A DNA stretch of 64,000 bases. Source: Pedobacter ginsengisoli (lineage in GTDB: Bacteria; Bacteroidota; Bacteroidia; Sphingobacteriales; Sphingobacteriaceae). The position numbers and the translations under genes are program-made. Where the stretch lies: contig NZ_JASSYX010000001.1 in NCBI RefSeq assembly GCF_030244015.1, positions 1 to 64,000 of the forward strand, in the 5' to 3' direction. This document shows positions 1-64,000 of the stretch, piece by piece (within the stretch, counting starts at the first letter, position 1; the number at the start of each line of letters is the position of its first letter). The notes below the pieces were generated by a model. That model ran no database searches. It was given only the letters and a program-made list of their open reading frames with translations, and was not told the DNA's origin.

Positions 1-5
1 TTTGA

Positions 6-164
6 CTACAGGCTTTTCTTGTTTCTGAAAGTCTCTTAAATCCGCTCTTATTTATCATAAACTTATATGAGGCCAAAAAAGATCCATTGCCACTATGGCG
101 CCCTGAGCTGTGGAAATATGATCGGAAAAGTACTATAACAATAGCCTTTGGGATAATGGATTGA
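6..164 (+). other. Open, protein-like segment without a start codon (possible gene relic) at left edge
   Basis: A stop at 3-5 and a stop at 162-164 enclose about 52 codons with protein-like composition (for example YEAKKDPLPLWRPELWKYDR) but no ATG. It may be a decayed C-terminus or chance. On the opposite strand an ATG at 58-56 starts a frame running off the left edge (MINKSGFKRLSETRKACSQ), which could equally be the 5' end of a minus-strand gene. I see nothing else in 1-297 except the upstream region of the S8 peptidase gene. Confidence 0.15.
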
Positions 165-297
165 GTTAGTACAGAAGCAATCAGAACATGATTGATCAGC
201 TGCATTTGCGGAGTGTTAAAAAATGCTAAATTCGTATTGAAAAGGCAATAAAACCGTATTATTGTATTTTACGTTTATTTTATAAGGGAATTTTATT

Positions 298-2064
298 ATG
301 AATTTGAAGCGGATTTCTGTATTGATTTGGTGCATTGGATGGAGCTTTACTGCATCTCCTCAGAATAAGGATGTTAAACTTCCTGCAAACTGGTATAATC
401 TTGATTTAATTCAGGATGGATATTTTGGGATCAGCACCGAAAGAGCTTATAAAGAACTGCTAGCTGGCAAGAGGCCAAAAGAAAAAATAATAGTTGCCGT
501 TATTGATGGGGGCGTAGATATTAAACACGAAGATTTAAAAGATGTTTTGTGGGTCAACAAGAAGGAAGTTCCGGGTAATGGGATTGACGATGATGCGAAT
601 GGGTACATTGACGACGTAAATGGATGGAATTTTATTGGGTCAAAAAAAGGTAATCTAGCCTATGATAATTTGGAAATGACAAGAATTAGGCGGTCTCTTT
701 TGCCTAAATATGCTTCTACAACAAATATGACTGTTTTGGATAGTGTGCAAAAAGAGGAGTTTGAATTGTATAAAAGGGTCACACGGGAATTTGGCAAGAA
801 GTATAATGAAGCCGATCGAACATTTTCTGTTCTAAGCGTCATTAACAAGGTACTTGATTCTGTAGCGCTGATCAACAAGAAGAAAATACCTTCTCTTGAG
901 GATATTGATAAATATGTAGCCGACAATGAAGAAGAGGAACAGGTTAAAAAAATTATAAGGGGAGGAGTAAAGGAGAGCGGGAGTATTGAAAAGTTCTTTA
1001 AAGAAATAAAGGATGGCTATAAACAGTACGATGTTATGTTGAGGTATAATTTGAACTTGGATTACGATCAAAGAGAGGAGTTGGTGGGCGACGATTATGC
1101 AAACTCAAGAGAGCGTAATTATGGAAATAATGATGTAGCCGGACCTAATGCCGAGCATGGCTCACACGTTTCAGGAATTATTGGGGCCAACAGAACTAAC
1201 GGCATCGGTATTAATGGAGTCGCAAATAATGTTAGTATTATGGCCATCAGGGTAGTTCCGGAAGGCGATGAAAGAGACAAAGATGTAGCCAATGGAATAC
1301 GTTATGCTGTGGATAACGGAGCCAGAGTAATCAATATGAGCTTTGGTAAAGGATTTAAATGGGACAAACAAGTCGTAGACGAAGCAGTTAAATATGCTGG
1401 GGATAAAGGCGTATTGCTTGTGCATGCTGCAGGCAATGATAACTTAGATACTGACCTGGAGGAGAATTATCCCAATAAGTTCTTTGATTCCCCAGAATCA
1501 ATTGCTTATAAGAAGGCTCATAAACGGATAGAGCCAAAAATTCCTTTGCTGCCGGTACAAGGCCAGATGCAAAACCAGAGCATGTCCCGGAATCAGGGAC
1601 CGGGGATAGTTAAACCTGTTCCTGTAGATACCGCAAAGTTTAAGCTCCCGCATGCCAGCAACTGGATTGAAGTAGGCGCGAGTGCTTACGCCGATGACGC
1701 ATCGTTAAAGGCTTCGTTTTCTAATTATGGTAAGTATATGGTTGATGTTTTTGCTCCTGGTTTTATGATTAGATCTACGGTTCCGGGTTCAAAATATGAA
1801 GAATTTGATGGTACAAGTATGGCCTCCCCTGTGGTCTCCGGACTGGCTGCTATGATATTATCCTATTATCCCGATTTAAAGCCACAGCAGGTCCGGGACA
1901 TCATTATGAAATCCGTTACCAAAGTAGACCGTAAAGTAAAATACGTTAACAGCAGAAATGAAAGTTCAAGAATTGCTTTTTCCGAGCTATGTGTTAGTGG
2001 TGGTATTGTGAATGCCTATAATGCAATGAAGATTGCTGAAAGTTATTCTTCTAATAAGAACTGA
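298..2064 (+). CDS. Subtilisin-like S8 family serine peptidase, secreted
   Basis: Serine endopeptidase of the subtilase family, probably exported. Residues 1-20 form a short hydrophobic signal peptide. The triad is visible: Asp70 in VIDGGVD, His287 in EHGSHVSG and Ser507 in DGTSMASP, with the oxyanion Asn380 in AAGND. About 215 residues separate Asp70 from His287, against roughly 30-40 in classical subtilisins. The insert is charged and helix-prone (residues ~115-275). A second insert of about 70 residues (385-455) lies between the oxyanion Asn and the Ser. The protein ends about 55 residues after the Ser motif's helix, with no sorting domain. The substrate is unknown. It stands alone, ahead of a bidirectional terminator. 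The ATG at 298 is the only start that keeps the signal peptide. Confidence 0.9.
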   Translation: MNLKRISVLIWCIGWSFTASPQNKDVKLPANWYNLDLIQDGYFGISTERAYKELLAGKRPKEKIIVAVIDGGVDIKHEDLKDVLWVNKKEVPGNGIDDDANGYIDDVNGWNFIGSKKGNLAYDNLEMTRIRRSLLPKYASTTNMTVLDSVQKEEFELYKRVTREFGKKYNEADRTFSVLSVINKVLDSVALINKKKIPSLEDIDKYVADNEEEEQVKKIIRGGVKESGSIEKFFKEIKDGYKQYDVMLRYNLNLDYDQREELVGDDYANSRERNYGNNDVAGPNAEHGSHVSGIIGANRTNGIGINGVANNVSIMAIRVVPEGDERDKDVANGIRYAVDNGARVINMSFGKGFKWDKQVVDEAVKYAGDKGVLLVHAAGNDNLDTDLEENYPNKFFDSPESIAYKKAHKRIEPKIPLLPVQGQMQNQSMSRNQGPGIVKPVPVDTAKFKLPHASNWIEVGASAYADDASLKASFSNYGKYMVDVFAPGFMIRSTVPGSKYEEFDGTSMASPVVSGLAAMILSYYPDLKPQQVRDIIMKSVTKVDRKVKYVNSRNESSRIAFSELCVSGGIVNAYNAMKIAESYSSNKN

Positions 2065-2104
2065 CAGTGCTGTTCCGGATTGATTCAAGAGGTGTTATTT
2101 AAAT

Positions 2105-2133
2105 AAAAAAAGCCGGTGTAAACCGGCTTTTTT
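2105..2133. terminator. Bidirectional intrinsic terminator between the S8 peptidase and tRNA-Met
   Basis: The perfect stem AGCCGGT/ACCGGCT with a 4-nt loop is flanked by an A-run on the left and a T-run on the right. It can therefore terminate the peptidase transcript rightward and the tRNA transcript leftward. Confidence 0.85.
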
Positions 2134-2134
2134 G

Positions 2135-2208
2135 TAGCGGGGAGCAGGATCGAACTGCCGACCTCAGGGTTATGAATCCTGCGCTCTAACCATCTGAGCT
2201 ACCCCGCC
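2135..2208 (-). tRNA. tRNA-Met (anticodon CAT)
   Basis: Read on the minus strand, a 74-nt cloverleaf starts GGCGGGGTAGCTCAG, has the anticodon loop TTCATAA and the T-arm core GTTCGATCC, and ends CCCCGCT plus discriminator A. CCA is not encoded. The acceptor stem begins G1-U72 rather than the C1/A72 mismatch typical of initiator tRNA, and the run of three GC pairs below the anticodon is not fully formed, so elongator Met fits best. A CAT tRNA read as Ile after lysidine modification cannot be excluded by eye. Pair 31-39 is A-C. Confidence 0.9.
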
Positions 2209-2232
2209 GGAAATCTTATTTTTAAAGAGTTG

Positions 2233-2240
2233 CAAATATA
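2233..2240 (-). promoter_or_regulatory. Bacteroidota -7 element for tRNA-Met
   Basis: TATATTTG on the minus strand matches TAnnTTTG, 24 bp upstream of the tRNA 5' end. The nearest TTG-like -33 element (near 2265) is 24 bp away, slightly more than usual. Confidence 0.5.
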
Positions 2241-2312
2241 GAATAAATTACTTTTCTTTAGAAACAAATAATAAAAAATAGTCTAATTAATTCAGAATAT
2301 AAGGATTTAACG

Positions 2313-2693
2313 ATGTCAGAAAAGAAGAAATTTACATTGGAATATGAATTGAGATCGTCTCCACGTATTTTGTTTAGCTTTATTAGTGAGCCGAATGGTT
2401 TGTCTCAATGGTTTGCCGATGATGTTATTTTCAGGGATCAGGTATACACATTCACATGGGATGATGAAATTCAAAAAGCAAAGCTTTTAAGCGTCAAAGA
2501 GAATAAGTCTGTAAAATTTAAATGGGTTGATGATGAGCCGCACTGCTATTTTGAAATGGAAATAGTTCAGGACGAACTTACAAACGATGTGGCACTTTCT
2601 ATAACGGACTTTGCAACTGAGGAAACGCTGGCTGAACGGACTTTGATTTGGGATAATCAAATAAACTATCTGCATAGCGTGATAGGAGCATAG
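2313..2693 (+). CDS. START-like (SRPBCC/AHSA1-type) domain protein
   Basis: A 126-residue single-domain protein with the pattern of Bacteroidota START-like proteins. An N-terminal strand (FTLEYELRSSPRILFSFIS) is followed by the GLSQWFADDV motif seen in AHSA1-type SRPBCC folds, alternating strands and a C-terminal helix (NQINYLHSVIGA). There is no signal peptide, so it should be cytoplasmic. The ligand or client is unknown. It lies 30 bp upstream of the LptF/G permease gene on the same strand. The ATG at 2313 is the first in frame. Confidence 0.8.
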   Translation: MSEKKKFTLEYELRSSPRILFSFISEPNGLSQWFADDVIFRDQVYTFTWDDEIQKAKLLSVKENKSVKFKWVDDEPHCYFEMEIVQDELTNDVALSITDFATEETLAERTLIWDNQINYLHSVIGA

Positions 2694-2711
2694 TTTTTCA
2701 ATCGCTTTGTG

Positions 2712-2719
2712 TAAATTTG
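2712..2719 (+). promoter_or_regulatory. -7 element TAAATTTG just before the LptF/G permease gene
   Basis: This is a perfect TAnnTTTG match ending only 4 bp before the TTG start at 2724. If it is used, the message would be leaderless or nearly so. No clear -33 TTG lies at 19-21 bp spacing, so read-through from the START-like gene remains possible. Confidence 0.4.
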
Positions 2720-2723
2720 TACA

Positions 2724-4169
2724 TTGAAAAAGATTCATTTACTTCTGCTCAAAGCATTCATAAGACCTTTTTTCGTCACATTTTTTATTGTGATGTTCAT
2801 TCTGTTGATGCTTTTTTTATTTAAGTACGTTGATGACTTAATTGGAAAGGGTTTTGAATGGTATGTCATATTGGAATTGATGTATTATGCATCTGCGTCT
2901 AATGTGTCGATGGCCTTGCCATTATCTATTCTCCTTTCTTCTATTATGACTTTTGGGACGCTTGGTGAGAACTATGAACTCGTAGCAATAAAATCTGCCG
3001 GAGTTTCGCTTCAAAAGGCGATGACGCCGCTCCTTATATTAATTATAGGGATTGCGATCAGCTCATTTATGTTTTCCGATTATATTTTACCAAAGGCTAA
3101 CTTAAAATTTGGCTCTTTGCTCTGGGATATTACCAATAAGAAACTATCTTTTTTAATTAAGCCTGGGGTATTTAACAATAGTATACCGGGTTATTCCATA
3201 AGAGTTAATAAGAAGGGTAGTGATGGTGTATCGTTATATGATGTAATGATCTACGATCATACCAGCACAAGCGGAATTGCTAAGATCATTATTGCCAAAG
3301 AGGGAACAATGTCCAGCAATGATAAATACCTGTTTCTGAAATTAAAAAACGGTGTTCGGTATGAGGAGTCAAGCAACAGAAATACCTTCAATAATCCAAG
3401 ACAGGAATTAACCAGGATGCGTTTTTCCGAAACTGATCAGAAGTTTGATATCTCGAGCTTTAAAATGAACAGAACAAACGAACAGGATTTTAGGAACAAT
3501 ACCGCAATGCTGAATCTGAAAGGATTAACCAGGAAACAGGATTCTTTAGTTAAAGATCTTGATAGCATTAATAAATTTGCCGCAATTAACACCGGTAGTT
3601 ATTATAAACAAAACAACTATACTAAGGGTTATACCAGGTTTAAAGCTCCTGTTAAGGAGATAAAAGGAGATATTTTAAAGGCTATTCCTGTCGCTAGCCG
3701 TCTTTTTGCACTTCAGTCGGCATTTGACAATGCAACAACTATAAAGCAAACCACTTCTGCCAGGACAGCAGATTATGAAGACAGGTTGAAGAGTATCACT
3801 AAAGTTGAGCTTGAATACCAAAGAAAGTTTACTTTGGCTGCATCATGCTTATTGCTTTTTTTTATTGGTGCCCCTTTGGGTGCGATAATCAGAAAAGGCG
3901 GTTTGGGGCTTCCGGTGGTGATGGCTATTGTGTTTTTTTTGCTATACCATATCATAGCAACAGTGTCTGAAAAATCTGCAACTACAGGTTCACTGAGATC
4001 TTTTTTTGGAATGTGGCTCGCCATATTTATATTGTCGCCACTAGGCGCATTCCTGACCTATAAGGCAACGGTTGATTCTGCCTTGTTTGATGTTGACTAT
4101 TTCAAACAGCTTATTATAAATCTTTTTAAGAATAAAAAAAAGAAGGATATGGCGCCGGCTTCAGAATAA
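2724..4169 (+). CDS. LptF/LptG family permease (YjgP/YjgQ), lipopolysaccharide export
   Basis: Inner-membrane permease of the Lpt pathway that, with LptB ATPase, extracts LPS for transport to the outer membrane. The N-terminus MKKIHLLLLKAFIRPFF is the family's characteristic amphipathic start before TM1. Three hydrophobic segments lie in residues ~12-125. A soluble periplasmic region spans ~130-365, longer than in E. coli LptG, with a polar, low-complexity middle. Three more membrane segments lie in ~370-460. The tail is lysine-rich (NKKKKKD). The start is TTG, chosen because it gives the canonical N-terminus; no in-frame ATG occurs before the first TM. F cannot be separated from G by eye, so no symbol is given. 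Confidence 0.88.
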   Translation: MKKIHLLLLKAFIRPFFVTFFIVMFILLMLFLFKYVDDLIGKGFEWYVILELMYYASASNVSMALPLSILLSSIMTFGTLGENYELVAIKSAGVSLQKAMTPLLILIIGIAISSFMFSDYILPKANLKFGSLLWDITNKKLSFLIKPGVFNNSIPGYSIRVNKKGSDGVSLYDVMIYDHTSTSGIAKIIIAKEGTMSSNDKYLFLKLKNGVRYEESSNRNTFNNPRQELTRMRFSETDQKFDISSFKMNRTNEQDFRNNTAMLNLKGLTRKQDSLVKDLDSINKFAAINTGSYYKQNNYTKGYTRFKAPVKEIKGDILKAIPVASRLFALQSAFDNATTIKQTTSARTADYEDRLKSITKVELEYQRKFTLAASCLLLFFIGAPLGAIIRKGGLGLPVVMAIVFFLLYHIIATVSEKSATTGSLRSFFGMWLAIFILSPLGAFLTYKATVDSALFDVDYFKQLIINLFKNKKKKDMAPASE

Positions 4170-4247
4170 TTTTAGGTTAAGGCGATTGCGGGCTTATTGA
4201 TTACTTATATATGATATTTTATTAAAGAATATTGAAGCGTAACATTG

Positions 4248-4255
4248 TAACTTTG
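4248..4255 (+). promoter_or_regulatory. -7 element TAACTTTG for ribBA
   Basis: Perfect TAnnTTTG match 63 bp upstream of the ribBA start. The -33 box is not clear. The predicted start site near 4261 would give a leader of about 58 nt containing the inverted repeat at 4271-4301. Confidence 0.5.
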
Positions 4256-4270
4256 TAGCAAACTTAATAT

Positions 4271-4301
4271 ATAATCAAATTGTCTGTTAAGATTTGATTA
4301 T
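4271..4301 (+). promoter_or_regulatory. Perfect 10-bp inverted repeat in the ribBA leader
   Basis: ATAATCAAAT, an 11-nt loop, then ATTTGATTAT, 17 nt before the ribBA start codon. It could be an operator or a leader hairpin near the ribosome entry site. It does not resemble the FMN riboswitch, which is much longer. Confidence 0.5.
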
Positions 4302-4318
4302 TGATAGATTCATAGAAG

Positions 4319-5530
4319 ATGGAGATTAAATTAAATGCGATAGAAGATGCTGTTGCAGATATAAGGGCAGGTAAGGTCATTATTGTTGTTGATGACGAGG
4401 ATAGGGAGAATGAAGGTGACTTTCTAACGGCAGCAGCCAATGCTACACCTGAAGTGATAAATTTTATGGCTACTTATGGCAGAGGTTTAATCTGTGCTCC
4501 CTTGACTGAAGAAAGATGTGATCAGTTGGGGCTTGAACCAATGGTGGGAAAGAATACGGCAGCATATGAGACAAATTTTACAGTATCTGTAGACTTGCTT
4601 GGTCATGGCTGTACAACCGGAATCTCGGCTTCTGACAGATCAAAAACCATTTTGGCATTAATTGATCCTGATATCGATCCGGCAGAGTTAGGCAAGCCTG
4701 GCCATATTTTTCCGTTGAGGTCTAAGGATGGGGGTGTGCTCAGGCGGTCAGGACATACAGAAGCCGCTGTTGATTTGGCGCGATTGGCTGGAATGGAGCC
4801 GGCTGGAGTTTTGGTGGAAATCATGAAAGATGATGGTGAAATGGCCAGATTACCTGATCTTGTTAAAATTGCTGCCCAGCACCAGCTTAAAATCATTTCT
4901 ATTAAGGATCTCATCGCTTACAGGCTTAGTAAGGAAAGTTTGATAAAACAAGAGGTTACAGTAAATTTGCCGACTCAATGGGGCGATTTTAAAATGACAG
5001 CGTATACTCAGCTAGATACAAACGCTACTCATTTGGCGATAAGTAAAGGGGAGTGGACTGAAGATGAGCCCATACTGACCCGTGTTCATAGTTCATGCGT
5101 TACAGGTGATATATTTGGCTCTTGCAGGTGTGATTGCGGCCCCCAGCTGCATAAAGCGATGGAAATGATCGACAGAGAAGGCAAGGGCGTTATTGTTTAC
5201 ATGAACCAGGAAGGAAGAGGGATTGGATTAATAAACAAGCTTCGTTCCTATAATCTTCAGGATGCTGGATTTGATACTGTTGAAGCAAATATTAAGCTTG
5301 GATTTAAAGGGGATGAAAGAGATTACGGTGTCGGTGCACAAATATTGAGGGCCCAGGGGATTACAAAAATGAAATTGATGTCTAATAATCCAACCAAAAG
5401 AGCTGGCTTAACAGGCTACGGACTGGAGATTGTGGAAAATGTGGCAATTGAAATTGAAAGTAACGTTCACAATGAGCATTATCTTAAAACAAAACGTGAT
5501 AAAATGGGACACCAGATCATGAAAGGATAG
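4319..5530 (+). CDS. ribBA: Bifunctional 3,4-dihydroxy-2-butanone-4-phosphate synthase / GTP cyclohydrolase II
   Basis: Catalyses the two entry reactions of riboflavin synthesis: ribulose-5-phosphate to DHBP, and GTP to the diaminopyrimidine. The RibB half is residues 1-~205, with the acidic metal-binding motif [10 protein letters not shown] (25-34) and [14 protein letters not shown]. The RibA half is ~210-400, with zinc ligands in [17 protein letters not shown] and the substrate-binding motif NQEGRGIGL. Both active sites look intact and the length of 403 is normal. ribF, which uses the end product, is about 15 kb away on the other strand. The ATG at 4319 follows a short AT-rich leader. Confidence 0.97.
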
Positions 5531-5535
5531 AAGAA

Positions 5536-8500
5536 TTATTTCTTCCTGTTCTTCTTGTCTATAATAACGGCCTCTTTATTAATTGAATTTTTTGAAGCGG
5601 CGCGTGTCGGTTTTTTAGCATCCGCTTTCTTTTTTTCGACCTTTTTGTATTGGCCTGTAATTCTTTGTAAAAATTCCTGGAAGCTGTCAAATTGCTGTGT
5701 ATAAATCAAACCAAGGGAGGTTACATTATTATTTTGGTTGTTAATGTTTGCAAATTTGTATTGTTGGGTTTGAGGTTTATTTGCCAGTTTACCTACCAGT
5801 GTCCCGTCCTTTTTTATTAGTGTCAGTAGCTCCACTTCCCCGCCGACATTATTGCTGGTGAAACCAATAGGGGACAAATCACTTGTGCTCGCTTTATCAA
5901 CTATTCCAGCATTTAATATGACCCGGTTGTTGAAGAATCTAAATGACGCATTGGCTTCGCTCAGAGAACGGATATTGATGTCTACAAAATCCAGATTAAG
6001 TGAGGACAAAACATTATTGAATTGGTTAAACAGGAGTTCGGTAGCTGTACTGGCTACTCCGGATGTCAGCTGCTTACCCAAATCCTCTTTTCCTGTACCT
6101 GGCGCAAAACTTCTTCTGATAATCAAACTGAGCGCTTGCAGATTTCTGTTATTGTCATCATTGAAATAAGATTGCATTTCTTCCTTAATTGAGGGGTCTG
6201 AAGGGAAGAAGATATCTAACTTAATATCTGGTTTTAAGAGAAGCCCGGATAACCCCATTTCCACCTCTGTAAGTACACGGCTGCTTGCTCTATCTGTCCC
6301 AGCATCTCTGTTGGCAGCAATATAAAGGTCGGCAAGGCTGGCTCTTACCGCATATATGGCCTTTAAATTTATTTGGGCCGTCGTAGGATTGCCAGTCCAT
6401 CTGATTGTGCCCCCCTGCCTGATGCTAAATTTTTTATTTATAATTTCCTGCGCCGTAAAGTCAAAGCTTCCTGATTCAATAATGTAATCACCAGACATCT
6501 CGAAATCGCCCAAACTATTGATATTCAATTCAAGATTTTTGGAATTTCCTTTGCCGCTTAAGTTTCCAAGTGTAGTAAATATATTGGCTGTGCTATTGGG
6601 GTCAACACTCAGCCTTAGGTTCATGGTCAGCCCGTCAAAGCTCGTTTGTTTTTTAACGACCTTTGTGGTGTCTTTACTTACAAATGTGATAAAGTCTTTG
6701 CTGGATACCATTTCTGAGCTATTTAAAGGAAGATTAAAAATCGTTCCTTTTTCAGTCTTGGCATCGATGTCAATAAACATTTTGTTTGTTGGCCCTTTGA
6801 ACTTGAATGTACCGGTTCCATAGGCCTTTCCAAAATACATGCTGTTGTCCTTTTCTGTAGTATTTAGCGCCATAAAGTTTTTGGCATTTACAGTAACGTT
6901 TAGTATAGGCGTATTGATATCATTGAGATCTACAGATCCGTTTGCGATGGCCTCGTTATTATCTGCGTCAAGTAATTTAAGATCGCTTAGCCTGATAACA
7001 CTATTATCTACAACCACCTCATCATTTAAGGTATAGGTGGTTCTCAAATAATTTATGGTCATCGTTCCTTTGTCAAAAGATATTTCACCGTTTATTGATG
7101 GTTTTTCAAAAGGGCCTTTTACTGAAAGGTCAGCTGAAATGTGACCTTTCAAATCTGATACTAATTTTTTAACAAAAGGACCCAGCACCGCAAGTTCACT
7201 CTCGTCTAATTTTATGTTGAGGTCAATTTCCTTTTTATCCAGGTCAAGGTTACCCAATACCCGGAGCGTTTCCTTATCCGTGGTCACTATATTGGTGAAG
7301 ACATTCGCTATATTATTCATCTTGTCGTAGGATGAGGTATCTGTTAGATCTCCGATGTAAGTCTTGTTAAATGCCAGCGAATCTATTTTTAAGTTATCAG
7401 ATATCCGTGGCGATTTTAAAATGTTATATAGCTTAGTTTCACCATTTACATTTCCTGAGAGTTGTACTCCAAGTGTTTTTACAAATGGATTAATGCTTTT
7501 CAAATCGAAGTTTTTAAAGCCGACCTGTAAAAGATCGCCCGCATCGCCAGATACAATTCCATTGATAGTAAGCAACTGATTTCCATTGCTCAGATCAAAA
7601 TTATTGATATTGGTTTTTCCATCCTGGAATCTGATACTTACTTTTTCCTGAATCTTCCAGTCTTCATTGTTTATTTTGAGAATAGAGGGTAAAATACTTA
7701 CACGAGCGCTGGTGTCATTTGCAAATTCAACAAGGCCGTTCAAATCGAGCTGATTCGCATCATCAGAATTTGCAAGCTTTAAGTTTAATGCGAGGCTGTC
7801 ATTGCGGAGGATATTTGAAATATTCACATTTTTAATGTACAAACTATCATTCAAATCCACTCTGTCTGAGGTGATGATGGCCTGGAGTTGGTTTGTCGAT
7901 GCATTTTCGTCTACAATAATGTTATTTATAGTTATTCCTTTGTATTTTAGTTTTTTAACAAAGCCATTAATTGTAGCCACATTGTGTTGTGAGTCAAAAT
8001 CTCCTGAAAAAACAGCCTGATCATTAATTTCCAGACCAGGAGCTAGAAGCTGGGCAATGGGCTCAAATCTTTTGATCTTAAGATTGAATTGAAAGATCTG
8101 ATCCCCATAGGGTTTAATATCTGTCTTCAAAGAAGGAATGTATTTTCTCGCCAATGCCTTATAGTATGAAGGTATAGTATTAAGGTCGTACTGGCCTTTT
8201 ATACTGGCTTCAAGGACATCGGAGTTGATCATCAGACTTCTGCCCTTTCCGATTCCGCTGGCCTCTAATTTTACGGAGTCAATATTATATATACCTTTTA
8301 CATTGTCTAATCTTACCTGCTGGATCAGTAAATCACCCTGAATATTGTTTAGGTTAGTGCCTGAAAAGTTCGTTTTAAACTTCGCATCTATCATTAAGGA
8401 GTCTTTGTAAATTTTTAAGGCTTTTAGTTTTGCGTTGGTAATTGTGGCGTCGAAATTAAATACAGGCAGTTTTGGATTTAGGTTGACCCCGCCATCAAAT

Positions 8501-9981
8501 ACCAGTTGAACGTTTTTGTCATTTATTTTTAAACTTCCATCGAAATATTTTTTGTTAAAAGTTCCATCAATTTTTACATTTCGATACCTGTAATTGTTGA
8601 AGTCAATATAGTCAATGTCACCATCGAGTTCTTCAGTGAGGTGTTTAACTTCTGTGCCCCTTCCTTTTACGAATAAAGAAGCAGAAATTCGACCCAGGGT
8701 TTTTTCATTTAGCAATGTTCCCAGATTAAAGTCGTATGTTTTAATATTGCCTGTATAGGAAGGAATCCCCTCCTTGTCGATTCGCATATTTACATCAGAA
8801 ACAACCCGGCCCAATTTGGTTTTAAATTCTCCATAAGCGATAAAATCATTCTGAAATCCTGTAAATGACCCCTTGAAATTGATGTTGCCAAATTTGGAGA
8901 TTATAATGGGTATTGCCCCAGTTCTTTTTCCCTTAATGTTGCCTACAATATCATCTAAATCAGTTTTATTTGTGCCTGCCATCTCTATTTTCAGATCCAC
9001 AAACGTTTCTTTAAGATTGGGCAGCCCTTTCAAAGAAAAATCTCCCTTTATGTAGGTCGCCTTTCCAGCCTTTACCAATAGTTTTTTAGCTTTGAGATTA
9101 TTAACTAAACCTGACATTTGTCCGTCAATTTCGACATCCAGGTTTATGTTGTTGAGTTCAGGAGCAAAAAATGCTACATCTCTTGATGCGAGAAAGCTAT
9201 TTTTGAAATTTGCTTTCATCCGGATCTTGTTTACATAATTACTAAAGTCTTTAAATTTATCGAAACGCATTCTGAAATAATCTGATAGTCTGCTTTTATT
9301 AGTCACCAGCATTAACCTTTCCAGTTCAATACTATTAGTATCAATAGTTGCAAAAGCCGTTAAATTCTTTAAGTAAAATCCACTTTTTTCTTTAAAGGTT
9401 AAATTCTTTATGTCAGCCTGAAAGATATGATCAGCGGTATTTAACTTCTCAAAAATTCCGTTGAAATTGGTAAGATGTACATCATCAAAATTTACACCTT
9501 TGATAATGGTATCCACTCTCAGGTTCTTGTACCTGAAGTCGAAACTGTTGAGAATCACTCTATCAAAAGATATTTTATATGGCTTTTTCTTTTTCTTTAT
9601 GGGTGTTGTACCTGAGTCGAAATAATTAATTATAAAATCAAGGTTTGTTGATCTATCCTTGTACGATTTCAGATAAAATGTACCTTTATTGATCTGAACG
9701 GTATTGATGTCTATTACTCTCTGTTTAACGGAGAGACGATTTATGTCTACCAGAAATTCAGGTGTATTTAGCAATGTGTCTTTTTGCAGATCAAGAACGA
9801 GCAGATTTTCGATTACGATTGATTTAAACGGTTTTATGTAAATGCCGGTTAAAGAAATTGTGGTGTTAAGCTCCTTTGACAAATAATTAGCGGTCTTCTT
9901 TGCGACGAAAGTCTGTACCGTTTTAAACTGAAGAGAAAACAAAATGACAGCAAACAGTAATAATACCGATGCAAGGGCCAA
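5536..9981 (-). CDS. TamB-like translocation/assembly module protein (DUF490)
   Basis: A very large envelope protein of at least 1481 residues. It has one N-terminal membrane anchor, a long repetitive beta-rich body typical of the AsmA/TamB bridge-like proteins, and a C-terminal TamB/DUF490 domain (about 1100-1410). The tail is lysine-rich. In Proteobacteria TamB links inner and outer membranes and moves phospholipid or assists outer-membrane protein assembly; that role here is by family. The TTG at 9981 cuts off the basic n-region. The frame stays open upstream and encodes KKLLKILLL preceded by ATT at 10008, which matches the family N-terminus much better, so a non-ATG start (ATT or similar) is likely. 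It diverges from tsaD with under 55 bp between starts. Confidence 0.88.
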   Translation of the reverse strand: MALASVLLLFAVILFSLQFKTVQTFVAKKTANYLSKELNTTISLTGIYIKPFKSIVIENLLVLDLQKDTLLNTPEFLVDINRLSVKQRVIDINTVQINKGTFYLKSYKDRSTNLDFIINYFDSGTTPIKKKKKPYKISFDRVILNSFDFRYKNLRVDTIIKGVNFDDVHLTNFNGIFEKLNTADHIFQADIKNLTFKEKSGFYLKNLTAFATIDTNSIELERLMLVTNKSRLSDYFRMRFDKFKDFSNYVNKIRMKANFKNSFLASRDVAFFAPELNNINLDVEIDGQMSGLVNNLKAKKLLVKAGKATYIKGDFSLKGLPNLKETFVDLKIEMAGTNKTDLDDIVGNIKGKRTGAIPIIISKFGNINFKGSFTGFQNDFIAYGEFKTKLGRVVSDVNMRIDKEGIPSYTGNIKTYDFNLGTLLNEKTLGRISASLFVKGRGTEVKHLTEELDGDIDYIDFNNYRYRNVKIDGTFNKKYFDGSLKINDKNVQLVFDGGVNLNPKLPVFNFDATITNAKLKALKIYKDSLMIDAKFKTNFSGTNLNNIQGDLLIQQVRLDNVKGIYNIDSVKLEASGIGKGRSLMINSDVLEASIKGQYDLNTIPSYYKALARKYIPSLKTDIKPYGDQIFQFNLKIKRFEPIAQLLAPGLEINDQAVFSGDFDSQHNVATINGFVKKLKYKGITINNIIVDENASTNQLQAIITSDRVDLNDSLYIKNVNISNILRNDSLALNLKLANSDDANQLDLNGLVEFANDTSARVSILPSILKINNEDWKIQEKVSIRFQDGKTNINNFDLSNGNQLLTINGIVSGDAGDLLQVGFKNFDLKSINPFVKTLGVQLSGNVNGETKLYNILKSPRISDNLKIDSLAFNKTYIGDLTDTSSYDKMNNIANVFTNIVTTDKETLRVLGNLDLDKKEIDLNIKLDESELAVLGPFVKKLVSDLKGHISADLSVKGPFEKPSINGEISFDKGTMTINYLRTTYTLNDEVVVDNSVIRLSDLKLLDADNNEAIANGSVDLNDINTPILNVTVNAKNFMALNTTEKDNSMYFGKAYGTGTFKFKGPTNKMFIDIDAKTEKGTIFNLPLNSSEMVSSKDFITFVSKDTTKVVKKQTSFDGLTMNLRLSVDPNSTANIFTTLGNLSGKGNSKNLELNINSLGDFEMSGDYIIESGSFDFTAQEIINKKFSIRQGGTIRWTGNPTTAQINLKAIYAVRASLADLYIAANRDAGTDRASSRVLTEVEMGLSGLLLKPDIKLDIFFPSDPSIKEEMQSYFNDDNNRNLQALSLIIRRSFAPGTGKEDLGKQLTSGVASTATELLFNQFNNVLSSLNLDFVDINIRSLSEANASFRFFNNRVILNAGIVDKASTSDLSPIGFTSNNVGGEVELLTLIKKDGTLVGKLANKPQTQQYKFANINNQNNNVTSLGLIYTQQFDSFQEFLQRITGQYKKVEKKKADAKKPTRAASKNSINKEAVIIDKKNRKK

Positions 9982-10007
9982 AAGCAGTATTTTTAATAGT
10001 TTTTTAA

Positions 10008-10015
10008 TAATTTTG
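10008..10015 (+). promoter_or_regulatory. -7 element TAATTTTG for tsaD
   Basis: Perfect TAnnTTTG match 19 bp before the GTG start of tsaD. It overlaps the probable true start of the divergent TamB-like gene. Confidence 0.5.
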
Positions 10016-10034
10016 TAGCTTAATAATAATAAAC

Positions 10035-11036
10035 GTGTCGGTAATACTTGCTATAGAATCTTCTTGCGATGAAACATCAGTTGCTATTTGTAACAACGGC
10101 AAAATTACAGCCAATGTTATTGCAAACCAAACAATTCATCAAAATTATGGTGGCGTTATACCCGAACTGGCGTCCCGGGTGCACCAGCAGAATATTGTTC
10201 CTGTCATACATCAGGCTTTACTCAATGCTAAAGTTAACAAAAATGAGCTAAATGCTGTCGCATTTACCCAGGGGCCTGGCCTGCTTGGTTCTTTACTTGT
10301 AGGAGTGTCGTTTGCAAAATCGTTTGCCCTTGCTCTTGATCTGCCTTTAATTTCGGTAAATCACATGCATGCGCATATTTTGGCTCATTTTATCGATGAT
10401 CCTAAACCTGAGTTTCCATTTCTTTGCCTAACGGTTTCAGGAGGTCATACTCAGATTGTACTTGTCAAAGACTATTTTGATATGGAAATTATAGGTGAGA
10501 CATTAGATGATGCAGCCGGGGAGGCGTTTGATAAAACTGCGAAGTTACTCAAGCTGCCGTATCCAGGCGGACCATTAATTGACAAGCATGCAAAGGACGG
10601 TGATCCTTTGATGTTTAAATTTGGAGAGCCTCAGATCAGGGATCTGAATTACAGCTTTAGTGGTTTTAAAACTTCCGTTTTATATTTTATTAGAGATAGA
10701 GAGAAAGAGAATCCAAATTTTATTGCCGAAAATTTAAATGACATATGTGCTTCTGTACAGTACAGTATAGTTTTCATACTGCTAAACAAGCTTAAGAAAG
10801 CTGCAAAACAGCTAGGAATTAAAGAAATCGCTATTGCAGGAGGAGTCTCAGCCAATAGCGGATTGAGAACTGGATTAAGGGATCTTGCTAATGAACACAA
10901 TTGGAATGTATACATTCCAGCGTTTGAATATTGTACAGACAACGCAGCTATGATTGCTATGGCTGCACATTATAAGTATATAAATAAGGAATTTGTAGGG
11001 CAGGGCATTGCGCCTTTGTCAAGAATGGAGTTTTAA
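10035..11036 (+). CDS. tsaD: tRNA N6-threonylcarbamoyladenosine transferase subunit TsaD
   Basis: Transfers the threonylcarbamoyl group to A37 of ANN-decoding tRNAs, together with TsaB and TsaE. The N-terminal ASKHA fold begins ILAIESSCDETS. Metal-binding His110 and His114 lie in NHMHAH. The nucleotide-binding motifs SGGHTQIVL and IAGGVSANSGLR are present, as is the late DNAAMIA motif. The length of 333 is normal. The start is GTG at 10035; the next in-frame ATG would remove the catalytic fold. A small membrane-protein gene follows after 4 bp. Confidence 0.97.
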   Translation: MSVILAIESSCDETSVAICNNGKITANVIANQTIHQNYGGVIPELASRVHQQNIVPVIHQALLNAKVNKNELNAVAFTQGPGLLGSLLVGVSFAKSFALALDLPLISVNHMHAHILAHFIDDPKPEFPFLCLTVSGGHTQIVLVKDYFDMEIIGETLDDAAGEAFDKTAKLLKLPYPGGPLIDKHAKDGDPLMFKFGEPQIRDLNYSFSGFKTSVLYFIRDREKENPNFIAENLNDICASVQYSIVFILLNKLKKAAKQLGIKEIAIAGGVSANSGLRTGLRDLANEHNWNVYIPAFEYCTDNAAMIAMAAHYKYINKEFVGQGIAPLSRMEF

Positions 11037-11040
11037 ACAG

Positions 11041-11268
11041 ATGAATATGAGTACAGTGAGTTTGATATTTTTTGGGTTAATGCTTACGCCGTTAATTGCA
11101 TTTTTATTTTGGCTGATAAAAAAGGACAAGAAGAGAAATTACATTGGGCTTTTGGTCCTGATTCTTATGGCAATTTTAGCTATAGTCACCATTGTGAAAT
11201 TCGATTCCAAATTCATGGAATCCAGAAATGGATTAACTGATAAGAGTCAGTCACCTAGTTATAAATAG
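11041..11268 (+). CDS. Small two-TM membrane protein, unrecognised
   Basis: 75 residues. Hydrophobic segments at about 4-21 and 31-47 flank a lysine-rich KKDKKRN loop, and the polar C-terminus ends in SPSYK. No family is recognised. It starts 4 bp after the tsaD stop, so it is probably co-transcribed. The ATG at 11041 is preferred to an upstream in-frame start inside tsaD. Its stop codon lies inside the long terminator stem. Confidence 0.65.
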   Translation: MNMSTVSLIFFGLMLTPLIAFLFWLIKKDKKRNYIGLLVLILMAILAIVTIVKFDSKFMESRNGLTDKSQSPSYK

Positions 11269-11313
11269 TCGTTAAAAAAGCAACACTTTTGTGTTGCTTT
11301 TTTAACGACTATT
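11264..11313. terminator. Long perfect-stem bidirectional terminator between the tsaD operon and recA
   Basis: Two 23-nt arms are perfectly complementary around a TTTT loop. The core AAAAAAGCAACAC/GTGTTGCTTTTTT supplies T-tracts for both directions. The left arm contains the stop codon of the small membrane protein; the right arm ends 1 bp from the recA stop. Confidence 0.9.
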
Positions 11314-11314
11314 A

Positions 11315-12328
11315 TTAAAGTTTTTCTTCTAATTTTTCACCTGTTACCTCTGATCTGATCTTAGCCTCTATTTCCTCCGATAATTCAGGGTTATCCATTA
11401 GCAATTGTTTTACTGCATCTCTTCCCTGGCCGAGTTTAGTGTCGCCGTAAGAGAACCAGGAGCCCGCTTTTTTGATAATGTTAAAATCAACACCAAGATC
11501 AATGATCTCACCGGTTTTAGAAATTCCTTCTCCAAACATGATGTCAAATTCTGCAAGACGGAAAGGAGGGGCAACCTTATTTTTGACTATTTTTACTTTT
11601 ACCCTGTTTCCGGATACCTCATCGGAATCTTTGATTTGAGAGGTTCTGCGTATATCCAGGCGGACTGAAGCGTAAAATTTCAATGCGTTACCACCTGTAG
11701 TAGTCTCTGGATTCCCGAACATGACACCAATCTTTTCCCTTAGCTGATTGATAAAAATACAGCAACAACCGGTTTTTGCAATGGTGCCCGTTAACTTACG
11801 TAATGCCTGGGACATTAGGCGTGCGTGCAGTCCCATTTTAGAATCACCCATTTCACCTTCAATTTCAGCTTTAGGAACCAAAGCTGCAACTGAGTCAATT
11901 ACAATTACATCAATTGCTCCTGACCTGATCAGGTTATCAGCGATTTCCAATGCCTGCTCTCCATTGTCAGGCTGAGAAATTAATAAATTATCTACATCAA
12001 CACCAAGCTTTTTTGCATACCCTTTATCAAAAGCATGTTCGGCATCGATTATAGCGGCGATACCGCCTTTTTTTTGGGCTTCCGCAATAATGTGAGTGGC
12101 CAGTGTAGTTTTACCCGAAGATTCCGGCCCGTAGATCTCAATGATCCTTCCTTTTGGCACACCGCCAATTCCCAAAGCAATATCTAAACTGATCGAACCG
12201 GTGGAAATAGATTCAATAGGCTCTACAGCGTTGTCTCCAAGTTTCATCACGGCGCCTTTGCCGTATGATTTTTCTAACTTATCCAGTGTAAGTTGTAATG
12301 CTTTTAATTTGTCTGCACTTGCGCTCAT
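11315..12328 (-). CDS. recA: Recombinase A
   Basis: ATP-dependent strand-exchange protein for homologous recombination. Walker A GPESSGKT is at 67-74. Further motifs seen are DAEHAFD, the Walker B region [17 protein letters not shown], loop L2 [28 protein letters not shown], and the C-terminal domain. 337 residues, as usual in the phylum. ATG start. It has its own TTG-N21-TATATTTG promoter. No LexA-type box was recognised, so damage control cannot be judged from sequence. Confidence 0.99.
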
Positions 12329-12387
12329 ATTGTTATGCTTATTGAGATAAGTATTTTAAGTTGCTGTATTTTTACTAATTATGTTAG

Positions 12388-12419
12388 CAAATATAAATAT
12401 TATTAATTTGAAATAACAA
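12388..12419 (-). promoter_or_regulatory. recA promoter (TTG-N21-TATATTTG)
   Basis: On the minus strand, TTG at 12419-12417, a 21-bp spacer, and TATATTTG at 12395-12388. The predicted start is near 12382, giving a leader of about 55 nt. Confidence 0.6.
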
Positions 12420-12426
12420 ATAAGAT

Positions 12427-13110
12427 TCAATTTTTTTTTAATCCCAAACCTATTTCACTAAATATTTTAGTTATTTTCTCATTTTTTTGAAAATATTTAC
12501 AAATATGTGTAATCTCGCAAATGCTGCATTTTGGCGATCTGGCTACACAAACGTATCTGCCATGCAAGATCAACCAGTGATGGGCGATATGAATGGTATG
12601 CTCAGGTAGATTCTTTACCAGTTCTTTCTCCACGGCAAGCGGAGTTTTTCCTGTTGTTAACCCTATTCTGTTTGCCACTCTAAAAACATGTGTATCGACA
12701 GCCATAGTGGGTGCACTATAAATTACAGATGCAATTACATTTGCGGTTTTTCTTCCTACACCTGGCATTTTTTGTAATTGGTCAATATCTGAAGGCACTT
12801 CACTACTGAAATCATCAACGAGCATTTTTGCCATTCCCACGAGATGCTTTGCCTTATTGTTAGGATAGCTTACACTCCTGATATAGTCAAATACAATGTC
12901 GGGCGTAGTTTCTGCCAGGCTTTCAGGAGTTGGAAAACGCTGAAAAAGAGCAGGAGTAACCTGATTTATGCGTTTATCTGTGCACTGGGCCGACAAGATC
13001 ACCGCCACAAGTAACTGAAAAGGGTTATTGTAGTTTAATTCTGTTTCTGCATTGGGTTGTTTTGCGGAAAAATGAGAGACAAAGTGTCTATACCTTTCTT
13101 TCTTGAGCAT
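12427..13110 (-). CDS. nth: Endonuclease III (base-excision DNA glycosylase/AP lyase)
   Basis: Removes oxidised pyrimidines and cleaves AP sites. The helix-hairpin-helix motif LQKMPGVGRKTANVI carries the catalytic Lys, and the catalytic Asp is in VDTHVFR. A [4Fe-4S] loop C-x6-C-x2-C-x5-C (CVARSPKCSICEITHIC) lies near the C-terminus. The chosen ATG at 13110 gives 227 residues; an upstream in-frame ATG at 13131 adds seven residues but lies upstream of a -7-like element. A C-terminal extension of about 20 residues follows the cluster. Confidence 0.96.
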   Translation of the reverse strand: MLKKERYRHFVSHFSAKQPNAETELNYNNPFQLLVAVILSAQCTDKRINQVTPALFQRFPTPESLAETTPDIVFDYIRSVSYPNNKAKHLVGMAKMLVDDFSSEVPSDIDQLQKMPGVGRKTANVIASVIYSAPTMAVDTHVFRVANRIGLTTGKTPLAVEKELVKNLPEHTIHIAHHWLILHGRYVCVARSPKCSICEITHICKYFQKNEKITKIFSEIGLGLKKN

Positions 13111-13113
13111 AGA

Positions 13114-13121
13114 CAAACATA
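13114..13121 (-). promoter_or_regulatory. -7 element TATGTTTG abutting the nth start
   Basis: Perfect TAnnTTTG match on the minus strand ending 3 bp before the ATG at 13110. It would give an essentially leaderless nth message. No good -33 box: that position falls within the upstream terminator. Confidence 0.35.
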
Positions 13122-13142
13122 GATAAAACATTAGAAATAAAA

Positions 13143-13167
13143 AAAGCCGCCAAATTTTGGCGGCTTT
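13143..13167 (-). terminator. Intrinsic terminator after the small sigma-linked gene
   Basis: On the minus strand the stem AAAGCCGCCAA/TTGGCGGCTTT is followed by a T-run, directly downstream of the 62-residue gene and upstream of nth. Confidence 0.85.
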
Positions 13168-13181
13168 AGATCGTTATTAAA

Positions 13182-13370
13182 TTACTTAGCTCTGGAGTAT
13201 GCCAGAATTTTTGATACAGTCTCGTCAGAAGGATTTCTGCTCAAACCGTCTAATTGTGTTTTAATGTTTTCGTAAAACACAATATCGTGTGCTTCTAAAT
13301 CTTCAACAAGCATTTCCTGTTGTTTGGATTGTTCGTAATTTAATTTGTTAACTGAAGTAGAGGTTTCCAT
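13182..13370 (-). CDS. Small acidic protein downstream of an ECF sigma factor, unrecognised
   Basis: 62 residues (METSTSVNKLNYEQSKQQEM onward), soluble, mildly acidic and predicted helical, with no cysteines or membrane segment. It lies about 100 bp downstream of the sigma-factor gene on the same strand and is closed by a strong terminator. The position suggests a linked partner or regulator, but it lacks the transmembrane segment and zinc motif of typical anti-sigma factors. The first ATG of the ATG-ATG pair (13373) is an equally possible start. Confidence 0.6.
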   Translation of the reverse strand: METSTSVNKLNYEQSKQQEMLVEDLEAHDIVFYENIKTQLDGLSRNPSDETVSKILAYSRAK

Positions 13371-13472
13371 CATAAGCAATATACATATATTAGTTATTAC
13401 TAATAAACGCTATTGTTATTAATTTATTTTAACCGTAACAACAATTATTATAATTTATTTTTTGCCTTCAAA

Positions 13473-14048
13473 TTACGAGATCTCTTTTACTTTCATCATC
13501 TTTCTGAGGTTGCTTAAAGCATACCTCATACGCCCCAATGCGGTATTTATACTTACCTCGGTCAGGTCAGCGATTTCTTTAAAGCTTAAATCTGCATAAT
13601 GCCTCATAATCAGAACCTCTTTTTGGTCATCGGGCAGCAATTGGATCATCGCCCTCAGATCTGTATGTGTCTGTTCTCTTAGCATCCTATCCTCAGCACT
13701 CTCTTCATAGAACTGGAGCATATTAAATACATCTGTGCCGTCAGCACTTGTTATAACGGGGGCACGTTTCTCACGTCTGAAGTAGTCTATTACCAAATTG
13801 TGCGCAATCCGCATCACCCAGGGTAAAAACTTCCCCTCCTCATTGTATCGCCCTGATCTAAGTGTATTTATTACCTTAATAAATGCATCCTGAAATATAT
13901 CTTCTGCCAAATACTGGTCTTTTACCAGCAGATAGATAGAAGTATAAATTTTTGACTTGTGTCTTCTCAGCAACTCCTCCAAAACAGATTCATCACCTGT
14001 GAGGTATAACTTTATCAAGTCCTGGTCACTATATTGTTGTAATTTCAT
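13473..14048 (-). CDS. RNA polymerase ECF-type sigma factor
   Basis: 191 residues. Region 2 (~25-95) includes the -10-recognition helix LAEDIFQDAFIKVINTL and the conserved KFLPWVMRIAHNLVIDYFRR. A linker contains an acidic stretch. Region 4 (~130-185) carries the helix-turn-helix LSFKEIADLTEVSINTALGR. The hydrophobic N-terminus typical of extended ECF groups is absent. It has no adjacent FecR-type anti-sigma gene, unlike the SusC-linked ECFs of this phylum; the only partner is the small acidic gene downstream. The target regulon is unknown. Confidence 0.93.
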   Translation of the reverse strand: MKLQQYSDQDLIKLYLTGDESVLEELLRRHKSKIYTSIYLLVKDQYLAEDIFQDAFIKVINTLRSGRYNEEGKFLPWVMRIAHNLVIDYFRREKRAPVITSADGTDVFNMLQFYEESAEDRMLREQTHTDLRAMIQLLPDDQKEVLIMRHYADLSFKEIADLTEVSINTALGRMRYALSNLRKMMKVKEIS

Positions 14049-14286
14049 AGGAGTATCCTTACTAAATCCCTTGCTTTTTGCTATAAAAAATACTTAGTAG
14101 AGGTTTGTTTCGATATGATTTCTCCTATTAGGTTTTAAGAATGCGGTTTGTTAATGTTTAGTTATTATTTCAAAAGAAGCATTTTTTTATTACAATCCAA
14201 TATAAAAAGTGTTAAAAAATTATAAAAGTGGTTTCAATGCCTTATTTTGCACTCCGCCAAAAAATCATAAATTGTCTTTTTTAGGG

Positions 14287-14294
14287 TATATTTG
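14287..14294 (+). promoter_or_regulatory. -7 element TATATTTG for uvrA
   Basis: Perfect TAnnTTTG match 12 bp before the ATG at 14307. It makes the upstream in-frame TTG (14292), which lies inside the element, an unlikely start. Confidence 0.5.
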
Positions 14295-14306
14295 CAATCT
14301 TTTACC

Positions 14307-17114
14307 ATGAAATCAATGAATAAAGAATTAGACAAAAATCCGCATAAACATATAATCATAAAGGGTGCCAGAGTTCATAATCTTAAAAATATAGATGTAG
14401 CAATCCCAAAAAATAAGCTGGTTGTCATTACGGGGATGTCAGGATCCGGTAAATCTTCCCTGGCTTTTGATACTTTGTACGCTGAAGGGCAGCGCAGATA
14501 TGTAGAAAGTTTATCTTCATATGCGAGGCAGTTTATGGGCCGTATGAATAAACCTGAAGTTGACTATATTAAAGGTATTGCACCGGCAATAGCAATAGAA
14601 CAAAAGGTCATTACTTCAAATCCACGTTCTACGGTAGGGACTTCGACTGAGATCTATGACTACCTTAAACTTCTGTTTTCGAGAATAGGAGAGACATATT
14701 CACCGGTATCCGGAAAGATTGTGAAGAAAGATACAGTAACCACTGTTGTAGATTTCATTTCCGGTATGGAAAAAGAAAGTACAGTGACTATATTTTGTCC
14801 CCTGTTTCCCCACAACAACCGATCGATTAAGGAAGAACTAGCTGTATTGCTTCAAAAGGGGTTTTTAAGGGTATCTTTGAATAATAAGGTTCAAAAGATC
14901 GAAGGCATTCTGGAAGACGGGTCTTTTAGAGACTTTGAACTTGCCGATGAACATACAGTCAGGATTCTTATCGACCGTGTCGTTGTTAACACAGATGATG
15001 AAACACTGAGCCGTATTGCTGACTCCGTGCAAACTGCTTTTTTTGAGGGCAAAGGAGACTGCTATGTAGAGCATGAAGGCAGTACCACACATTTTTGCGA
15101 TCGGTTTGAGCTCGATGAAATGCGTTTTGAGCAGCCCACGCCTAATTTTTTCAGTTTTAATAACCCATATGGAGCCTGCAAAAGATGTGAAGGTTATGGA
15201 AATGTAATCGGAATTGATGAAGATCTGGTCATACCAGATAAAAGTAAAAGTGTGTTTGATAATGCCATAGCTCCGTGGCGCGGTGAGAAAATGCGCGAAT
15301 GGTTAAACCGTCTGGTCAAAAACGCTTCAAAATTTAACTTTCCGATACACCGTCCTTACAACGAGCTTACAGAAAAGGAACAGCGATTGATCTGGACGGG
15401 CAATCAGTACTTTGCCGGACTTGATGCATTCTTTAAGGACCTGGAAGAACAGACCTATAAAATTCAGTACAGGGTGATGTTGTCGCGCTACAGGGGTAAA
15501 ACATCCTGTCCCGATTGCAAGGGCTCGCGTTTACGTAAAGACGCATCTTATGTAAAGATCGGGAACAAGTCAATTATCGATATTGTACTGATGCCCTTGT
15601 CAGTCATCCTGGATTTTTTTGAAAACCTCAACCTTTCCGCCACTGCAGAAAAAATAGCCAAACGCCTGCTTGCCGAGATCAGCAACCGCGTGTTGTACTT
15701 GAACAATGTCGGCCTGGGTTACCTCACACTCAACAGACTCTCAAATACCCTGTCGGGAGGAGAATCTCAGCGGATAAACCTGGCCACATCATTGGGCAGC
15801 AGCCTGGTAGGGTCCATATATGTCCTTGACGAACCCAGTATCGGTCTTCACCCGAGAGACACCAATAAACTGATAGAAGTACTGATCTCTCTCAGAAATG
15901 TGGGCAATACGGTATTGGTCGTAGAGCATGAAGAGGAAATGATGAGGGCTGCAGATTATATTATTGACATAGGGCCGGAAGCAGGCACACACGGCGGAAA
16001 CCTCGTTTTTAGCGGCACATATGAGCAGATCATTAAGGATAGCAAGAGCCTTACCGGCCGGTACCTTTCCGGTGCAGAGCAAATTGCAGTTCCTTTAAAG
16101 AGGAGAGGGTGGAAGGATCACGTACTCATCACCGGGGCAAGGGAAAATAACCTTAAAAATATTGATGTTAAGTTTCCTCTTGGTGTGTTCACTGTTGTCA
16201 GCGGCGTGTCCGGCTCCGGTAAAACCAGTTTGGTCAAAAAGATATTATACCCTGCACTTCAAAAAGCGATAGGAAACTATGCTGGTGAACAGACAGGGGC
16301 GCACAATGGAATATTTGGCAATTATGATTTGGTCAGCCAGGTAGAAATGGTTGACCAAAACCCGATAGGTCGTTCGTCCAGATCAAACCCGGTAACCTAC
16401 GTCAAAGCATGGGACGATGTAAGGGCACTATTCTCAGCGTTGCCGGCTTCTAAAGCAACAGGTTTAAAACCGGCTGCTTTTTCTTTTAACGTTGAAGGAG
16501 GGCGATGTGATGTATGTCAGGGCGAGGGAGAGGTAAAGATAGAGATGCAGTTTATGGCCGACATCTATTTGCCTTGTGAGGCGTGTGGAGGCCGGAGATT
16601 TAAACAGCAGGTCCTTGATATTACATATCAGGATAAAAATGTTGCAGATATTTTAGACCTCACAATTGACGAGGCTGTAGATTTCTTTAAAAATGAACCT
16701 AAAATACTGAACAAATTACAGCCACTGGTCGATGTTGGCCTGGGTTACGTACATTTGGGTCAGTCATCCAATACCTTATCCGGAGGAGAAGCGCAGCGCA
16801 TCAAACTTGCTTCATTTTTAATCAAAGGGAATAACGCCAACAAGACCTTTTTTATATTCGATGAACCTACAACCGGATTACATTTTCACGACATCAAAAA
16901 GCTCCTTATCGCACTAAATACACTTATTGAGCAGGGCAATACGATATTAGTGATAGAACACAATATGGACATGATCAAGTCTGCTGACTGGGTCATAGAT
17001 ATTGGCCCCGAGGGAGGGGACAAAGGCGGTAATCTTGTTTTCGAAGGAACGCCAGAGGATCTGCTCAATGCAAAATCTTCTTATACAGCCAGGTTTTTAA
17101 AAGCACATTTATAA
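14307..17114 (+). CDS. uvrA: UvrABC excinuclease subunit A
   Basis: Damage-recognition ATPase of nucleotide-excision repair, 935 residues from the ATG. The first ABC ATPase has Walker [10 protein letters not shown] and signature [11 protein letters not shown]; the second has GVSGSGKTS and [11 protein letters not shown]. Zinc-binding CxxC pairs lie in [25 protein letters not shown] and CEACGGR. A TTG 15 bp upstream lies within the -7 element and is rejected as the start. It is followed by the LysE-family gene after 17 bp. Confidence 0.97.
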
Positions 17115-17131
17115 TAATTGTATCTTAGCGC

Positions 17132-17752
17132 ATGCTTTTTTTGACACTCTTTTTAGGAATCATCTTGAACATGTTAGGGTACATTCCACCCGGAAACATA
17201 AATCTGACGGTAGTGCAGATCACCATTACGAGGGGCATCCGTCAGGCCTTATATTTTATAGCCGCCTTTTCAGCGGTCGAGGTTTTGTTCACTTTTGGCG
17301 TGATGCGTTTTGTCCAGTGGCTTTCCAGCGAGATCAAACTTGGAGACATCATAGATGTCATCATGATCCTGATGTTTGGGGTTCTTGGTGTCATTACCTG
17401 GCGGTCGCGCAAGGAAATGCCCAAAACTGATTACTCAAATAAAGATAGCATCAGGTACGGGATGTTACTCGGGGTGCTCAACCCCATGCAGATCCCTTAC
17501 TGGTTATTTGTTGGTACTTATCTCATCTCCCATGAATGGATAGATATTGGTTATTTGTCCCTGAGTATTTTTAGTATAGGCTCAGGAATTGGTGCAGGGC
17601 TTGCATTGTACGGTTTTGCAAGATTTGCCCAATATATTCAGGAGAAGTTCGCTCTGAGCAGTTATATCGTTAACAAAAGCATCGCCATTCTTTTCTTTGC
17701 ATTATCCGGGTACCATATCTGCAAAATCGGTTATATTCATTTTATCAAGTAA
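17132..17752 (+). CDS. LysE/RhtB-family exporter
   Basis: 206-residue inner-membrane protein with about six hydrophobic segments. The N-terminal signature GYIPPGNINLTVVQITITRG corresponds to the LysE-family P-G-P-x region. The family exports amino acids or related metabolites; the substrate is not predictable. It starts 17 bp after uvrA on the same strand. Its 3' end overlaps the convergent antiporter gene by 8 bp. Confidence 0.85.
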   Translation: MLFLTLFLGIILNMLGYIPPGNINLTVVQITITRGIRQALYFIAAFSAVEVLFTFGVMRFVQWLSSEIKLGDIIDVIMILMFGVLGVITWRSRKEMPKTDYSNKDSIRYGMLLGVLNPMQIPYWLFVGTYLISHEWIDIGYLSLSIFSIGSGIGAGLALYGFARFAQYIQEKFALSSYIVNKSIAILFFALSGYHICKIGYIHFIK

Positions 17753-19967
17753 ACAGTTTAGGAACCCTTTTATTATTTCCTACAATCCAGACGATGTCCC
17801 CGTTTTCGAAAATCAAGTTGGAGTCAGGATTTAAGATTCGTTGTCCGTCCCTTTCAATACCGACTACCAGGCCTTGTGTTGACTCTCTGATACCCGATGT
17901 ACGAATACTTTGCCCGAATACCGGAGAAGTGCTGCTGATAACAATTTTCTGTAAAGCCATATCCTCTCTAGGGAAGCTTGACTCCATATTTTCATTTGTA
18001 CTTCCTTCAAAAAGTTCCTTTATAGCGGCAAGCTGATCATCAGTACCGATCACCATTACTTTGTCATTTGGATATAATCTTTCGTCTCTGCCAGGTGTCG
18101 GGATCATAATCTTCCCTCGTTCTATCAATGCGATGTTAACACCATATTTCTCTCTTACAGATAATTCCACCAAAGTTTTCCCAACTAATCTGGATTCCGG
18201 AGCTACAACCAGATCTGCAAGGTGTGTATCCCAGGGGAGTATCTCTGGTTGTGAGTTTTGTCTTTCTCGCGCATTAAGATTCAACAAAAACCGGCTTTCG
18301 AGTTTGTTATAGAAGCTCTGCAGTTTCCTGGAGAATATAAACATACCTAGTATAATCAGGGCGATGGCAATACTGATAGAGATCCAAGTACTGTAAAACT
18401 GATAAATCAGAAAGCCAACAAAAAATAATGCCAATGCTATACGCAAAACCTCCAATACGATCAGTGGCCCCCGGGTATATTTTTTATTTAGCCATAAATG
18501 AGAGTAGGCGGAGCGTTCCAATCGCCTGATAGCCAGTGCCCAAAGGAACGGTGTCATAATGATCAGGCTCAAAACCAAACTTAATATGATGCCATTATTG
18601 CCGTCGATCAGATTCTTTGTGATAAAAGGCTGAAGGTACCGTGCTCCTAAAAATGCAAGGGCAATCAGGATCACCGAATGGACAATGGTATTAAAAGTAT
18701 AAGACTTTAACAGTATTTTCCAGTCGCTGAGTGTAGTGATACCAGCAGTACTTGAACTGTATCGGTTGATCCCTTCTACCCATTTCCTGGGTAAGTTACG
18801 TTCCAGAAAAAGATAAAAAGGTTCTGAGGCCTTAATCAGGTAGGGTGTTGTAAATGTAGTGATTGCCGATACGGCTACCGCGATCGGGTATAAAAAGTCA
18901 CTCGTTACCTTCAATGTTAGACCCAGGGTTGCAATAATAAATGAAAACTCACCTATCTGGGCAAGACTCATCCCGGTTTGCACGGAAGTCTTTAGCGGCT
19001 GCCCCGACAATAATGCACCCATTCCCGAACTGAGGAATTTGCCTAGAACCGTTGCAAGCGTGATTACGACTATCGGTACGGCGTATTCAATCAGGATACC
19101 TGGTTCTATAAGCATCCCTACCGAGACAAAAAATATGGCTGCAAACAAATCTTTTACGGACTTTGTCAAATGTTCAATTCTTTCAGCTTGAGTAGTTTCT
19201 GCGAGGATAGAACCCATGATAAATGCACCAAGAGCAGGAGAGAAGCCAACCTTAACCGCCAGCAACACCATAACCAGACAAAGAGCTATAGATACTACTA
19301 GCATAGTCTCGTCATTCATCAGTTTTTTAGTCACTTTCAAAAAAGAAGGTATCAGAAATATACCTGCAATAAACCAAAGAACCAGGAAAAAGCAGAGTTT
19401 AAGAATCGACCCCAGCATTTCTCCACCAGCAAACTGTTGGCTCACCGCCAATGTAGACAACAATACAAGAAGTAAAATTGCCACCAGATCTTCTACGATC
19501 AGTACTCCAAATACCAGCCCGGCAAATTTCTTATGTTTCACTCCCAGTTCTTCAAAAGCCCTGATGATGATTGTGGTTGAAGATACAGATAAGATGCCGC
19601 CAAGGAATATACTGTCCATAGTAGACCAGCCCATGGCCTTTCCCGACACAAAACCGATCAGAAGCATAAATACAACCTCTACAATTGCCGTAATGGATGC
19701 TGAGCCGCCAACTTTTACAAGTTTTTTAAAGCTAAATTCCAATCCAAGACTAAACAAAAGAAATATGACACCGATTTCTGCCCAGATATGTATACTTTCA
19801 TTATCTGTAACTGTTGGTATAAATTGGATGTGCGGACCAACGAGGAGCCCTGCCAGGATATAACCCAAAACCAAAGGTTGTCTGATTGCTTTAAACAGCA
19901 GAGTAGTAATAGCAGCGGCTGCCAGTATCAATCCCAAATCAGTTATTAAAACTGGTAAATGTATCAT
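17745..19967 (-). CDS. Kef/CPA2-type monovalent cation:proton antiporter with two TrkA-C domains
   Basis: 740 residues. The N-terminal Na+/H+-exchanger domain (~1-385) shows GYILAGLLVGPH, LGLEFSFKKL and FSPALGAFIMGSILAET. An additional stretch of about four hydrophobic segments follows (~410-555). Two TrkA-C (RCK_C) ligand-binding domains follow (~590-650 and ~665-735). No TrkA-N Rossmann domain is visible, unlike KefB/C. It probably exchanges K+ or Na+ for H+ at the inner membrane; ion and ligand are not predictable. The ATG at 19967 is preferred to a TTG two codons upstream. Confidence 0.88.
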   Translation of the reverse strand: MIHLPVLITDLGLILAAAAITTLLFKAIRQPLVLGYILAGLLVGPHIQFIPTVTDNESIHIWAEIGVIFLLFSLGLEFSFKKLVKVGGSASITAIVEVVFMLLIGFVSGKAMGWSTMDSIFLGGILSVSSTTIIIRAFEELGVKHKKFAGLVFGVLIVEDLVAILLLVLLSTLAVSQQFAGGEMLGSILKLCFFLVLWFIAGIFLIPSFLKVTKKLMNDETMLVVSIALCLVMVLLAVKVGFSPALGAFIMGSILAETTQAERIEHLTKSVKDLFAAIFFVSVGMLIEPGILIEYAVPIVVITLATVLGKFLSSGMGALLSGQPLKTSVQTGMSLAQIGEFSFIIATLGLTLKVTSDFLYPIAVAVSAITTFTTPYLIKASEPFYLFLERNLPRKWVEGINRYSSSTAGITTLSDWKILLKSYTFNTIVHSVILIALAFLGARYLQPFITKNLIDGNNGIILSLVLSLIIMTPFLWALAIRRLERSAYSHLWLNKKYTRGPLIVLEVLRIALALFFVGFLIYQFYSTWISISIAIALIILGMFIFSRKLQSFYNKLESRFLLNLNARERQNSQPEILPWDTHLADLVVAPESRLVGKTLVELSVREKYGVNIALIERGKIMIPTPGRDERLYPNDKVMVIGTDDQLAAIKELFEGSTNENMESSFPREDMALQKIVISSTSPVFGQSIRTSGIRESTQGLVVGIERDGQRILNPDSNLIFENGDIVWIVGNNKRVPKLFT

Positions 19968-20039
19968 AGGCAAAAAAGATTTTGTCGTAAAATACGAAAA
20001 AAATGCCTTTTTTATCCCGAAAAGGACCTGAATTTGCCG

Positions 20040-20975
20040 TTATGACAATTTATTGAAGTAATCCAGCGTTGCAGTCTTATCTTTATGAAGTTGCTCCTTC
20101 AGTGCCTCCAGTCCTGTAAATTTAACATCATGTCTTAGAAATTCCAGAAAGTTCATCTTTACATCCTGGCCATAAATTTCTTTACTGAAATCAAATATAT
20201 TCACTTCAATGTTCCTGGTCATTCCATTTATAGTGGGGCGTTGACCGATGTAAGCCATTCCTTTGAATACCTCATTGCCCATTTCAACAGTTACCACATA
20301 GATGCCATCAGAAGGAATGAGTTTATAGGTTTCCTCCACAAAAATATTTGCAGTGGGATAACCGATAGTCCTTCCGATTTTATCCCCTTTTACCACCTGT
20401 CCTGACAATGAAAAATGATAGCCAAGGTAACTTGCCGCCAAGGCTACTTCTCCATTTAGCAATGCTCTGCGAATCTTGGTAGAACTTACTGCCACATCAT
20501 TGATGTCCTGTTCAGGAATCTCTTCGATCTTAAAATCAAAAAGTTTTGAGAATTCTTCCAGTTCCTTCATCCCACCTTTTCTGTCCTTTCCAAAACGATG
20601 GTCATAACCTACTATAAGGTGTTTGACCCCAATGGTATCAACTAATATATCCCTAATGTATTCAGCGGGGCTCAGGTTTGAAAAGTCACGGGTAAAAGGG
20701 GTAATAATCAGATGATCCACGCCAAGATCTGCCAGGATCCTGGCTTTTTCACTAATGGTATTGATCATTTTTAAGTCCTGATTTTCCGGATCAATGATCA
20801 GTCTGGGATGAGGGAAAAACGTCAGGATCACACTTTCCCCACCGGTTGTTTTTGCCAGTTCACACAATCGTTTAATAATCTTTTGATGCCCATAATGCAC
20901 ACCGTCAAATGTTCCGATGGTAACAACCGCGTTGTTTAGCTTTTTGAATTCAGAAAAATGATTGTAAATTTTCAA
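20040..20975 (-). CDS. ribF: Bifunctional riboflavin kinase / FAD synthetase
   Basis: Converts riboflavin to FMN and FMN to FAD. The N-terminal nucleotidyltransferase domain has TIGTFDGVHYGHQKII and VGYDHRFGKDRKGG. The C-terminal flavokinase domain (~185-305) has GRTIGYPTANI. 311 residues. The start codon is TTG at 20975. It is the last gene of the run ftsX-DUF3098-uppP-truB-yitT-ribF, 13 bp after the YitT-family gene. Confidence 0.97.
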   Translation of the reverse strand: MKIYNHFSEFKKLNNAVVTIGTFDGVHYGHQKIIKRLCELAKTTGGESVILTFFPHPRLIIDPENQDLKMINTISEKARILADLGVDHLIITPFTRDFSNLSPAEYIRDILVDTIGVKHLIVGYDHRFGKDRKGGMKELEEFSKLFDFKIEEIPEQDINDVAVSSTKIRRALLNGEVALAASYLGYHFSLSGQVVKGDKIGRTIGYPTANIFVEETYKLIPSDGIYVVTVEMGNEVFKGMAYIGQRPTINGMTRNIEVNIFDFSKEIYGQDVKMNFLEFLRHDVKFTGLEALKEQLHKDKTATLDYFNKLS

Positions 20976-20988
20976 GACTAATATTTAA

Positions 20989-21852
20989 TTAATGTAACGA
21001 CTGGCGTTTTACTACACCGCCTTTTATATCGGCTATTTGCTGCTGTATCACAAAAGCATCAGGATCCAGCTGTCTAATCGCAGCTTGCAGTTTGCTCATT
21101 TCAAGCTTGGTAACTACTGTATAAAGAATATTAATGTCCTTCTTTGCGCCATAACCACCTTCACCTTTATAAATGGTCACTCCCCGTTTCATCTGGTTGA
21201 TGATGTATTTTTTAATGTGTTCATTCTTTTCAGAAATTACAGTAACGCCTGTGTATTGCTCTATCCCGTTCACAATATAATCAACGGTCTTCGATGCAGA
21301 TAAATACGTAAGGATAGAATACATGGCCGTGACCAGGTTAAGATAGTAGGCAACAACACCAAAAATAAGAATATTCAGGATCAGTATAATATTTCCAACA
21401 GTGAGAATGCTGTTCCGACTGATGTACAGGGCCAAAACCTCCGTCCCGTCAATAACACATCCGCCCCGCATTGCAAGACCAATACCTGCACCTAAAAACA
21501 ATCCCCCAAAAACAGCAATCAGCAATTTATCACTGGTTACAGGCTCAAAAGGAGCGATCAAAAGCATTCCTGCCAAAAGGGTGATAGCGACACCTGTTTT
21601 AATGGCAAAGCCTTTTCCTATTTGCCGGTATCCTAAAACTATAAACGGGATATTGATCGCGATGATCAGATAAGACAGTTTTAAGCCGGTTAACCGGGTG
21701 ATCAGCAAGGATATTCCGGTTACCCCACCATCAATAAAATTATTGGGCAACAAAAAACTCTTCAAGCCAAAACACGCGGATGTAATGCCACATGCAACCA
21801 GAAACATATTCTTAACAAAGTTTAATTTTCTTGATTTTGCCTGCCCCCGCAT
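20989..21852 (-). CDS. YitT family membrane protein (DUF161 + DUF2179)
   Basis: 287 residues with five or six transmembrane segments (~15-190), including the repeated G-G-x-x-G-I motifs of DUF161 (FIDGGVTGISLLI and GGCVIDGTEVLAL). A cytoplasmic DUF2179 domain follows (~205-280; GVTIYKGEGGYGAKKDINIL). Function unproven; transport is suspected for the family. It starts 2 bp after the truB stop. Confidence 0.9.
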   Translation of the reverse strand: MRGQAKSRKLNFVKNMFLVACGITSACFGLKSFLLPNNFIDGGVTGISLLITRLTGLKLSYLIIAINIPFIVLGYRQIGKGFAIKTGVAITLLAGMLLIAPFEPVTSDKLLIAVFGGLFLGAGIGLAMRGGCVIDGTEVLALYISRNSILTVGNIILILNILIFGVVAYYLNLVTAMYSILTYLSASKTVDYIVNGIEQYTGVTVISEKNEHIKKYIINQMKRGVTIYKGEGGYGAKKDINILYTVVTKLEMSKLQAAIRQLDPDAFVIQQQIADIKGGVVKRQSLH

Positions 21853-21854
21853 AG

Positions 21855-22556
21855 TTACTCCTTTTTGTTTCTAAGATAACTAACCAGATCGTTTACCTCA
21901 AATGCGTTCTCTAATAAAAAATCACCACTTCTGGTACGTGTCAATTTAGAAAGATAGGCTCCGTTATTCAACTGTTTCCCAAAATCTGAGATGATTGAAC
22001 GGATATAGGTACCTTTACTGCATACGATCCTGAAATCAATTTCAGGTAGAGCTATCCGGGTAATTTCAAATGCAGATACTGTTACATTGCGCAGGCGTAA
22101 CTCTGTTTCTTCTCCAAGTCTTGCTTTTACGTATAACCGTTCCCCATTTATTTTTACCGCAGAATGGGCCGGCGGATACTGTTGAATATCACCTTTGAAA
22201 GGAACGATGGCCTGATATATGGCTTCTTCTGTAATTCCGGCTAACGGGAATTCCTGATCGATCATAGTTTCCATATCAAAAGAAGGGGTAGTTGCTCCAA
22301 GTACCATAGTTCCCGTGTACTCTTTTTCCTGTGCCTGAAAAGTATCTATTTGCTTGGTAAGCTTACCGGTGCATATGATTAACAATCCTGTTGCCAGCGG
22401 GTCCAGAGTGCCGGCATGGCCAACTTTTAGCTTAAGCGGCTTCAGTGAATTCCTGATTTTGCCCACCACATCAAAACTTGTCCATTTATAAGGCTTGTTG
22501 ATGAGCAGCAATTCGCCAGCGGCAAAATTAAACGTTCTGTCTTCTATTTTCTGCAT
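21855..22556 (-). CDS. truB: tRNA pseudouridine(55) synthase TruB
   Basis: Makes pseudouridine 55 in the T-loop of tRNAs. Core motifs are LLINKPYKWTSFDVV, KVGHAGTLDPLATGLL with the catalytic Asp52, and CSKGTYIRSIISDFG. 233 residues from the ATG at 22556. The frame is open to a TTG at 22601, but this would add 15 residues not typical of the family. Part of the ftsX-to-ribF run. Confidence 0.95.
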   Translation of the reverse strand: MQKIEDRTFNFAAGELLLINKPYKWTSFDVVGKIRNSLKPLKLKVGHAGTLDPLATGLLIICTGKLTKQIDTFQAQEKEYTGTMVLGATTPSFDMETMIDQEFPLAGITEEAIYQAIVPFKGDIQQYPPAHSAVKINGERLYVKARLGEETELRLRNVTVSAFEITRIALPEIDFRIVCSKGTYIRSIISDFGKQLNNGAYLSKLTRTRSGDFLLENAFEVNDLVSYLRNKKE

Positions 22557-22633
22557 ATTGATATATGTTTCAATCTGCCCCTTTATGCTGTCTGCGCTCA
22601 ATTGAAGTGTTAAATTTGCTGCAAAGCTACGAA

Positions 22634-23428
22634 TTAAATAATTTGCAGTGACTGCCCGCTCAGGATTAAAGCGATCAGGATTAACCCGACTACAATCCTG
22701 TACCAGCCAAATATTTTGAAACCGTTTTTATTAAGGTATCCGATGAAACTTTTGATGGCAAGCATGGCTACAATAAAGGCAACAATATTTCCAAAAGCAA
22801 GTATCTGTAACTGATCGGAACTGATCACATGTCCCTCCTGATAAAAATCAAGGAGCTTCTTAGCTGTCGCCGCAAACATCGTAGGTACAGCCAGAAAAAA
22901 AGAGAACTCAGCTGCCAGTTTCCGGCTCAGGTTTTGCGACATACCGCCCACGATGGTTGCGCCTGATCTGGATACACCCGGAACCATCGCAAGACATTGG
23001 GAAAGACCTATCTTAAGGGCTGTTCCGTAGTTTATTTCTTCCTCTTCAGAGATTGATGCGCCGCTAAACCATTTGTCGACAAACAGCAGGATAACCCCGC
23101 CTATAACCAGGGATACCGCTACCGTCAGCGGGCTTTCCAGCATCTTGTCTATGCGGTCACTCAGCAAAAAGCCAAAAAGAGCGGCCGGTATAAAAGCAAT
23201 GAACAGTTTGAAATAAAAATTGATACTTTTAAAGAACCGCTTAAAATACAGGACCAATACAGATAGAATAGCTCCCAGCTGGATCACAATGGTGAAAAGC
23301 TTCACAAAAGGATCTGTGGCAATGCCCATAAATGCCGAACCAATAATCATGTGGCCGGTAGAAGAAACCGGTAAAAATTCCGTTAGCCCCTCTATCAACG
23401 CGAGGATAAACGCCTGAAAAAAATCCAT
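22634..23428 (-). CDS. uppP: Undecaprenyl-diphosphate phosphatase (UppP/BacA)
   Basis: Dephosphorylates undecaprenyl diphosphate to recycle the lipid carrier for peptidoglycan and glycan synthesis. 264 residues and about seven or eight membrane segments. Signature motifs are [18 protein letters not shown] near the N-terminus and [14 protein letters not shown] in the middle, the latter with the conserved Ser-Arg. It follows the DUF3098 gene after 4 bp. Confidence 0.97.
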
Positions 23429-23432
23429 TAAA

Positions 23433-23657
23433 CTATTTCTTTAAGATGGCGTAGACCCCAAATGCGAAGCCTGCCAATACGACCATTGGGGCAAGCAAAG
23501 TCTTTCTGAAATCGTAGATGTCTGCAGTGCCGATCATGAGGATGAAGCCCAATACAACAATGGCAATGCTGATCAGCAGCAACTGATAGTTTTTTTTATT
23601 GAATACCAATTCTGTTTTAGTATCCTGACCGGCAGGAGTTGATTTTTTTTCTATCAT
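23433..23657 (-). CDS. DUF3098 family small membrane protein
   Basis: 74 residues: a polar N-terminus, the conserved [20 protein letters not shown] entering TM1, and a second TM ([20 protein letters not shown]). It is restricted to Bacteroidota and typically sits between ftsX and uppP, as here. An alternative ATG at 23678 would overlap ftsX by 17 bp. Function unknown; its position suggests a cell-envelope or division role. Confidence 0.85.
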
Positions 23658-23661
23658 TATC

Positions 23662-24540
23662 TTATCTGTAAAGGTCATAAATTTTTAAACGTAAGTATCT
23701 GCTCACCGCAAATGATGTACTGATGGCCGTAATAAAAATGCCGACGCCAACCAGTCCCAGCAAAACAATTCCAAATTCGGTATAATTTCTTAGAATCACA
23801 ATTTCAGGAATTTCGCGCTGCGCATAGTATAAGATGCCAAGAAGGATCAATATTGCAATAAAGGCTGCGATCAGGCCATGCAGTGCTGCCAGCAGTATGA
23901 ATGGTTTGCGAATAAAGTTTTTGGTAGCGCCGACCAACTGCATGCTTTTAATTAAAAAACGCTGCGAGTAAATAGCGAGCCTGATGGTGTTGTTGATCAA
24001 AGCTACCGAAATGACCAGTAAAATAGCTGCAAATCCAAGGATGATCAGGCCGATTGTGTTAATATTTTTATTCACCATGTCAATCAGTGAGCTTTGGTAG
24101 ATCACCTCTTTTACCACCGGATTTTTAGCAATACTTGCTTTTAAAACCTCTATACTTTTATTATTGGCATAATCTGCTTTTAAATACACATCAATTGTCG
24201 AAAGCAGCGGGTTGTAGCCAAGGAAATTGACGAAGTCTTCACCCAGATCGTTGGTCAGGTTTCTGGCAGCCATTTCCTTATTTACATATTGAGTCGTTTT
24301 TATGGCCGGGTTAGCGTTCAGGTCTTTTTGAAACTGCAGCACATCAGTTTCCTTGGCGCCTTCATCCACTATAATATTTAGTACTATATTTTCCTTTACG
24401 TAGTTTGAAAGGTTTTTTGCGTGTACCAGGATCAAGCCCAGCATGCCCAGCATGAGCAATACCAGTGCAATGCTAAAGATAGTAGAAATATAAATGGTTT
24501 TTGTCTTCTTAGAAGCATCGCTCACTTCAAATTCTTCCAT
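23662..24540 (-). CDS. ftsX: Cell-division permease-like protein FtsX
   Basis: 292 residues. A TM near the N-terminus (~18-42) is followed by an extracytoplasmic domain (~45-165) with the family ENIVLNIIVDEGAKETDV start, then three TMs (~170-285) forming the FtsX/MacB core. It works with the ATPase FtsE to activate septal peptidoglycan hydrolases; ftsE is not in this window. First gene of the ftsX-to-ribF run. ATG start. Confidence 0.93.
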   Translation of the reverse strand: MEEFEVSDASKKTKTIYISTIFSIALVLLMLGMLGLILVHAKNLSNYVKENIVLNIIVDEGAKETDVLQFQKDLNANPAIKTTQYVNKEMAARNLTNDLGEDFVNFLGYNPLLSTIDVYLKADYANNKSIEVLKASIAKNPVVKEVIYQSSLIDMVNKNINTIGLIILGFAAILLVISVALINNTIRLAIYSQRFLIKSMQLVGATKNFIRKPFILLAALHGLIAAFIAILILLGILYYAQREIPEIVILRNYTEFGIVLLGLVGVGIFITAISTSFAVSRYLRLKIYDLYR

Positions 24541-24731
24541 GTACTTGTCTTTATGTTTCTGCGAAAATAAAAATATAAAATTTAATAACGTAAATCTATT
24601 CCTATTAGTTTAAGAATGATGCCATTCCTGTACCAAAATGAGATGTTTTCCGTTAAAGTTGATAATATATCCTAATGAAAGCATGGAAAGGCATCATTTT
24701 TGATGTCAACCGAAGAAAAAAACAAACCACA

Positions 24732-25121
24732 ATGAAGAAACAATTATCTCTAGCTGCCGCATTTCTATTTGTCCTTACCGGAATAGCCGGATGTAAAAAA
24801 GAATCCCTTGATAAATTCAAGACAGACATAATCGGACAGTGGCAGATTTCAAAAGTAGATGCCGCTTCCGGACAGGAAGTTGTTTTGCCTGTTCTCCCTG
24901 GCGATTATTATGATTTCAAAGAAGGCGAAGACGATATCGTTGAAGTCAGAAGAAATGGAAACCTGCAATCAGGAACTTACGTGGCTACAACCTCACGCGA
25001 GATCAACATGACCGTAGGCGGCAAACTTTATACCTGCAAAGTGACCGCACTTGATGGCAATAAACTGGAGTTTACCTCAACACAAGGAAGCACATCTGAA
25101 AAAGTGTACCTTAAAAGATAA
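24732..25121 (+). CDS. Small lipoprotein, lipocalin-like
   Basis: 129 residues. The lipoprotein signal ends in LTGIAGC, with the acylated Cys at about residue 20, followed by KKES. The body fits a lipocalin-like beta-barrel of a kind common in Bacteroidota: an IIGQWQISKVDA opening strand, then short beta strands. The ATG at 24732 is chosen because it begins the signal peptide; an upstream in-frame ATG would place 19 charged residues before it. Ligand unknown. Confidence 0.7.
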   Translation: MKKQLSLAAAFLFVLTGIAGCKKESLDKFKTDIIGQWQISKVDAASGQEVVLPVLPGDYYDFKEGEDDIVEVRRNGNLQSGTYVATTSREINMTVGGKLYTCKVTALDGNKLEFTSTQGSTSEKVYLKR

Positions 25122-25154
25122 AGCTGAATTGTTTTATATTTACAGCATATCCAT

Positions 25155-26402
25155 ATGTCTGTAAAACAAAAGTCAGGAACAATCCTGCCCGTACTTGCTA
25201 AGTGGCTGGCGCTGATTATTACCGTGAGCGCCGCTGCAGGTACCTTGTCTGCTATTTTTCTGAATTTGCTCAGCCGGGCTACTCAATTCCGGGAGCATCA
25301 TCATCAAATGCTTTACCTGCTGCCATTTGCAGGACTGGGGGTTGGCTTGTTGTACCACTATTTGGGCAAAGGGACCGAACGCGGGAATAATCTGGTATTT
25401 GATACCATTCACAATCCAAAGGATGTTATTCCTTTTAAGATGGCCCCACTGGTGCTTTTTGGTACAGTAGTTACCCATTTGTTTGGTGGTTCCGCAGGCC
25501 GTGAGGGTACTGCTTTACAGATGTCCGCTGCCGCTGCTGATCAGCTGCACGGCCCTTTCAAGCTAAATACAGCTGACCGTACCATCCTGCTCATTGCCGG
25601 CTTAAGTGCAGGTTTTGCCTCAGTATTTGGTACACCACTTGCCGGAGCTATTTTTGGCTTGGAGGTATTGTTGTTGGGCCGGGTGCCGTATAAAGCCATC
25701 ATCCCTGCTGTTGCAACCGCATTTCTTGCTGCCCGTGTGACAGAACTCTGGGGAGCCGGACATACCCATTACAAGATAGATCTGATTCCGTCCTTTACGC
25801 CAACCAGGTTATTCTATTGTGCACTTGCCGGTACGGCCTTTGCCATTGCTGCCATCGCATTTGTGAAGCTTACCGGGTTCTTTGCCATTCTCTTCAAAAA
25901 AATTCCATATGCCCCGCTGAGGCCTTTTGCCGGTGGAATAATCTTTGTTCTGCTCGTTTTATTGCTGGGTACTTATAAGTATAACGGTCTGGGGATTGCC
26001 GGCATAGTCGAATCTTTTGATCTGCCCGCTGCTCCGCAAGACTTTGCGCTTAAGATACTCCTTACGGCGATCACGCTCGGTGCCGGTTTTAAAGGAGGGG
26101 AGGTTACTCCTTTATTTTTTATAGGCACTACGCTGGGCAGCACACTGTCGTTATTTTTGCCGCTGCCCGTTGGATTGCTTGCAGGTATGGGTTTTGTGGC
26201 AGTTTTTGCGGGGGCCGCCAAGACTCCAGTGGCATGCTGTATTATGGCAATTGAGCTTTTTGGAATGTCGTGTGGTATTTATGTTACCATTGCCTGCGTA
26301 ATATCCTACCTGCTTTCTGACCGTTACAGCATCTATAACACACCCGAAAACAAGGAGCCCAAACACTTTCTCTTCGGTAAATTTCATAAACCGTTTCTAT
26401 AA
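25155..26402 (+). CDS. CLC-family antiporter with fluoride-type (CLC-F) signature
   Basis: 415 residues, about a dozen membrane helices. Instead of the chloride-type GSGIP the first anion motif reads RGNNLVF (76-82). The gating-glutamate motif is GREGT with Glu117 rather than GREGP. A later motif is GEVTP (315-319). From memory of the Eca fluoride/proton antiporter, where E118, V319 and T320 are key, these three features define the F-/H+ clade. The chloride-coordinating Tyr motif is not evident. It probably exports fluoride. It lies 33 bp after the lipoprotein gene, with no fluoride riboswitch visible. Confidence 0.85.
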   Translation: MSVKQKSGTILPVLAKWLALIITVSAAAGTLSAIFLNLLSRATQFREHHHQMLYLLPFAGLGVGLLYHYLGKGTERGNNLVFDTIHNPKDVIPFKMAPLVLFGTVVTHLFGGSAGREGTALQMSAAAADQLHGPFKLNTADRTILLIAGLSAGFASVFGTPLAGAIFGLEVLLLGRVPYKAIIPAVATAFLAARVTELWGAGHTHYKIDLIPSFTPTRLFYCALAGTAFAIAAIAFVKLTGFFAILFKKIPYAPLRPFAGGIIFVLLVLLLGTYKYNGLGIAGIVESFDLPAAPQDFALKILLTAITLGAGFKGGEVTPLFFIGTTLGSTLSLFLPLPVGLLAGMGFVAVFAGAAKTPVACCIMAIELFGMSCGIYVTIACVISYLLSDRYSIYNTPENKEPKHFLFGKFHKPFL

Positions 26403-26451
26403 CACCCTTTAATTCATTATTTTCGCGCTTTATATTAAGGAAATAGTAGTA

Positions 26452-29250
26452 ATGGATTACCAATTTAAAGAAATAGAGCAAAAGTGGCAAAAACACTGGG
26501 CTCAGAACAGGACCTTCAAAGCAGATCAAGATACCTCAAAGCCTAAATTTTACGTCCTCGATATGTTCCCTTATCCATCAGGGGCGGGATTGCATGTAGG
26601 TCATCCCCTTGGTTACATTGCTTCAGACATATTTTCAAGATACAAGAGATTAAAAGGATTTAATGTACTACATCCAATGGGCTACGATTCTTTCGGATTG
26701 CCTGCAGAACAGTACGCGATTCAAACCGGTCAGCACCCGGCCTTAACTACCGAAACCAATATCAATACTTACCGGGGACAGCTGGATAAGATCGGTTTTT
26801 CGTTTGACTGGAGCAGAGAAGTGCGTACCAGTGATCCGGAATATTACAAATGGACACAATGGATCTTTATGCAGCTATTCAACTCCTGGTACAACCTCGA
26901 AACAGACAGGGCTGAAGATCTCACTACATTAATAGAAAAATTCAATGCCTCAGGCAGTGCTGATGTCAGGGCTGTTTGCGATGAGGATACCGCATCATTT
27001 TTGCCCAGTGACTGGGCTGCAATGACTGATAAGGAAAAGCAGGAAGAGCTTTTGAAATACCGCCTTACTTATCTGAGGGAAAGTACCGTAAACTGGTGCC
27101 CGGCCCTTGGGACAGTGCTGGCTAATGATGAAGTAAAGGACGGATATTCAGAACGCGGCGGCCATCCGGTAGAGCAGAAGAAAATGATGCAGTGGAGCAT
27201 GCGGATCTCTGCTTATGCCGAGCGATTGCTGCAAGGCTTAAATACCGTTGACTGGCCGGAGCCGGTTAAGGAGATGCAACGCAACTGGATAGGTAAAAGT
27301 GTAGGTGCAAGTGTAAGGTTTGCGATAGAAAACGCCCCTGAAGATATTGCAGATTACATAGAGGTTTTTACCACACGTGTAGATACCATATTTGGGGTTT
27401 CTTACCTGGTACTGGCTCCGGAACACGAACTCGTTTCTAAATTAACTATCCCGGAGCAATTAGTAGATGTCAACAATTATATTGCACAGACCAAAAAGAA
27501 ATCTGAACTGGACCGGATGGCTGATGTTAAAAGCGTTTCGGGGGCGTTTACCGGCAGCTATGTGATCAATCCAGTAAGCGGCGAACGGATCCAGCTTTGG
27601 ATAGCCGATTATGTATTGGCCGGATATGGAACAGGGGCGGTAATGGGTGTCCCGAGCGGAGACCAGCGGGACTGGCTGTTTGCTACCCATTTCAATTTAC
27701 CAATAGTTCAAATCCTTGATGCGCAGAAAGACATCGCACATCAGGCAGACCCTACAAAAGAAGGCAGGTATATCAATTCCGGATTTATCAACGGAATGGA
27801 TTATTCGGCGGCCGTCCAAACGTTAAATACCTGGCTGGAAGAAAAAGGAGCAGGTAAGGCAAAAATTAATTACCGTATGCGCGATGCCATTTTCGGCAGA
27901 CAACGTTACTGGGGCGAACCAATTCCGGTTTACTTTAAAGACGGGTTGCCATACCTGATCAAAGAAGAAGAACTGCCGTTAATTCTACCTGAAATTGACA
28001 AATATTTGCCAACAGCAACCGGAGAGCCACCTTTGGGCAGGGCTGAGGACTGGACTTATGACGATCAGTATGAATACGAACTGAGTACCATGCCGGGCTG
28101 GGCTGGATCAAGCTGGTACTGGTACCGTTATATGGATGCACAAAACAGGTCTGATTTTGCCTCTAAAGAAGCTATACAATATTGGAAAGACGTGGACCTG
28201 TATATCGGTGGTGCCGAACATGCTACCGGACATTTGTTGTACAGCCGTTTTTGGAACAAATTTTTAAAAGATCTTGGTTATGTACAGGAAGAAGAGCCTT
28301 TCAAAAAACTGATCAACCAGGGAATGATACAAGGGCGAAGTAACTTTGTATACCGTATTGTAGATGAAGAAGGAAGAGGCACCAATACTTTGGTTTCCTA
28401 TGGGCTGAGAAAAGAATATAAAACATCAGCCCTGCATGTTGATGTCAATATTGTTGAAAACGAAATACTGAACATAGACAAATTCAAGCTTTTCCGTCCG
28501 GAATTTGCCGATGCAGAGTTTATTCTTGAAAACGGAAAATACATCTGCGGTGTCGAAGTAGAGAAGATGTCCAAATCGAAGTTTAATGTGGTAAATCCCG
28601 ATGTGCTGATCGAGAATTATGGCGCAGACACTTTAAGGATGTACGAAATGTTCCTTGGCCCGCTGGAGCAAAGCAAACCCTGGAATACAAATGGGATAGA
28701 AGGGGTTTTTAAATTCCTTCGCAAATTCTGGCGTTTGTTTCACAATGAACAATGGATATTTAATGTAGAGGATTCAGTGCCATCAAAAGCTGAACTGAAA
28801 GCCCTGCACAAAATCATTAAAAAAGTACAGGATGACATAGAACGGTTCTCATTTAATACCTCTGTTTCAAGTTTTATGATTGCCGTAAACGAGTTAACAG
28901 ATCTAAAATGTAAGAATAGACAGGTACTGGAAGATCTTGTTGTAGTGCTTTCTCCTTATGCACCCCATATTTGTGAAGAACTTTGGGAGGCATTAGACCA
29001 TGAACCGGGAAGCCTGTCATATGCCGAATATCCTAAATTCAACCCGGTTTATATGGTAGAAGATGAATTTAGCTACCCCGTTTCTATCAATGGCAAGACC
29101 CGTTTAAATTTAAGCCTGAGCCTTTCTTTAGATACCACTGATATCGAAACAGCTGTCCTGGCCAATGAAGATGTACAAAAATATCTGGAAGGCAAGACAC
29201 CTAAAAAGGTGATTGTGGTAAAGGGCAGGATCGTAAATATTGTTATTTAA
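26452..29250 (+). CDS. leuS: Leucyl-tRNA synthetase
   Basis: Charges tRNA-Leu. The class I signatures are HVGH (48-51) and KMSKS (705-709). A CP1 editing domain follows the WCP segment ([16 protein letters not shown]). The catalytic core shows [11 protein letters not shown] and [15 protein letters not shown]. The leucine-specific insertion lies just before KMSKS. At 932 residues it is about 70 longer than the E. coli enzyme. The extra length is mainly an acidic segment around residues 145-195, usual in this phylum. ATG start. Confidence 0.98.
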
Positions 29251-29385
29251 TAAAAATCTCAAATTAAATTTGGAGATATCATAGAACGTACATATATTAG
29301 CGTCATCAATAGGGATGATTATATGAGGGGAGGAAGATTTATATCGACTTCCCTTTATATTTACTGCACATCAAACTATCAGTGA

Positions 29386-29490
29386 TCAAATTTCTGATTC
29401 AATAGTCCACTTTAACTTTTCTCCACCAAATTGGAACAACCCGTCCGGGGTCACTTCGAAAGAAACCTTTTTAGATAAACGGAAGTATAC
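29386..29490 (-). pseudogene. Possible relic of a GH3-type C-terminal fibronectin-like domain
   Basis: Between two stops lie 34 sense codons with no start codon. The string KKVSFEVTPDGLFQFGGEKL followed by KW resembles the last strands of the Fn3-like domain that closes GH3 glycosidases (pattern VSF-x-VTPD-x-L-x-F). The match is from memory and short. The upstream frame is broken by a stop, so if real it is a remnant. Confidence 0.25.
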
Positions 29491-29512
29491 TTAAGGCAAA
29501 AAATAGGCGAAG

Positions 29513-29635
29513 ATGAAACTTCTGCCCGGAAAAGGCTTATGGCATTTTGGAGACAACCGGACGTACATCTCTCCAGGCACCCCCCTAGAAAAGGTTGTAA
29601 AGAAATTGAGAAAGGGTTGTGATTCTATAGGCTAG
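29513..29635 (+). CDS. Possible 40-residue ORF in the leuS / beta-helix intergenic region
   Basis: The ATG at 29513 opens 40 codons with protein-like content (GLWHFGDNRTYISPGTPLEK, then a basic KVVKKLRKG tail). An AT-rich stretch precedes it but no clear ribosome site. No family is recognised. The whole interval 29251-29705 otherwise contains only a weak hairpin just after leuS and the possible GH3 relic. It may be a fragment rather than a gene. Confidence 0.25.
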   Translation: MKLLPGKGLWHFGDNRTYISPGTPLEKVVKKLRKGCDSIG

Positions 29636-29705
29636 GATTTCTAAGTTAAAGCAGGAGATACCTCTATGACAGGGAACACTTAAAAGTGGATTGGGAGAAA
29701 TGCCA

Positions 29706-31358
29706 TTAATTAGTCTTAACCTTTATGTCCTTGAACATGAACAGATTATCGCTGATCCTTAGCGCTTTTTTGCTGGTCGTTGTGATGTTTTTTAGAATGA
29801 CCTCTTTGGTTTTGACATACGGGAACTTTTCCTTGTAGGTATTGTCGGTCATTTCCGGATTGAAATTGCTGAAAATAGCAGGCCCCTGGTAATTATCCGG
29901 ATGCATGGAATCCTCAATCCGTAGATTTTCAATGGTGATTCGTTCCGGCATATAACACGTATAACCGAAATTATGCTGACCTGAATAAGATCCGCTGATC
30001 ACAGAAGCATTGACCGGTTTGCCGTTTGCCGGCACAAAGACACAGTTGCGGATTACAAGCTCTCCCTGCCACGTACTCCCGTAGTCGGGACGCAGGTTGA
30101 CAAAGCTCCGTCCACGGCCGGTGGAATTTTCAATTGTTAAGCGTCCGCTGCCAATAGCATTGATTCCCATGTGTCCGAGGGTTGAGTTGCGGATGGTGGC
30201 ATTGGCTACCCCCTGGTGGGCATCAAACCGGGAGAGGGTACAACTGTCATAAAGAAGATTTTTGCAAAAGTTTGAACCCAGAATGCCCCAATACCTGTTG
30301 TCATTGATGTCATTGGTCTGGCTGCAATTTACGAAAGATACATTAAGCGCACGATTGACAGAAAGGTCGTAGGTGCCCATTTTGACGGGCTTACCCGCCG
30401 CACCAATAGTGCTATAGGTCCGGTGTCCTGTAAGGATGGTGTTTTTTACCGTTACGTAGGCACATTCACCGATGTTGATAAAGCCTCCGTATGGCGCACC
30501 GTGGTCTCCTTCGTCACTGATGTGGTGCTGCAGTCCGTCTACAAGCACATGGGACCGCCTGATTGCGATGTTCCGGTTATAATAGGTGTACTTTGATTCA
30601 TCTTTATTGGCAATTGTGATGAAACGGCCTCCGGTGATCTTCAGCAGGCGCTCATCAATGGGCAGAGCGGTGATACTCGTGATTTGCCCAAAGTCCCAGA
30701 TGATTGGCGCGTTTATATCCACGTTGCCGTTTTTGTCCGCGACAAAGATGTCGGTCTTCGAAGAGCCGTTGTTTTGGTTTGGCCCAAACCGGATGTATTG
30801 TTTTATATTGGAATCCGTGACCGTAATTAAACACTGGCCGGGTAAAGAAACGTCGATTTTTTTCTGGTTCCTCTTCAATGAAGATACCGTTTCCAGTTTA
30901 AACGGTTTCAGGTCCGAACTCACCGTAAAAACAGACGCACTGCGATTTTTCACTTCGGTATCATCAATGATGAAGGTCGCCGTACCGAAGTCGGTGTCTG
31001 TCCGGATGGCCGCCGTGCGATTCTTCCCTCCAATATAATAGCTAAGTCCATTGTCTGCTTTAACCGAAAGTCCGTGCATGTTGGCAAATGCATGGGTTGC
31101 GACGATAAGATCTATATCATCAGTCTTTCCATCGCCTTTGGCACCAAAGTCACTGTAGCGAACCGTTCCGGCGGCTTTAAACTTAAGAACATCCTTTGGC
31201 GATACGTTGACATGCAACTCCTCATTATCACCGGTATATACGTGGGTTTTCTGTTCCTGGGATGTGATCACTACATTATTTTCAAGTGGGGCTTGGTTCT
31301 GTGCCTGTGTCACAAATGCACAGGTTAAAAAGAAGAACATCAGGAGCGTATATCTCAT
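29706..31358 (-). CDS. Secreted right-handed parallel beta-helix protein (pectate-lyase superfamily fold)
   Basis: 550 residues from the ATG at 31358, which begins a signal peptide (MRYTLLMFFFLTCAFVTQAQ). A short N-terminal region precedes the family entry motif YSDFGAKGDGKTDDIDLI (about 75-92), as in Pectate_lyase_3-type proteins. Beta-helix coils follow, with repeated asparagine-rich turns such as TIRNSTLGHMGINAIGSGRL. It probably acts on a polysaccharide as a lyase or hydrolase, but catalytic residues cannot be assigned. The frame continues upstream for 70 codons into what looks like a deacetylase relic, so longer gene models would be wrong. Confidence 0.8.
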   Translation of the reverse strand: MRYTLLMFFFLTCAFVTQAQNQAPLENNVVITSQEQKTHVYTGDNEELHVNVSPKDVLKFKAAGTVRYSDFGAKGDGKTDDIDLIVATHAFANMHGLSVKADNGLSYYIGGKNRTAAIRTDTDFGTATFIIDDTEVKNRSASVFTVSSDLKPFKLETVSSLKRNQKKIDVSLPGQCLITVTDSNIKQYIRFGPNQNNGSSKTDIFVADKNGNVDINAPIIWDFGQITSITALPIDERLLKITGGRFITIANKDESKYTYYNRNIAIRRSHVLVDGLQHHISDEGDHGAPYGGFINIGECAYVTVKNTILTGHRTYSTIGAAGKPVKMGTYDLSVNRALNVSFVNCSQTNDINDNRYWGILGSNFCKNLLYDSCTLSRFDAHQGVANATIRNSTLGHMGINAIGSGRLTIENSTGRGRSFVNLRPDYGSTWQGELVIRNCVFVPANGKPVNASVISGSYSGQHNFGYTCYMPERITIENLRIEDSMHPDNYQGPAIFSNFNPEMTDNTYKEKFPYVKTKEVILKNITTTSKKALRISDNLFMFKDIKVKTN

Positions 31359-31568
31359 GATAAGAATTGTGTATTCACTTTTCTCATCCAGAAAAAATAT
31401 GCCCTTTGAATTTGCTGCATTTACCTTTGGGATTGTGATATCCAGCTGTGGCTCAAATGCATCGTCGCAGGTAAGTACCGTGACTGCTTTTTGATTGGAT
31501 GTTTGTTTGCTTACCCGGGTGGATGCGTTTAACTGGAACGGCAACAAAGAGATGGTCAATTGGTTCAT
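31359..31568 (-). pseudogene. N-terminal relic of a polysaccharide deacetylase (NodB-type), in frame with the beta-helix gene
   Basis: An ATG at 31568 starts 70 codons that run without a stop into the beta-helix signal peptide. Residues 28-61 read KAVTVLTCDDAFEPQLDITI then PKVNAANSKGIFFL, closely resembling the opening of NodB-domain deacetylases (pattern KA-x-x-LT-[FY]-DDA, then Q-LD-x-x-IP, then KGTFFL). The catalytic DD is kept, but everything after the first strand-helix unit is missing. Recognition is by motif memory. Confidence 0.5.
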
Positions 31569-31625
31569 TTTTATGTAGTTGGAAGATCAAAGATATGGTA
31601 GAAATTTTGAAGTAGTTATTACATT

Positions 31626-32078
31626 TCAAGTATCGGGGGAATTATTGTCGTTTTCGGAATATGGGCCTGATCGTTTTTGGATAGATGGCTTAGGATACTT
31701 TTTGAAGGTGCTGTCTAATCTGATCGCTTCTTTTAAAAGCTTTTTTATTGGATCTTCATCAATCTCCTCCGCAGTCTGGTAGATTCTATAAAAAATTTGC
31801 TTGTTGGTTCCATGGGATAGAAAGCAATCGTTGTCATTTAATTTGTGGCCATACCAAAAACCTAGAAGAACTCCTTTTTTGATCCCTCCTCTCGGAACAG
31901 TTGAGGGCCAAATAATACATATGCCTTTGTTGCCGTAAAAAAATGGAACATTGTATGATATTTTCTCTTTGCAGTATTCGGGAAGAGACTCAATAATTAT
32001 CTGTCGCAACACGTCTACAATTATTTTTTCGTCTTCAGGAAGGATAGTAAACAGATCTACAAGGTTTCTGATTTTCAT
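31626..32078 (-). CDS. DUF1801 domain-containing protein
   Basis: 150 residues, cytoplasmic. Family motifs are VDVLRQIIIESLPEYCKEKI and SYNVPFFYG followed by GICIIWPS, matching DUF1801 (YdhG-like). The C-terminal tail is polar. The ATG at 32078 is preferred over a TTG eight codons upstream. Function of the family is unknown. Single gene; 200 bp downstream of the AraC gene on the same strand. Confidence 0.8.
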   Translation of the reverse strand: MKIRNLVDLFTILPEDEKIIVDVLRQIIIESLPEYCKEKISYNVPFFYGNKGICIIWPSTVPRGGIKKGVLLGFWYGHKLNDNDCFLSHGTNKQIFYRIYQTAEEIDEDPIKKLLKEAIRLDSTFKKYPKPSIQKRSGPYSENDNNSPDT

Positions 32079-32204
32079 CGGAATTGGTTTGGTAGAATGC
32101 AAATCTCGGCAATAGGAATTGTTTCTGGAAATCTAACTGTATCGTTTGCTCAAACGGGACGCGTTCTGCCACATGCGAAAATACAATCAGCCATGCTATG
32201 GAAG

Positions 32205-32228
32205 CGACCTTGCTTCAACGCAAGGTCG
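32205..32228. other. Perfect 9-bp hairpin between AraC and DUF1801 genes
   Basis: CGACCTTGC, a 6-nt loop, then GCAAGGTCG. It lies 74 bp downstream of the AraC stop, without a T-run on either side, so it is not a canonical terminator. Confidence 0.4.
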
Positions 32229-32301
32229 GTAATTGACTGAAAATATACTAGGACACTGCTGTTTGATCAAAACAAGCTGGAACACAAGTGGGGCTTCATC
32301 T

Positions 32302-33207
32302 TTAAACCTCGCGGAAAGCCGTAGGTGTAATTGCTGTATGTTTTTTAAAAAAATGGTTGAAGTGTGCCGGTTCTTCAAAACCCAGGCAATAACTGATCTC
32401 TGATATATTCCAGCTGGTGTGCTTCAGCAGTGCCTTAGCTTCGGTGGTAAGCCGTTCTGAGATGTGCTGGGATGTGGTTTTTCCGGTGGTTTCTTTAATT
32501 GCCCGGTTCAGGTGATTCACATGCACAGCAAGCTTTTCCGCATAGTCTTTTGGTGATCGCATGCTGAATTGCTGAGATGGTGTTTCTATGGGAAATTGTC
32601 TTTCAAGCAGTTCGTTGAAAACTGCGGTAATCCGGGTATTGGCATCAGTATGCTGGTAGATACGTTCGGTGGGCTGCATCTTTAGTGCCACATGAATCAG
32701 TTCGGTCACATGGTTGCGGATCAGGTCAAATTTAAAACGATAATCGGAATTGATCTCGGTTATGACCTTCTCAAAGATCTGAACAATCAGGCCTTCCTGC
32801 TCCGTATCCAGGCTATACGACGGTTTCCCCGAGGGCATAAACATAGGCAGATCTTTAATGTTGCTCCTTAGGTTTTCGGTAAAGAATGCTTCTTTGAAAA
32901 TGCAAAAATAACCGGTTGCCTCCGCAGATGCGGGCTGCCAGGTATAGGGGACCTGTGGATTGAAAAACATCAGAGCTGTCCCTGATGTTTCGATGCTTTT
33001 GTCTGCATAATGATAGATGCTTTTACCGCGGATCATACTGATCTTATAAAAATCCCTGCGGCTGTATTTTACCGGAACGTTACCTCCGATATCTGCACAA
33101 TCCTCAAGCTTGAAGACATTAAAATGTGACCCGTCACTCCAGCCTTCAGGCAACCAGTTGAGCTTATGCTGGTAAAATTCCGCTAAACTTTCAGTACGGT
33201 TAATCAT
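32302..33207 (-). CDS. AraC-family transcriptional regulator
   Basis: 301 residues. An N-terminal cupin-like sensing region (~30-160; TSGTALMFFNPQVPYTWQP) precedes a C-terminal double helix-turn-helix (~205-300; AKALLKHTSWNISEISYCLGF, then FNHFFKKHTAITPTAFRE). It follows the SDR gene by 16 bp on the same strand, so the two are probably co-transcribed and the regulator likely controls that small operon. The effector is unknown. Confidence 0.92.
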   Translation of the reverse strand: MINRTESLAEFYQHKLNWLPEGWSDGSHFNVFKLEDCADIGGNVPVKYSRRDFYKISMIRGKSIYHYADKSIETSGTALMFFNPQVPYTWQPASAEATGYFCIFKEAFFTENLRSNIKDLPMFMPSGKPSYSLDTEQEGLIVQIFEKVITEINSDYRFKFDLIRNHVTELIHVALKMQPTERIYQHTDANTRITAVFNELLERQFPIETPSQQFSMRSPKDYAEKLAVHVNHLNRAIKETTGKTTSQHISERLTTEAKALLKHTSWNISEISYCLGFEEPAHFNHFFKKHTAITPTAFREV

Positions 33208-33223
33208 ATTTCAAATATAAGAT

Positions 33224-34066
33224 TTATACATCAAATGCAGTAGCTGTGGCTGTAGCGTGCATTTTTTCCAAATCGGCTTTAATGAGGGCTATCTTTGCTT
33301 CGGCGAGGTCATAAGCATCCTGGCCAAGGAAAAGATGGAGTGGTGGCTGTTCCTGTCCGGCTACTGCGATCATCTCTCTGGCTGCTTTTTCCGGATCTCC
33401 CTGCTGGATTCCATTGATGCTGTTTTGGTGTGTGTCCTGAATTTCTCTTACATTCTGATATTCTTGTATCGGGTTTTGAGGCACACCAAGGGAAGACGCC
33501 TCAAGGAAGCTGGTGCGGAAATAGCCGGGAGATACGATAGTGACATGAATACCAAAGGGCTTAACTTCCGCTGCAAGGGATTCTGAAAAACCGTGTACTG
33601 CAAATTTTGTCGCGCAATAAATCCCAAAACCAGGAAAAGCACCTGAAAATCCACCAATGGACGCAATATTAAAGATATGTCCTGATTTTTGTTTGCGCAA
33701 CAGCGGCATGGCAGTGCGGATTACATTTAAGGAACCAAATACATTGATTTCAAAGTTTTGTCTCGCTTCTGCGTCGGTGAGTTCTTCAAGTGCACCTGTC
33801 AATCCGTAACCGGCGTTGTTGACGATTACATCTATATTGCCGAAATATGCAGCGGTCTGATTTATTGCTTCTTCAACACTGCTTTCGTCAGTAAGATCTA
33901 CCTCCAGTGGCAGGAAATTGTCGTTCTTTTCGCCGATTGCTTTTTGAAGCTCACTAACACTTCTTGAAGTTGCCGCTACTGCATAGCCTTTTTTTAATAA
34001 AGTTTTTATCAGGATAAGTCCCAGTCCTTTGGAGGCTCCGGTAATGAACCATATTTTCTTTTTCAT
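33224..34066 (-). CDS. Short-chain dehydrogenase/reductase
   Basis: 280 residues. The Rossmann motif TGASKGLG is at 9-16, NNAG at 83-86, and the catalytic Ser136, Tyr150 and Lys154 (YCATK). This is the classical SDR pattern, with a C-terminal region typical of uncharacterised oxidoreductases in AraC-linked pairs. Substrate unknown. The ATG at 34066 begins the nucleotide-binding fold; a longer frame upstream adds 32 non-family residues. A TAACTTTG element precedes this ATG. Confidence 0.93.
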   Translation of the reverse strand: MKKKIWFITGASKGLGLILIKTLLKKGYAVAATSRSVSELQKAIGEKNDNFLPLEVDLTDESSVEEAINQTAAYFGNIDVIVNNAGYGLTGALEELTDAEARQNFEINVFGSLNVIRTAMPLLRKQKSGHIFNIASIGGFSGAFPGFGIYCATKFAVHGFSESLAAEVKPFGIHVTIVSPGYFRTSFLEASSLGVPQNPIQEYQNVREIQDTHQNSINGIQQGDPEKAAREMIAVAGQEQPPLHLFLGQDAYDLAEAKIALIKADLEKMHATATATAFDV

Positions 34067-34086
34067 ATACTTGTTTTTTGATACCC

Positions 34087-34094
34087 CAAAGTTA
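34087..34094 (-). promoter_or_regulatory. -7 element TAACTTTG for the SDR-AraC operon
   Basis: Perfect TAnnTTTG on the minus strand, 20 bp upstream of the SDR ATG. No -33 TTG at the usual distance. Confidence 0.45.
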
Positions 34095-34288
34095 CCTGGG
34101 AGTTGTAGGTGCCGTTTGCGCCATTCAAGCCAATACTTGTAGAAATCAAACAATCGGATCAATGAAAAATCATTCGCCGATGAAATAATCCCTTTTACCG
34201 TTAGGGAATTGTCAATTGTCTAAATTGTATGGATACTGAATGTAACAATCCCGACCTTGCGCCGACTAATTGAAGAAACTTAAATTTT

Positions 34289-36706
34289 ATGAAACGAATT
34301 ATACTTTTAATAGCTGGAGTAGTGATGATGCTGAGTGCGAATGCACAATTTTCAATGATGGGAGGAGGGCCTGCCAAGCCCAGGGTTACCGGAAAGATCA
34401 CCGCGGTTGTGCTGGATTCTTTAACTAAAAAGCCTATTGATTATGCCAGTATCTCACTGACTAAGGTGACTGATAATAAATCTGTGAACGGTGGTGTAAC
34501 TGATGAAAGGGGGAAAGTTTCCCTCCAGAATGTACTGCCTGATCAGTATAAAATGTCAATTGGTTTTATGGGCTATAAGACCAAAACCATCCTGGTAAAA
34601 ACCAGTCCTGAGAAACCCGATCTGAATGCCGGGACAATTTATATCAGCCCGACAGAGAGCAGCCTGAAAGAGGTGGCCATTGTTGGCCAGCAAGCATTGA
34701 TAGAAAACAAAGTTGACAAACTGGTGTACAATGCAGAAGCCGATATTACCAATGCAGGTGGAGATGCCACTGATGTGATGCGTAAAGTACCGATGCTTTC
34801 GGTTGATATGAACGGAAATTTGCAACTACGCGGAAGTTCTGTGCGTGTGCTGATCAACGGGAAACCGTCAGGCACGATGGCCAACAGTGTGGCTGATGCG
34901 CTGAAGATGATTCCTGCAGAGCAGATTAAAAGTGTGGAAGTGATCACAAGCCCCTCGGCCAAGTACGACGCGGAGGGATCCGGTGGTATCGTCAACATCA
35001 TCACTAAAAAAAGTTCTGCTGAAGGTACCAGCGGAAGCGTAAATGCTTCGGCCGGAACGAGATCAAACAACGGCGCCTTCAACCTCAACGTGAAAACCGG
35101 CCGTTTGGCTGTAACTACCAGTTTGGGAGTAAACCATGCTTATCCGCAGAATTCAAGTGTGGTTAATTTTAACAGCTCTACATTAAATGGAGTGACCAGT
35201 ACGGTAACCCAGAATGGATTTTCCAAATGGTCGAGGGTTGGTTATAATGGCAGTGCTGGTCTGGATTATGACCTTAATGGCTACAATAACTTCACCACCA
35301 ATGTAAAACTGAACAGTTTTTCTAACGGTGGCCCGGGAAGCTCTGATGTTTTCGTGAACCAGGATTTTTCAAGAAACATCAGGGATATGGATATGAGTTT
35401 CAAAAACCTGGACTGGACCATGGATTACCGGAAGACCAGTAAAAGAGAAGGCGAGGAGTTTAGTGTATCGGCACAGCTTTCGACCGGGCGCAATGGCAGT
35501 GATTTTTCCAACCGCTTCATCGCTGCTGGAATACCTGACGTGGAGGTGATCGGTTCTAACACCGGAAAAAACAACGAATACACTTTGCAAAGTGACTATG
35601 TCTATCCGTTTAGTAAATCGACGACTCTGGAGACAGGTGCTAAAGGGATTTTCAGAAAGATCAACAGCGACTATGACAATAGCGCACAGGATTTTGATTA
35701 TGATCAGAATGTCGCCAGTGCTTATGGGGTGCTTGGTTTTAAACTGACCAAAAAGATTACTGCTAAGGCGGGACTTAGGGCAGAGTATACCAAAATCAAT
35801 GGTCTGGCAGGGAATGCTGTTCCCTTTGACAACGATTACTTCAATGTGTTCCCAAGTTTGATCTTGTCTCAAACATTAAAGGGAATGAGTACCGTAAAAG
35901 TGAGTTACAACCGGAGGGTTCAGCGTCCAAGCCTGTTTTACCTAAATCCGTTCCGAAATGAGAGTGATGTGTTCAATCCTATGGAAGGTAACCCTAAACT
36001 TTCTCCTGAGCTGACAGACAATATTGAACTGGGTTATTCCACCTTTATTAAGGGGTCAGTGATCAACGCCTCGGTTTTTTACCGCAATACACAGGATGTA
36101 ATTGAAAGTAAAATTGCACCTATTGAAGGCAACAGGAACCTGACTACCTATGACAATATCGGTACAAGCAAGTCTTACGGTTTCAATGTTTTCGGATCTT
36201 ACAACCCGAAACCGAAATGGACATTGATGGCAAATTTTGGTTTGAATACTTACGAAGTGAACAATATCAGCAATGATGTAAGCACGGGTACGTTTTTAAA
36301 TTACAATGCGTTTATGCGTTCTGCGTACGCATTCACAGGCGGATGGAATATGGAGCTTTGGGGTGTGATCAACTCACCGAGACGGACTTTCCAGGGAAAA
36401 ACTGACATGATGTACTTCTATGGCGGTGCCATCAAAAAAGAAATCATGAACAAAAAAGCAACAATTGGTATTAATGTACTAAATCCGCTAAGCAGAGACC
36501 TCAACATTAAAACCGTAAATAATACTGATATTTCTACACAACGTACTGACATTCATTATCCTTTGCGTTCGTTTGGGCTAAACTTCAGTTACAATTTCGG
36601 TAAACTCAAGTTTACACAAAAGAAAAGCATTAAGAATGACGATCTGAAGAAGGAAGAGGGCCAGCAGGGCGGCATGGGCGGAGGCATGGGCAATGGAAGT
36701 AAGTAA
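34289..36706 (+). CDS. TonB-dependent receptor-like outer-membrane beta-barrel protein
   Basis: 805 residues. Signal peptide 1-19 (ending MLSANA). The mature N-terminus FSMMGGGPAKPRV leads into a carboxypeptidase-regulatory-like domain (~33-115), then a plug domain (~130-235) with LRGSSVRVLINGKPSG and YDAEGSGGIVNIITKK, then an outer-membrane beta-barrel (OMP_b-brl_3 type). The C-terminus is extended beyond the last strand by a basic segment and a Gly/Met-rich tail (QQGGMGGGMGNGSK). No SusD partner is present. Cargo unknown. Its stop codon abuts that of the convergent next gene. Confidence 0.85.
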   Translation: MKRIILLIAGVVMMLSANAQFSMMGGGPAKPRVTGKITAVVLDSLTKKPIDYASISLTKVTDNKSVNGGVTDERGKVSLQNVLPDQYKMSIGFMGYKTKTILVKTSPEKPDLNAGTIYISPTESSLKEVAIVGQQALIENKVDKLVYNAEADITNAGGDATDVMRKVPMLSVDMNGNLQLRGSSVRVLINGKPSGTMANSVADALKMIPAEQIKSVEVITSPSAKYDAEGSGGIVNIITKKSSAEGTSGSVNASAGTRSNNGAFNLNVKTGRLAVTTSLGVNHAYPQNSSVVNFNSSTLNGVTSTVTQNGFSKWSRVGYNGSAGLDYDLNGYNNFTTNVKLNSFSNGGPGSSDVFVNQDFSRNIRDMDMSFKNLDWTMDYRKTSKREGEEFSVSAQLSTGRNGSDFSNRFIAAGIPDVEVIGSNTGKNNEYTLQSDYVYPFSKSTTLETGAKGIFRKINSDYDNSAQDFDYDQNVASAYGVLGFKLTKKITAKAGLRAEYTKINGLAGNAVPFDNDYFNVFPSLILSQTLKGMSTVKVSYNRRVQRPSLFYLNPFRNESDVFNPMEGNPKLSPELTDNIELGYSTFIKGSVINASVFYRNTQDVIESKIAPIEGNRNLTTYDNIGTSKSYGFNVFGSYNPKPKWTLMANFGLNTYEVNNISNDVSTGTFLNYNAFMRSAYAFTGGWNMELWGVINSPRRTFQGKTDMMYFYGGAIKKEIMNKKATIGINVLNPLSRDLNIKTVNNTDISTQRTDIHYPLRSFGLNFSYNFGKLKFTQKKSIKNDDLKKEEGQQGGMGGGMGNGSK

Positions 36707-38344
36707 TTACTTTTTTTTCACGGTTTTCAGGATCATCCAATTCAGCGGGTTTATGGCATACCCGCTGATGTTGTTTTGGGTCATCACCACCGACTGGTCG
36801 TAAAAGAGCGGGACTACATTGGCATTGTCCATGATCATACTGTCCATCTTGTGGTAGAGCTTATACCTTTTCTGATCGTCAGCTTCGTAATAGCTCTTTT
36901 CGAGCAACCTGTCAAATTCATCATTGTAATAGGCCGTATAATTTGGCCCGTTTGGAACTTTGTTTTTCGAGTAGAACATTGCCAGGTAGATTTCGCCGTC
37001 CGGATAATCGGCTATCCAGGAACCACGGAAAAAATTTACCTCGTTTTTAGACATCAGGTCGCGAAGACTGGCACTCGGGCTTACGTCAACCTTGGTCTTG
37101 ATGCCGATTTCCCCCAGCTCGCCCTGTACGAATTCGATCAGATCCTTATATGTGGTGCTGGTGCTCAGCATAACCTGGGGCATTCCCCTTCCATTTGGAA
37201 AGCCGGCTTCTGCCAGCAGCCGGGCGGCTTTTTTGGGATTGTAGTGATATCCTTTTACGGCGGCGCTGTCAAATCCAGGCATCCCTTGCGGAATAAAACC
37301 TGAAGTTGCCGGTATGCCTATGCCATTGCGGAGGTATTTGATCAGTTTTACCTTGTCTATAGCATAGTTAATGGCCTGGCGTACTTTTTTAAACCGCAGG
37401 GGAGAATGCTTGGTGATGGCAATATTGGTGTCGACCATTACGCCGATGTATTCGGTGCACAGGTAAAGTCCCTTCCGCAATACAAATTTCCTCTTGTACT
37501 TAGCAGTCATCTTCCCGCTCTTGGTCAGGATATCGTCCCGGTAACTGCCATCAACTTTCTCGAAAAAATCAAGCTCTTTTTTAATAAAATTCATAAATGC
37601 ACTTTGCTTATCACTTATGAATGTTACATTGACGGCATCAAGAAAGGGAAGCTGTTCATTTCCCTGTTTTTCCCAGTAGTGCTCGTTCTTGAGCAGGACT
37701 AGAATTTCATCTTCTTTCCAGTATTTAAATTTGAAGGGACCAGTTCCTATCGGATGGCTTCGAAAATCTTTTCCATAGTGCTCTACGATCTCTTTGGGTA
37801 CAACAGAGCAATATTGTGTGGTCAGGAGATTTAAAAATGCCGGAAAAGGCCTGGTCAGTCTGATCTGAAATGTCGAGTCATCAATGGCTACGAAGCTGTT
37901 GATGTCTTTTACCTTATCACTGAATATCCATCCGCCGGAAGAAGCGACCTTTGGATCTATCAGCCGGTAAAAGCTATATACAAAATCGGATGCAACTACC
38001 TTTCTCCCTCTTCCTTTCGGAAATAAGGGGTCGTCGTGAAAGTAAACATCACTGCGCAGGTTGAAAGTGTAAGTCAGTTTATCGGCCGATACCTGCCATG
38101 TTTTGGCAATGCAGGGCAGTGTATTCAAAGCGCTGTCGATCTGTACCAATCCGTTAAATATCTGGTTGATCATCCATGTGGCGTTTTGATTCCTTGCAAA
38201 TGCGGGATCGAGGGAGGTCAGGTTTTGATCAAGATTCATATTGAATACCTTCTTGCCGTCGTCTGAAGAAGAATGTCCGCAAGAAATGATGCAGGTCAAT
38301 AGTAAGGCTGAAAAAAGATGGGTGATGATACGGTGCATCAGCAT
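36707..38344 (-). CDS. Peptide/oligopeptide ABC transporter substrate-binding lipoprotein (SBP family 5)
   Basis: 545 residues. The lipoprotein signal ends in LTCIISC, with Cys at about residue 22, followed by GHSSSDD. The SBP_bac_5 fold includes NLTSLDPAFARN, YTFNLRSDVYFHDDPLFP and HPIGTGPFKFKYW, close to the DppA/OppA family. No permease or ATPase genes are adjacent, so the transporter partner is elsewhere or absent. The ATG at 38344 is preferred; a second at 38338 is equally possible. Confidence 0.88.
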   Translation of the reverse strand: MLMHRIITHLFSALLLTCIISCGHSSSDDGKKVFNMNLDQNLTSLDPAFARNQNATWMINQIFNGLVQIDSALNTLPCIAKTWQVSADKLTYTFNLRSDVYFHDDPLFPKGRGRKVVASDFVYSFYRLIDPKVASSGGWIFSDKVKDINSFVAIDDSTFQIRLTRPFPAFLNLLTTQYCSVVPKEIVEHYGKDFRSHPIGTGPFKFKYWKEDEILVLLKNEHYWEKQGNEQLPFLDAVNVTFISDKQSAFMNFIKKELDFFEKVDGSYRDDILTKSGKMTAKYKRKFVLRKGLYLCTEYIGVMVDTNIAITKHSPLRFKKVRQAINYAIDKVKLIKYLRNGIGIPATSGFIPQGMPGFDSAAVKGYHYNPKKAARLLAEAGFPNGRGMPQVMLSTSTTYKDLIEFVQGELGEIGIKTKVDVSPSASLRDLMSKNEVNFFRGSWIADYPDGEIYLAMFYSKNKVPNGPNYTAYYNDEFDRLLEKSYYEADDQKRYKLYHKMDSMIMDNANVVPLFYDQSVVMTQNNISGYAINPLNWMILKTVKKK

Positions 38345-38352
38345 AGGAATAC

Positions 38353-38360
38353 TAATTTTG
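38353..38360 (+). promoter_or_regulatory. -7 element TAATTTTG for the 38384 gene
   Basis: Perfect TAnnTTTG, 23 bp upstream of the ATG at 38384, in a 39-bp divergent intergenic region. Confidence 0.5.
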
Positions 38361-38362
38361 CA

Positions 38363-38370
38363 CAAAATAA
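38363..38370 (-). promoter_or_regulatory. -7 element TTATTTTG for the substrate-binding lipoprotein gene
   Basis: Seven of eight positions match TAnnTTTG, 18 bp upstream of the lipoprotein ATG at 38344. It sits 2 bp from the opposing -7 element, so the two promoters must compete for polymerase. Confidence 0.4.
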
Positions 38371-38383
38371 TAAATAAATCGGT

Positions 38384-38842
38384 ATGTCTTTTTTAAATGC
38401 GGTGATAAATAAAGTTGAGGATGAGGTCTCCCGTGAATACTTGCAGGAACGGGTCGAAATCGTACGGCATAAGATCAAGTTTATGGACCGTGTAACGGTT
38501 GCCGTTCTGGATACAAAAAATGCACTCAGTACCGAGTTGGGGTGGCTGATCGATGCTGCAGGAGGGGAGCTTCAGGATGATGCGCTCAATGCCCGTGTAA
38601 TTATCTATTATGAAGACGGGGTGGGAATGCTGCAGCTAATGGGGGCCGTGCCCGCTCTTCTGCAAAAAGAATGGCCTTCGGTAGAATACGACAGGGTTTA
38701 CCTGCTCGATGACCGGTCAATTGGTTCAATTGGTGCTGCGCAGGCTGTTGATGTGCTGGAAGACCTTGCAGAGCTGCTGCATCCGGGTTATTTTGTATTC
38801 GGGAATGAAGGAAAAACCTGGATCAGTTTTAAAACGCAATAA
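38384..38842 (+). CDS. Uncharacterised 152-residue cytoplasmic protein
   Basis: No family recognised. The protein is acidic, without signal peptide or TM. It starts with helices (NKVEDEVSREYLQERVEIVR), has an alternating strand/helix middle and ends with GNEGKTWISFKTQ. It is probably a compact alpha/beta protein. It has its own TAATTTTG promoter and overlaps the convergent FMN-reductase gene by 14 bp at its 3' end. Confidence 0.7.
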   Translation: MSFLNAVINKVEDEVSREYLQERVEIVRHKIKFMDRVTVAVLDTKNALSTELGWLIDAAGGELQDDALNARVIIYYEDGVGMLQLMGAVPALLQKEWPSVEYDRVYLLDDRSIGSIGAAQAVDVLEDLAELLHPGYFVFGNEGKTWISFKTQ

Positions 38843-39350
38843 ATTTATCCATCTGCTGGTCAGTGAACTTCAATGTGTCCTCTTTAAAAAGATTGCCCTG
38901 TTCATCCAATTCCATTCTGATGGTGGCAATGTGCAGCCTCAGGGGCAGGACATTGAGGTGAAGGTAGCTGCAGACACCACCAAAATGATCGATTCCCCTG
39001 ATGTTGCCATATTTCCCCGATGATACGCCTACCAAGGCAGCTTTTTTGTCGTAAAAACTGTCCGGAAAATTGCATGCATCTATAAAAGTTTTGAGAACAC
39101 CCGGAAAACTGCCATTGTATTCGGGTATGATAAACAGGAATTTGGTTGTTTTCATGATCATTTCCTGGATGGCTTCAAACTCAGGGCTGCGTTTTCCGTA
39201 GAGGTCAGAAGAAATGAGTGTCGGGGGCAGATCCTCCAGGTTAAAAAGATGGGTTTCCAGGCCTTTTAGCTTCAATGTTCGCTGATAATATTTAGCAACT
39301 TTTAGCGTATTACTTGAAGGTCTGTTTGTGCCTGATATGATCGTAACCAT
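38829..39350 (-). CDS. NAD(P)H-dependent FMN reductase-like oxidoreductase
   Basis: 173 residues, flavodoxin-like fold. The FMN phosphate-binding motif SGTNRPSSNTLKVAKYY is at the N-terminus, and the IIPEYNGSFPGVLKTFIDAC signature of NADPH-dependent FMN reductases is in the middle. The product is a soluble, probably dimeric flavin reductase; the physiological acceptor is unknown. ATG start. Confidence 0.9.
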   Translation of the reverse strand: MVTIISGTNRPSSNTLKVAKYYQRTLKLKGLETHLFNLEDLPPTLISSDLYGKRSPEFEAIQEMIMKTTKFLFIIPEYNGSFPGVLKTFIDACNFPDSFYDKKAALVGVSSGKYGNIRGIDHFGGVCSYLHLNVLPLRLHIATIRMELDEQGNLFKEDTLKFTDQQMDKFIAF

Positions 39351-39531
39351 GTATAAATTGTTAATAAGATGTGTAAAACACTTGTAGCTTTAATGCTAGT
39401 TTTGCCTTTTAGTTTGTATCTTAGCTATTCGTTAAAATATGCCTGAATCATCGCAAAAATAGCATTTTTTATAGATTTACCACGAGTAAAAGCAAGCCTT
39501 AAACGAATAATTGAAATTATTAATAAGATAG

Positions 39532-40335
39532 ATGAGTAAAATTATTGCACTGGCAAATCAGAAAGGCGGAGTAGGTAAAACTACCTCATCGATCAATCTG
39601 GCCGCAAGTTTAGCCGTACTGGAATATAGGACCTTATTGGTTGATGCCGATCCCCAGGCCAATTCTACTTCTGGAATTGGATTTGACCCAAGAAGCATCA
39701 AGAACAGCATTTATGAGTGTATCATCAACGATGTGGAACCCTCCGAAGCCATTCAGAAAACAGACACCCCGAATCTTGACCTGCTGCCCGCACACATTGA
39801 CCTGGTAGGCGCGGAAATAGAGATGATCAACCTGAACAACAGGGAATATAAAATGAAGGCAGTGCTGGAAAAGGTAAAAGATCAGTATGATTTTATTATT
39901 ATAGACTGCTCCCCCTCTTTGGGCCTGATCACTATTAACGCCCTGACTGCCGCTGATTCGGTGATCATCCCGGTACAATGCGAATACTTCGCTCTGGAGG
40001 GATTAGGGAAACTGCTGAATACGATAAAGATCGTGCAAAGCCGCTTAAACACTGAACTGGAAATAGAAGGCATATTGCTGACCATGTATGATGTTCGTCT
40101 GCGTCTTTCCAACCAGGTAGTGGAAGAAGTGAAAACACATTTTCAGGACCTGGTATTTGATACAATTATTCAGCGCAATACACGTTTAAGTGAGGCACCT
40201 AGTTATGGTGTCTCAGTAATCATGCACGATGCAAATTGCAAGGGTGCGATTAATTACCTGAACCTGGCACGTGAGATCGTGAGCAAAAACGGGATGGTGA
40301 AAGAAGTGGCAGATTCAACAACGGCGATAATCTAA
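39532..40335 (+). CDS. parA: Chromosome-partitioning ATPase ParA (Soj)
   Basis: Walker-type ATPase that with ParB segregates the chromosome origin. The deviant Walker A KGGVGKTT is at 11-18, followed by VDADPQANSTSG and IIIDCSPSLGLITINAL. 267 residues, normal for chromosomal ParA. It begins the housekeeping run parA-parB-DUF5683-dapB-lepB. No parS-like site was found by eye nearby. Confidence 0.97.
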   Translation: MSKIIALANQKGGVGKTTSSINLAASLAVLEYRTLLVDADPQANSTSGIGFDPRSIKNSIYECIINDVEPSEAIQKTDTPNLDLLPAHIDLVGAEIEMINLNNREYKMKAVLEKVKDQYDFIIIDCSPSLGLITINALTAADSVIIPVQCEYFALEGLGKLLNTIKIVQSRLNTELEIEGILLTMYDVRLRLSNQVVEEVKTHFQDLVFDTIIQRNTRLSEAPSYGVSVIMHDANCKGAINYLNLAREIVSKNGMVKEVADSTTAII

Positions 40336-40345
40336 AAATATATTA

Positions 40346-41263
40346 ATGACATCTTTTCAGCGAAAAACAGGTTTAGGTAAAGGATTAAGTGCGCTCTTGG
40401 ATGATTCTGATGCTGTTAACCCGCCAAAGAACGGTGTTAATCCGGTAAGTGAGGCCAAACATGAAACCCATAACAATAGTATAGGCCTGATAAATATCAG
40501 TGATGTGGAAACGAACCCATATCAGCCGCGTACGGAATTTGATCAGGTTGCTTTAAATGAGCTTGCTGAGTCTATCAAAGTACAAGGGCTTATCCAGCCC
40601 ATTACCGTTCGCAAACACACAGGCAGCAAGTACCAGCTGATTTCAGGTGAACGGAGATTAAGGGCTTCAAAGCTTGCAGGCCTTAAGCAGATCCCGGCCT
40701 ATGTCCGCACTGCGGATGACCAGCAAATGCTGGAGATGGCGCTGATAGAGAATATTCAGCGTGAAAATCTGAATGCGATAGAGGTCGCCCTCAGCTTTCA
40801 GCGGATGCTTGATGAATGTAACCTTAAACAGGAGCAGTTGGGCGAGAGGGTAGGCAAGAACCGTACGACCGTAACCAATTACCTGCGTTTGCTAAAATTG
40901 CCCCCTGCCATTCAGATTTCTATTAGGGACCAAAAAATATCGATGGGCCATGCCCGTGCACTGATCAATGTGGATCAGGCAGATAAGCAGCTTTTTATCC
41001 ATGACGAAATCATAGAAAAAGGCCTTTCTGTGCGTAAGGTGGAAGAACTGGTCAGAAGCATTAACAGTATACAATTAAAGCCCAAACAGAGTAGGCAGTC
41101 TCCTGGTGTCTCTTTCGAATATCAAAAACTTCAGCGGGACCTGGCTTCTAAATTTGCCACCAAGGTCAAACTAAAAGTTGGCGAAAATGGTAAAGGCGCG
41201 ATCGAAATCCCTTTTGTATCGGAAGATGACCTGAGCCGTATTTTAGAATTATTAGATTGGTAA
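40346..41263 (+). CDS. parB: ParB/Spo0J centromere-binding protein
   Basis: 305 residues. The N-terminal CTP-binding ParB/Srx domain (~45-140) has NPYQPRTEFD and the GERRLRASKLAG motif. The central helix-turn-helix (~150-200) has LGERVGKNRTTVTNYLRLL. A C-terminal dimerisation domain follows a basic linker. It starts 10 bp after parA, and its TAA overlaps the next ATG (TAATG), suggesting coupled translation. Confidence 0.97.
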   Translation: MTSFQRKTGLGKGLSALLDDSDAVNPPKNGVNPVSEAKHETHNNSIGLINISDVETNPYQPRTEFDQVALNELAESIKVQGLIQPITVRKHTGSKYQLISGERRLRASKLAGLKQIPAYVRTADDQQMLEMALIENIQRENLNAIEVALSFQRMLDECNLKQEQLGERVGKNRTTVTNYLRLLKLPPAIQISIRDQKISMGHARALINVDQADKQLFIHDEIIEKGLSVRKVEELVRSINSIQLKPKQSRQSPGVSFEYQKLQRDLASKFATKVKLKVGENGKGAIEIPFVSEDDLSRILELLDW

Positions 41264-41889
41264 TGCGCAATTTTTTTCTGTTGTCGGTACTGGTACTTTT
41301 TTCTGCCTTGTCCTTAAAGGCCCAGCAGCCGGTGAACATTAAAAAAGACAGCACGGTCCAGACTGCTGGGAAAGCAGATACCCTGAAAAAACGGCCTGTT
41401 TACATCAATCCGGGAAAGGTTGCCGGAAGGAAGGCTGCATTCCGGTCTATGATATTGCCTGGCATGGGACAGATTGGAAATGGCGTTACCGTCTACCGTC
41501 TTGCCAAGGTCGCGGGAATTTATACAGGTGCTACACTCCTTACGCTTTCCTATATTGAAAACAGCAATAACTATCACCTTGTGCTTGATGAACTCGAATT
41601 TAGAGTAAAATTTCCCGGACAGCGTAATCCGGAGGGTTTTCTTCAGGACCGTCAGCAGGACGGGCTGATCCTTGCCAAAGATACTTTCCGGCGCAACAGA
41701 GAAGTCATTGTCTTCTCATTTGTAGGGCTTTACCTGCTCAATGTAGCAGAGGCTTATATTGATGCGCGTCTTAAATACTTTGATGTGGGTGACATTGCTT
41801 TTAAGATCAGCCCCGGCATAATAGACACCAATACGATGTATGGATACAATCAGCCTGTGCCAGGGGTAAAACTTACACTTAAATTTTGA
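41263..41889 (+). CDS. DUF5683 domain protein with signal peptide
   Basis: 208 residues from the ATG that overlaps the parB stop. Signal peptide ~1-20 (ending LSLKA). A proline-rich segment follows, then the family motif FRSMILPGMGQIGNG and two membrane-associated hydrophobic segments (VAGIYTGATLLTLSYI and VIVFSFVGLYLLNVAEAYID). The family is Bacteroidota-specific and usually found between parB and dapB, as here. Function unknown. Confidence 0.85.
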   Translation: MRNFFLLSVLVLFSALSLKAQQPVNIKKDSTVQTAGKADTLKKRPVYINPGKVAGRKAAFRSMILPGMGQIGNGVTVYRLAKVAGIYTGATLLTLSYIENSNNYHLVLDELEFRVKFPGQRNPEGFLQDRQQDGLILAKDTFRRNREVIVFSFVGLYLLNVAEAYIDARLKYFDVGDIAFKISPGIIDTNTMYGYNQPVPGVKLTLKF

Positions 41890-41897
41890 TACTTTTG
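41890..41897 (+). promoter_or_regulatory. -7 element TACTTTTG upstream of dapB
   Basis: Perfect TAnnTTTG match starting right after the DUF5683 stop and 66 bp before dapB. It may give dapB-lepB (and perhaps the downstream sensor gene) an internal promoter. No clear -33. Confidence 0.4.
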
Positions 41898-41963
41898 ATT
41901 CGCAGATAAATTGCCCGGCATATTTATCCGCAAATGGATAATAACGAATAAAAAAATAAACAG

Positions 41964-42704
41964 ATGAAGATAGCATTGCTTGGTTATGGAAAAATGGGGC
42001 AGATCATTGAACGTTTTGCTTTAGAGCGAGGGCATGAGATCGTATTAAAAGTCACCATTGACAACCAGGAGGACCTGACAGAAAGTAATTTACGCAAGGC
42101 CGATGTAGCGATAGACTTTAGCGCCCCGGATGCTGCTTTAGGAAATATTTATGCCTGTTTTGATGCCAATCTGCCGGTAGTAGTCGGTACTACCGGATGG
42201 TATGGACAGCTACAGGAAGTTAAGAATGAATGTTTAGTCAGTAACAATGCCTTGTTGTACGGGTCTAACTTTAGCATCGGGGTTAATCTCTTCTTTCACA
42301 TGAATAAATTGCTGGCTAAACTAATGAATGATTACCCCGCTTATGAGGTGCAGGTAGAGGAAATCCATCACATCCAGAAGCTGGATTCTCCGAGCGGGAC
42401 TGCAATGACCATTGCAGAAGATATTATTGCCAATTTGGACCGGAAAAGTGAGTGGGTGAACGAACTGACAGGAACTCCATTTGATGATGTGCTGAAAAAA
42501 GAGCAGCTGCTGATCGAGTCGCACCGGATTGACAGTGTCCCCGGAACCCACACCGTGGTCTACAGTTCAGAGGTAGATGAAATTGAGTTTAAGCATACCG
42601 CGCACAGTCGTTCGGGTTTTGCGCTGGGAGCGATAATTGCTGCAGAATGGCTCGAGAAAAGACAAGGTTTTTATAACATTACCGATATATTTAATTTTAA
42701 ATAA
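41964..42704 (+). CDS. dapB: 4-hydroxy-tetrahydrodipicolinate reductase
   Basis: NAD(P)H-dependent step of lysine and diaminopimelate synthesis. The Rossmann motif GYGKMGQ is at the N-terminus. VVGTTGWYG precedes the catalytic EIHHIQKLDSPSGTA, which holds the general-acid His and the Lys. The length of 246 is slightly short but normal for the phylum. Confidence 0.96.
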   Translation: MKIALLGYGKMGQIIERFALERGHEIVLKVTIDNQEDLTESNLRKADVAIDFSAPDAALGNIYACFDANLPVVVGTTGWYGQLQEVKNECLVSNNALLYGSNFSIGVNLFFHMNKLLAKLMNDYPAYEVQVEEIHHIQKLDSPSGTAMTIAEDIIANLDRKSEWVNELTGTPFDDVLKKEQLLIESHRIDSVPGTHTVVYSSEVDEIEFKHTAHSRSGFALGAIIAAEWLEKRQGFYNITDIFNFK

Positions 42705-42713
42705 CAACATCAT

Positions 42714-43925
42714 ATGAGTTGGAAATTCTGGCAAAAGAATAAAGCCCAAAACGACAAGCCAAAGAAGAAAAAAAGCAAAAGCAGGGAATGGCTGGATGCA
42801 ATTCTATTTGCTGTAATTGCTGCAACCATTATCAGGGTATTTTTTATTGAGGCTTACACCATCCCTACAGGTTCGATGGAAAGGTCACTTTTGATTGGAG
42901 ATTTCCTCTTTGTAAGTAAGGTAAACTACGGTCCCCGCATACCGATGACCCCTGTGGCATTTCCGTTTGCACATCATACTATGCCGCTTACAGGTACCAA
43001 GGCTTATTGGGAAGGAATCCAATGGGATTACCGCAGGTTACCCGGACTGTCAGATATCAAGCGCAATGACGTCGTGGTATTTAACTATCCGCAGGGCGAT
43101 ACCGTAGCCCTGGAACAGCAGGAAGTAGATTATTATCAAATGGTAAGACATAGTGGCTGGAAAAGTGTCAATTCCCAGTTTACTATAGTGAGTCGTCCTG
43201 TTGATAAACGTGAAAACTACATCAAACGTTGTATTGCAATAGCCGGTGATACGGTAAGTATGAAAGCGGGAACTGTCTCTGTAAACGGTAAGCCTGAAAA
43301 ATTGAAAAAAACGGGTAATTTTACTTATGAAGTAACCTTTAAGACTGCTGACATTAATTTCGGTATTTTTCAGGATATGGGCTTTAGCATGAGGGATACA
43401 GATCCGGACATTACACAGCTCAGCGCTTCATCTTATTTATTTACCGGTTCAGAAACCATGATGGATGAAGTCAGAAAACTTGATTTTGTACAATCCGTAA
43501 AAGAGATGACCAGACCTGAAGGGGAAATGGAGATTGATGTTTTTCCTCATGATCCCAATAGAACCTGGAATGTCGATAACTTCGGGCCTATTGTTATTCC
43601 TAAGAAAGGCTGGACGGTCAAACTTGACAGCGCAACCATGCCGCTTTATGAAAGAAGTATCAGGATCTATGAAGGAAACAAGCTGGAAAAATCAGGTAAT
43701 GGCTGGCTCATTAACGGCAAACCTGCTGACAGTTATACTTTTAAAATGGACTATTACTGGATGATGGGAGACAACAGACACAATTCCCTTGATTCAAGAT
43801 ATTGGGGTTTCGTGCCTGAAGACCATATCGTAGGTAAAGCACTGTTTATCTGGATGAGTTTTGATACGAATGGTTCGTTCTTTAGTAAGATAAGATGGAA
43901 CCGGCTGCTAAGAGGAATTCATTAA
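42714..43925 (+). CDS. lepB: Signal peptidase I
   Basis: Cleaves signal peptides of exported proteins. A lysine-rich cytoplasmic N-terminus precedes one TM (~28-46). The catalytic Ser54 lies in PTGSMERSLL and the general-base Lys171 in NYIKRCIAIAGD. The late box is MMGDNRHNSLDSRYWGFVP. At 403 residues it is longer than E. coli LepB because of an insert around 185-320, typical of Bacteroidota. Its last 31 bp overlap the start of the hybrid-sensor gene in another frame. Confidence 0.96.
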   Translation: MSWKFWQKNKAQNDKPKKKKSKSREWLDAILFAVIAATIIRVFFIEAYTIPTGSMERSLLIGDFLFVSKVNYGPRIPMTPVAFPFAHHTMPLTGTKAYWEGIQWDYRRLPGLSDIKRNDVVVFNYPQGDTVALEQQEVDYYQMVRHSGWKSVNSQFTIVSRPVDKRENYIKRCIAIAGDTVSMKAGTVSVNGKPEKLKKTGNFTYEVTFKTADINFGIFQDMGFSMRDTDPDITQLSASSYLFTGSETMMDEVRKLDFVQSVKEMTRPEGEMEIDVFPHDPNRTWNVDNFGPIVIPKKGWTVKLDSATMPLYERSIRIYEGNKLEKSGNGWLINGKPADSYTFKMDYYWMMGDNRHNSLDSRYWGFVPEDHIVGKALFIWMSFDTNGSFFSKIRWNRLLRGIH

Positions 43926-46900
43926 TAACATTTTTTTTGATATGCCTGCTGGCGCCATTAGGGATTTTTGCGCAGCAGCAGCAGATCCAGTTTTCCAAGA
44001 TCGATCTTTCCAGCGGGCTTTCTCACAACCAGGTAAATGCGATTTTTAAAGATGACAAAGGCTTTATCTGGATAGGTACATTATCCGGTTTAAACCGTTT
44101 TGATGGCTATCAGTTTAAAATTTTTAAACATGATCCCAGAGATGTGAAATCTTTGTCCGATGATTTCATAGTTAATATCTTCGAATTACCGGATCATAAA
44201 TTGTATCTGGAAACCCGGGGAGCCCCAAATGTATATGATCCTGAAGCGCAAACCTTTATCAGGGACGTGAGCGGTTACCTGAAAAAATTAGATATCAGCG
44301 CAAAAAAAATCCGGGAAATTCTGAAAGACAACCAGGGAAACTTCTGGTTCAACGCACTTGAGGAGGGCATATTTAAGTATGACGCATCAAAGAAAACAAC
44401 ATTACATTACAAGTGCGGTGGCACAGGTTTAAAATCCTTATCTGCAAGTCCCGTCTCTTCCATTCAGAAAGACTCGAAGGGCCACATTTGGGTGATACAC
44501 AGGGATAAAACCATCGAGATGCTTGATATGAATTCTGAGCACACAGTAAGACGGATCACATCACTTCGTTTGCAAAAAACTTCAGAATTTCAGGATTTTA
44601 AATTATTCGTAGACAATACTTTTGATCTGTGGATTTATACGGTGAACAATCAGCGGGGGATCGAATATTATGATCCCTCAACCGGAAAGAGAAGATTTAT
44701 AGACAAGGGCCCGGGTGCTTTAAAGAGTAACCTCATCAATGGGATGATCCAGGATGGAAACGGTCTGATCTGGATAGGCACAGATCACGGTGGTGTGAAT
44801 TTACTCAGCAAAAAGGATTTCAGCATGAGGTATCTCGTGTCCAATGAGGATGACGTAAAAAGTATTGGCCAAAATAGCATCACCAGTCTTTACAAAGATG
44901 CCTCAGGAATCATATGGGTAGGTACTTTCAAAAAAGGAATAAGCTACTACCATGAAAAAATCCTGAAATTTCCGCTTTATCAGCATCAGGCAGGGCGTAC
45001 AGATGGTTTGGTATATGACGATGTGAACCGTTTCACTGAAGATGATCTGGGCAATATCTGGATTGGCACGAACGGAGGGGGGCTGTTTTATTTCAACAGG
45101 AAATCAGGTCAGTTCAAAAAATACATCCACCAGCCCGGCAATATCAATAGCCTGGCAAATGACATTATAGTCAGCCTTTTTATAGATCATGAGAAGAAAC
45201 TATGGATCGGCAGTTATTTTGGGGGACTAAGCAGCTTCGACGGCAGGGATTTCAAACATTATAAACACAACAGTAATGATCCAAAGAGTTTAGCTGATGA
45301 CCGGGTATGGGACATCATGGAGGACAATAAGCATCGTTTATGGATTGCTACGCTCAGCGGCGGACTTGATCTGCTCGACAGAAAGACAGGGACATTCACC
45401 CATAAAAGGGCCGGACAGCCAAATAGTATCGGTTCAGATTTCATTTCCTGCATTATCCAGGACAAAAAAGGCAACATCTGGATTGGCACTTCGCTCGGCG
45501 TGGACCGTATGGACATTAACGGACGTTTTACCCATTTCGCCAACAAGCCGGGGAATGCCAACTCCCTGGTCAATAATATTGTATATGATGTGATGGAAGA
45601 TAGCCGGGGCTTTATCTGGATCGCGACACGTGATGGTCTAAGCAGGTTTAATCCAGTAAAGAACGAATTCAGGAACTTTGATTCAAAAGATGGCCTTACT
45701 GAAAAGGCCACACTTAAAATAGTCGAAGACAATAATAGGAACCTCTGGCTAAGCACATCAAACGGATTGTTTAACATCATAGTCAGTAATGAAAAGAATG
45801 GCGGCCTCTCCTATTCTTTCAGAAAGTATGATGAGCATGATGGCTTGCAGGGAAGTGCCTTCAATGCCAACGCCGGCTACCGCACGAGGTCTGGAGAACT
45901 GATATTTGGAGGAGCGAACGGCTTTAATATCTTTCAGCCGGAGCGCATTAAGAACGATGACAGTAAACCGGAACTTGTACTTTCTGATCTGCAGATTGCG
46001 AATAAAAGCATCAATATTGGAGAACGTGTTGATGGCCGGGTGATCTTAAAGAAATCCATAACTTTCAGCAGCACGCTGGAACTGGCCTATGCACAGAATG
46101 GGTTTACACTGGAATTCGCTGCACTAAACTATTTCAATCCGCAGAAAATAAAATACCGGTACAAGCTGGTCGGTTTTGATCAGGAATGGCAGGAACTCCC
46201 GGGCAATAACCGCAGGGCGACCTATACAAACATCGATCCGGGTGAGTATATTTTTAAAGTAATCTCTACCAATTCCTCGGGAAACTGGGTTGACAACGAA
46301 ATAAACCTTAAAGTTTCTGTACTTCCCCCTTTTTATAGAACCTGGATAGCCTATGCCATTTATATTCTAATAGTTGGGGGTACATTATTGTTCATCAGGG
46401 ACAGGGGTATCAGAAAAATAAAAAAGGAATTTCTCCTAGAACAGGAAAGGCAGCAGGGCAAAAGAATGCACGAACTGGATATGCTGAAAATCAAATTTTT
46501 TACAAACGTTAGCCACGAGTTCAGGACTCCGCTTTCGCTGATCATTACCCCGCTGGAAAAACTGATCAGGCAGGCGAAAGACCAGGAAAAGGAACAATTG
46601 CAGATGATCCACAGAAATGGCCGGCGCTTATTAAATCTGGTTAACCAGCTACTGGATTTTCGCCGTATGGAAGTGCAGGAACTTCGTTTGCAGCGCAGAC
46701 CCGGCGATATCATTCAGTTCGTTAAAGAGCTTTCCCTTGCCTTCAATGACGTAGCGGAACGCAAAAATATCCGGCTGGATTTTGAGAGTGACCGTTCACA
46801 TCTGATTACGACGTTTGATCATGATAAGATTGAAAGGATTTTATTCAATTTGCTTTCCAATGCATTTAAATTTACCCCAAATGGAGGCAAGGTCACTGTG

Positions 46901-48055
46901 GGCTTGCAAGCAAAACCCGCCGGGAACGGGCAAACCGAACTGGCGCTCAAAGTGAGCGATACCGGCATAGGCATTGATGCCGATAAAAAGGAACAGATCT
47001 TTGAACGCTTTTTCCAAAGTGATCTTCCTGATTCTATTGTGAATCAGGGAAGCGGTATCGGTCTTTCCATTACCAGGGAATTCGTAAAGCTTCATGGGGG
47101 CGAAATTCGGGTAGAAAGTGAACAGAACAAAGGCAGTGTTTTTACAGTATCTTTTTTATTTTCAGAGGAACTTAGTCAGACCGTTGTTCAATCGGAACAG
47201 TCAGAACCGGAGGTTATAATTGAGAACCATTTGACAGAAAAGCTTTCTGAACCAGAGGTTAGCTGGAGAAGCAAAAAACCGATCCTGATGCTGATTGAAG
47301 ACAATGATGATTTCCGTTTTTACCTGAAAGACAATCTGAAAGAACATTACCAGATTGCCGAAGCGGCAAACGGAAAGGAAGGCTGGCAAAAAATACTTTC
47401 TGGGCATCCTGATCTAATTGTAAGTGACGTGACCATGCCTGAGCTGAACGGAATTGACCTGTGCCGGAAAATTAAGGCTGACAACCGGACTGCTCATATC
47501 CCGGTGATACTGCTCACTGCGCTGAGTACAGAAGATCAGCAGTTGACTGGTCTGGAGACCGGGGCCAGTGACTATGTGACCAAGCCGTTCAACTTCGAGA
47601 TTCTGTTGTCCAAGATCAGAAACCTGCTGCAGCAGCAGGCGCTTTCAAAAAAAACTTACCAAAAACAGCTGGAACTCAGGCCTTCTGAAACAGAAGTGGA
47701 GTCGGTCAATGAAAAATTTCTACGCCAGCTGTCCCTTCACCTGGAAAAACACCTGTCCGATTCATCTTATACCGTGGACCAGCTGAGCACAGATATGAAC
47801 ATGAGCAGGGTAGGCCTCTATAAGAAAATAATTCCGCTCACCGGAAAATCTCCGATAGAATACATCAGGTCATACCGGCTTCAGAAATCAAGGTCATTAT
47901 TGCTGAAATCGCAGATGACCATTGCCGAGGTAGCCTACCAGGTCGGGTTCAGCAACCCGAAACATTTCAGCAAATATTTTAAGGAGGAATTTGGCGTGCT
48001 GCCATCAGTATTTGCCTTCCAAAATCGGGGATCAGCCCCGCAATTGCCCTCCTAA
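43895..48055 (+). CDS. Hybrid two-component sensor/regulator (HTCS) of the polysaccharide locus
   Basis: 1386 residues, one-protein signalling system at the inner membrane. Signal peptide ~1-26. Two-component-regulator propeller repeats (~30-690) show many FIWIGT/NIWIGT motifs. A Y_Y_Y domain is at ~720-805 and a TM at ~815-835. The kinase core has His874 (NVSHEFRTPLS), an N-box (LLSNAFKFTPNGG) and G-boxes (DTGIGI, GSGIGLSI). The receiver has Asp1178 (VSDVTMPELNG). An AraC-type DNA-binding domain is at ~1275-1375. All key residues are present. The ATG overlaps lepB but is the only start that keeps the basic n-region (PAAKR) of the signal peptide. Confidence 0.95.
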   Translation: MEPAAKRNSLITFFLICLLAPLGIFAQQQQIQFSKIDLSSGLSHNQVNAIFKDDKGFIWIGTLSGLNRFDGYQFKIFKHDPRDVKSLSDDFIVNIFELPDHKLYLETRGAPNVYDPEAQTFIRDVSGYLKKLDISAKKIREILKDNQGNFWFNALEEGIFKYDASKKTTLHYKCGGTGLKSLSASPVSSIQKDSKGHIWVIHRDKTIEMLDMNSEHTVRRITSLRLQKTSEFQDFKLFVDNTFDLWIYTVNNQRGIEYYDPSTGKRRFIDKGPGALKSNLINGMIQDGNGLIWIGTDHGGVNLLSKKDFSMRYLVSNEDDVKSIGQNSITSLYKDASGIIWVGTFKKGISYYHEKILKFPLYQHQAGRTDGLVYDDVNRFTEDDLGNIWIGTNGGGLFYFNRKSGQFKKYIHQPGNINSLANDIIVSLFIDHEKKLWIGSYFGGLSSFDGRDFKHYKHNSNDPKSLADDRVWDIMEDNKHRLWIATLSGGLDLLDRKTGTFTHKRAGQPNSIGSDFISCIIQDKKGNIWIGTSLGVDRMDINGRFTHFANKPGNANSLVNNIVYDVMEDSRGFIWIATRDGLSRFNPVKNEFRNFDSKDGLTEKATLKIVEDNNRNLWLSTSNGLFNIIVSNEKNGGLSYSFRKYDEHDGLQGSAFNANAGYRTRSGELIFGGANGFNIFQPERIKNDDSKPELVLSDLQIANKSINIGERVDGRVILKKSITFSSTLELAYAQNGFTLEFAALNYFNPQKIKYRYKLVGFDQEWQELPGNNRRATYTNIDPGEYIFKVISTNSSGNWVDNEINLKVSVLPPFYRTWIAYAIYILIVGGTLLFIRDRGIRKIKKEFLLEQERQQGKRMHELDMLKIKFFTNVSHEFRTPLSLIITPLEKLIRQAKDQEKEQLQMIHRNGRRLLNLVNQLLDFRRMEVQELRLQRRPGDIIQFVKELSLAFNDVAERKNIRLDFESDRSHLITTFDHDKIERILFNLLSNAFKFTPNGGKVTVGLQAKPAGNGQTELALKVSDTGIGIDADKKEQIFERFFQSDLPDSIVNQGSGIGLSITREFVKLHGGEIRVESEQNKGSVFTVSFLFSEELSQTVVQSEQSEPEVIIENHLTEKLSEPEVSWRSKKPILMLIEDNDDFRFYLKDNLKEHYQIAEAANGKEGWQKILSGHPDLIVSDVTMPELNGIDLCRKIKADNRTAHIPVILLTALSTEDQQLTGLETGASDYVTKPFNFEILLSKIRNLLQQQALSKKTYQKQLELRPSETEVESVNEKFLRQLSLHLEKHLSDSSYTVDQLSTDMNMSRVGLYKKIIPLTGKSPIEYIRSYRLQKSRSLLLKSQMTIAEVAYQVGFSNPKHFSKYFKEEFGVLPSVFAFQNRGSAPQLPS

Positions 48056-48167
48056 GGCCGGTTTGTTAACATTTTAATACCTAGTTGTTATCATATGAAT
48101 GCCCTTGGCGGTTTCTTTTCCTGCTACTTTTAGCAGCAAAATAACCAAGTATAAATTGCATTTTTCT

Positions 48168-51029
48168 ATGAACAAAGTCAGGGCCAGTTCCGCGATCTTT
48201 ATTTCCGCAGTATTTTATTCCATTATAGTATGCGGACAGGGAAGTAAACCATATCAGCAAACTGCAACAGGAGTCGAAGTAGACATTCACCACTCGCTCA
48301 CGGGCATAAAAAAGATCCGCCTTCAACCCGTAACAGACCAGATCATCCATGTTACCGCCGTCGCCGCAAATGAATTCCCGGAAGACAATAGCCTGATGTC
48401 CGTCAGGACAAACAACAGTGATCTTAAATTCTCAGTGAGCAGCACCAGTGATCTTGTTGTTTTAAGCACCGGATCGGTCAAAGCAGAAGTGTCTCCAGAA
48501 ACCGGGCTGATCACCTATAAGGACAAGAACGGTAATGTGATACTCAGTCAAAGCAAAATTGCCGCAGCTGCACTGACACCGGCGATCTTCGATGGCCAGC
48601 CTTCTTACCAGGTATCCCAATTTTTTGATGCCGGGGAGGATGAAGCTTATTATGGCCTCGGCCAACACCAGCAGGGACTGGTCAACTACCGGGGTCGCAG
48701 AGTGGACCTGGTTCAGTACAATACGGAAATCGCTGTTCCATTTATGATCTCCAATAAAGGCTATGGCCTGCTTTGGGACAATTACTCTATTACAAGAGCT
48801 GGTGATGTCAGGGACTATGAGCCTCTGAGCGCTTTACGCCTATTCGCTAAAACCGGCGAAGAAGGCTGGCTTACCGCAAGCTATATACGTAAAGACAAAC
48901 CCGATGACATACTTTTTACACAGCCCGTGTCCGAAATTTCCATGAACTGGCTTAGTGACCAGCATAAATTTCCAGCAAAAATTAAAATGCAGGACGCCAT
49001 CGTGAATTATGAAGGAGCTGTAGCAAGCGGGCTGGCCGGCTTGTATCAACTGCAGCTTAAATATGCCGGCTATGTCAAAGTTTGGTTTGATGGCAAACTG
49101 GTTGCAGACTACTGGCGTCAGGCATGGAACTCCGGGCTGGCTGTTCTGGACCTCCACCTCGAGAAAAACAAAAAGGTTAAAGTCAGGATAGAGTGGACAC
49201 CCGATGGCACAGAATCCTACCTGGGCTTAACCTGTCTGCCCCCTGCGCCTGAGACATTAAAAAATACTTTTGCTTTTAGTTCCGAATCAGGAGCTGCCGT
49301 AAATTACTATTTCATTAGCGGGGAAAATGCCGACCAGGTGATCAGCGGCTATCGTACTATAACGGGAAAGGCAGTGCTGATGCCCAAATGGGCCATGGGA
49401 TTCTGGCAAAGCCGGGAGCGGTACAAAACCCAGAACGACATCTTATCTACTGTAAAAGAATTCAGGAGCAGGAAGATCCCTCTTGACAATATTGTGCTCG
49501 ATTGGTCCTACTGGAAGGAACCGGAATGGGGAAGCCAGCAATTCGATCCGGCACGATTCCCAGATCCGGAGGGAATGATCAGATCACTGCACCAGCAACA
49601 TACCAAACTGATGATCTCGGTATGGCCCAAGTTCAACAAAGGCTTTGATATTTATAATGATTTCAATAAGGATGGATTCCTGTATAAGAGAAACATAGCG
49701 GAAGGGCGTAAGGACTGGATCGGAAAAGGATATTCCAATACTTTTTACGATGCATTTAATCCCGAAGCCCGGATAAAGTTCTGGAACCTGATGAACAAAA
49801 GGCTTTACAGCAAAGGCATAGATGCCTGGTGGATGGATGCCACGGAGCCCGATATGCACTCTAATCTGCCTGTTGAAAACAGGAAAGAACAAATGACCCC
49901 AAATTTCCAGGGTTCGTCTACTACTTATTTTAACGCATTTCCCCTGGTAAACGCCAAAGGGGTATATGAAGGCCAGCGTAAGGTCAATCCGGCAGATAGG
50001 GTATTTATCCTTACCCGTTCCGCCTATGCGGGGCTTCAGCGGTATGCTGCTGCCGCCTGGAGTGGAGACATTGCATCCAGATGGGAAGACATGAGGGCCC
50101 AGATCGGAGCCGGCATTAACTTTTCGCTGTCAGGGATGCCATACTGGACTATGGATATCGGTGGTTTTTCTGTGGAAAAACGCTATGAAGATGCAAAAGG
50201 AGCGGACCTTGAGGAATGGCGGGAACTCAATACCCGCTGGTACCAGTTTGGCGCATTTGTTCCCCTGTTCAGGTCGCATGGGCAATACCCTTTCCGCGAG
50301 ATTTATAACATTGCACCGCAAGATCACCCGGCCTATAAAAGCATGCTTTTCTATAATAAGCTGCGGTATCGCCTGATGCCATATATCTATTCGCTGGCAG
50401 GGCAGACCTATCATCAGGACTATACGATCATGCGGGGCCTGGTCATGGATTTTCCAAATGACCTAAAGGCCTGCAATTCAAAGGATGCCTATATGTTTGG
50501 CCCCTCCCTGTTGATCAATCCGGTGTATAAATACAAAGAAAGGAGCAGGAAAGTATACCTGCCTGCTGGTCAGGGATGGTACAACCTGTACACCGGCAAG
50601 TATTACCCGGGAGGACAGGAGATCGATGCTGAAGCTGCCTATGAAAAAATGCCGGTATATGTCAGGGCCGGATCTATTGTGCCATTTGGCCCCGAACTGC
50701 AATACACAGATGAGAAACCTGCAGATCCTGTAACCTTATTTGTTTTCACCGGCAACGATGCTTCATTCTCTTTATACGAAGATGAGGGGACCAATTACAA
50801 TTACGAAAAAGGGAAATTTTCAACCATAGCCTTAAACTATAATGAAAAAACCAAATCGCTGACCATCGCCGGCCGGAGCGGAAGCTATGAAGGCATGAAA
50901 AAGGAAAGGACATTCAGGATAATCGTCCGGAACCCGAAAACTGCAAGGGAACTGAACGTTGACCAAAAGGCAGATTACATCATTCCATATAATGGCAGAC
51001 AAAAAGTGATCAAATTTTCAACCCATTAA
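48168..51029 (+). CDS. GH31 glycoside hydrolase with PA14 insert, probable alpha-xylosidase
   Basis: 953 residues from the ATG at 48168, which begins the signal peptide. An N-terminal beta-sandwich carries a PA14-like insert (~270-365; LYQLQLKYAGYVKVWFDGKL). The catalytic barrel has the nucleophile Asp557 in WWMDATEPD and the acid/base Asp634 in AAWSGDIASRW. C-terminal beta domains follow. The WWMDATEPD form and PA14 insert match xyloglucan-active alpha-xylosidases such as the Cellvibrio Xyl31A type, by memory. Exported, probably periplasmic or surface. It follows the sensor gene by 112 bp and starts the transport operon. Substrate assignment is inference. Confidence 0.88.
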   Translation: MNKVRASSAIFISAVFYSIIVCGQGSKPYQQTATGVEVDIHHSLTGIKKIRLQPVTDQIIHVTAVAANEFPEDNSLMSVRTNNSDLKFSVSSTSDLVVLSTGSVKAEVSPETGLITYKDKNGNVILSQSKIAAAALTPAIFDGQPSYQVSQFFDAGEDEAYYGLGQHQQGLVNYRGRRVDLVQYNTEIAVPFMISNKGYGLLWDNYSITRAGDVRDYEPLSALRLFAKTGEEGWLTASYIRKDKPDDILFTQPVSEISMNWLSDQHKFPAKIKMQDAIVNYEGAVASGLAGLYQLQLKYAGYVKVWFDGKLVADYWRQAWNSGLAVLDLHLEKNKKVKVRIEWTPDGTESYLGLTCLPPAPETLKNTFAFSSESGAAVNYYFISGENADQVISGYRTITGKAVLMPKWAMGFWQSRERYKTQNDILSTVKEFRSRKIPLDNIVLDWSYWKEPEWGSQQFDPARFPDPEGMIRSLHQQHTKLMISVWPKFNKGFDIYNDFNKDGFLYKRNIAEGRKDWIGKGYSNTFYDAFNPEARIKFWNLMNKRLYSKGIDAWWMDATEPDMHSNLPVENRKEQMTPNFQGSSTTYFNAFPLVNAKGVYEGQRKVNPADRVFILTRSAYAGLQRYAAAAWSGDIASRWEDMRAQIGAGINFSLSGMPYWTMDIGGFSVEKRYEDAKGADLEEWRELNTRWYQFGAFVPLFRSHGQYPFREIYNIAPQDHPAYKSMLFYNKLRYRLMPYIYSLAGQTYHQDYTIMRGLVMDFPNDLKACNSKDAYMFGPSLLINPVYKYKERSRKVYLPAGQGWYNLYTGKYYPGGQEIDAEAAYEKMPVYVRAGSIVPFGPELQYTDEKPADPVTLFVFTGNDASFSLYEDEGTNYNYEKGKFSTIALNYNEKTKSLTIAGRSGSYEGMKKERTFRIIVRNPKTARELNVDQKADYIIPYNGRQKVIKFSTH

Positions 51030-51084
51030 TTCGCAACCAAATTAAAATCCAGATATAAATGAATCTATTATTTACTAAAACTCT

Positions 51085-54000
51085 ATGAACGGCATGAAAA
51101 AGAATTCTATTGTTAAAAGAGAAAGGGTATTTCTGCTGATGTTTCTTTCTCTGCTATTTTTTAGTCAGACATTGCTCGCCCAGCAGCGGCAGATCAGCGG
51201 GAAGGTAACCGGGAGCTCAGATGGGACACCAATACCGGGAGCTGTGGTGAAAGTTAAGGGCAAAACCGGTGGAACCAGTACCAGTTCAGAGGGAGCCTTT
51301 ACCATTAGCGCTCAAACGGGTGACATTCTTGTCATCAGTTCAGTAGCCTACCTCACCAAAGAGGTTACGGTGGCTCAGAGCAATACCATCAATATAAGCC
51401 TCGACGACGATAATAAGAACCTGGAAGAGGTGGTTGTTGTCGGATATGGCGTACAGCAGAAAAAACTGGTGACGGGGGCTACCGTACAGGTAAAAGGGGA
51501 AACCCTTCAAAAACAAAGCACTACCAATGCCCTGCAGGGGCTTCAGGGACAAACTCCCGGTGTTCAGATCACTTCGACTTCTGGTCAGCCTGGCGAAGCA
51601 ATGAAAGTGAACATCAGGGGACTTGGTACCATTGGCAACTCAGGTCCACTGTATGTCGTTGATGGAGTGCTTACCGGCGACATTACCTACCTCAATGCTG
51701 CAGATATCGAGTCTATCGACATTCTAAAAGATGCAGCCTCGGCAGCAATTTATGGTTCACAGGCTGCCAACGGGGTAGTTCTGGTGACTACCCGAACGGG
51801 AAAACGTGGTCAGGCTTCGCAAATTACTTTTGATGCCTATGCGGGCGTGCAGAATGTGGCCAGAAAGGTTGATTTGCTCAATGCTTCTCAGTACGCTGCT
51901 ATCATGAGTGAAGCAGCGATAAACGGCGGCAAACAGCCGTTGTTTACGAACGAACAGATCGCTGCTTTTGGTGAGGGCACCAACTGGATGGACGAAATGT
52001 TTTCCGGCGATGCATTAACTCAAAATTATTCCATTGGTGCTTCGGGTGCATCTGAAACATCTGTGTATTCAACCGGGCTTTCCTATACCGGACAAGAAGG
52101 GGTAGTAGGCGGTAAAAGCTTGTCCAACTATCAGCGCTACAGCTTCAGGATCAATTCAGAGCATAATTTTTACAAAGAGATCATCAAGATCGGGCAGCAC
52201 CTGACCTATACAGATATCAAAAACAACGGTATCGGTGTGGGCAATCAATACAACAATTCTTTAAGGGCTGCTTTCGGTGCAAGCCCCTTCCTGCAGATGT
52301 ATGATGAGAATGGCAATTTCTTTGACAACAGCAATTCCACCTGGAACAACGGTGAAGCCAATCCATATGCCGTGATGGTATATACTAATCAAAACAGAAG
52401 GAATAGCCAGCGCATCCTTGGCGATGTTTATGCCATTATAGAACCCATTAAAAATCTGAAGATCAGGACCAGTTTGGGGATGGATTACAATGCTGGCGAA
52501 AGCCGTTCATTTACGCCAATCTACAATTTGTCCGCCTATGCTTATAGCACAACCACCAAAGCGAGCCAGTCCATGAACAAGGGTAAGTCTTTTATTTGGG
52601 ACAACCTGATTACCTATAAATTTAATGTTACAACGGATCATACTTTTGAGGCTATGGCGGGTAGTTCTGCTTATCAGGCGGATGGGTCAAATATTTTTGG
52701 CACCAACACCAACCTGATCTTTGATGGTCTTGATCATGCCTGGCTGAGCAATGCAACGGGGAAAGAAGTGGCCGGCATTACCATTGGCGGAAGGCCTGAT
52801 GATCCGGACCGGAGAATGTCGTATTTCGGAAGGTTAAATTACAACTACAAAGAGAAATACCTGATCAATGCCACTTTCCGTGCGGACGGTTCATCCAGAT
52901 TCTCCAATCAGAACCGCTGGGGATATTTTCCTTCTGTATCTGCAGGATGGGTGGTCACCAATGAGAAATTTATGGAAAGTCAAAAAGGCTGGCTTGATTT
53001 TCTTAAAGTCCGCGCAAGCTGGGGGCAGGTTGGAAACCAGAACATCGCGGCTTTTCAATACCTGGCGCCGATCAAGCTTGACAACACCAATTATACTTTT
53101 GGTGATAAAGAAGGCGCGCTCACTCCTGGTGCTTATCCCATCAGGCTGAGTAACCTGGGGGTAAAGTGGGAAACATCAGAGCAAACCAATATTGGTTTTG
53201 ATGCAAACTTCTTGCAAAATAAGTTCACATTAAACTTCGACTGGTATGACAAGACAACAAAAGACTGGCTGATCAATGCACCGATACTGGCTACAGCAGG
53301 AGCTGATGCACCTTTTATCAATGGTGGAAACGTCAGCAACAAGGGGATCGAGCTGGGGCTGACATACCGGAGTAATTTCGGGGAGTTTAATTATTCGGTA
53401 GGCCTGAACGGAGCCTACAACAAAAATAAGGTCGGGGAAATTCCTACTGCCGATGGTATTGTTCACGGCCTTTCTAACCAGCTTTTTGACAACGCGCTTG
53501 AGTTTTGCCGTGCGCAAAGCGGATTCCCGATCGGGTATTTCTGGGGACTGAAGACTGCTGGCATCTTTCAGAACGAAGCTGAGGTATCGGCCTACAGATC
53601 GGCGGACGGTAAGGTCATTCAGCCATCAGCGCAGCCCGGTGATGTAAAATATGCAGACCAGAATGGTGATGGAGTAATTGACAACAGCGACCGGGGCATG
53701 ATCGGAAATCCCAATCCGGATTATACTTTTGGGATTACCTTGTCTGGCGATTACAAAGGCTTTGATTTCTCCGTGGTAGCTTCGGGCGTGGCAGGCAACG
53801 ACATTGTCCAGTCATACCGCAATCAATCCAGTCAATATGGTAATTATACCACCAGGATTCTTGACAGATGGCATGGAGAAGGCTCGTCAAATACACTTCC
53901 GAGGGTAACCGAAGACAACAGGAACTGGACTAATTTTTCAGACCTGTATATCCAAAAAGGAGATTTCCTGAGAATCAGTAATGTAACTATAGGTTACGAT

Positions 54001-54198
54001 CTGGGCAAAGTGTTTAAAAAGAGTTACCTGAAACAAGTACGGCTATATGCAGCAGCCCTAAACCTTTATACTTTCACAAAGTATGATGGTATGGATCCCG
54101 AGATCGGCTATGGTTCAGAGGGCTATGCCTCCGGTATCGATGTGGGCTACTACCCAAGACCGAGAACATTCATGTTTGGCGCTAACCTAAAGTTTTAA
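51085..54198 (+). CDS. SusC/RagA-type TonB-linked outer-membrane transporter
   Basis: 1037 residues. Signal peptide ~1-33. Carboxypeptidase-regulatory-like domain ~38-112 (ISGKVTGSSDGTPIPGAVVK). TonB-dependent plug ~118-235, with LEEVVVVGYGVQ and the SusC-specific INIRGLGTIGNSGPLYVVDG-like region (here VNIRGLGTIGNSGPLYVVDG). A large beta-barrel extends to the C-terminus (YYPRPRTFMFGANLKF). It imports oligosaccharides across the outer membrane together with the SusD protein 19 bp downstream. ATG at 51085, with a second in-frame ATG three codons later. Confidence 0.97.
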   Translation: MNGMKKNSIVKRERVFLLMFLSLLFFSQTLLAQQRQISGKVTGSSDGTPIPGAVVKVKGKTGGTSTSSEGAFTISAQTGDILVISSVAYLTKEVTVAQSNTINISLDDDNKNLEEVVVVGYGVQQKKLVTGATVQVKGETLQKQSTTNALQGLQGQTPGVQITSTSGQPGEAMKVNIRGLGTIGNSGPLYVVDGVLTGDITYLNAADIESIDILKDAASAAIYGSQAANGVVLVTTRTGKRGQASQITFDAYAGVQNVARKVDLLNASQYAAIMSEAAINGGKQPLFTNEQIAAFGEGTNWMDEMFSGDALTQNYSIGASGASETSVYSTGLSYTGQEGVVGGKSLSNYQRYSFRINSEHNFYKEIIKIGQHLTYTDIKNNGIGVGNQYNNSLRAAFGASPFLQMYDENGNFFDNSNSTWNNGEANPYAVMVYTNQNRRNSQRILGDVYAIIEPIKNLKIRTSLGMDYNAGESRSFTPIYNLSAYAYSTTTKASQSMNKGKSFIWDNLITYKFNVTTDHTFEAMAGSSAYQADGSNIFGTNTNLIFDGLDHAWLSNATGKEVAGITIGGRPDDPDRRMSYFGRLNYNYKEKYLINATFRADGSSRFSNQNRWGYFPSVSAGWVVTNEKFMESQKGWLDFLKVRASWGQVGNQNIAAFQYLAPIKLDNTNYTFGDKEGALTPGAYPIRLSNLGVKWETSEQTNIGFDANFLQNKFTLNFDWYDKTTKDWLINAPILATAGADAPFINGGNVSNKGIELGLTYRSNFGEFNYSVGLNGAYNKNKVGEIPTADGIVHGLSNQLFDNALEFCRAQSGFPIGYFWGLKTAGIFQNEAEVSAYRSADGKVIQPSAQPGDVKYADQNGDGVIDNSDRGMIGNPNPDYTFGITLSGDYKGFDFSVVASGVAGNDIVQSYRNQSSQYGNYTTRILDRWHGEGSSNTLPRVTEDNRNWTNFSDLYIQKGDFLRISNVTIGYDLGKVFKKSYLKQVRLYAAALNLYTFTKYDGMDPEIGYGSEGYASGIDVGYYPRPRTFMFGANLKF

Positions 54199-54217
54199 CA
54201 ACAGATCTAAAAGAATT

Positions 54218-55810
54218 ATGAAAGCTATAAAAATATACGCAGTTGTACTGATCCTGTTTGCCGCAGGGGGCTGCAAAAAGAGTTTCCTGGATACGGAGCC
54301 GGTGACTTCAGTAACGGATGAAAATTTCTACAAAACGCCAGCTGATGCGTTCAAAGCATTGGTAGGATGTTACGATGGACTACAAATTGTATGGTCAGAG
54401 GGAGTCGCGCTGCCGGTAGCGGCTGAAGTCATGTCCGACAATACATTTGGAGGTACCGGAGCTTCCGACGGTTTCGGCTACCAGATGATCGATGAGTTTG
54501 ACAAGGCCCGCTCGCCTTCAGATCAAAATGTATACGAGCGCAACTGGGCATTGTACTACAAGGCGCTCTACCGCTGCAACATGCTGATCAGTAAAATGGA
54601 CCAGATCCAATGGGGAGCAAACCCGGAACTCAGGAAAACCTACGAATCTGAGACCCGTTACCTGCGCGCCTATCTGTTGTTCGATATGGTCAGGCTATGG
54701 GGAAACATACCCCTGCTTACAACTCCCTCTGCAGAGAACTTGCCGCAGGCCAATCCCGATGACGTCTATAAAGTGATTGCTGAAGATCTGAAGTTTGCAG
54801 CAGAAAATATGCAGGGTGTGACTTATACCGCGCAGCCTGTCGCTGAACGGGGAAGGGTTACCAAATATGCCGCGGAGGCGCTACTGGCAAGAGTGTATCT
54901 TTTTTATACCGGCTACTATGCAAAAACCGATCTGGTTGGTGTGGTAACAAAAGCAAATGCGCTCACATACCTTGAAGATGTGATCTCCAATAGTGGTTAT
55001 GGCCTGCTGGATGATTATGCCAATTTATGGCCTGCAGCATCCCTGGCCAGTTATGCAAAGGAGGACAATAAGGAAACCATTTTCGCGGTCAAATATACTT
55101 ATACCAGTGATTACAATGGCAACACAGATGGAAACCACTGGATGATCATGACAGGAATCCGTGAGCAGGCCTTCTTTCCTTATGGAAACGGCTGGGGAGC
55201 AGAGACTGTAAATCCGAAGCTATGGGCCGCATACAGCGCCGCTGATACCAGGAGAGTAGCATCCATTACCTCAATTGTGGATGAAAAGCTTGCCTTTACA
55301 AATCAAAGCAAACAAAGGGAGTATACCGGCTATTATGCAAAAAAATACAGCCCGATGATCGATGAAAACGGAAAGCCCCTGCCGGAAGGATACGGAAACA
55401 CCAGCTTTCAGATTGGTCAGTTCCAGGATTATGTATCCATCCGCTACGCCGATGTATTGCTGATGGCTGCTGAACTCGGAAGTGCAAATGCCCAAACTTA
55501 TTTTAACGAGGTCAGACAGCGTGCTTATAAAGGGGCATTTACACCACTCGCGGTCAATCAGGACAACATCATGAAAGAACGCAGACTGGAGTTTGCCTTC
55601 GAGGGTATCCGTTATTATGACCTGCTTCGCCAGGGCATCAATAAAGCGGCGCAGGAAATTGCGGAGAGCACCACCGTTTTGAATGGGGGCAAGAGTGCAG
55701 AGAAGAAAATATTGGCGGGCAACGTAATTGCAACAAAAGGTTTGCAGCAGATACCGTATACCCAGATCAATCTTTCGAACGGTGTCCTGAAACAAAACGC
55801 CGGCTGGTAA
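54218..55810 (+). CDS. SusD/RagB-type surface glycan-binding lipoprotein
   Basis: 530 residues. The lipoprotein signal ends in LFAAGGC, with Cys at about residue 19. The N-terminal SusD-like part (KKSFLDTEPVTSVTDENFYK) and TPR-like helices are followed by the RagB/SusD C-terminal region, with the familiar ending of the family around MKERRLEFAFEGIRYYDLLR. It forms the lid on the SusC barrel and captures the oligosaccharide. Co-transcribed with SusC. Confidence 0.97.
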   Translation: MKAIKIYAVVLILFAAGGCKKSFLDTEPVTSVTDENFYKTPADAFKALVGCYDGLQIVWSEGVALPVAAEVMSDNTFGGTGASDGFGYQMIDEFDKARSPSDQNVYERNWALYYKALYRCNMLISKMDQIQWGANPELRKTYESETRYLRAYLLFDMVRLWGNIPLLTTPSAENLPQANPDDVYKVIAEDLKFAAENMQGVTYTAQPVAERGRVTKYAAEALLARVYLFYTGYYAKTDLVGVVTKANALTYLEDVISNSGYGLLDDYANLWPAASLASYAKEDNKETIFAVKYTYTSDYNGNTDGNHWMIMTGIREQAFFPYGNGWGAETVNPKLWAAYSAADTRRVASITSIVDEKLAFTNQSKQREYTGYYAKKYSPMIDENGKPLPEGYGNTSFQIGQFQDYVSIRYADVLLMAAELGSANAQTYFNEVRQRAYKGAFTPLAVNQDNIMKERRLEFAFEGIRYYDLLRQGINKAAQEIAESTTVLNGGKSAEKKILAGNVIATKGLQQIPYTQINLSNGVLKQNAGW

Positions 55811-55837
55811 TCCATCATTTATTAAATCATTACAAAA

Positions 55838-57250
55838 ATGAAACTATATCAAAAAATACTGGCAATGTTAATGCTTCCTGTAATGTTCAGCGCCTGTAAA
55901 AAAGACGGACACAATATAGGAAAGGTGTTAGATAAATCCGAGATTCAGTACTCGGTCACCCAGGATCTCACAGCGGATCCGGGCGGTAATACCGTGATCC
56001 TGAAAAATGCTACACCAGGCACCTTATCCATGTGGGATTATGGGACAGGGACGTCCAACCGCATGCAGGATACTGTAAAATATGCTTTTGCCGGAGACTA
56101 TGTCATCAGGTTCTCTGTAGCAACAGGAGGAGAAGTTGTAAAACTGGACTCGGTTGTGGTTAAAGTCACTAAAGACAACCTCAACTACGTCAATGATCCG
56201 CTATGGACAGCAGTTTCAGGCGGGGTGGGTCAGGAAAAAGAATGGCTGCTGGATACTAAGGGTATTTATTTTTCCGGGCCTCTTGCTTTTTACGGAGTCA
56301 ATATTGGCTGGCTTAAGGCAGGTGGTCCATGGGCTGATGGTGCTTTTGCTACGGGATGTTATGGCGGGGACTGCTGGAACTGGGGTCCAGGAATAGCCGA
56401 TATCTATCCAAACATGATGACCAGCGGAGAATATGGGAGTATGACTTTTGGGCTAAAGGGAACGGCTTCTTTTAAAGCGGTTAAGACGATGGAAAACGGT
56501 GTTGTACAAAACGGCACCTACTACCTGAATGTCGGTACAAAAATGCTCACTATAAACAACGCATCAATTTTAAGAGGTTATAAGCCCGCAAAAAATGGGA
56601 TTACTGGTATAAGCGACTGGACCAATTACAAGATCATCTCACTGGATGAAAATACCCTGCAGCTCGGTGTGATCCGGGATAAGGATGTCGACGGTGAAGG
56701 GAAGTGTATGCTGGTATACAATTTCATTTCTAAAGAGTTCTCTGAAAATTATGTACCACCGGTAACGGGACCTGACGAAGGTTTTGATCCGACATTTAAA
56801 GCAGGGGAACTGCTGGCGATGCTTACAGGTGCCACTTCTGGCAGATTATGGAAATTAGATGCCGCAGGCAATCCGATCGACTGGATTGCAAAAGGTAAGG
56901 GCTGGACGAAGACCCATGCTGATTCCAGGGACTGGGGCTGGAACAATTCCTGGGACCTTGTCGCAGCCGATTCCTGGATTTTATTTAACCGCATCGGGGG
57001 GCAAAAATATACCCGTAGCCAGAGCGGAGTTGTGACCACAGGAACCTTCACGATCAATGAAGCCACCAATGAGGTTACCTTAAACGGGGAATTGCTGATA
57101 CAGAATCCGGGAAGCTGGATGACTCCGGCCAAACATACGTTTAAAGTGGTCAAGGCATTTCCCGGAAAAGTAGAAAGTAAGGGAATCTGGTTTGGGGTAG
57201 ATTACAACACAGACAAAGACGAGTGGTTCTCGTTTCACTACATCTTATAG
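55838..57250 (+). CDS. Surface lipoprotein with PKD-like N-terminus and duplicated C-terminal domain
   Basis: 470 residues. The lipoprotein signal ends in VMFSAC, with Cys at about residue 20. A PKD-like Ig domain (~35-110; WDYGTGTSNRMQDTVKYAFAG) is followed by two similar units (~125-290 and ~325-470). Both units share W-x-LD, a tryptophan-rich WNWG/WGWN segment, a YGSMTFGLKG/WILFNRIGG turn, and GVVQNGTYYLNV versus GVVTTGTFTINE. It is third in the SusC-SusD order, so it is probably an extra surface glycan-binding protein. The family of the repeat is not recognised. Confidence 0.8.
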   Translation: MKLYQKILAMLMLPVMFSACKKDGHNIGKVLDKSEIQYSVTQDLTADPGGNTVILKNATPGTLSMWDYGTGTSNRMQDTVKYAFAGDYVIRFSVATGGEVVKLDSVVVKVTKDNLNYVNDPLWTAVSGGVGQEKEWLLDTKGIYFSGPLAFYGVNIGWLKAGGPWADGAFATGCYGGDCWNWGPGIADIYPNMMTSGEYGSMTFGLKGTASFKAVKTMENGVVQNGTYYLNVGTKMLTINNASILRGYKPAKNGITGISDWTNYKIISLDENTLQLGVIRDKDVDGEGKCMLVYNFISKEFSENYVPPVTGPDEGFDPTFKAGELLAMLTGATSGRLWKLDAAGNPIDWIAKGKGWTKTHADSRDWGWNNSWDLVAADSWILFNRIGGQKYTRSQSGVVTTGTFTINEATNEVTLNGELLIQNPGSWMTPAKHTFKVVKAFPGKVESKGIWFGVDYNTDKDEWFSFHYIL

Positions 57251-57273
57251 TTTGGCGCTATAGTATCAAGCAG

Positions 57274-57306
57274 AAGGCCCTGGTCGAGATCCTCACCGGG
57301 GCTTTT
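57274..57306 (+). terminator. Terminator of the polysaccharide locus
   Basis: The stem AAG-CCC-T-GGT / ACC-G-GGG-CTT has one bulged G and one U-G pair and is followed by TTCT. It starts 24 bp after the lipoprotein stop and overlaps the end of the convergent dehydrogenase gene. Confidence 0.5.
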
Positions 57307-58378
57307 CTATACCAAGTTTATCAGCCAGGTCATTCAGGTCATTAACCACAGCATCAATGATAGGGATGCCGTTGATCCTGCGTTCTTTTTCGAAGTCATA
57401 CTCAGGCTCACCCGGAATAATTACTTTATGCGCCTCATCCACCGGTCTGGCAGATTTAAATCGTGCTATCCAATTGTCCAGATGATCTTTGAACTCTTGC
57501 GCCGGACGGAACCCATCGACACGCATGGCGCCAAAAAAGTGTCCTATGCCTGCCCCGACAGGGTTTGCGGATGGTTCCAGGAAAGCTACAAAGGGAGGTA
57601 CCCAGGGCCCATAGTTTGCACCTGAAAGCACAGCCGACAAAATATCTACAGTGGCACTCAAACCATAGCCCTTATGGCTGCCATGGTCTTTGTCGCTGCC
57701 AAGGGGCAATAAAGAACCACCTTGTTTCAACTGATGGGGATCTGTTGAAGGATTCCCAGATGCATCCTGTGCCCAGCCTTCCGGAATGGATAAACCCGAA
57801 CGCTGCGCAATTTCCAGTTTGCCGTTTGCAGCCGCCGCAGTCGCCATGTCTACCACTACCGGAGGGTATTTTCCGGCAGGAAAAGCATAGCACATCGGGT
57901 TGGTACCCAGCAAACGCTCACTGGAGTAAGTGGGAGCAACCAGGGGGCTCGCATTGGTCATGCTGATGCCGATCATATCTTGTTCCACGGCCATTAAAGC
58001 ATGATATCCAGCTATTCCAAAGTGATTGGAGTTTTTGACAGATACCCAGCCGCTGCCATAGGCCTTCGCTTTTTCAATGGCGATCTGCATGGCAAAAGGG
58101 GCTGCCACGAGTCCCAGACCTGCATCTCCGTCCACTGTGGCCGTGGTTGCGGTTTCATACACTACCCTTACATTGGGTGTCGCATTAATGCGCTGTTTTT
58201 CCCAAAGACGGACATATCCGCTCAGGCGGGCTACACCATGCGAGTCGACACCCCTTAAGTCAGATTTCAACAGTACATCAGCAGCCAGTATCGCATCTTT
58301 TTCGGGGCATCCCATTTTCAGGAATACATGCTCAGTAAACTGGCGCAGGTTTTTTTCGGTAAAAGTATAAAAGGTCAT
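57293..58378 (-). CDS. Ldh-family (malate/L-lactate dehydrogenase type 2) oxidoreductase
   Basis: 361 residues of the NAD(P)-dependent YlbC/AllD/DlgD superfamily. Recognisable parts are LKSDLRGVDSHGVARL, the substrate/cofactor stretch SGWVSVKNSNHFGIAGYHA with the conserved His, and GTNPMCYAFPAG. Members reduce 2-keto acids such as diketogulonate, ureidoglycolate or malate; the substrate here is not predictable. It follows bshC by 6 bp and converges on the polysaccharide locus. ATG start. Confidence 0.9.
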   Translation of the reverse strand: MTFYTFTEKNLRQFTEHVFLKMGCPEKDAILAADVLLKSDLRGVDSHGVARLSGYVRLWEKQRINATPNVRVVYETATTATVDGDAGLGLVAAPFAMQIAIEKAKAYGSGWVSVKNSNHFGIAGYHALMAVEQDMIGISMTNASPLVAPTYSSERLLGTNPMCYAFPAGKYPPVVVDMATAAAANGKLEIAQRSGLSIPEGWAQDASGNPSTDPHQLKQGGSLLPLGSDKDHGSHKGYGLSATVDILSAVLSGANYGPWVPPFVAFLEPSANPVGAGIGHFFGAMRVDGFRPAQEFKDHLDNWIARFKSARPVDEAHKVIIPGEPEYDFEKERRINGIPIIDAVVNDLNDLADKLGIEKPR

Positions 58379-58384
58379 TATTTC

Positions 58385-59971
58385 TTAGGCAAATAGGACT
58401 GTAAATTCATGATCCAGCGGCTTAAAACTGCTGATCAGTGCTTCAATAAAGTCAGGACCATAAAGTACATACATCGGAGCAATATTCAGAACCCGCTCCT
58501 GTAAAACTCCTGAAGGGAACAATCTGTCCTTCAGGCTGTCGATCTGGGCAAGTGAAGTTGCATGCTTTCGTTTTTCAGCCCTCAGTAATTTCTTTTCCAG
58601 CGTCGCAATCAGTTTAAAAGTCCTGGTCTTAGCTGCATCTGCCGATTCAGAAAGGGTCTTGTCAATCTTGTAGGCCGTCAGTTTGATCTGCTCAAATATG
58701 AAGCTGATGGCACGCTGCTCATCCTCCAATGCGAACCGGAGCGGCACATGGGCTTTGACCCATTCGTTCTTAAGGGTATTGGTATCCTTAAATATATCTT
58801 TGTGACTGATGCCTAAAATGTGCATTCTGGTTTCAGTCCTTTTGTCAATGATCAACGCAGAATTTCTTAGTATCAAAACAGGGAAATCTACACCGTAATG
58901 ATCGAAACCAGCTTTTAGCTGCAGCCAGTACGTGGTCTCGGCACCGCCGCCTATATAGGCCAGGTTGGGCAGGATCACCTCCTGGTAAACCGGCCTCATC
59001 ACCACATTCGGACTAAATCTTTCGGGATAAGTATCGATCTCCTCCTGCAGTTCCTCAGTATTGAAACCAATATCAGTATTCATTACTTTATAAATGCCGT
59101 TCTCTTGTATGATTCGTTCCCGCAGGCCATCGATCATGTAAAAGAAGTTGATCTCCCTTGGGTTGACTTGCGGTTTATACCCCAGGTCTTCGATGGACTT
59201 ATTACTTTCAGAAATCCGCTGAAAACTGCTTTGTTCTGTAATGTCTTTAAAAATAATCTCCGAAAACTGCTGTTTCAGTGCCGGGTCATCCGCATTCACA
59301 CACACCAGCCCATACTTTCCGAACAGTGCATCTACGAGTATTCTTGTCGCATCGCTCAGCTTATGCTGACCGGAATAAGCCAGATCTGCCATGTCCGCCA
59401 GCTTCAGTCCGTTCTCACTGATCCCCAGATAGCCTTTATAAGCTACCAGTACTTCTTCAATGTCTTTGGTACTCAGCTGTCCTGTGGCGCCTGCTGCCTG
59501 TTTGTTCCAGGTCAGCATTCTGTCTTCGATCTTTACATGATTGATTTCTTCAAAATCATGATCTTCGGTGGCCATCCAGTAGACCGGTACAAAATTATAG
59601 CCGGGAAATTTTGCTTCAAGCTCTTTCGCCAGGTTGATGGCCGTAACGATTTTGTAGATAAAATAAAGCGGACCGGTAAATATATTGAGCTGATGCCCTG
59701 TGGTGATGGTAAAGGTTTGTTTGCCGGATAGTAAAGCTATGTTTTTCCGGACCAAATCAGAGGTTTCAACTCCTGAATACTGTTTGTTAAGGGTGTCGGC
59801 CAGAACAGAACGGTCTCCTGTAAAATTCCGTTTTTCTATAGCTTCAGCGAAGCCCTGTTGATCCGGGGAATACTGATAAAAAGGGCGCAATGATGATTTA
59901 CCATCGATATAATCCAGTACTATCGAAGAGAAAGCGCTGGTTTCCTTGTAGGAGATGTATTTAGCTTGCAT
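58385..59971 (-). CDS. bshC: Bacillithiol biosynthesis cysteine-adding enzyme BshC
   Basis: Last step of bacillithiol synthesis: joins cysteine to glucosaminyl-malate. 528 residues from the ATG at 59971 (GTG two codons upstream rejected). Family landmarks are ITTGHQLNIFTGPLYFIYKI and VYWMATEDHDFEEINH. A coiled-coil-rich C-terminal half has ATLEKKLLRAEKRKHATSLA. No bshA or bshB in the window. It lies 46 bp downstream of rimO. Confidence 0.95.
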   Translation of the reverse strand: MQAKYISYKETSAFSSIVLDYIDGKSSLRPFYQYSPDQQGFAEAIEKRNFTGDRSVLADTLNKQYSGVETSDLVRKNIALLSGKQTFTITTGHQLNIFTGPLYFIYKIVTAINLAKELEAKFPGYNFVPVYWMATEDHDFEEINHVKIEDRMLTWNKQAAGATGQLSTKDIEEVLVAYKGYLGISENGLKLADMADLAYSGQHKLSDATRILVDALFGKYGLVCVNADDPALKQQFSEIIFKDITEQSSFQRISESNKSIEDLGYKPQVNPREINFFYMIDGLRERIIQENGIYKVMNTDIGFNTEELQEEIDTYPERFSPNVVMRPVYQEVILPNLAYIGGGAETTYWLQLKAGFDHYGVDFPVLILRNSALIIDKRTETRMHILGISHKDIFKDTNTLKNEWVKAHVPLRFALEDEQRAISFIFEQIKLTAYKIDKTLSESADAAKTRTFKLIATLEKKLLRAEKRKHATSLAQIDSLKDRLFPSGVLQERVLNIAPMYVLYGPDFIEALISSFKPLDHEFTVLFA

Positions 59972-60017
59972 TGCCACGAATTTAAGTTAATAAACTATAA
60001 CTCATAGTTTCAAGCCT

Positions 60018-61352
60018 TTATTTTACAATCTGTCCATACAGGTCAAAATCTTCTGCCCGGTCAATCTTTACCTGCACAAAGCTGCCGATCGCCGCATAAC
60101 CAGTGGTTGCATCTATCAACACCTCATTGTCCACTTCCGGCGAATCAAATTCTGTACGGCCGATAAAGAAGCCACCTTCTTTTCTGTCTACCAGAACTTT
60201 ATAAGTATTGCCAATTTTTTCCTGGTTGATCTCAAATGAAATGCCTTGCTGCAGTTCCATGATGGCATCTACACGTTCCTGTTTTACTTCTTCAGGAACA
60301 TCGTCAATGAGACTGTGGGCGTGTGTTTTTTCTTCATGAGAATAGGTAAAACAACCCAATCTGTCAAAACGGGTCTCTTCCACCCAGTTCAGCATTTCTT
60401 CAAAATCCTGTTCAGTTTCGCCGGGATAACCGCAAATCAATGTGGTACGCATAGCGATATTGGGTACTTTGTCCCTGATCTGGTTGACGATATCAATTGT
60501 TTTTTGTTTGGTAATGCCCCGGCGCATAGATTTCAGCATATTATCTGTGATGTGCTGTAATGGCATATCCAGGTATTTGCAAATGTTCTCACGCTCATTC
60601 ATGGCGTCCAGGATTTCCATCGGGAAGCCGGAAGGGTAGGCGTATTGCAGCCTGATCCATTCTATGCCGTTCACATCGGAAATTCTCCGCAGCAATTCGT
60701 CCAGGTTGCGTTTGCCATAGATGTCCAGGCCATAATAGGTCAGATCCTGCGCGATCAGGATCAGTTCCTTCGTGCCATTGGCCGCCAGAATTTTAGCCTC
60801 ATTTACCAGCTCGTTCATGTCTCTGGATACATGTTTGCCGCGCATTAAAGGAATGGCACAAAAAGAACAAGGCCGGTTGCAGCCTTCGGCAATTTTAAAA
60901 TAAGCGAAATGAGAAGGAGTGGTCAGCAACCGCTCACCGATCAGCTCATGTTTATAATTCGCACCCAGAGAATGCAATAAATTGTTTAGGTCATTGGTAC
61001 CAAAGTAAGCATCTACGTTGGTAATCTCCGCTTCCAGCTCAGGCTTGTAGCGCTCAGATAAACATCCGGTTACGATTACTTTTCCTACTTTGCCCTCATC
61101 CTTCAGCTGGCTGTATTGCAATATAGTATCAATAGACTCCTGTTTGGCATTGTCAATAAATCCGCAGGTATTGATGACCACAATGTCATCCTTGCCCATC
61201 TGATTGGATTCATGAGTTACATCCAGGCTGTTGCCGCGCAATTGACCCATTAACACCTCTGAGTCATACGTGTTTTTTGAGCAGCCCAATGTGATCACAT
61301 TGATTTTAGGTTTCTTTACGGGTGCAACCCTGGATATGTTTTTTGTATTCAT
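60018..61352 (-). CDS. rimO: Ribosomal protein S12 methylthiotransferase RimO
   Basis: Radical-SAM enzyme that methylthiolates Asp of ribosomal protein S12. The N-terminal cluster cysteines are Cys24, Cys63 and Cys97 (TLGCSKN, NTCGFID, TGCLSERY). The radical-SAM CxxxCxxC is Cys158, Cys162 and Cys165. A C-terminal TRAM domain follows (~375-440). 444 residues. Start ATG, 24 bp after ftsY, so probably co-transcribed with it. Confidence 0.96.
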   Translation of the reverse strand: MNTKNISRVAPVKKPKINVITLGCSKNTYDSEVLMGQLRGNSLDVTHESNQMGKDDIVVINTCGFIDNAKQESIDTILQYSQLKDEGKVGKVIVTGCLSERYKPELEAEITNVDAYFGTNDLNNLLHSLGANYKHELIGERLLTTPSHFAYFKIAEGCNRPCSFCAIPLMRGKHVSRDMNELVNEAKILAANGTKELILIAQDLTYYGLDIYGKRNLDELLRRISDVNGIEWIRLQYAYPSGFPMEILDAMNERENICKYLDMPLQHITDNMLKSMRRGITKQKTIDIVNQIRDKVPNIAMRTTLICGYPGETEQDFEEMLNWVEETRFDRLGCFTYSHEEKTHAHSLIDDVPEEVKQERVDAIMELQQGISFEINQEKIGNTYKVLVDRKEGGFFIGRTEFDSPEVDNEVLIDATTGYAAIGSFVQVKIDRAEDFDLYGQIVK

Positions 61353-61376
61353 GTATTCTACCTGGAATGCTTTTGC

Positions 61377-62342
61377 CTATTTAAACAAGCTGTCAACAAA
61401 AGCTTTTTTATCAAATAACTGAAGGTCATTTACGCCTTCGCCAACCCCAATATATTTTACGGGGATTTTAAACTGATCAGAAATGCCGATCACCACGCCG
61501 CCCTTGGCTGTACCATCGAGTTTAGTAATGGCCAGTGCATTTACGTCTGTCGCTTCTGTAAATTGTTTACACTGCTCAAAAGCATTTTGACCGGTGGAGC
61601 CGTCCAGTACCAGCAGGATTTCATGTGGTGCCCCCGGAACAATTTTTTGCATGACATTCTTTATCTTACCAAGCTCGTTCATTAACCCGACTTTATTGTG
61701 CAAACGGCCGGCAGTATCAATAATTGCTACATCTTCACCGTTTGCTACCGCAGATTGCAGGGTATCATAAGCTACTGAAGCAGGATCTGAACCCATAGCC
61801 TGTGCCACAACACGGACACCTACACGCTCGCCCCAAAGTTTGATCTGATCCACTGCCGCCGCCCTGAACGTATCTGCAGCTCCTAAAACCACCTTTAGAT
61901 TTTCCGCTTTGAGTTTATGTGCCAGTTTGCCAATGGTCGTAGTCTTACCCACCCCGTTTACACCGACAACCATAATCACGTAGGGCTTGTGGTCGCCGCC
62001 GTATTCAAAATTCCTGAAATCATTGCTGTTGTTTTCAGCAAGGAGCAACTGGATCTCATCCCGCAACATGCCATTGAGCTCTGAGGTAGAAAGATATTTA
62101 TCTTTAGCAACCCGGTCCTGAATGCGCGCTATGATTTTTAAAGTCGTGCTTACACCCACATCAGAGGTTACCAAAACCTCTTCCAGGTTGTCCAGCACAT
62201 CATCATCAACAGTGGATTTACCGGCTACGGCTTTGGTGATCTTGCTTAAAAAACCTTCTTTAGTTTTCTCTAATCCCTTATCGAGAGCATCCTGCGCTTC
62301 TGGTGCAGTCTCCTTTTTCTTAAAAAAATCGAATAAACCCAT
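61377..62342 (-). CDS. ftsY: Signal-recognition-particle receptor FtsY
   Basis: SRP receptor GTPase at the inner membrane. 321 residues: the N domain (~20-105) and the G domain with GVNGVGKT at 127-134, DTAGRLHNK and TKLDGTAKGG. The long acidic A domain of E. coli FtsY is absent, as usual in this phylum. An intrinsic terminator separates it from DUF4295 upstream, so it probably has its own start site near 62350-62415. Confidence 0.97.
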   Translation of the reverse strand: MGLFDFFKKKETAPEAQDALDKGLEKTKEGFLSKITKAVAGKSTVDDDVLDNLEEVLVTSDVGVSTTLKIIARIQDRVAKDKYLSTSELNGMLRDEIQLLLAENNSNDFRNFEYGGDHKPYVIMVVGVNGVGKTTTIGKLAHKLKAENLKVVLGAADTFRAAAVDQIKLWGERVGVRVVAQAMGSDPASVAYDTLQSAVANGEDVAIIDTAGRLHNKVGLMNELGKIKNVMQKIVPGAPHEILLVLDGSTGQNAFEQCKQFTEATDVNALAITKLDGTAKGGVVIGISDQFKIPVKYIGVGEGVNDLQLFDKKAFVDSLFK

Positions 62343-62365
62343 ATGAATGTTTTAATAAAATAAAA

Positions 62366-62395
62366 AAAGCCCTCCCAGTATAAAGGGACGGCTTT
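62366..62395 (-). terminator. Terminator after the L28-L33-DUF4295 operon
   Basis: On the minus strand, the stem AAAGCC-x-TCCC / GGGA-x-GGCTTT, with one C-C mismatch and an 8-nt loop, is followed by a run of T. It lies 21 bp after the DUF4295 stop and 24 bp before ftsY. Confidence 0.75.
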
Positions 62396-62411
62396 AATAT
62401 TAGCTAATATT
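62396..62411. promoter_or_regulatory. 16-bp perfect palindrome before ftsY
   Basis: AATATTAGCTAATATT abuts the terminator stem in the DUF4295-ftsY gap. It could extend the terminator hairpin or be a binding site for ftsY expression; the AT-richness makes chance a real possibility. Confidence 0.3.
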
Positions 62412-62415
62412 AATA

Positions 62416-62577
62416 TTATTTTTTAGATGCAACAATAGCATCCTGAACGTGATCGTTGTGAACAATAACTTCTTTAAAAGAATAAGCACCTGTTTTTGGT
62501 GATTTAGTCATTGTGATAACCTTTGAATATTCTTTTCCTTTTCCCGTTTTAAGGGTTGCAACTACCTTTTTTGCCAT
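62416..62577 (-). CDS. DUF4295 small basic protein (ribosomal-operon partner)
   Basis: 53 residues: starts MAKKVVATLKTGKGKEYSKV, contains KSPKTGAYSFKE and ends SKK. It is very basic and found in Bacteroidota directly after rpmG, as here (40 bp downstream). Probably ribosome-associated, by position and charge only. It is too short for many gene finders. Confidence 0.85.
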   Translation of the reverse strand: MAKKVVATLKTGKGKEYSKVITMTKSPKTGAYSFKEVIVHNDHVQDAIVASKK

Positions 62578-62617
62578 GATCTAAATAGATTGTGTTTAGT
62601 TGTTAGTACTAAACGTA

Positions 62618-62800
62618 TTACTTAATTTCTTTATGTACAGTTACTTTCTTCAAAACCGGGTTGAATTTTTTCAACTCTAATCTTTCAGTAGTATTTTTAC
62701 GGTTTTTAGTAGAGATATATCTAGACATACCAGGCATGCCACTGGTTTTATGTTCTGTACACTCTAGAATAACTTGTACCCTGTTACCTTTTTTTGCCAT
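62618..62800 (-). CDS. rpmG: 50S ribosomal protein L33
   Basis: 60 residues: [20 protein letters not shown], then [20 protein letters not shown] and a basic C-terminus. The zinc-binding cysteine pairs of C+ type L33 are absent (only one Cys), so this is the zinc-free form. It lies between rpmB and the DUF4295 gene. Confidence 0.97.
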
Positions 62801-62841
62801 TTTCTTATGATTACGGTTGATTTCACATCAACCAGTGTTTT

Positions 62842-63075
62842 CTACAAATATCCTTTTTTCATGAAGCGGTTGATTGCTTCTGTAATACCAATTTTATTGA
62901 TGGTTTTGATAGCTGAAGTAGATACTTTCAGTGTTATCCAACGATCTTCCTCAGGAATATAAAATTTCTGAAGTTGTAAGTTGGGATAAAACTTACGCTT
63001 AGTTTTAACGTTTGAGTGAGAAACATTAAAACCTGTCATTGCCATTTTTCCGGTTAAATCACAAACTCTAGACAT
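62842..63075 (-). CDS. rpmB: 50S ribosomal protein L28
   Basis: 77 residues: [31 protein letters not shown], and the family end ISTRAIKTI-type segment (here [13 protein letters not shown]). First gene of the rpmB-rpmG-DUF4295 operon with its own promoter upstream. ATG start. Confidence 0.97.
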
Positions 63076-63126
63076 GCCTTATAATATATTGTTAATTGTT
63101 CTTCGCTTAATTTTTTTAAGAGTGTG

Positions 63127-63157
63127 CAAATATCTGTAAAATATTTGTAATCATCAA
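63127..63157 (-). promoter_or_regulatory. Promoter of the rpmB operon
   Basis: On the minus strand, TTG at 63157-63155, a 20-bp spacer, and GATATTTG at 63134-63127 (seven of eight). The predicted start near 63121 gives a leader of about 45 nt. Confidence 0.5.
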
Positions 63158-63239
63158 GTAGGCGAATAAAATATTTTAAATTTATTAAGCAGACCTTATG
63201 GTCTGAACCCGGTGAAGGCGCTGTATTCTAATATCCAGG

Positions 63240-63320
63240 TTCACACATTCTTCACACCTTGTTCACACCAAAGCCACAAACAGGTACCTTTTTGTGAAGA
63301 AAGTGTGACTCAGGTGTGTT
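63240..63320. repeat. Phased TTCACAC repeats forming a large inverted repeat between rpmB and acs
   Basis: TTCACAC occurs at 63240, 63251 and 63262, exactly every 11 bp. Inverted, degenerate copies TTGTGAA, GTGTGAC and GTGTGTT occur at 63292, 63303 and 63314, again every 11 bp. The arms 63241-63256 and 63293-63308 are complementary at 15 of 16 positions. The element lies upstream of both the rpmB and the acs promoter. The rest of 63076-63521 holds those promoters, a 6-bp hairpin (CAGACC-TTAT-GGTCTG at 63190-63205) and the acs leader. Confidence 0.75.
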
Positions 63321-63426
63321 TCATGTGAGGACTTGCCCTTATTCAGGGTGGTAAAAGATCAGGACTGCAATTGGGGCTGACCGCAATAAAGGGCTGGTCA
63401 AAGTATATGATTAGACATTGGATTGA

Positions 63427-63456
63427 TTGAATTTAAAATCAATTTTGCTAAGTTTG
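63427..63456 (+). promoter_or_regulatory. acs promoter (TTG-N19-TAAGTTTG)
   Basis: TTG at 63427-63429, a 19-bp spacer and TAAGTTTG at 63449-63456, an excellent match to the Bacteroidota consensus. The predicted start near 63462 gives a leader of about 60 nt. Confidence 0.75.
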
Positions 63457-63461
63457 GGCTT

Positions 63462-63486
63462 CAGATTTTCAGACCCGGAAAATCTG
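63462..63486 (+). promoter_or_regulatory. Perfect 9-bp hairpin at the 5' end of the acs leader
   Basis: CAGATTTTC, a 7-nt loop, then GAAAATCTG, beginning at or next to the predicted transcription start. It is followed by three ACCTGA copies (63493, 63502, 63513) before the ATG. Could be a 5' stabiliser or a regulator site. Confidence 0.45.
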
Positions 63487-63521
63487 GAACATACCTGATT
63501 AACCTGAATATAACCTGAACA

Positions 63522-64000
63522 ATGCAAATTACCACACTTGAAGATTACAAAACGACCTATCAGTTAAGCGTAGACCAGCCCGAACAATTCTGGGCGGGCA
63601 TAGCAGATAATTTCCTCTGGCGTAAAAAATGGGATAAAGTATTGTCCTGGAATTTTTCAGAGCCTGACATCAAGTGGTTTGAAGGCGCAAAGCTCAACAT
63701 CACGGAAAACTGCCTGGACCGTCACCTGGCAGAGCATGGCGATAAGCCTGCCATTATTTGGGAGCCCAATGATCCGCAAAAAGACAGCATCACTTTAAGT
63801 TATAAAATATTGCATGAGCAGGTTTGCCGCTTTGCCAATGTCCTGAAAAAGAACGGGGTACAAAAAGGTGACAGAATCTGTATCTATATGCCTATGGTAC
63901 CGGAACTGGCTATAGCGGTGCTGGCCTGTGCACGTATTGGTGCAGTACATTCGGTAGTGTTTGGCGGTTTTTCTGCGAAATCTATTGCTGACAGAATTAA
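63522..64000 (+). CDS. acs: Acetyl-CoA synthetase, 5' part (runs off the window)
   Basis: The ATG at 63522 opens a frame that is still open at the window end (159 complete codons). It starts MQITTLEDYKTTYQLSVDQP, then FWAGIADNFLWRKKWDKVL, KWFEGAKLNITENCLDRHL, and the AMP-binding-domain entry VHSVVFGGFSAKSIADRI. This is the acetyl-CoA synthetase N-terminal domain plus the start of the adenylation domain. The enzyme activates acetate to acetyl-CoA with ATP. Partial only because of the window edge. Confidence 0.93.
   Translation, partial: MQITTLEDYKTTYQLSVDQPEQFWAGIADNFLWRKKWDKVLSWNFSEPDIKWFEGAKLNITENCLDRHLAEHGDKPAIIWEPNDPQKDSITLSYKILHEQVCRFANVLKKNGVQKGDRICIYMPMVPELAIAVLACARIGAVHSVVFGGFSAKSIADRI

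Follow-up and report, generated by a model that had tools for sequence, protein, structure and literature searches.

A phased palindromic array in Pedobacter belongs to a dispersed repeat family linked to one clade of DUF6266 genes

Near one end of the 64,000-nucleotide stretch of Pedobacter ginsengisoli DNA analysed here (the window), three TTCACAC units follow one another at intervals of a single helical turn, in the gap between two genes that we take, by eye, to be rpmB and acs; the open reading frames fit this order, with rpmB running leftward and acs rightward. The question that the locus raises is whether such a pattern serves the neighbouring genes or belongs to something of its own. 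A first-pass annotation had described the three units, set at exact 11-bp steps, and an inverted repeat, and had offered a multi-site operator, an architectural element or a repetitive extragenic family as explanations. The units are where it placed them (Table 1), and its 16-nt arms (63241-63256 and 63293-63308) do pair at 15 of 16 positions (94%) around a 36-nt spacer. The inverted repeat is thus real, but its description was incomplete, since the array extends further, and is built more regularly, than had been reported. Read from the sequence, it consists of four 11-bp units on each side of a GGTACC centre, with the innermost units equidistant from that centre and the others following outward in 11-bp steps; the last unit on the right steps 9 bp instead of 11. 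The 16-nt arm is the same dyad in a register shifted by two units. The self-identity of the arm at lag 11 is 0.67 (null 0.25±0.06), with 0.39 for the runner-up among lags 5-17, and the complementarity of the dyad is 0.64 (null 0.26±0.07); for neither measure did any of 20,000 mononucleotide shuffles score as high.

Table 1. Features of the array, its flanking genes and its copies in the same genome. Positions are those of the window unless a contig is given.
Feature	Position	Strand	Details
Flanking gene, taken to be rpmB (77 aa)	62842-63075	-	ORF list
Palindromic array core	63240-63329	+	Four TTCACAC-type units, GGTACC, four GTGTGAA-type units; 11-bp period
Left arm	63240-63279	+	TTCACAC at 63240, 63251 and 63262; GCCACAA at 63273
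Dyad centre GGTACC	63283-63288	.	Array offset 45.5
Right arm	63292-63329	+	TTGTGAA at 63292, GTGTGAC at 63303, GTGTGTT at 63314, ATGTGAG at 63323
Weakly conserved tail, common to some copies	63330-63341	+	The 102-bp repeat of this genome ends approximately here
Flanking gene, taken to be acs	63522-64000, runs off the window	+	ORF list
Six copies of the array in this genome	C1:63240, C1:228478, C1:1168156, C2:508695, C2:568246, C3:434579		BLAST, this genome

A genome-wide BLAST search returned six copies of about 100 bp, the five others being 91-99% identical to the one in the window, and the flanks of the six are unrelated. The pattern TTCACAC-N4-TTCACAC has exactly 10 matches in the 4.83-Mb genome: five of the copies hold two each, and the sixth copy departs from it by one change. 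Across the genus, the array family was found in 22 of 145 genomes by BLAST and in 27 of 144 with a profile built from 59 copies (the profile, DUF6266 and clade searches covered 144 genomes each, which are assumed to be one sample); the named public contigs carrying the pattern are two, from Pedobacter psychroterrae and Pedobacter sp. ok626. With six copies in this genome and others throughout the genus, the repetitive extragenic family is the one of the three earlier options that holds. At none of 86 loci does a chosen ORF cross the array. Independent sites, 54 in number, were obtained from these loci by removing 28 duplicate or orthologous sites by hand and dropping 4 further loci where a gene was not found on both sides; the flanking genes are divergent at 21 of them, co-directional at 26 and convergent at 7. 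The right-hand gene points away from the array at 33 of the 54 sites and the left-hand gene at 35, so that the array shows no preferred direction with respect to the genes around it. Around 106 copies, GC skew gave no sign of an orientation by replication strand (48 positive), and the exact pattern of centre plus right arm was not found in viral contigs.

We then consider what is conserved among the copies, leaving aside 4 of the 106, in which the centre is altered, from the conservation, identity and spacer-covariation analyses. In the other 102, conservation is 0.973 in the centre (array columns 43-51), ~0.96 in the CACA columns of the left arm and ~0.965 in the TGTG columns of the right arm; unit columns reach 0.886 as compared to 0.694 for spacers. 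This difference between units and spacers is as expected for contacts made once per helical turn, and makes it plausible that the array acts as DNA rather than as a leader RNA, which had been proposed before. Many other species have an extra left unit, TTCACAA, some 19 bp further out. Copies are more alike within genomes (mean identity 0.879) than between them (0.784; 102 copies, 20 genomes), a difference of 0.096, whereas 2000 label permutations never gave more than 0.020. Even copies at orthologous sites in different species are usually less alike than copies inside one genome; this does not hold for G022/G023, which are very close to each other, nor for pairs within G054/G072.

Some individual copies deserve mention. 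The array at L332 (G032:C1:1937925-1938046) is a nearly perfect palindrome, spacers included, and there are copies whose arms find their best pairing one or two units out of register, which would fit a repair of one arm from the other. In G044 (L161) and G069 (L326), an array lies between the same two genes, presumably thyA and ispE as judged by eye, in opposite orientation; a DUF6266 gene is found there only in G069. A family of small genes (86-99 aa, HKRPSGTKAE-like) recurs beside arrays in G128, G037 and G012 (L091, L093, L095, L099, L102, L115, L120, L144 and L337); the one member that was scanned has no Pfam match.

One of the six copies in the P. ginsengisoli genome, at C1:228478-228583, lies upstream of a gene (C1:227701-228336) whose product is a DUF6266 protein (PF19781; 116.6 bits against a curated cut-off of 23.4), whereas none of the other five copies, the rpmB-acs one among them, adjoins such a gene. 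DUF6266 is also the commonest family among 104 flanking proteins, with 8 members; in the genus as a whole it occurs in 104 of 144 genomes. A search with the linked protein delineates a clade of 15 genes with 47-100% identity from 14 genomes, one linked gene per genome with two in one genome; the remaining matches listed have at most 42% identity, apart from one partial match in this genome (46% over 137 residues). The clade genes are monophyletic with a support of 1.0, and the one from G012 carries a stop codon. This clade is present in 14 of the 27 array-positive genomes and in none of the 117 array-negative ones (Fisher p 2e-12). The array is found upstream of 14 of the 15 genes and on the same strand, at a distance of 52-225 bp in 12 cases and of 861 and 866 bp in two, where a small gene lies between; the 15th gene is at a contig end, and the fetched locus stops at its start. 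Taken generally, a linked copy shares the strand of its DUF6266 gene and mostly precedes it by 50-310 bp. The TTCACAC array type is thus tied to one clade of DUF6266 proteins. Strong arrays also occur in five genomes without a clade gene (G032, G044, G051, G054 and G072), and since those of G032 and G044 are very uniform (0.92 and 0.96), uniformity does not at present depend on the gene.

Other DUF6266 genes adjoin arrays of other units. Diverged arrays with a TTCGC unit are found beside DUF6266 in another genus (G207, G303, G362 and G364). For an independent set of 68 DUF6266 genes chosen regardless of arrays, we defined a strong period as a lag-11 identity of at least 0.55 over 55 bp, a threshold that was set before the output and reused for further genes. 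Such a period is present upstream of 8 of the 68 genes and downstream of none, as compared to 1 of 111 control upstreams, from which those with TTCACA or TGTGAA had been left out, a choice that slightly favours an association of arrays with DUF6266. Other lags reach 0.55 in 0 to 4 of the 68 upstreams (4 at lags 21 and 22). The remaining 60 upstreams lack a strong 11-bp period. Among 24 further DUF6266 genes, mostly from other genera (28 rows minus two genes printed twice and two from this genome that had been used before), 10 have the period upstream and none downstream, the strongest being 0.91 (L399, unit CTAACTATATG). Some of these periods are close to the threshold and could have arisen by chance.

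The units upstream of these other DUF6266 genes include TTACC, AACAGGG, TTCGGGAA, CTAGGAGAA, AGGTGT and others. Ten upstream arrays representing eight types were searched in 20 genomes, with overlapping rows merged by eye into places, and five of the eight types proved to be dispersed in the genome they come from. Seven genomes have 4 to 13 places each of the TTACC type, G007 has five of the CTAGGAGAA type, G037 four of the AACAGGG type, G101 three of the L202 type and G074 two of the L219 type. At the sensitivity used, the L217, L197 and L234 types were each found at a single place in the genome of origin. The TTACC array precedes eight DUF6266 genes in seven genomes, on the same strand and at 277-449 bp. 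Each of the gene sets beside TTCACAC arrays (14), TTCGC arrays (4) and TTACC arrays (3) forms a clade in a tree of 78 proteins, with a support of at least 0.998; the three genes labelled TTCGG form no clade. Two further array types of this genome may be recorded here. The first, with a unit like TTCTGCGCAGC, occurs at C2:118982-119022 (L279) and C3:382977-383019 (L288), with no DUF6266 gene seen alongside either copy, and is related to the type present in the rpmB-acs gap of G025 and G105; the other is a tandem AGGTGT-type array with an 11-bp period at C4:415808-415927 (L234), just upstream of a DUF6266 gene.

The DUF6266 protein itself offers few clues. In the model of the linked protein (mean pLDDT 86.6), the C-terminal part folds like fibronectin III (residues 111-212, best Z 11.5). 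The N-terminal half, modelled alone with a mean pLDDT of 82.8, has no match among solved structures and no Foldseek match with an E under 6, which does not prove that its predicted fold is new; among predicted viral structures, the best match is to an uncharacterised protein (E 2.8e-5, TM 0.55 by query). No recognised nuclease, transposase or DNA-binding fold was found in DUF6266, and this lack of an enzymatic or DNA-binding mark is the main weakness of any model in which the protein acts in trans. For three DUF6266 proteins, PADLOC gave no match and PHROGs one weak match (E 0.061) of unknown function. The Pfam entry PF19781 gives no function and describes no repeat partner, and our literature searches found no description of the arrays or of DUF6266. 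An origin from phage or plasmids was considered and set aside: two single-protein queries of viral contigs gave no confirmed relative, the one phage record is weak (29.6% identity over 71% of the query), and a single-protein query found no relative in plasmids. In this genome, DUF6266 is amplified, with at least 20 genes listed and 37 first-look candidates, often in tandem (for example G000:C1:157300-160900 and L227-L235); other Pedobacter genomes likewise reach at least 20 listed genes.

Linkage, dispersal, the change of unit with gene clade and the similarity of copies within genomes are all observed. We suggest that the array between rpmB and acs is a solo copy of a dispersed repeat whose types are each paired with a DUF6266 clade, the pair copying or converting arrays within the genome, a reading that we think has about an even chance of being correct. 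Each array type, with a fixed GGTACC-like centre and short units set outward from it to left and right, one per helical turn, would be paired with its own DUF6266 clade; the units would be read as duplex DNA, with one protein contact per turn outward from the centre. We infer that DUF6266 or a partner binds or copies the arrays: the reading protein could be DUF6266 itself or a partner, and the gene-array pair would keep copying or converting arrays within the genome, as is thought for RAYTs and REPINs. Weighing against this model are the five array-bearing genomes without a clade gene, the three array types with a single place, the 60 of 68 DUF6266 upstreams that have no strong period, and the lack of any target duplication or movement among the copies examined. 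More specifically, DUF6266 might be the trans-acting half of a gene-repeat partnership independent of RAYT/REPIN, with each clade reading its own unit and driving its copying or conversion; this stronger version we hold as a tentative possibility.

The likeness to REPINs is considerable. According to PMC3116915, each REPIN type adjoins its own RAYT, and RAYTs are single-copy. Here too we find dispersed extragenic palindromes, with six copies in this genome and no chosen ORF crossing the array at 86 loci, and a distinct linked gene for each repeat type, with DUF6266 in place of the RAYT; in both systems gene and repeat co-diversify. They differ in that the gene linked here is DUF6266 and not a Y1 transposase, that the repeat consists of 11-bp-phased units arrayed over 90-120 bp about a single centre, and that there are fewer than 20 arrays per genome. 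REPIN/RAYT is the main known case of dispersed bacterial palindromes that come with a partner gene of their own, and here the gene belongs to another protein family, one amplified in Pedobacter. If the partnership with DUF6266 is real, it would provide a first testable function for this family; unit sequence and protein clade would co-diversify, yielding a natural series of protein-DNA recognition pairs, and the many clade-unit pairs could be used for studying recognition and within-genome sequence populations.

It could also be argued that the array serves DUF6266 genes as their operator or promoter and that these genes relocate and are lost often, so that solo arrays are footprints and nothing spreads in trans. 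This would fit the constant upstream position and strand at 14 of the 15 clade genes, as well as the sites that have array and gene in some species and the array alone in others: the rpmB-acs gap holds the array followed by a DUF6266 gene in G029 (L145) and the array alone in P. ginsengisoli, and the site next to rmlD varies likewise (G022, G023 and G000 versus G012, G036, G099 and G128). However, solo arrays outnumber clade genes severalfold (G069 has 16 fetched arrays and one clade gene), and footprints alone do not account for the similarity of solo copies within a genome; we thus consider this account unlikely, though worth serious attention.

Alternatively, the arrays might be non-autonomous, MITE-like elements moved by some transposase, with DUF6266 as a passenger or preferred neighbour. 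Like MITEs and ERIC-like palindromes, they are short (those elements being ~100-130 bp), palindromic, intergenic and of low to moderate copy number, and they are dispersed and near-identical within genomes; PD-(D/E)XK nuclease family transposase genes (PF12784) do flank two arrays on their right (L093:2261-3133 and L337:2373-3005), in the genomes G037 and G128. Unlike such elements, however, they have 11-bp periodic units and a linked gene outside the known transposases. Among 65 copies, no significant direct repeat indicative of a target-site duplication was seen in the flanks, a weak test as the exact ends are uncertain; no transposase family recurs among the 104 flanking proteins, and no movement of an array was seen. 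As for a full-length transposon sharing the ends of the array, a BLAST query of 241 bp, which covers nearby ends, matched only the six arrays in this genome. As a passenger status would also leave the clade-specific unit sequences unexplained, we regard this explanation as improbable.

An operator for acs or rpmB, of the Crp-like kind or of the tandem 11-bp kind used by PhoB/OmpR response regulators, is a further candidate, and TCACA half-sites are indeed present. In Pho boxes and other OmpR-family operators, each 11-bp step is made up of a 7-bp unit and a 4-bp spacer, and the array has this layout, with tandem direct repeats at lag 11 (identity 0.67); it differs from them in its inverted halves around a centre, its dispersal and the turnover of units between genomes. 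A Crp operator, TGTGA-N6-TCACA upstream of a promoter, has its halves facing inward, an arrangement not found in the array, where TCACA is in the left arm and TGTGA in the right, in tandem; moreover, related arrays keep period and symmetry with TTCGC, TTCTGCGC or TTACC as the unit, and the earlier suggestion of Crp half-sites is therefore not supported. A resemblance of the units to the DnaA-box consensus was dropped, as related arrays lose it.

The rpmB-acs gene order is conserved, but TTCACAC is present in none of the 26 scorable gaps of other Pedobacter (29 loci were fetched, and in 3 acs was not within the locus); the array also stands at five other, unrelated sites, 7 of the 54 independent sites are between converging genes, the sites overall being divided among divergent, co-directional and convergent pairs as given above, and units change wholesale between related genomes. 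The multi-site operator for acs and rpmB thus falls by the first-pass annotation's own reasoning, which had taken many scattered copies with no link to promoters as the mark of a repeat family and absence from close relatives with the same gene order as an argument for chance, and we judge any such operator very unlikely. A promoter scan gave a match at 63412-63439, near the acs promoter predicted earlier, among 4 matches in total as compared to 4.4 in shuffles. The rpmB-acs site is common to some species, with array type and adjoining gene varying: G025 and G105 hold an array of another type there, with the unit TTCTGCGCACC. Most likely, then, the copy in the window is not dedicated to the control of acs, and phased TTCACAC sites in these genomes should not be annotated as acs regulation. 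In the same gap of G072 (L168), at about the same distance from rpmB, a degenerate array with TTCGA-type units and a AAAAAGTGCATTTTTT centre can be made out by eye; it is not significant in the dyad scan.

A structured RNA or a chance pattern is hardly credible. The arms are partly complementary, almost perfectly so at L332, but the copies and shuffles exclude chance, and a structured RNA is argued against by the lack of an Rfam match on the array (cmscan of 62000-64000 gave two matches, both below the gathering score and neither on the array) and by a consensus fold of 14 pairs with a covariation term near zero. Covariation between the spacers of the two arms is weak (0.572 at shift 1 with a null maximum of 0.555, 0.532 at shift 2 with 0.542, none at shift 0), and we do not count it as support.

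The arrays do share with REPIN/RAYT elements that they are palindromic, extragenic and dispersed and that each type is linked to one type of gene. That they are genuine members of that system has next to no probability and is already contradicted, since the defining Y1 transposase (Y1_Tnp, PF01797) was found in none of the 12 array-positive Pedobacter genomes tested, this genome included; the array-DUF6266 pattern resembles that system and is not a member of it. PF01797 is present in all three genomes of genus g32 and in four of the five other Pedobacter genomes that were searched.
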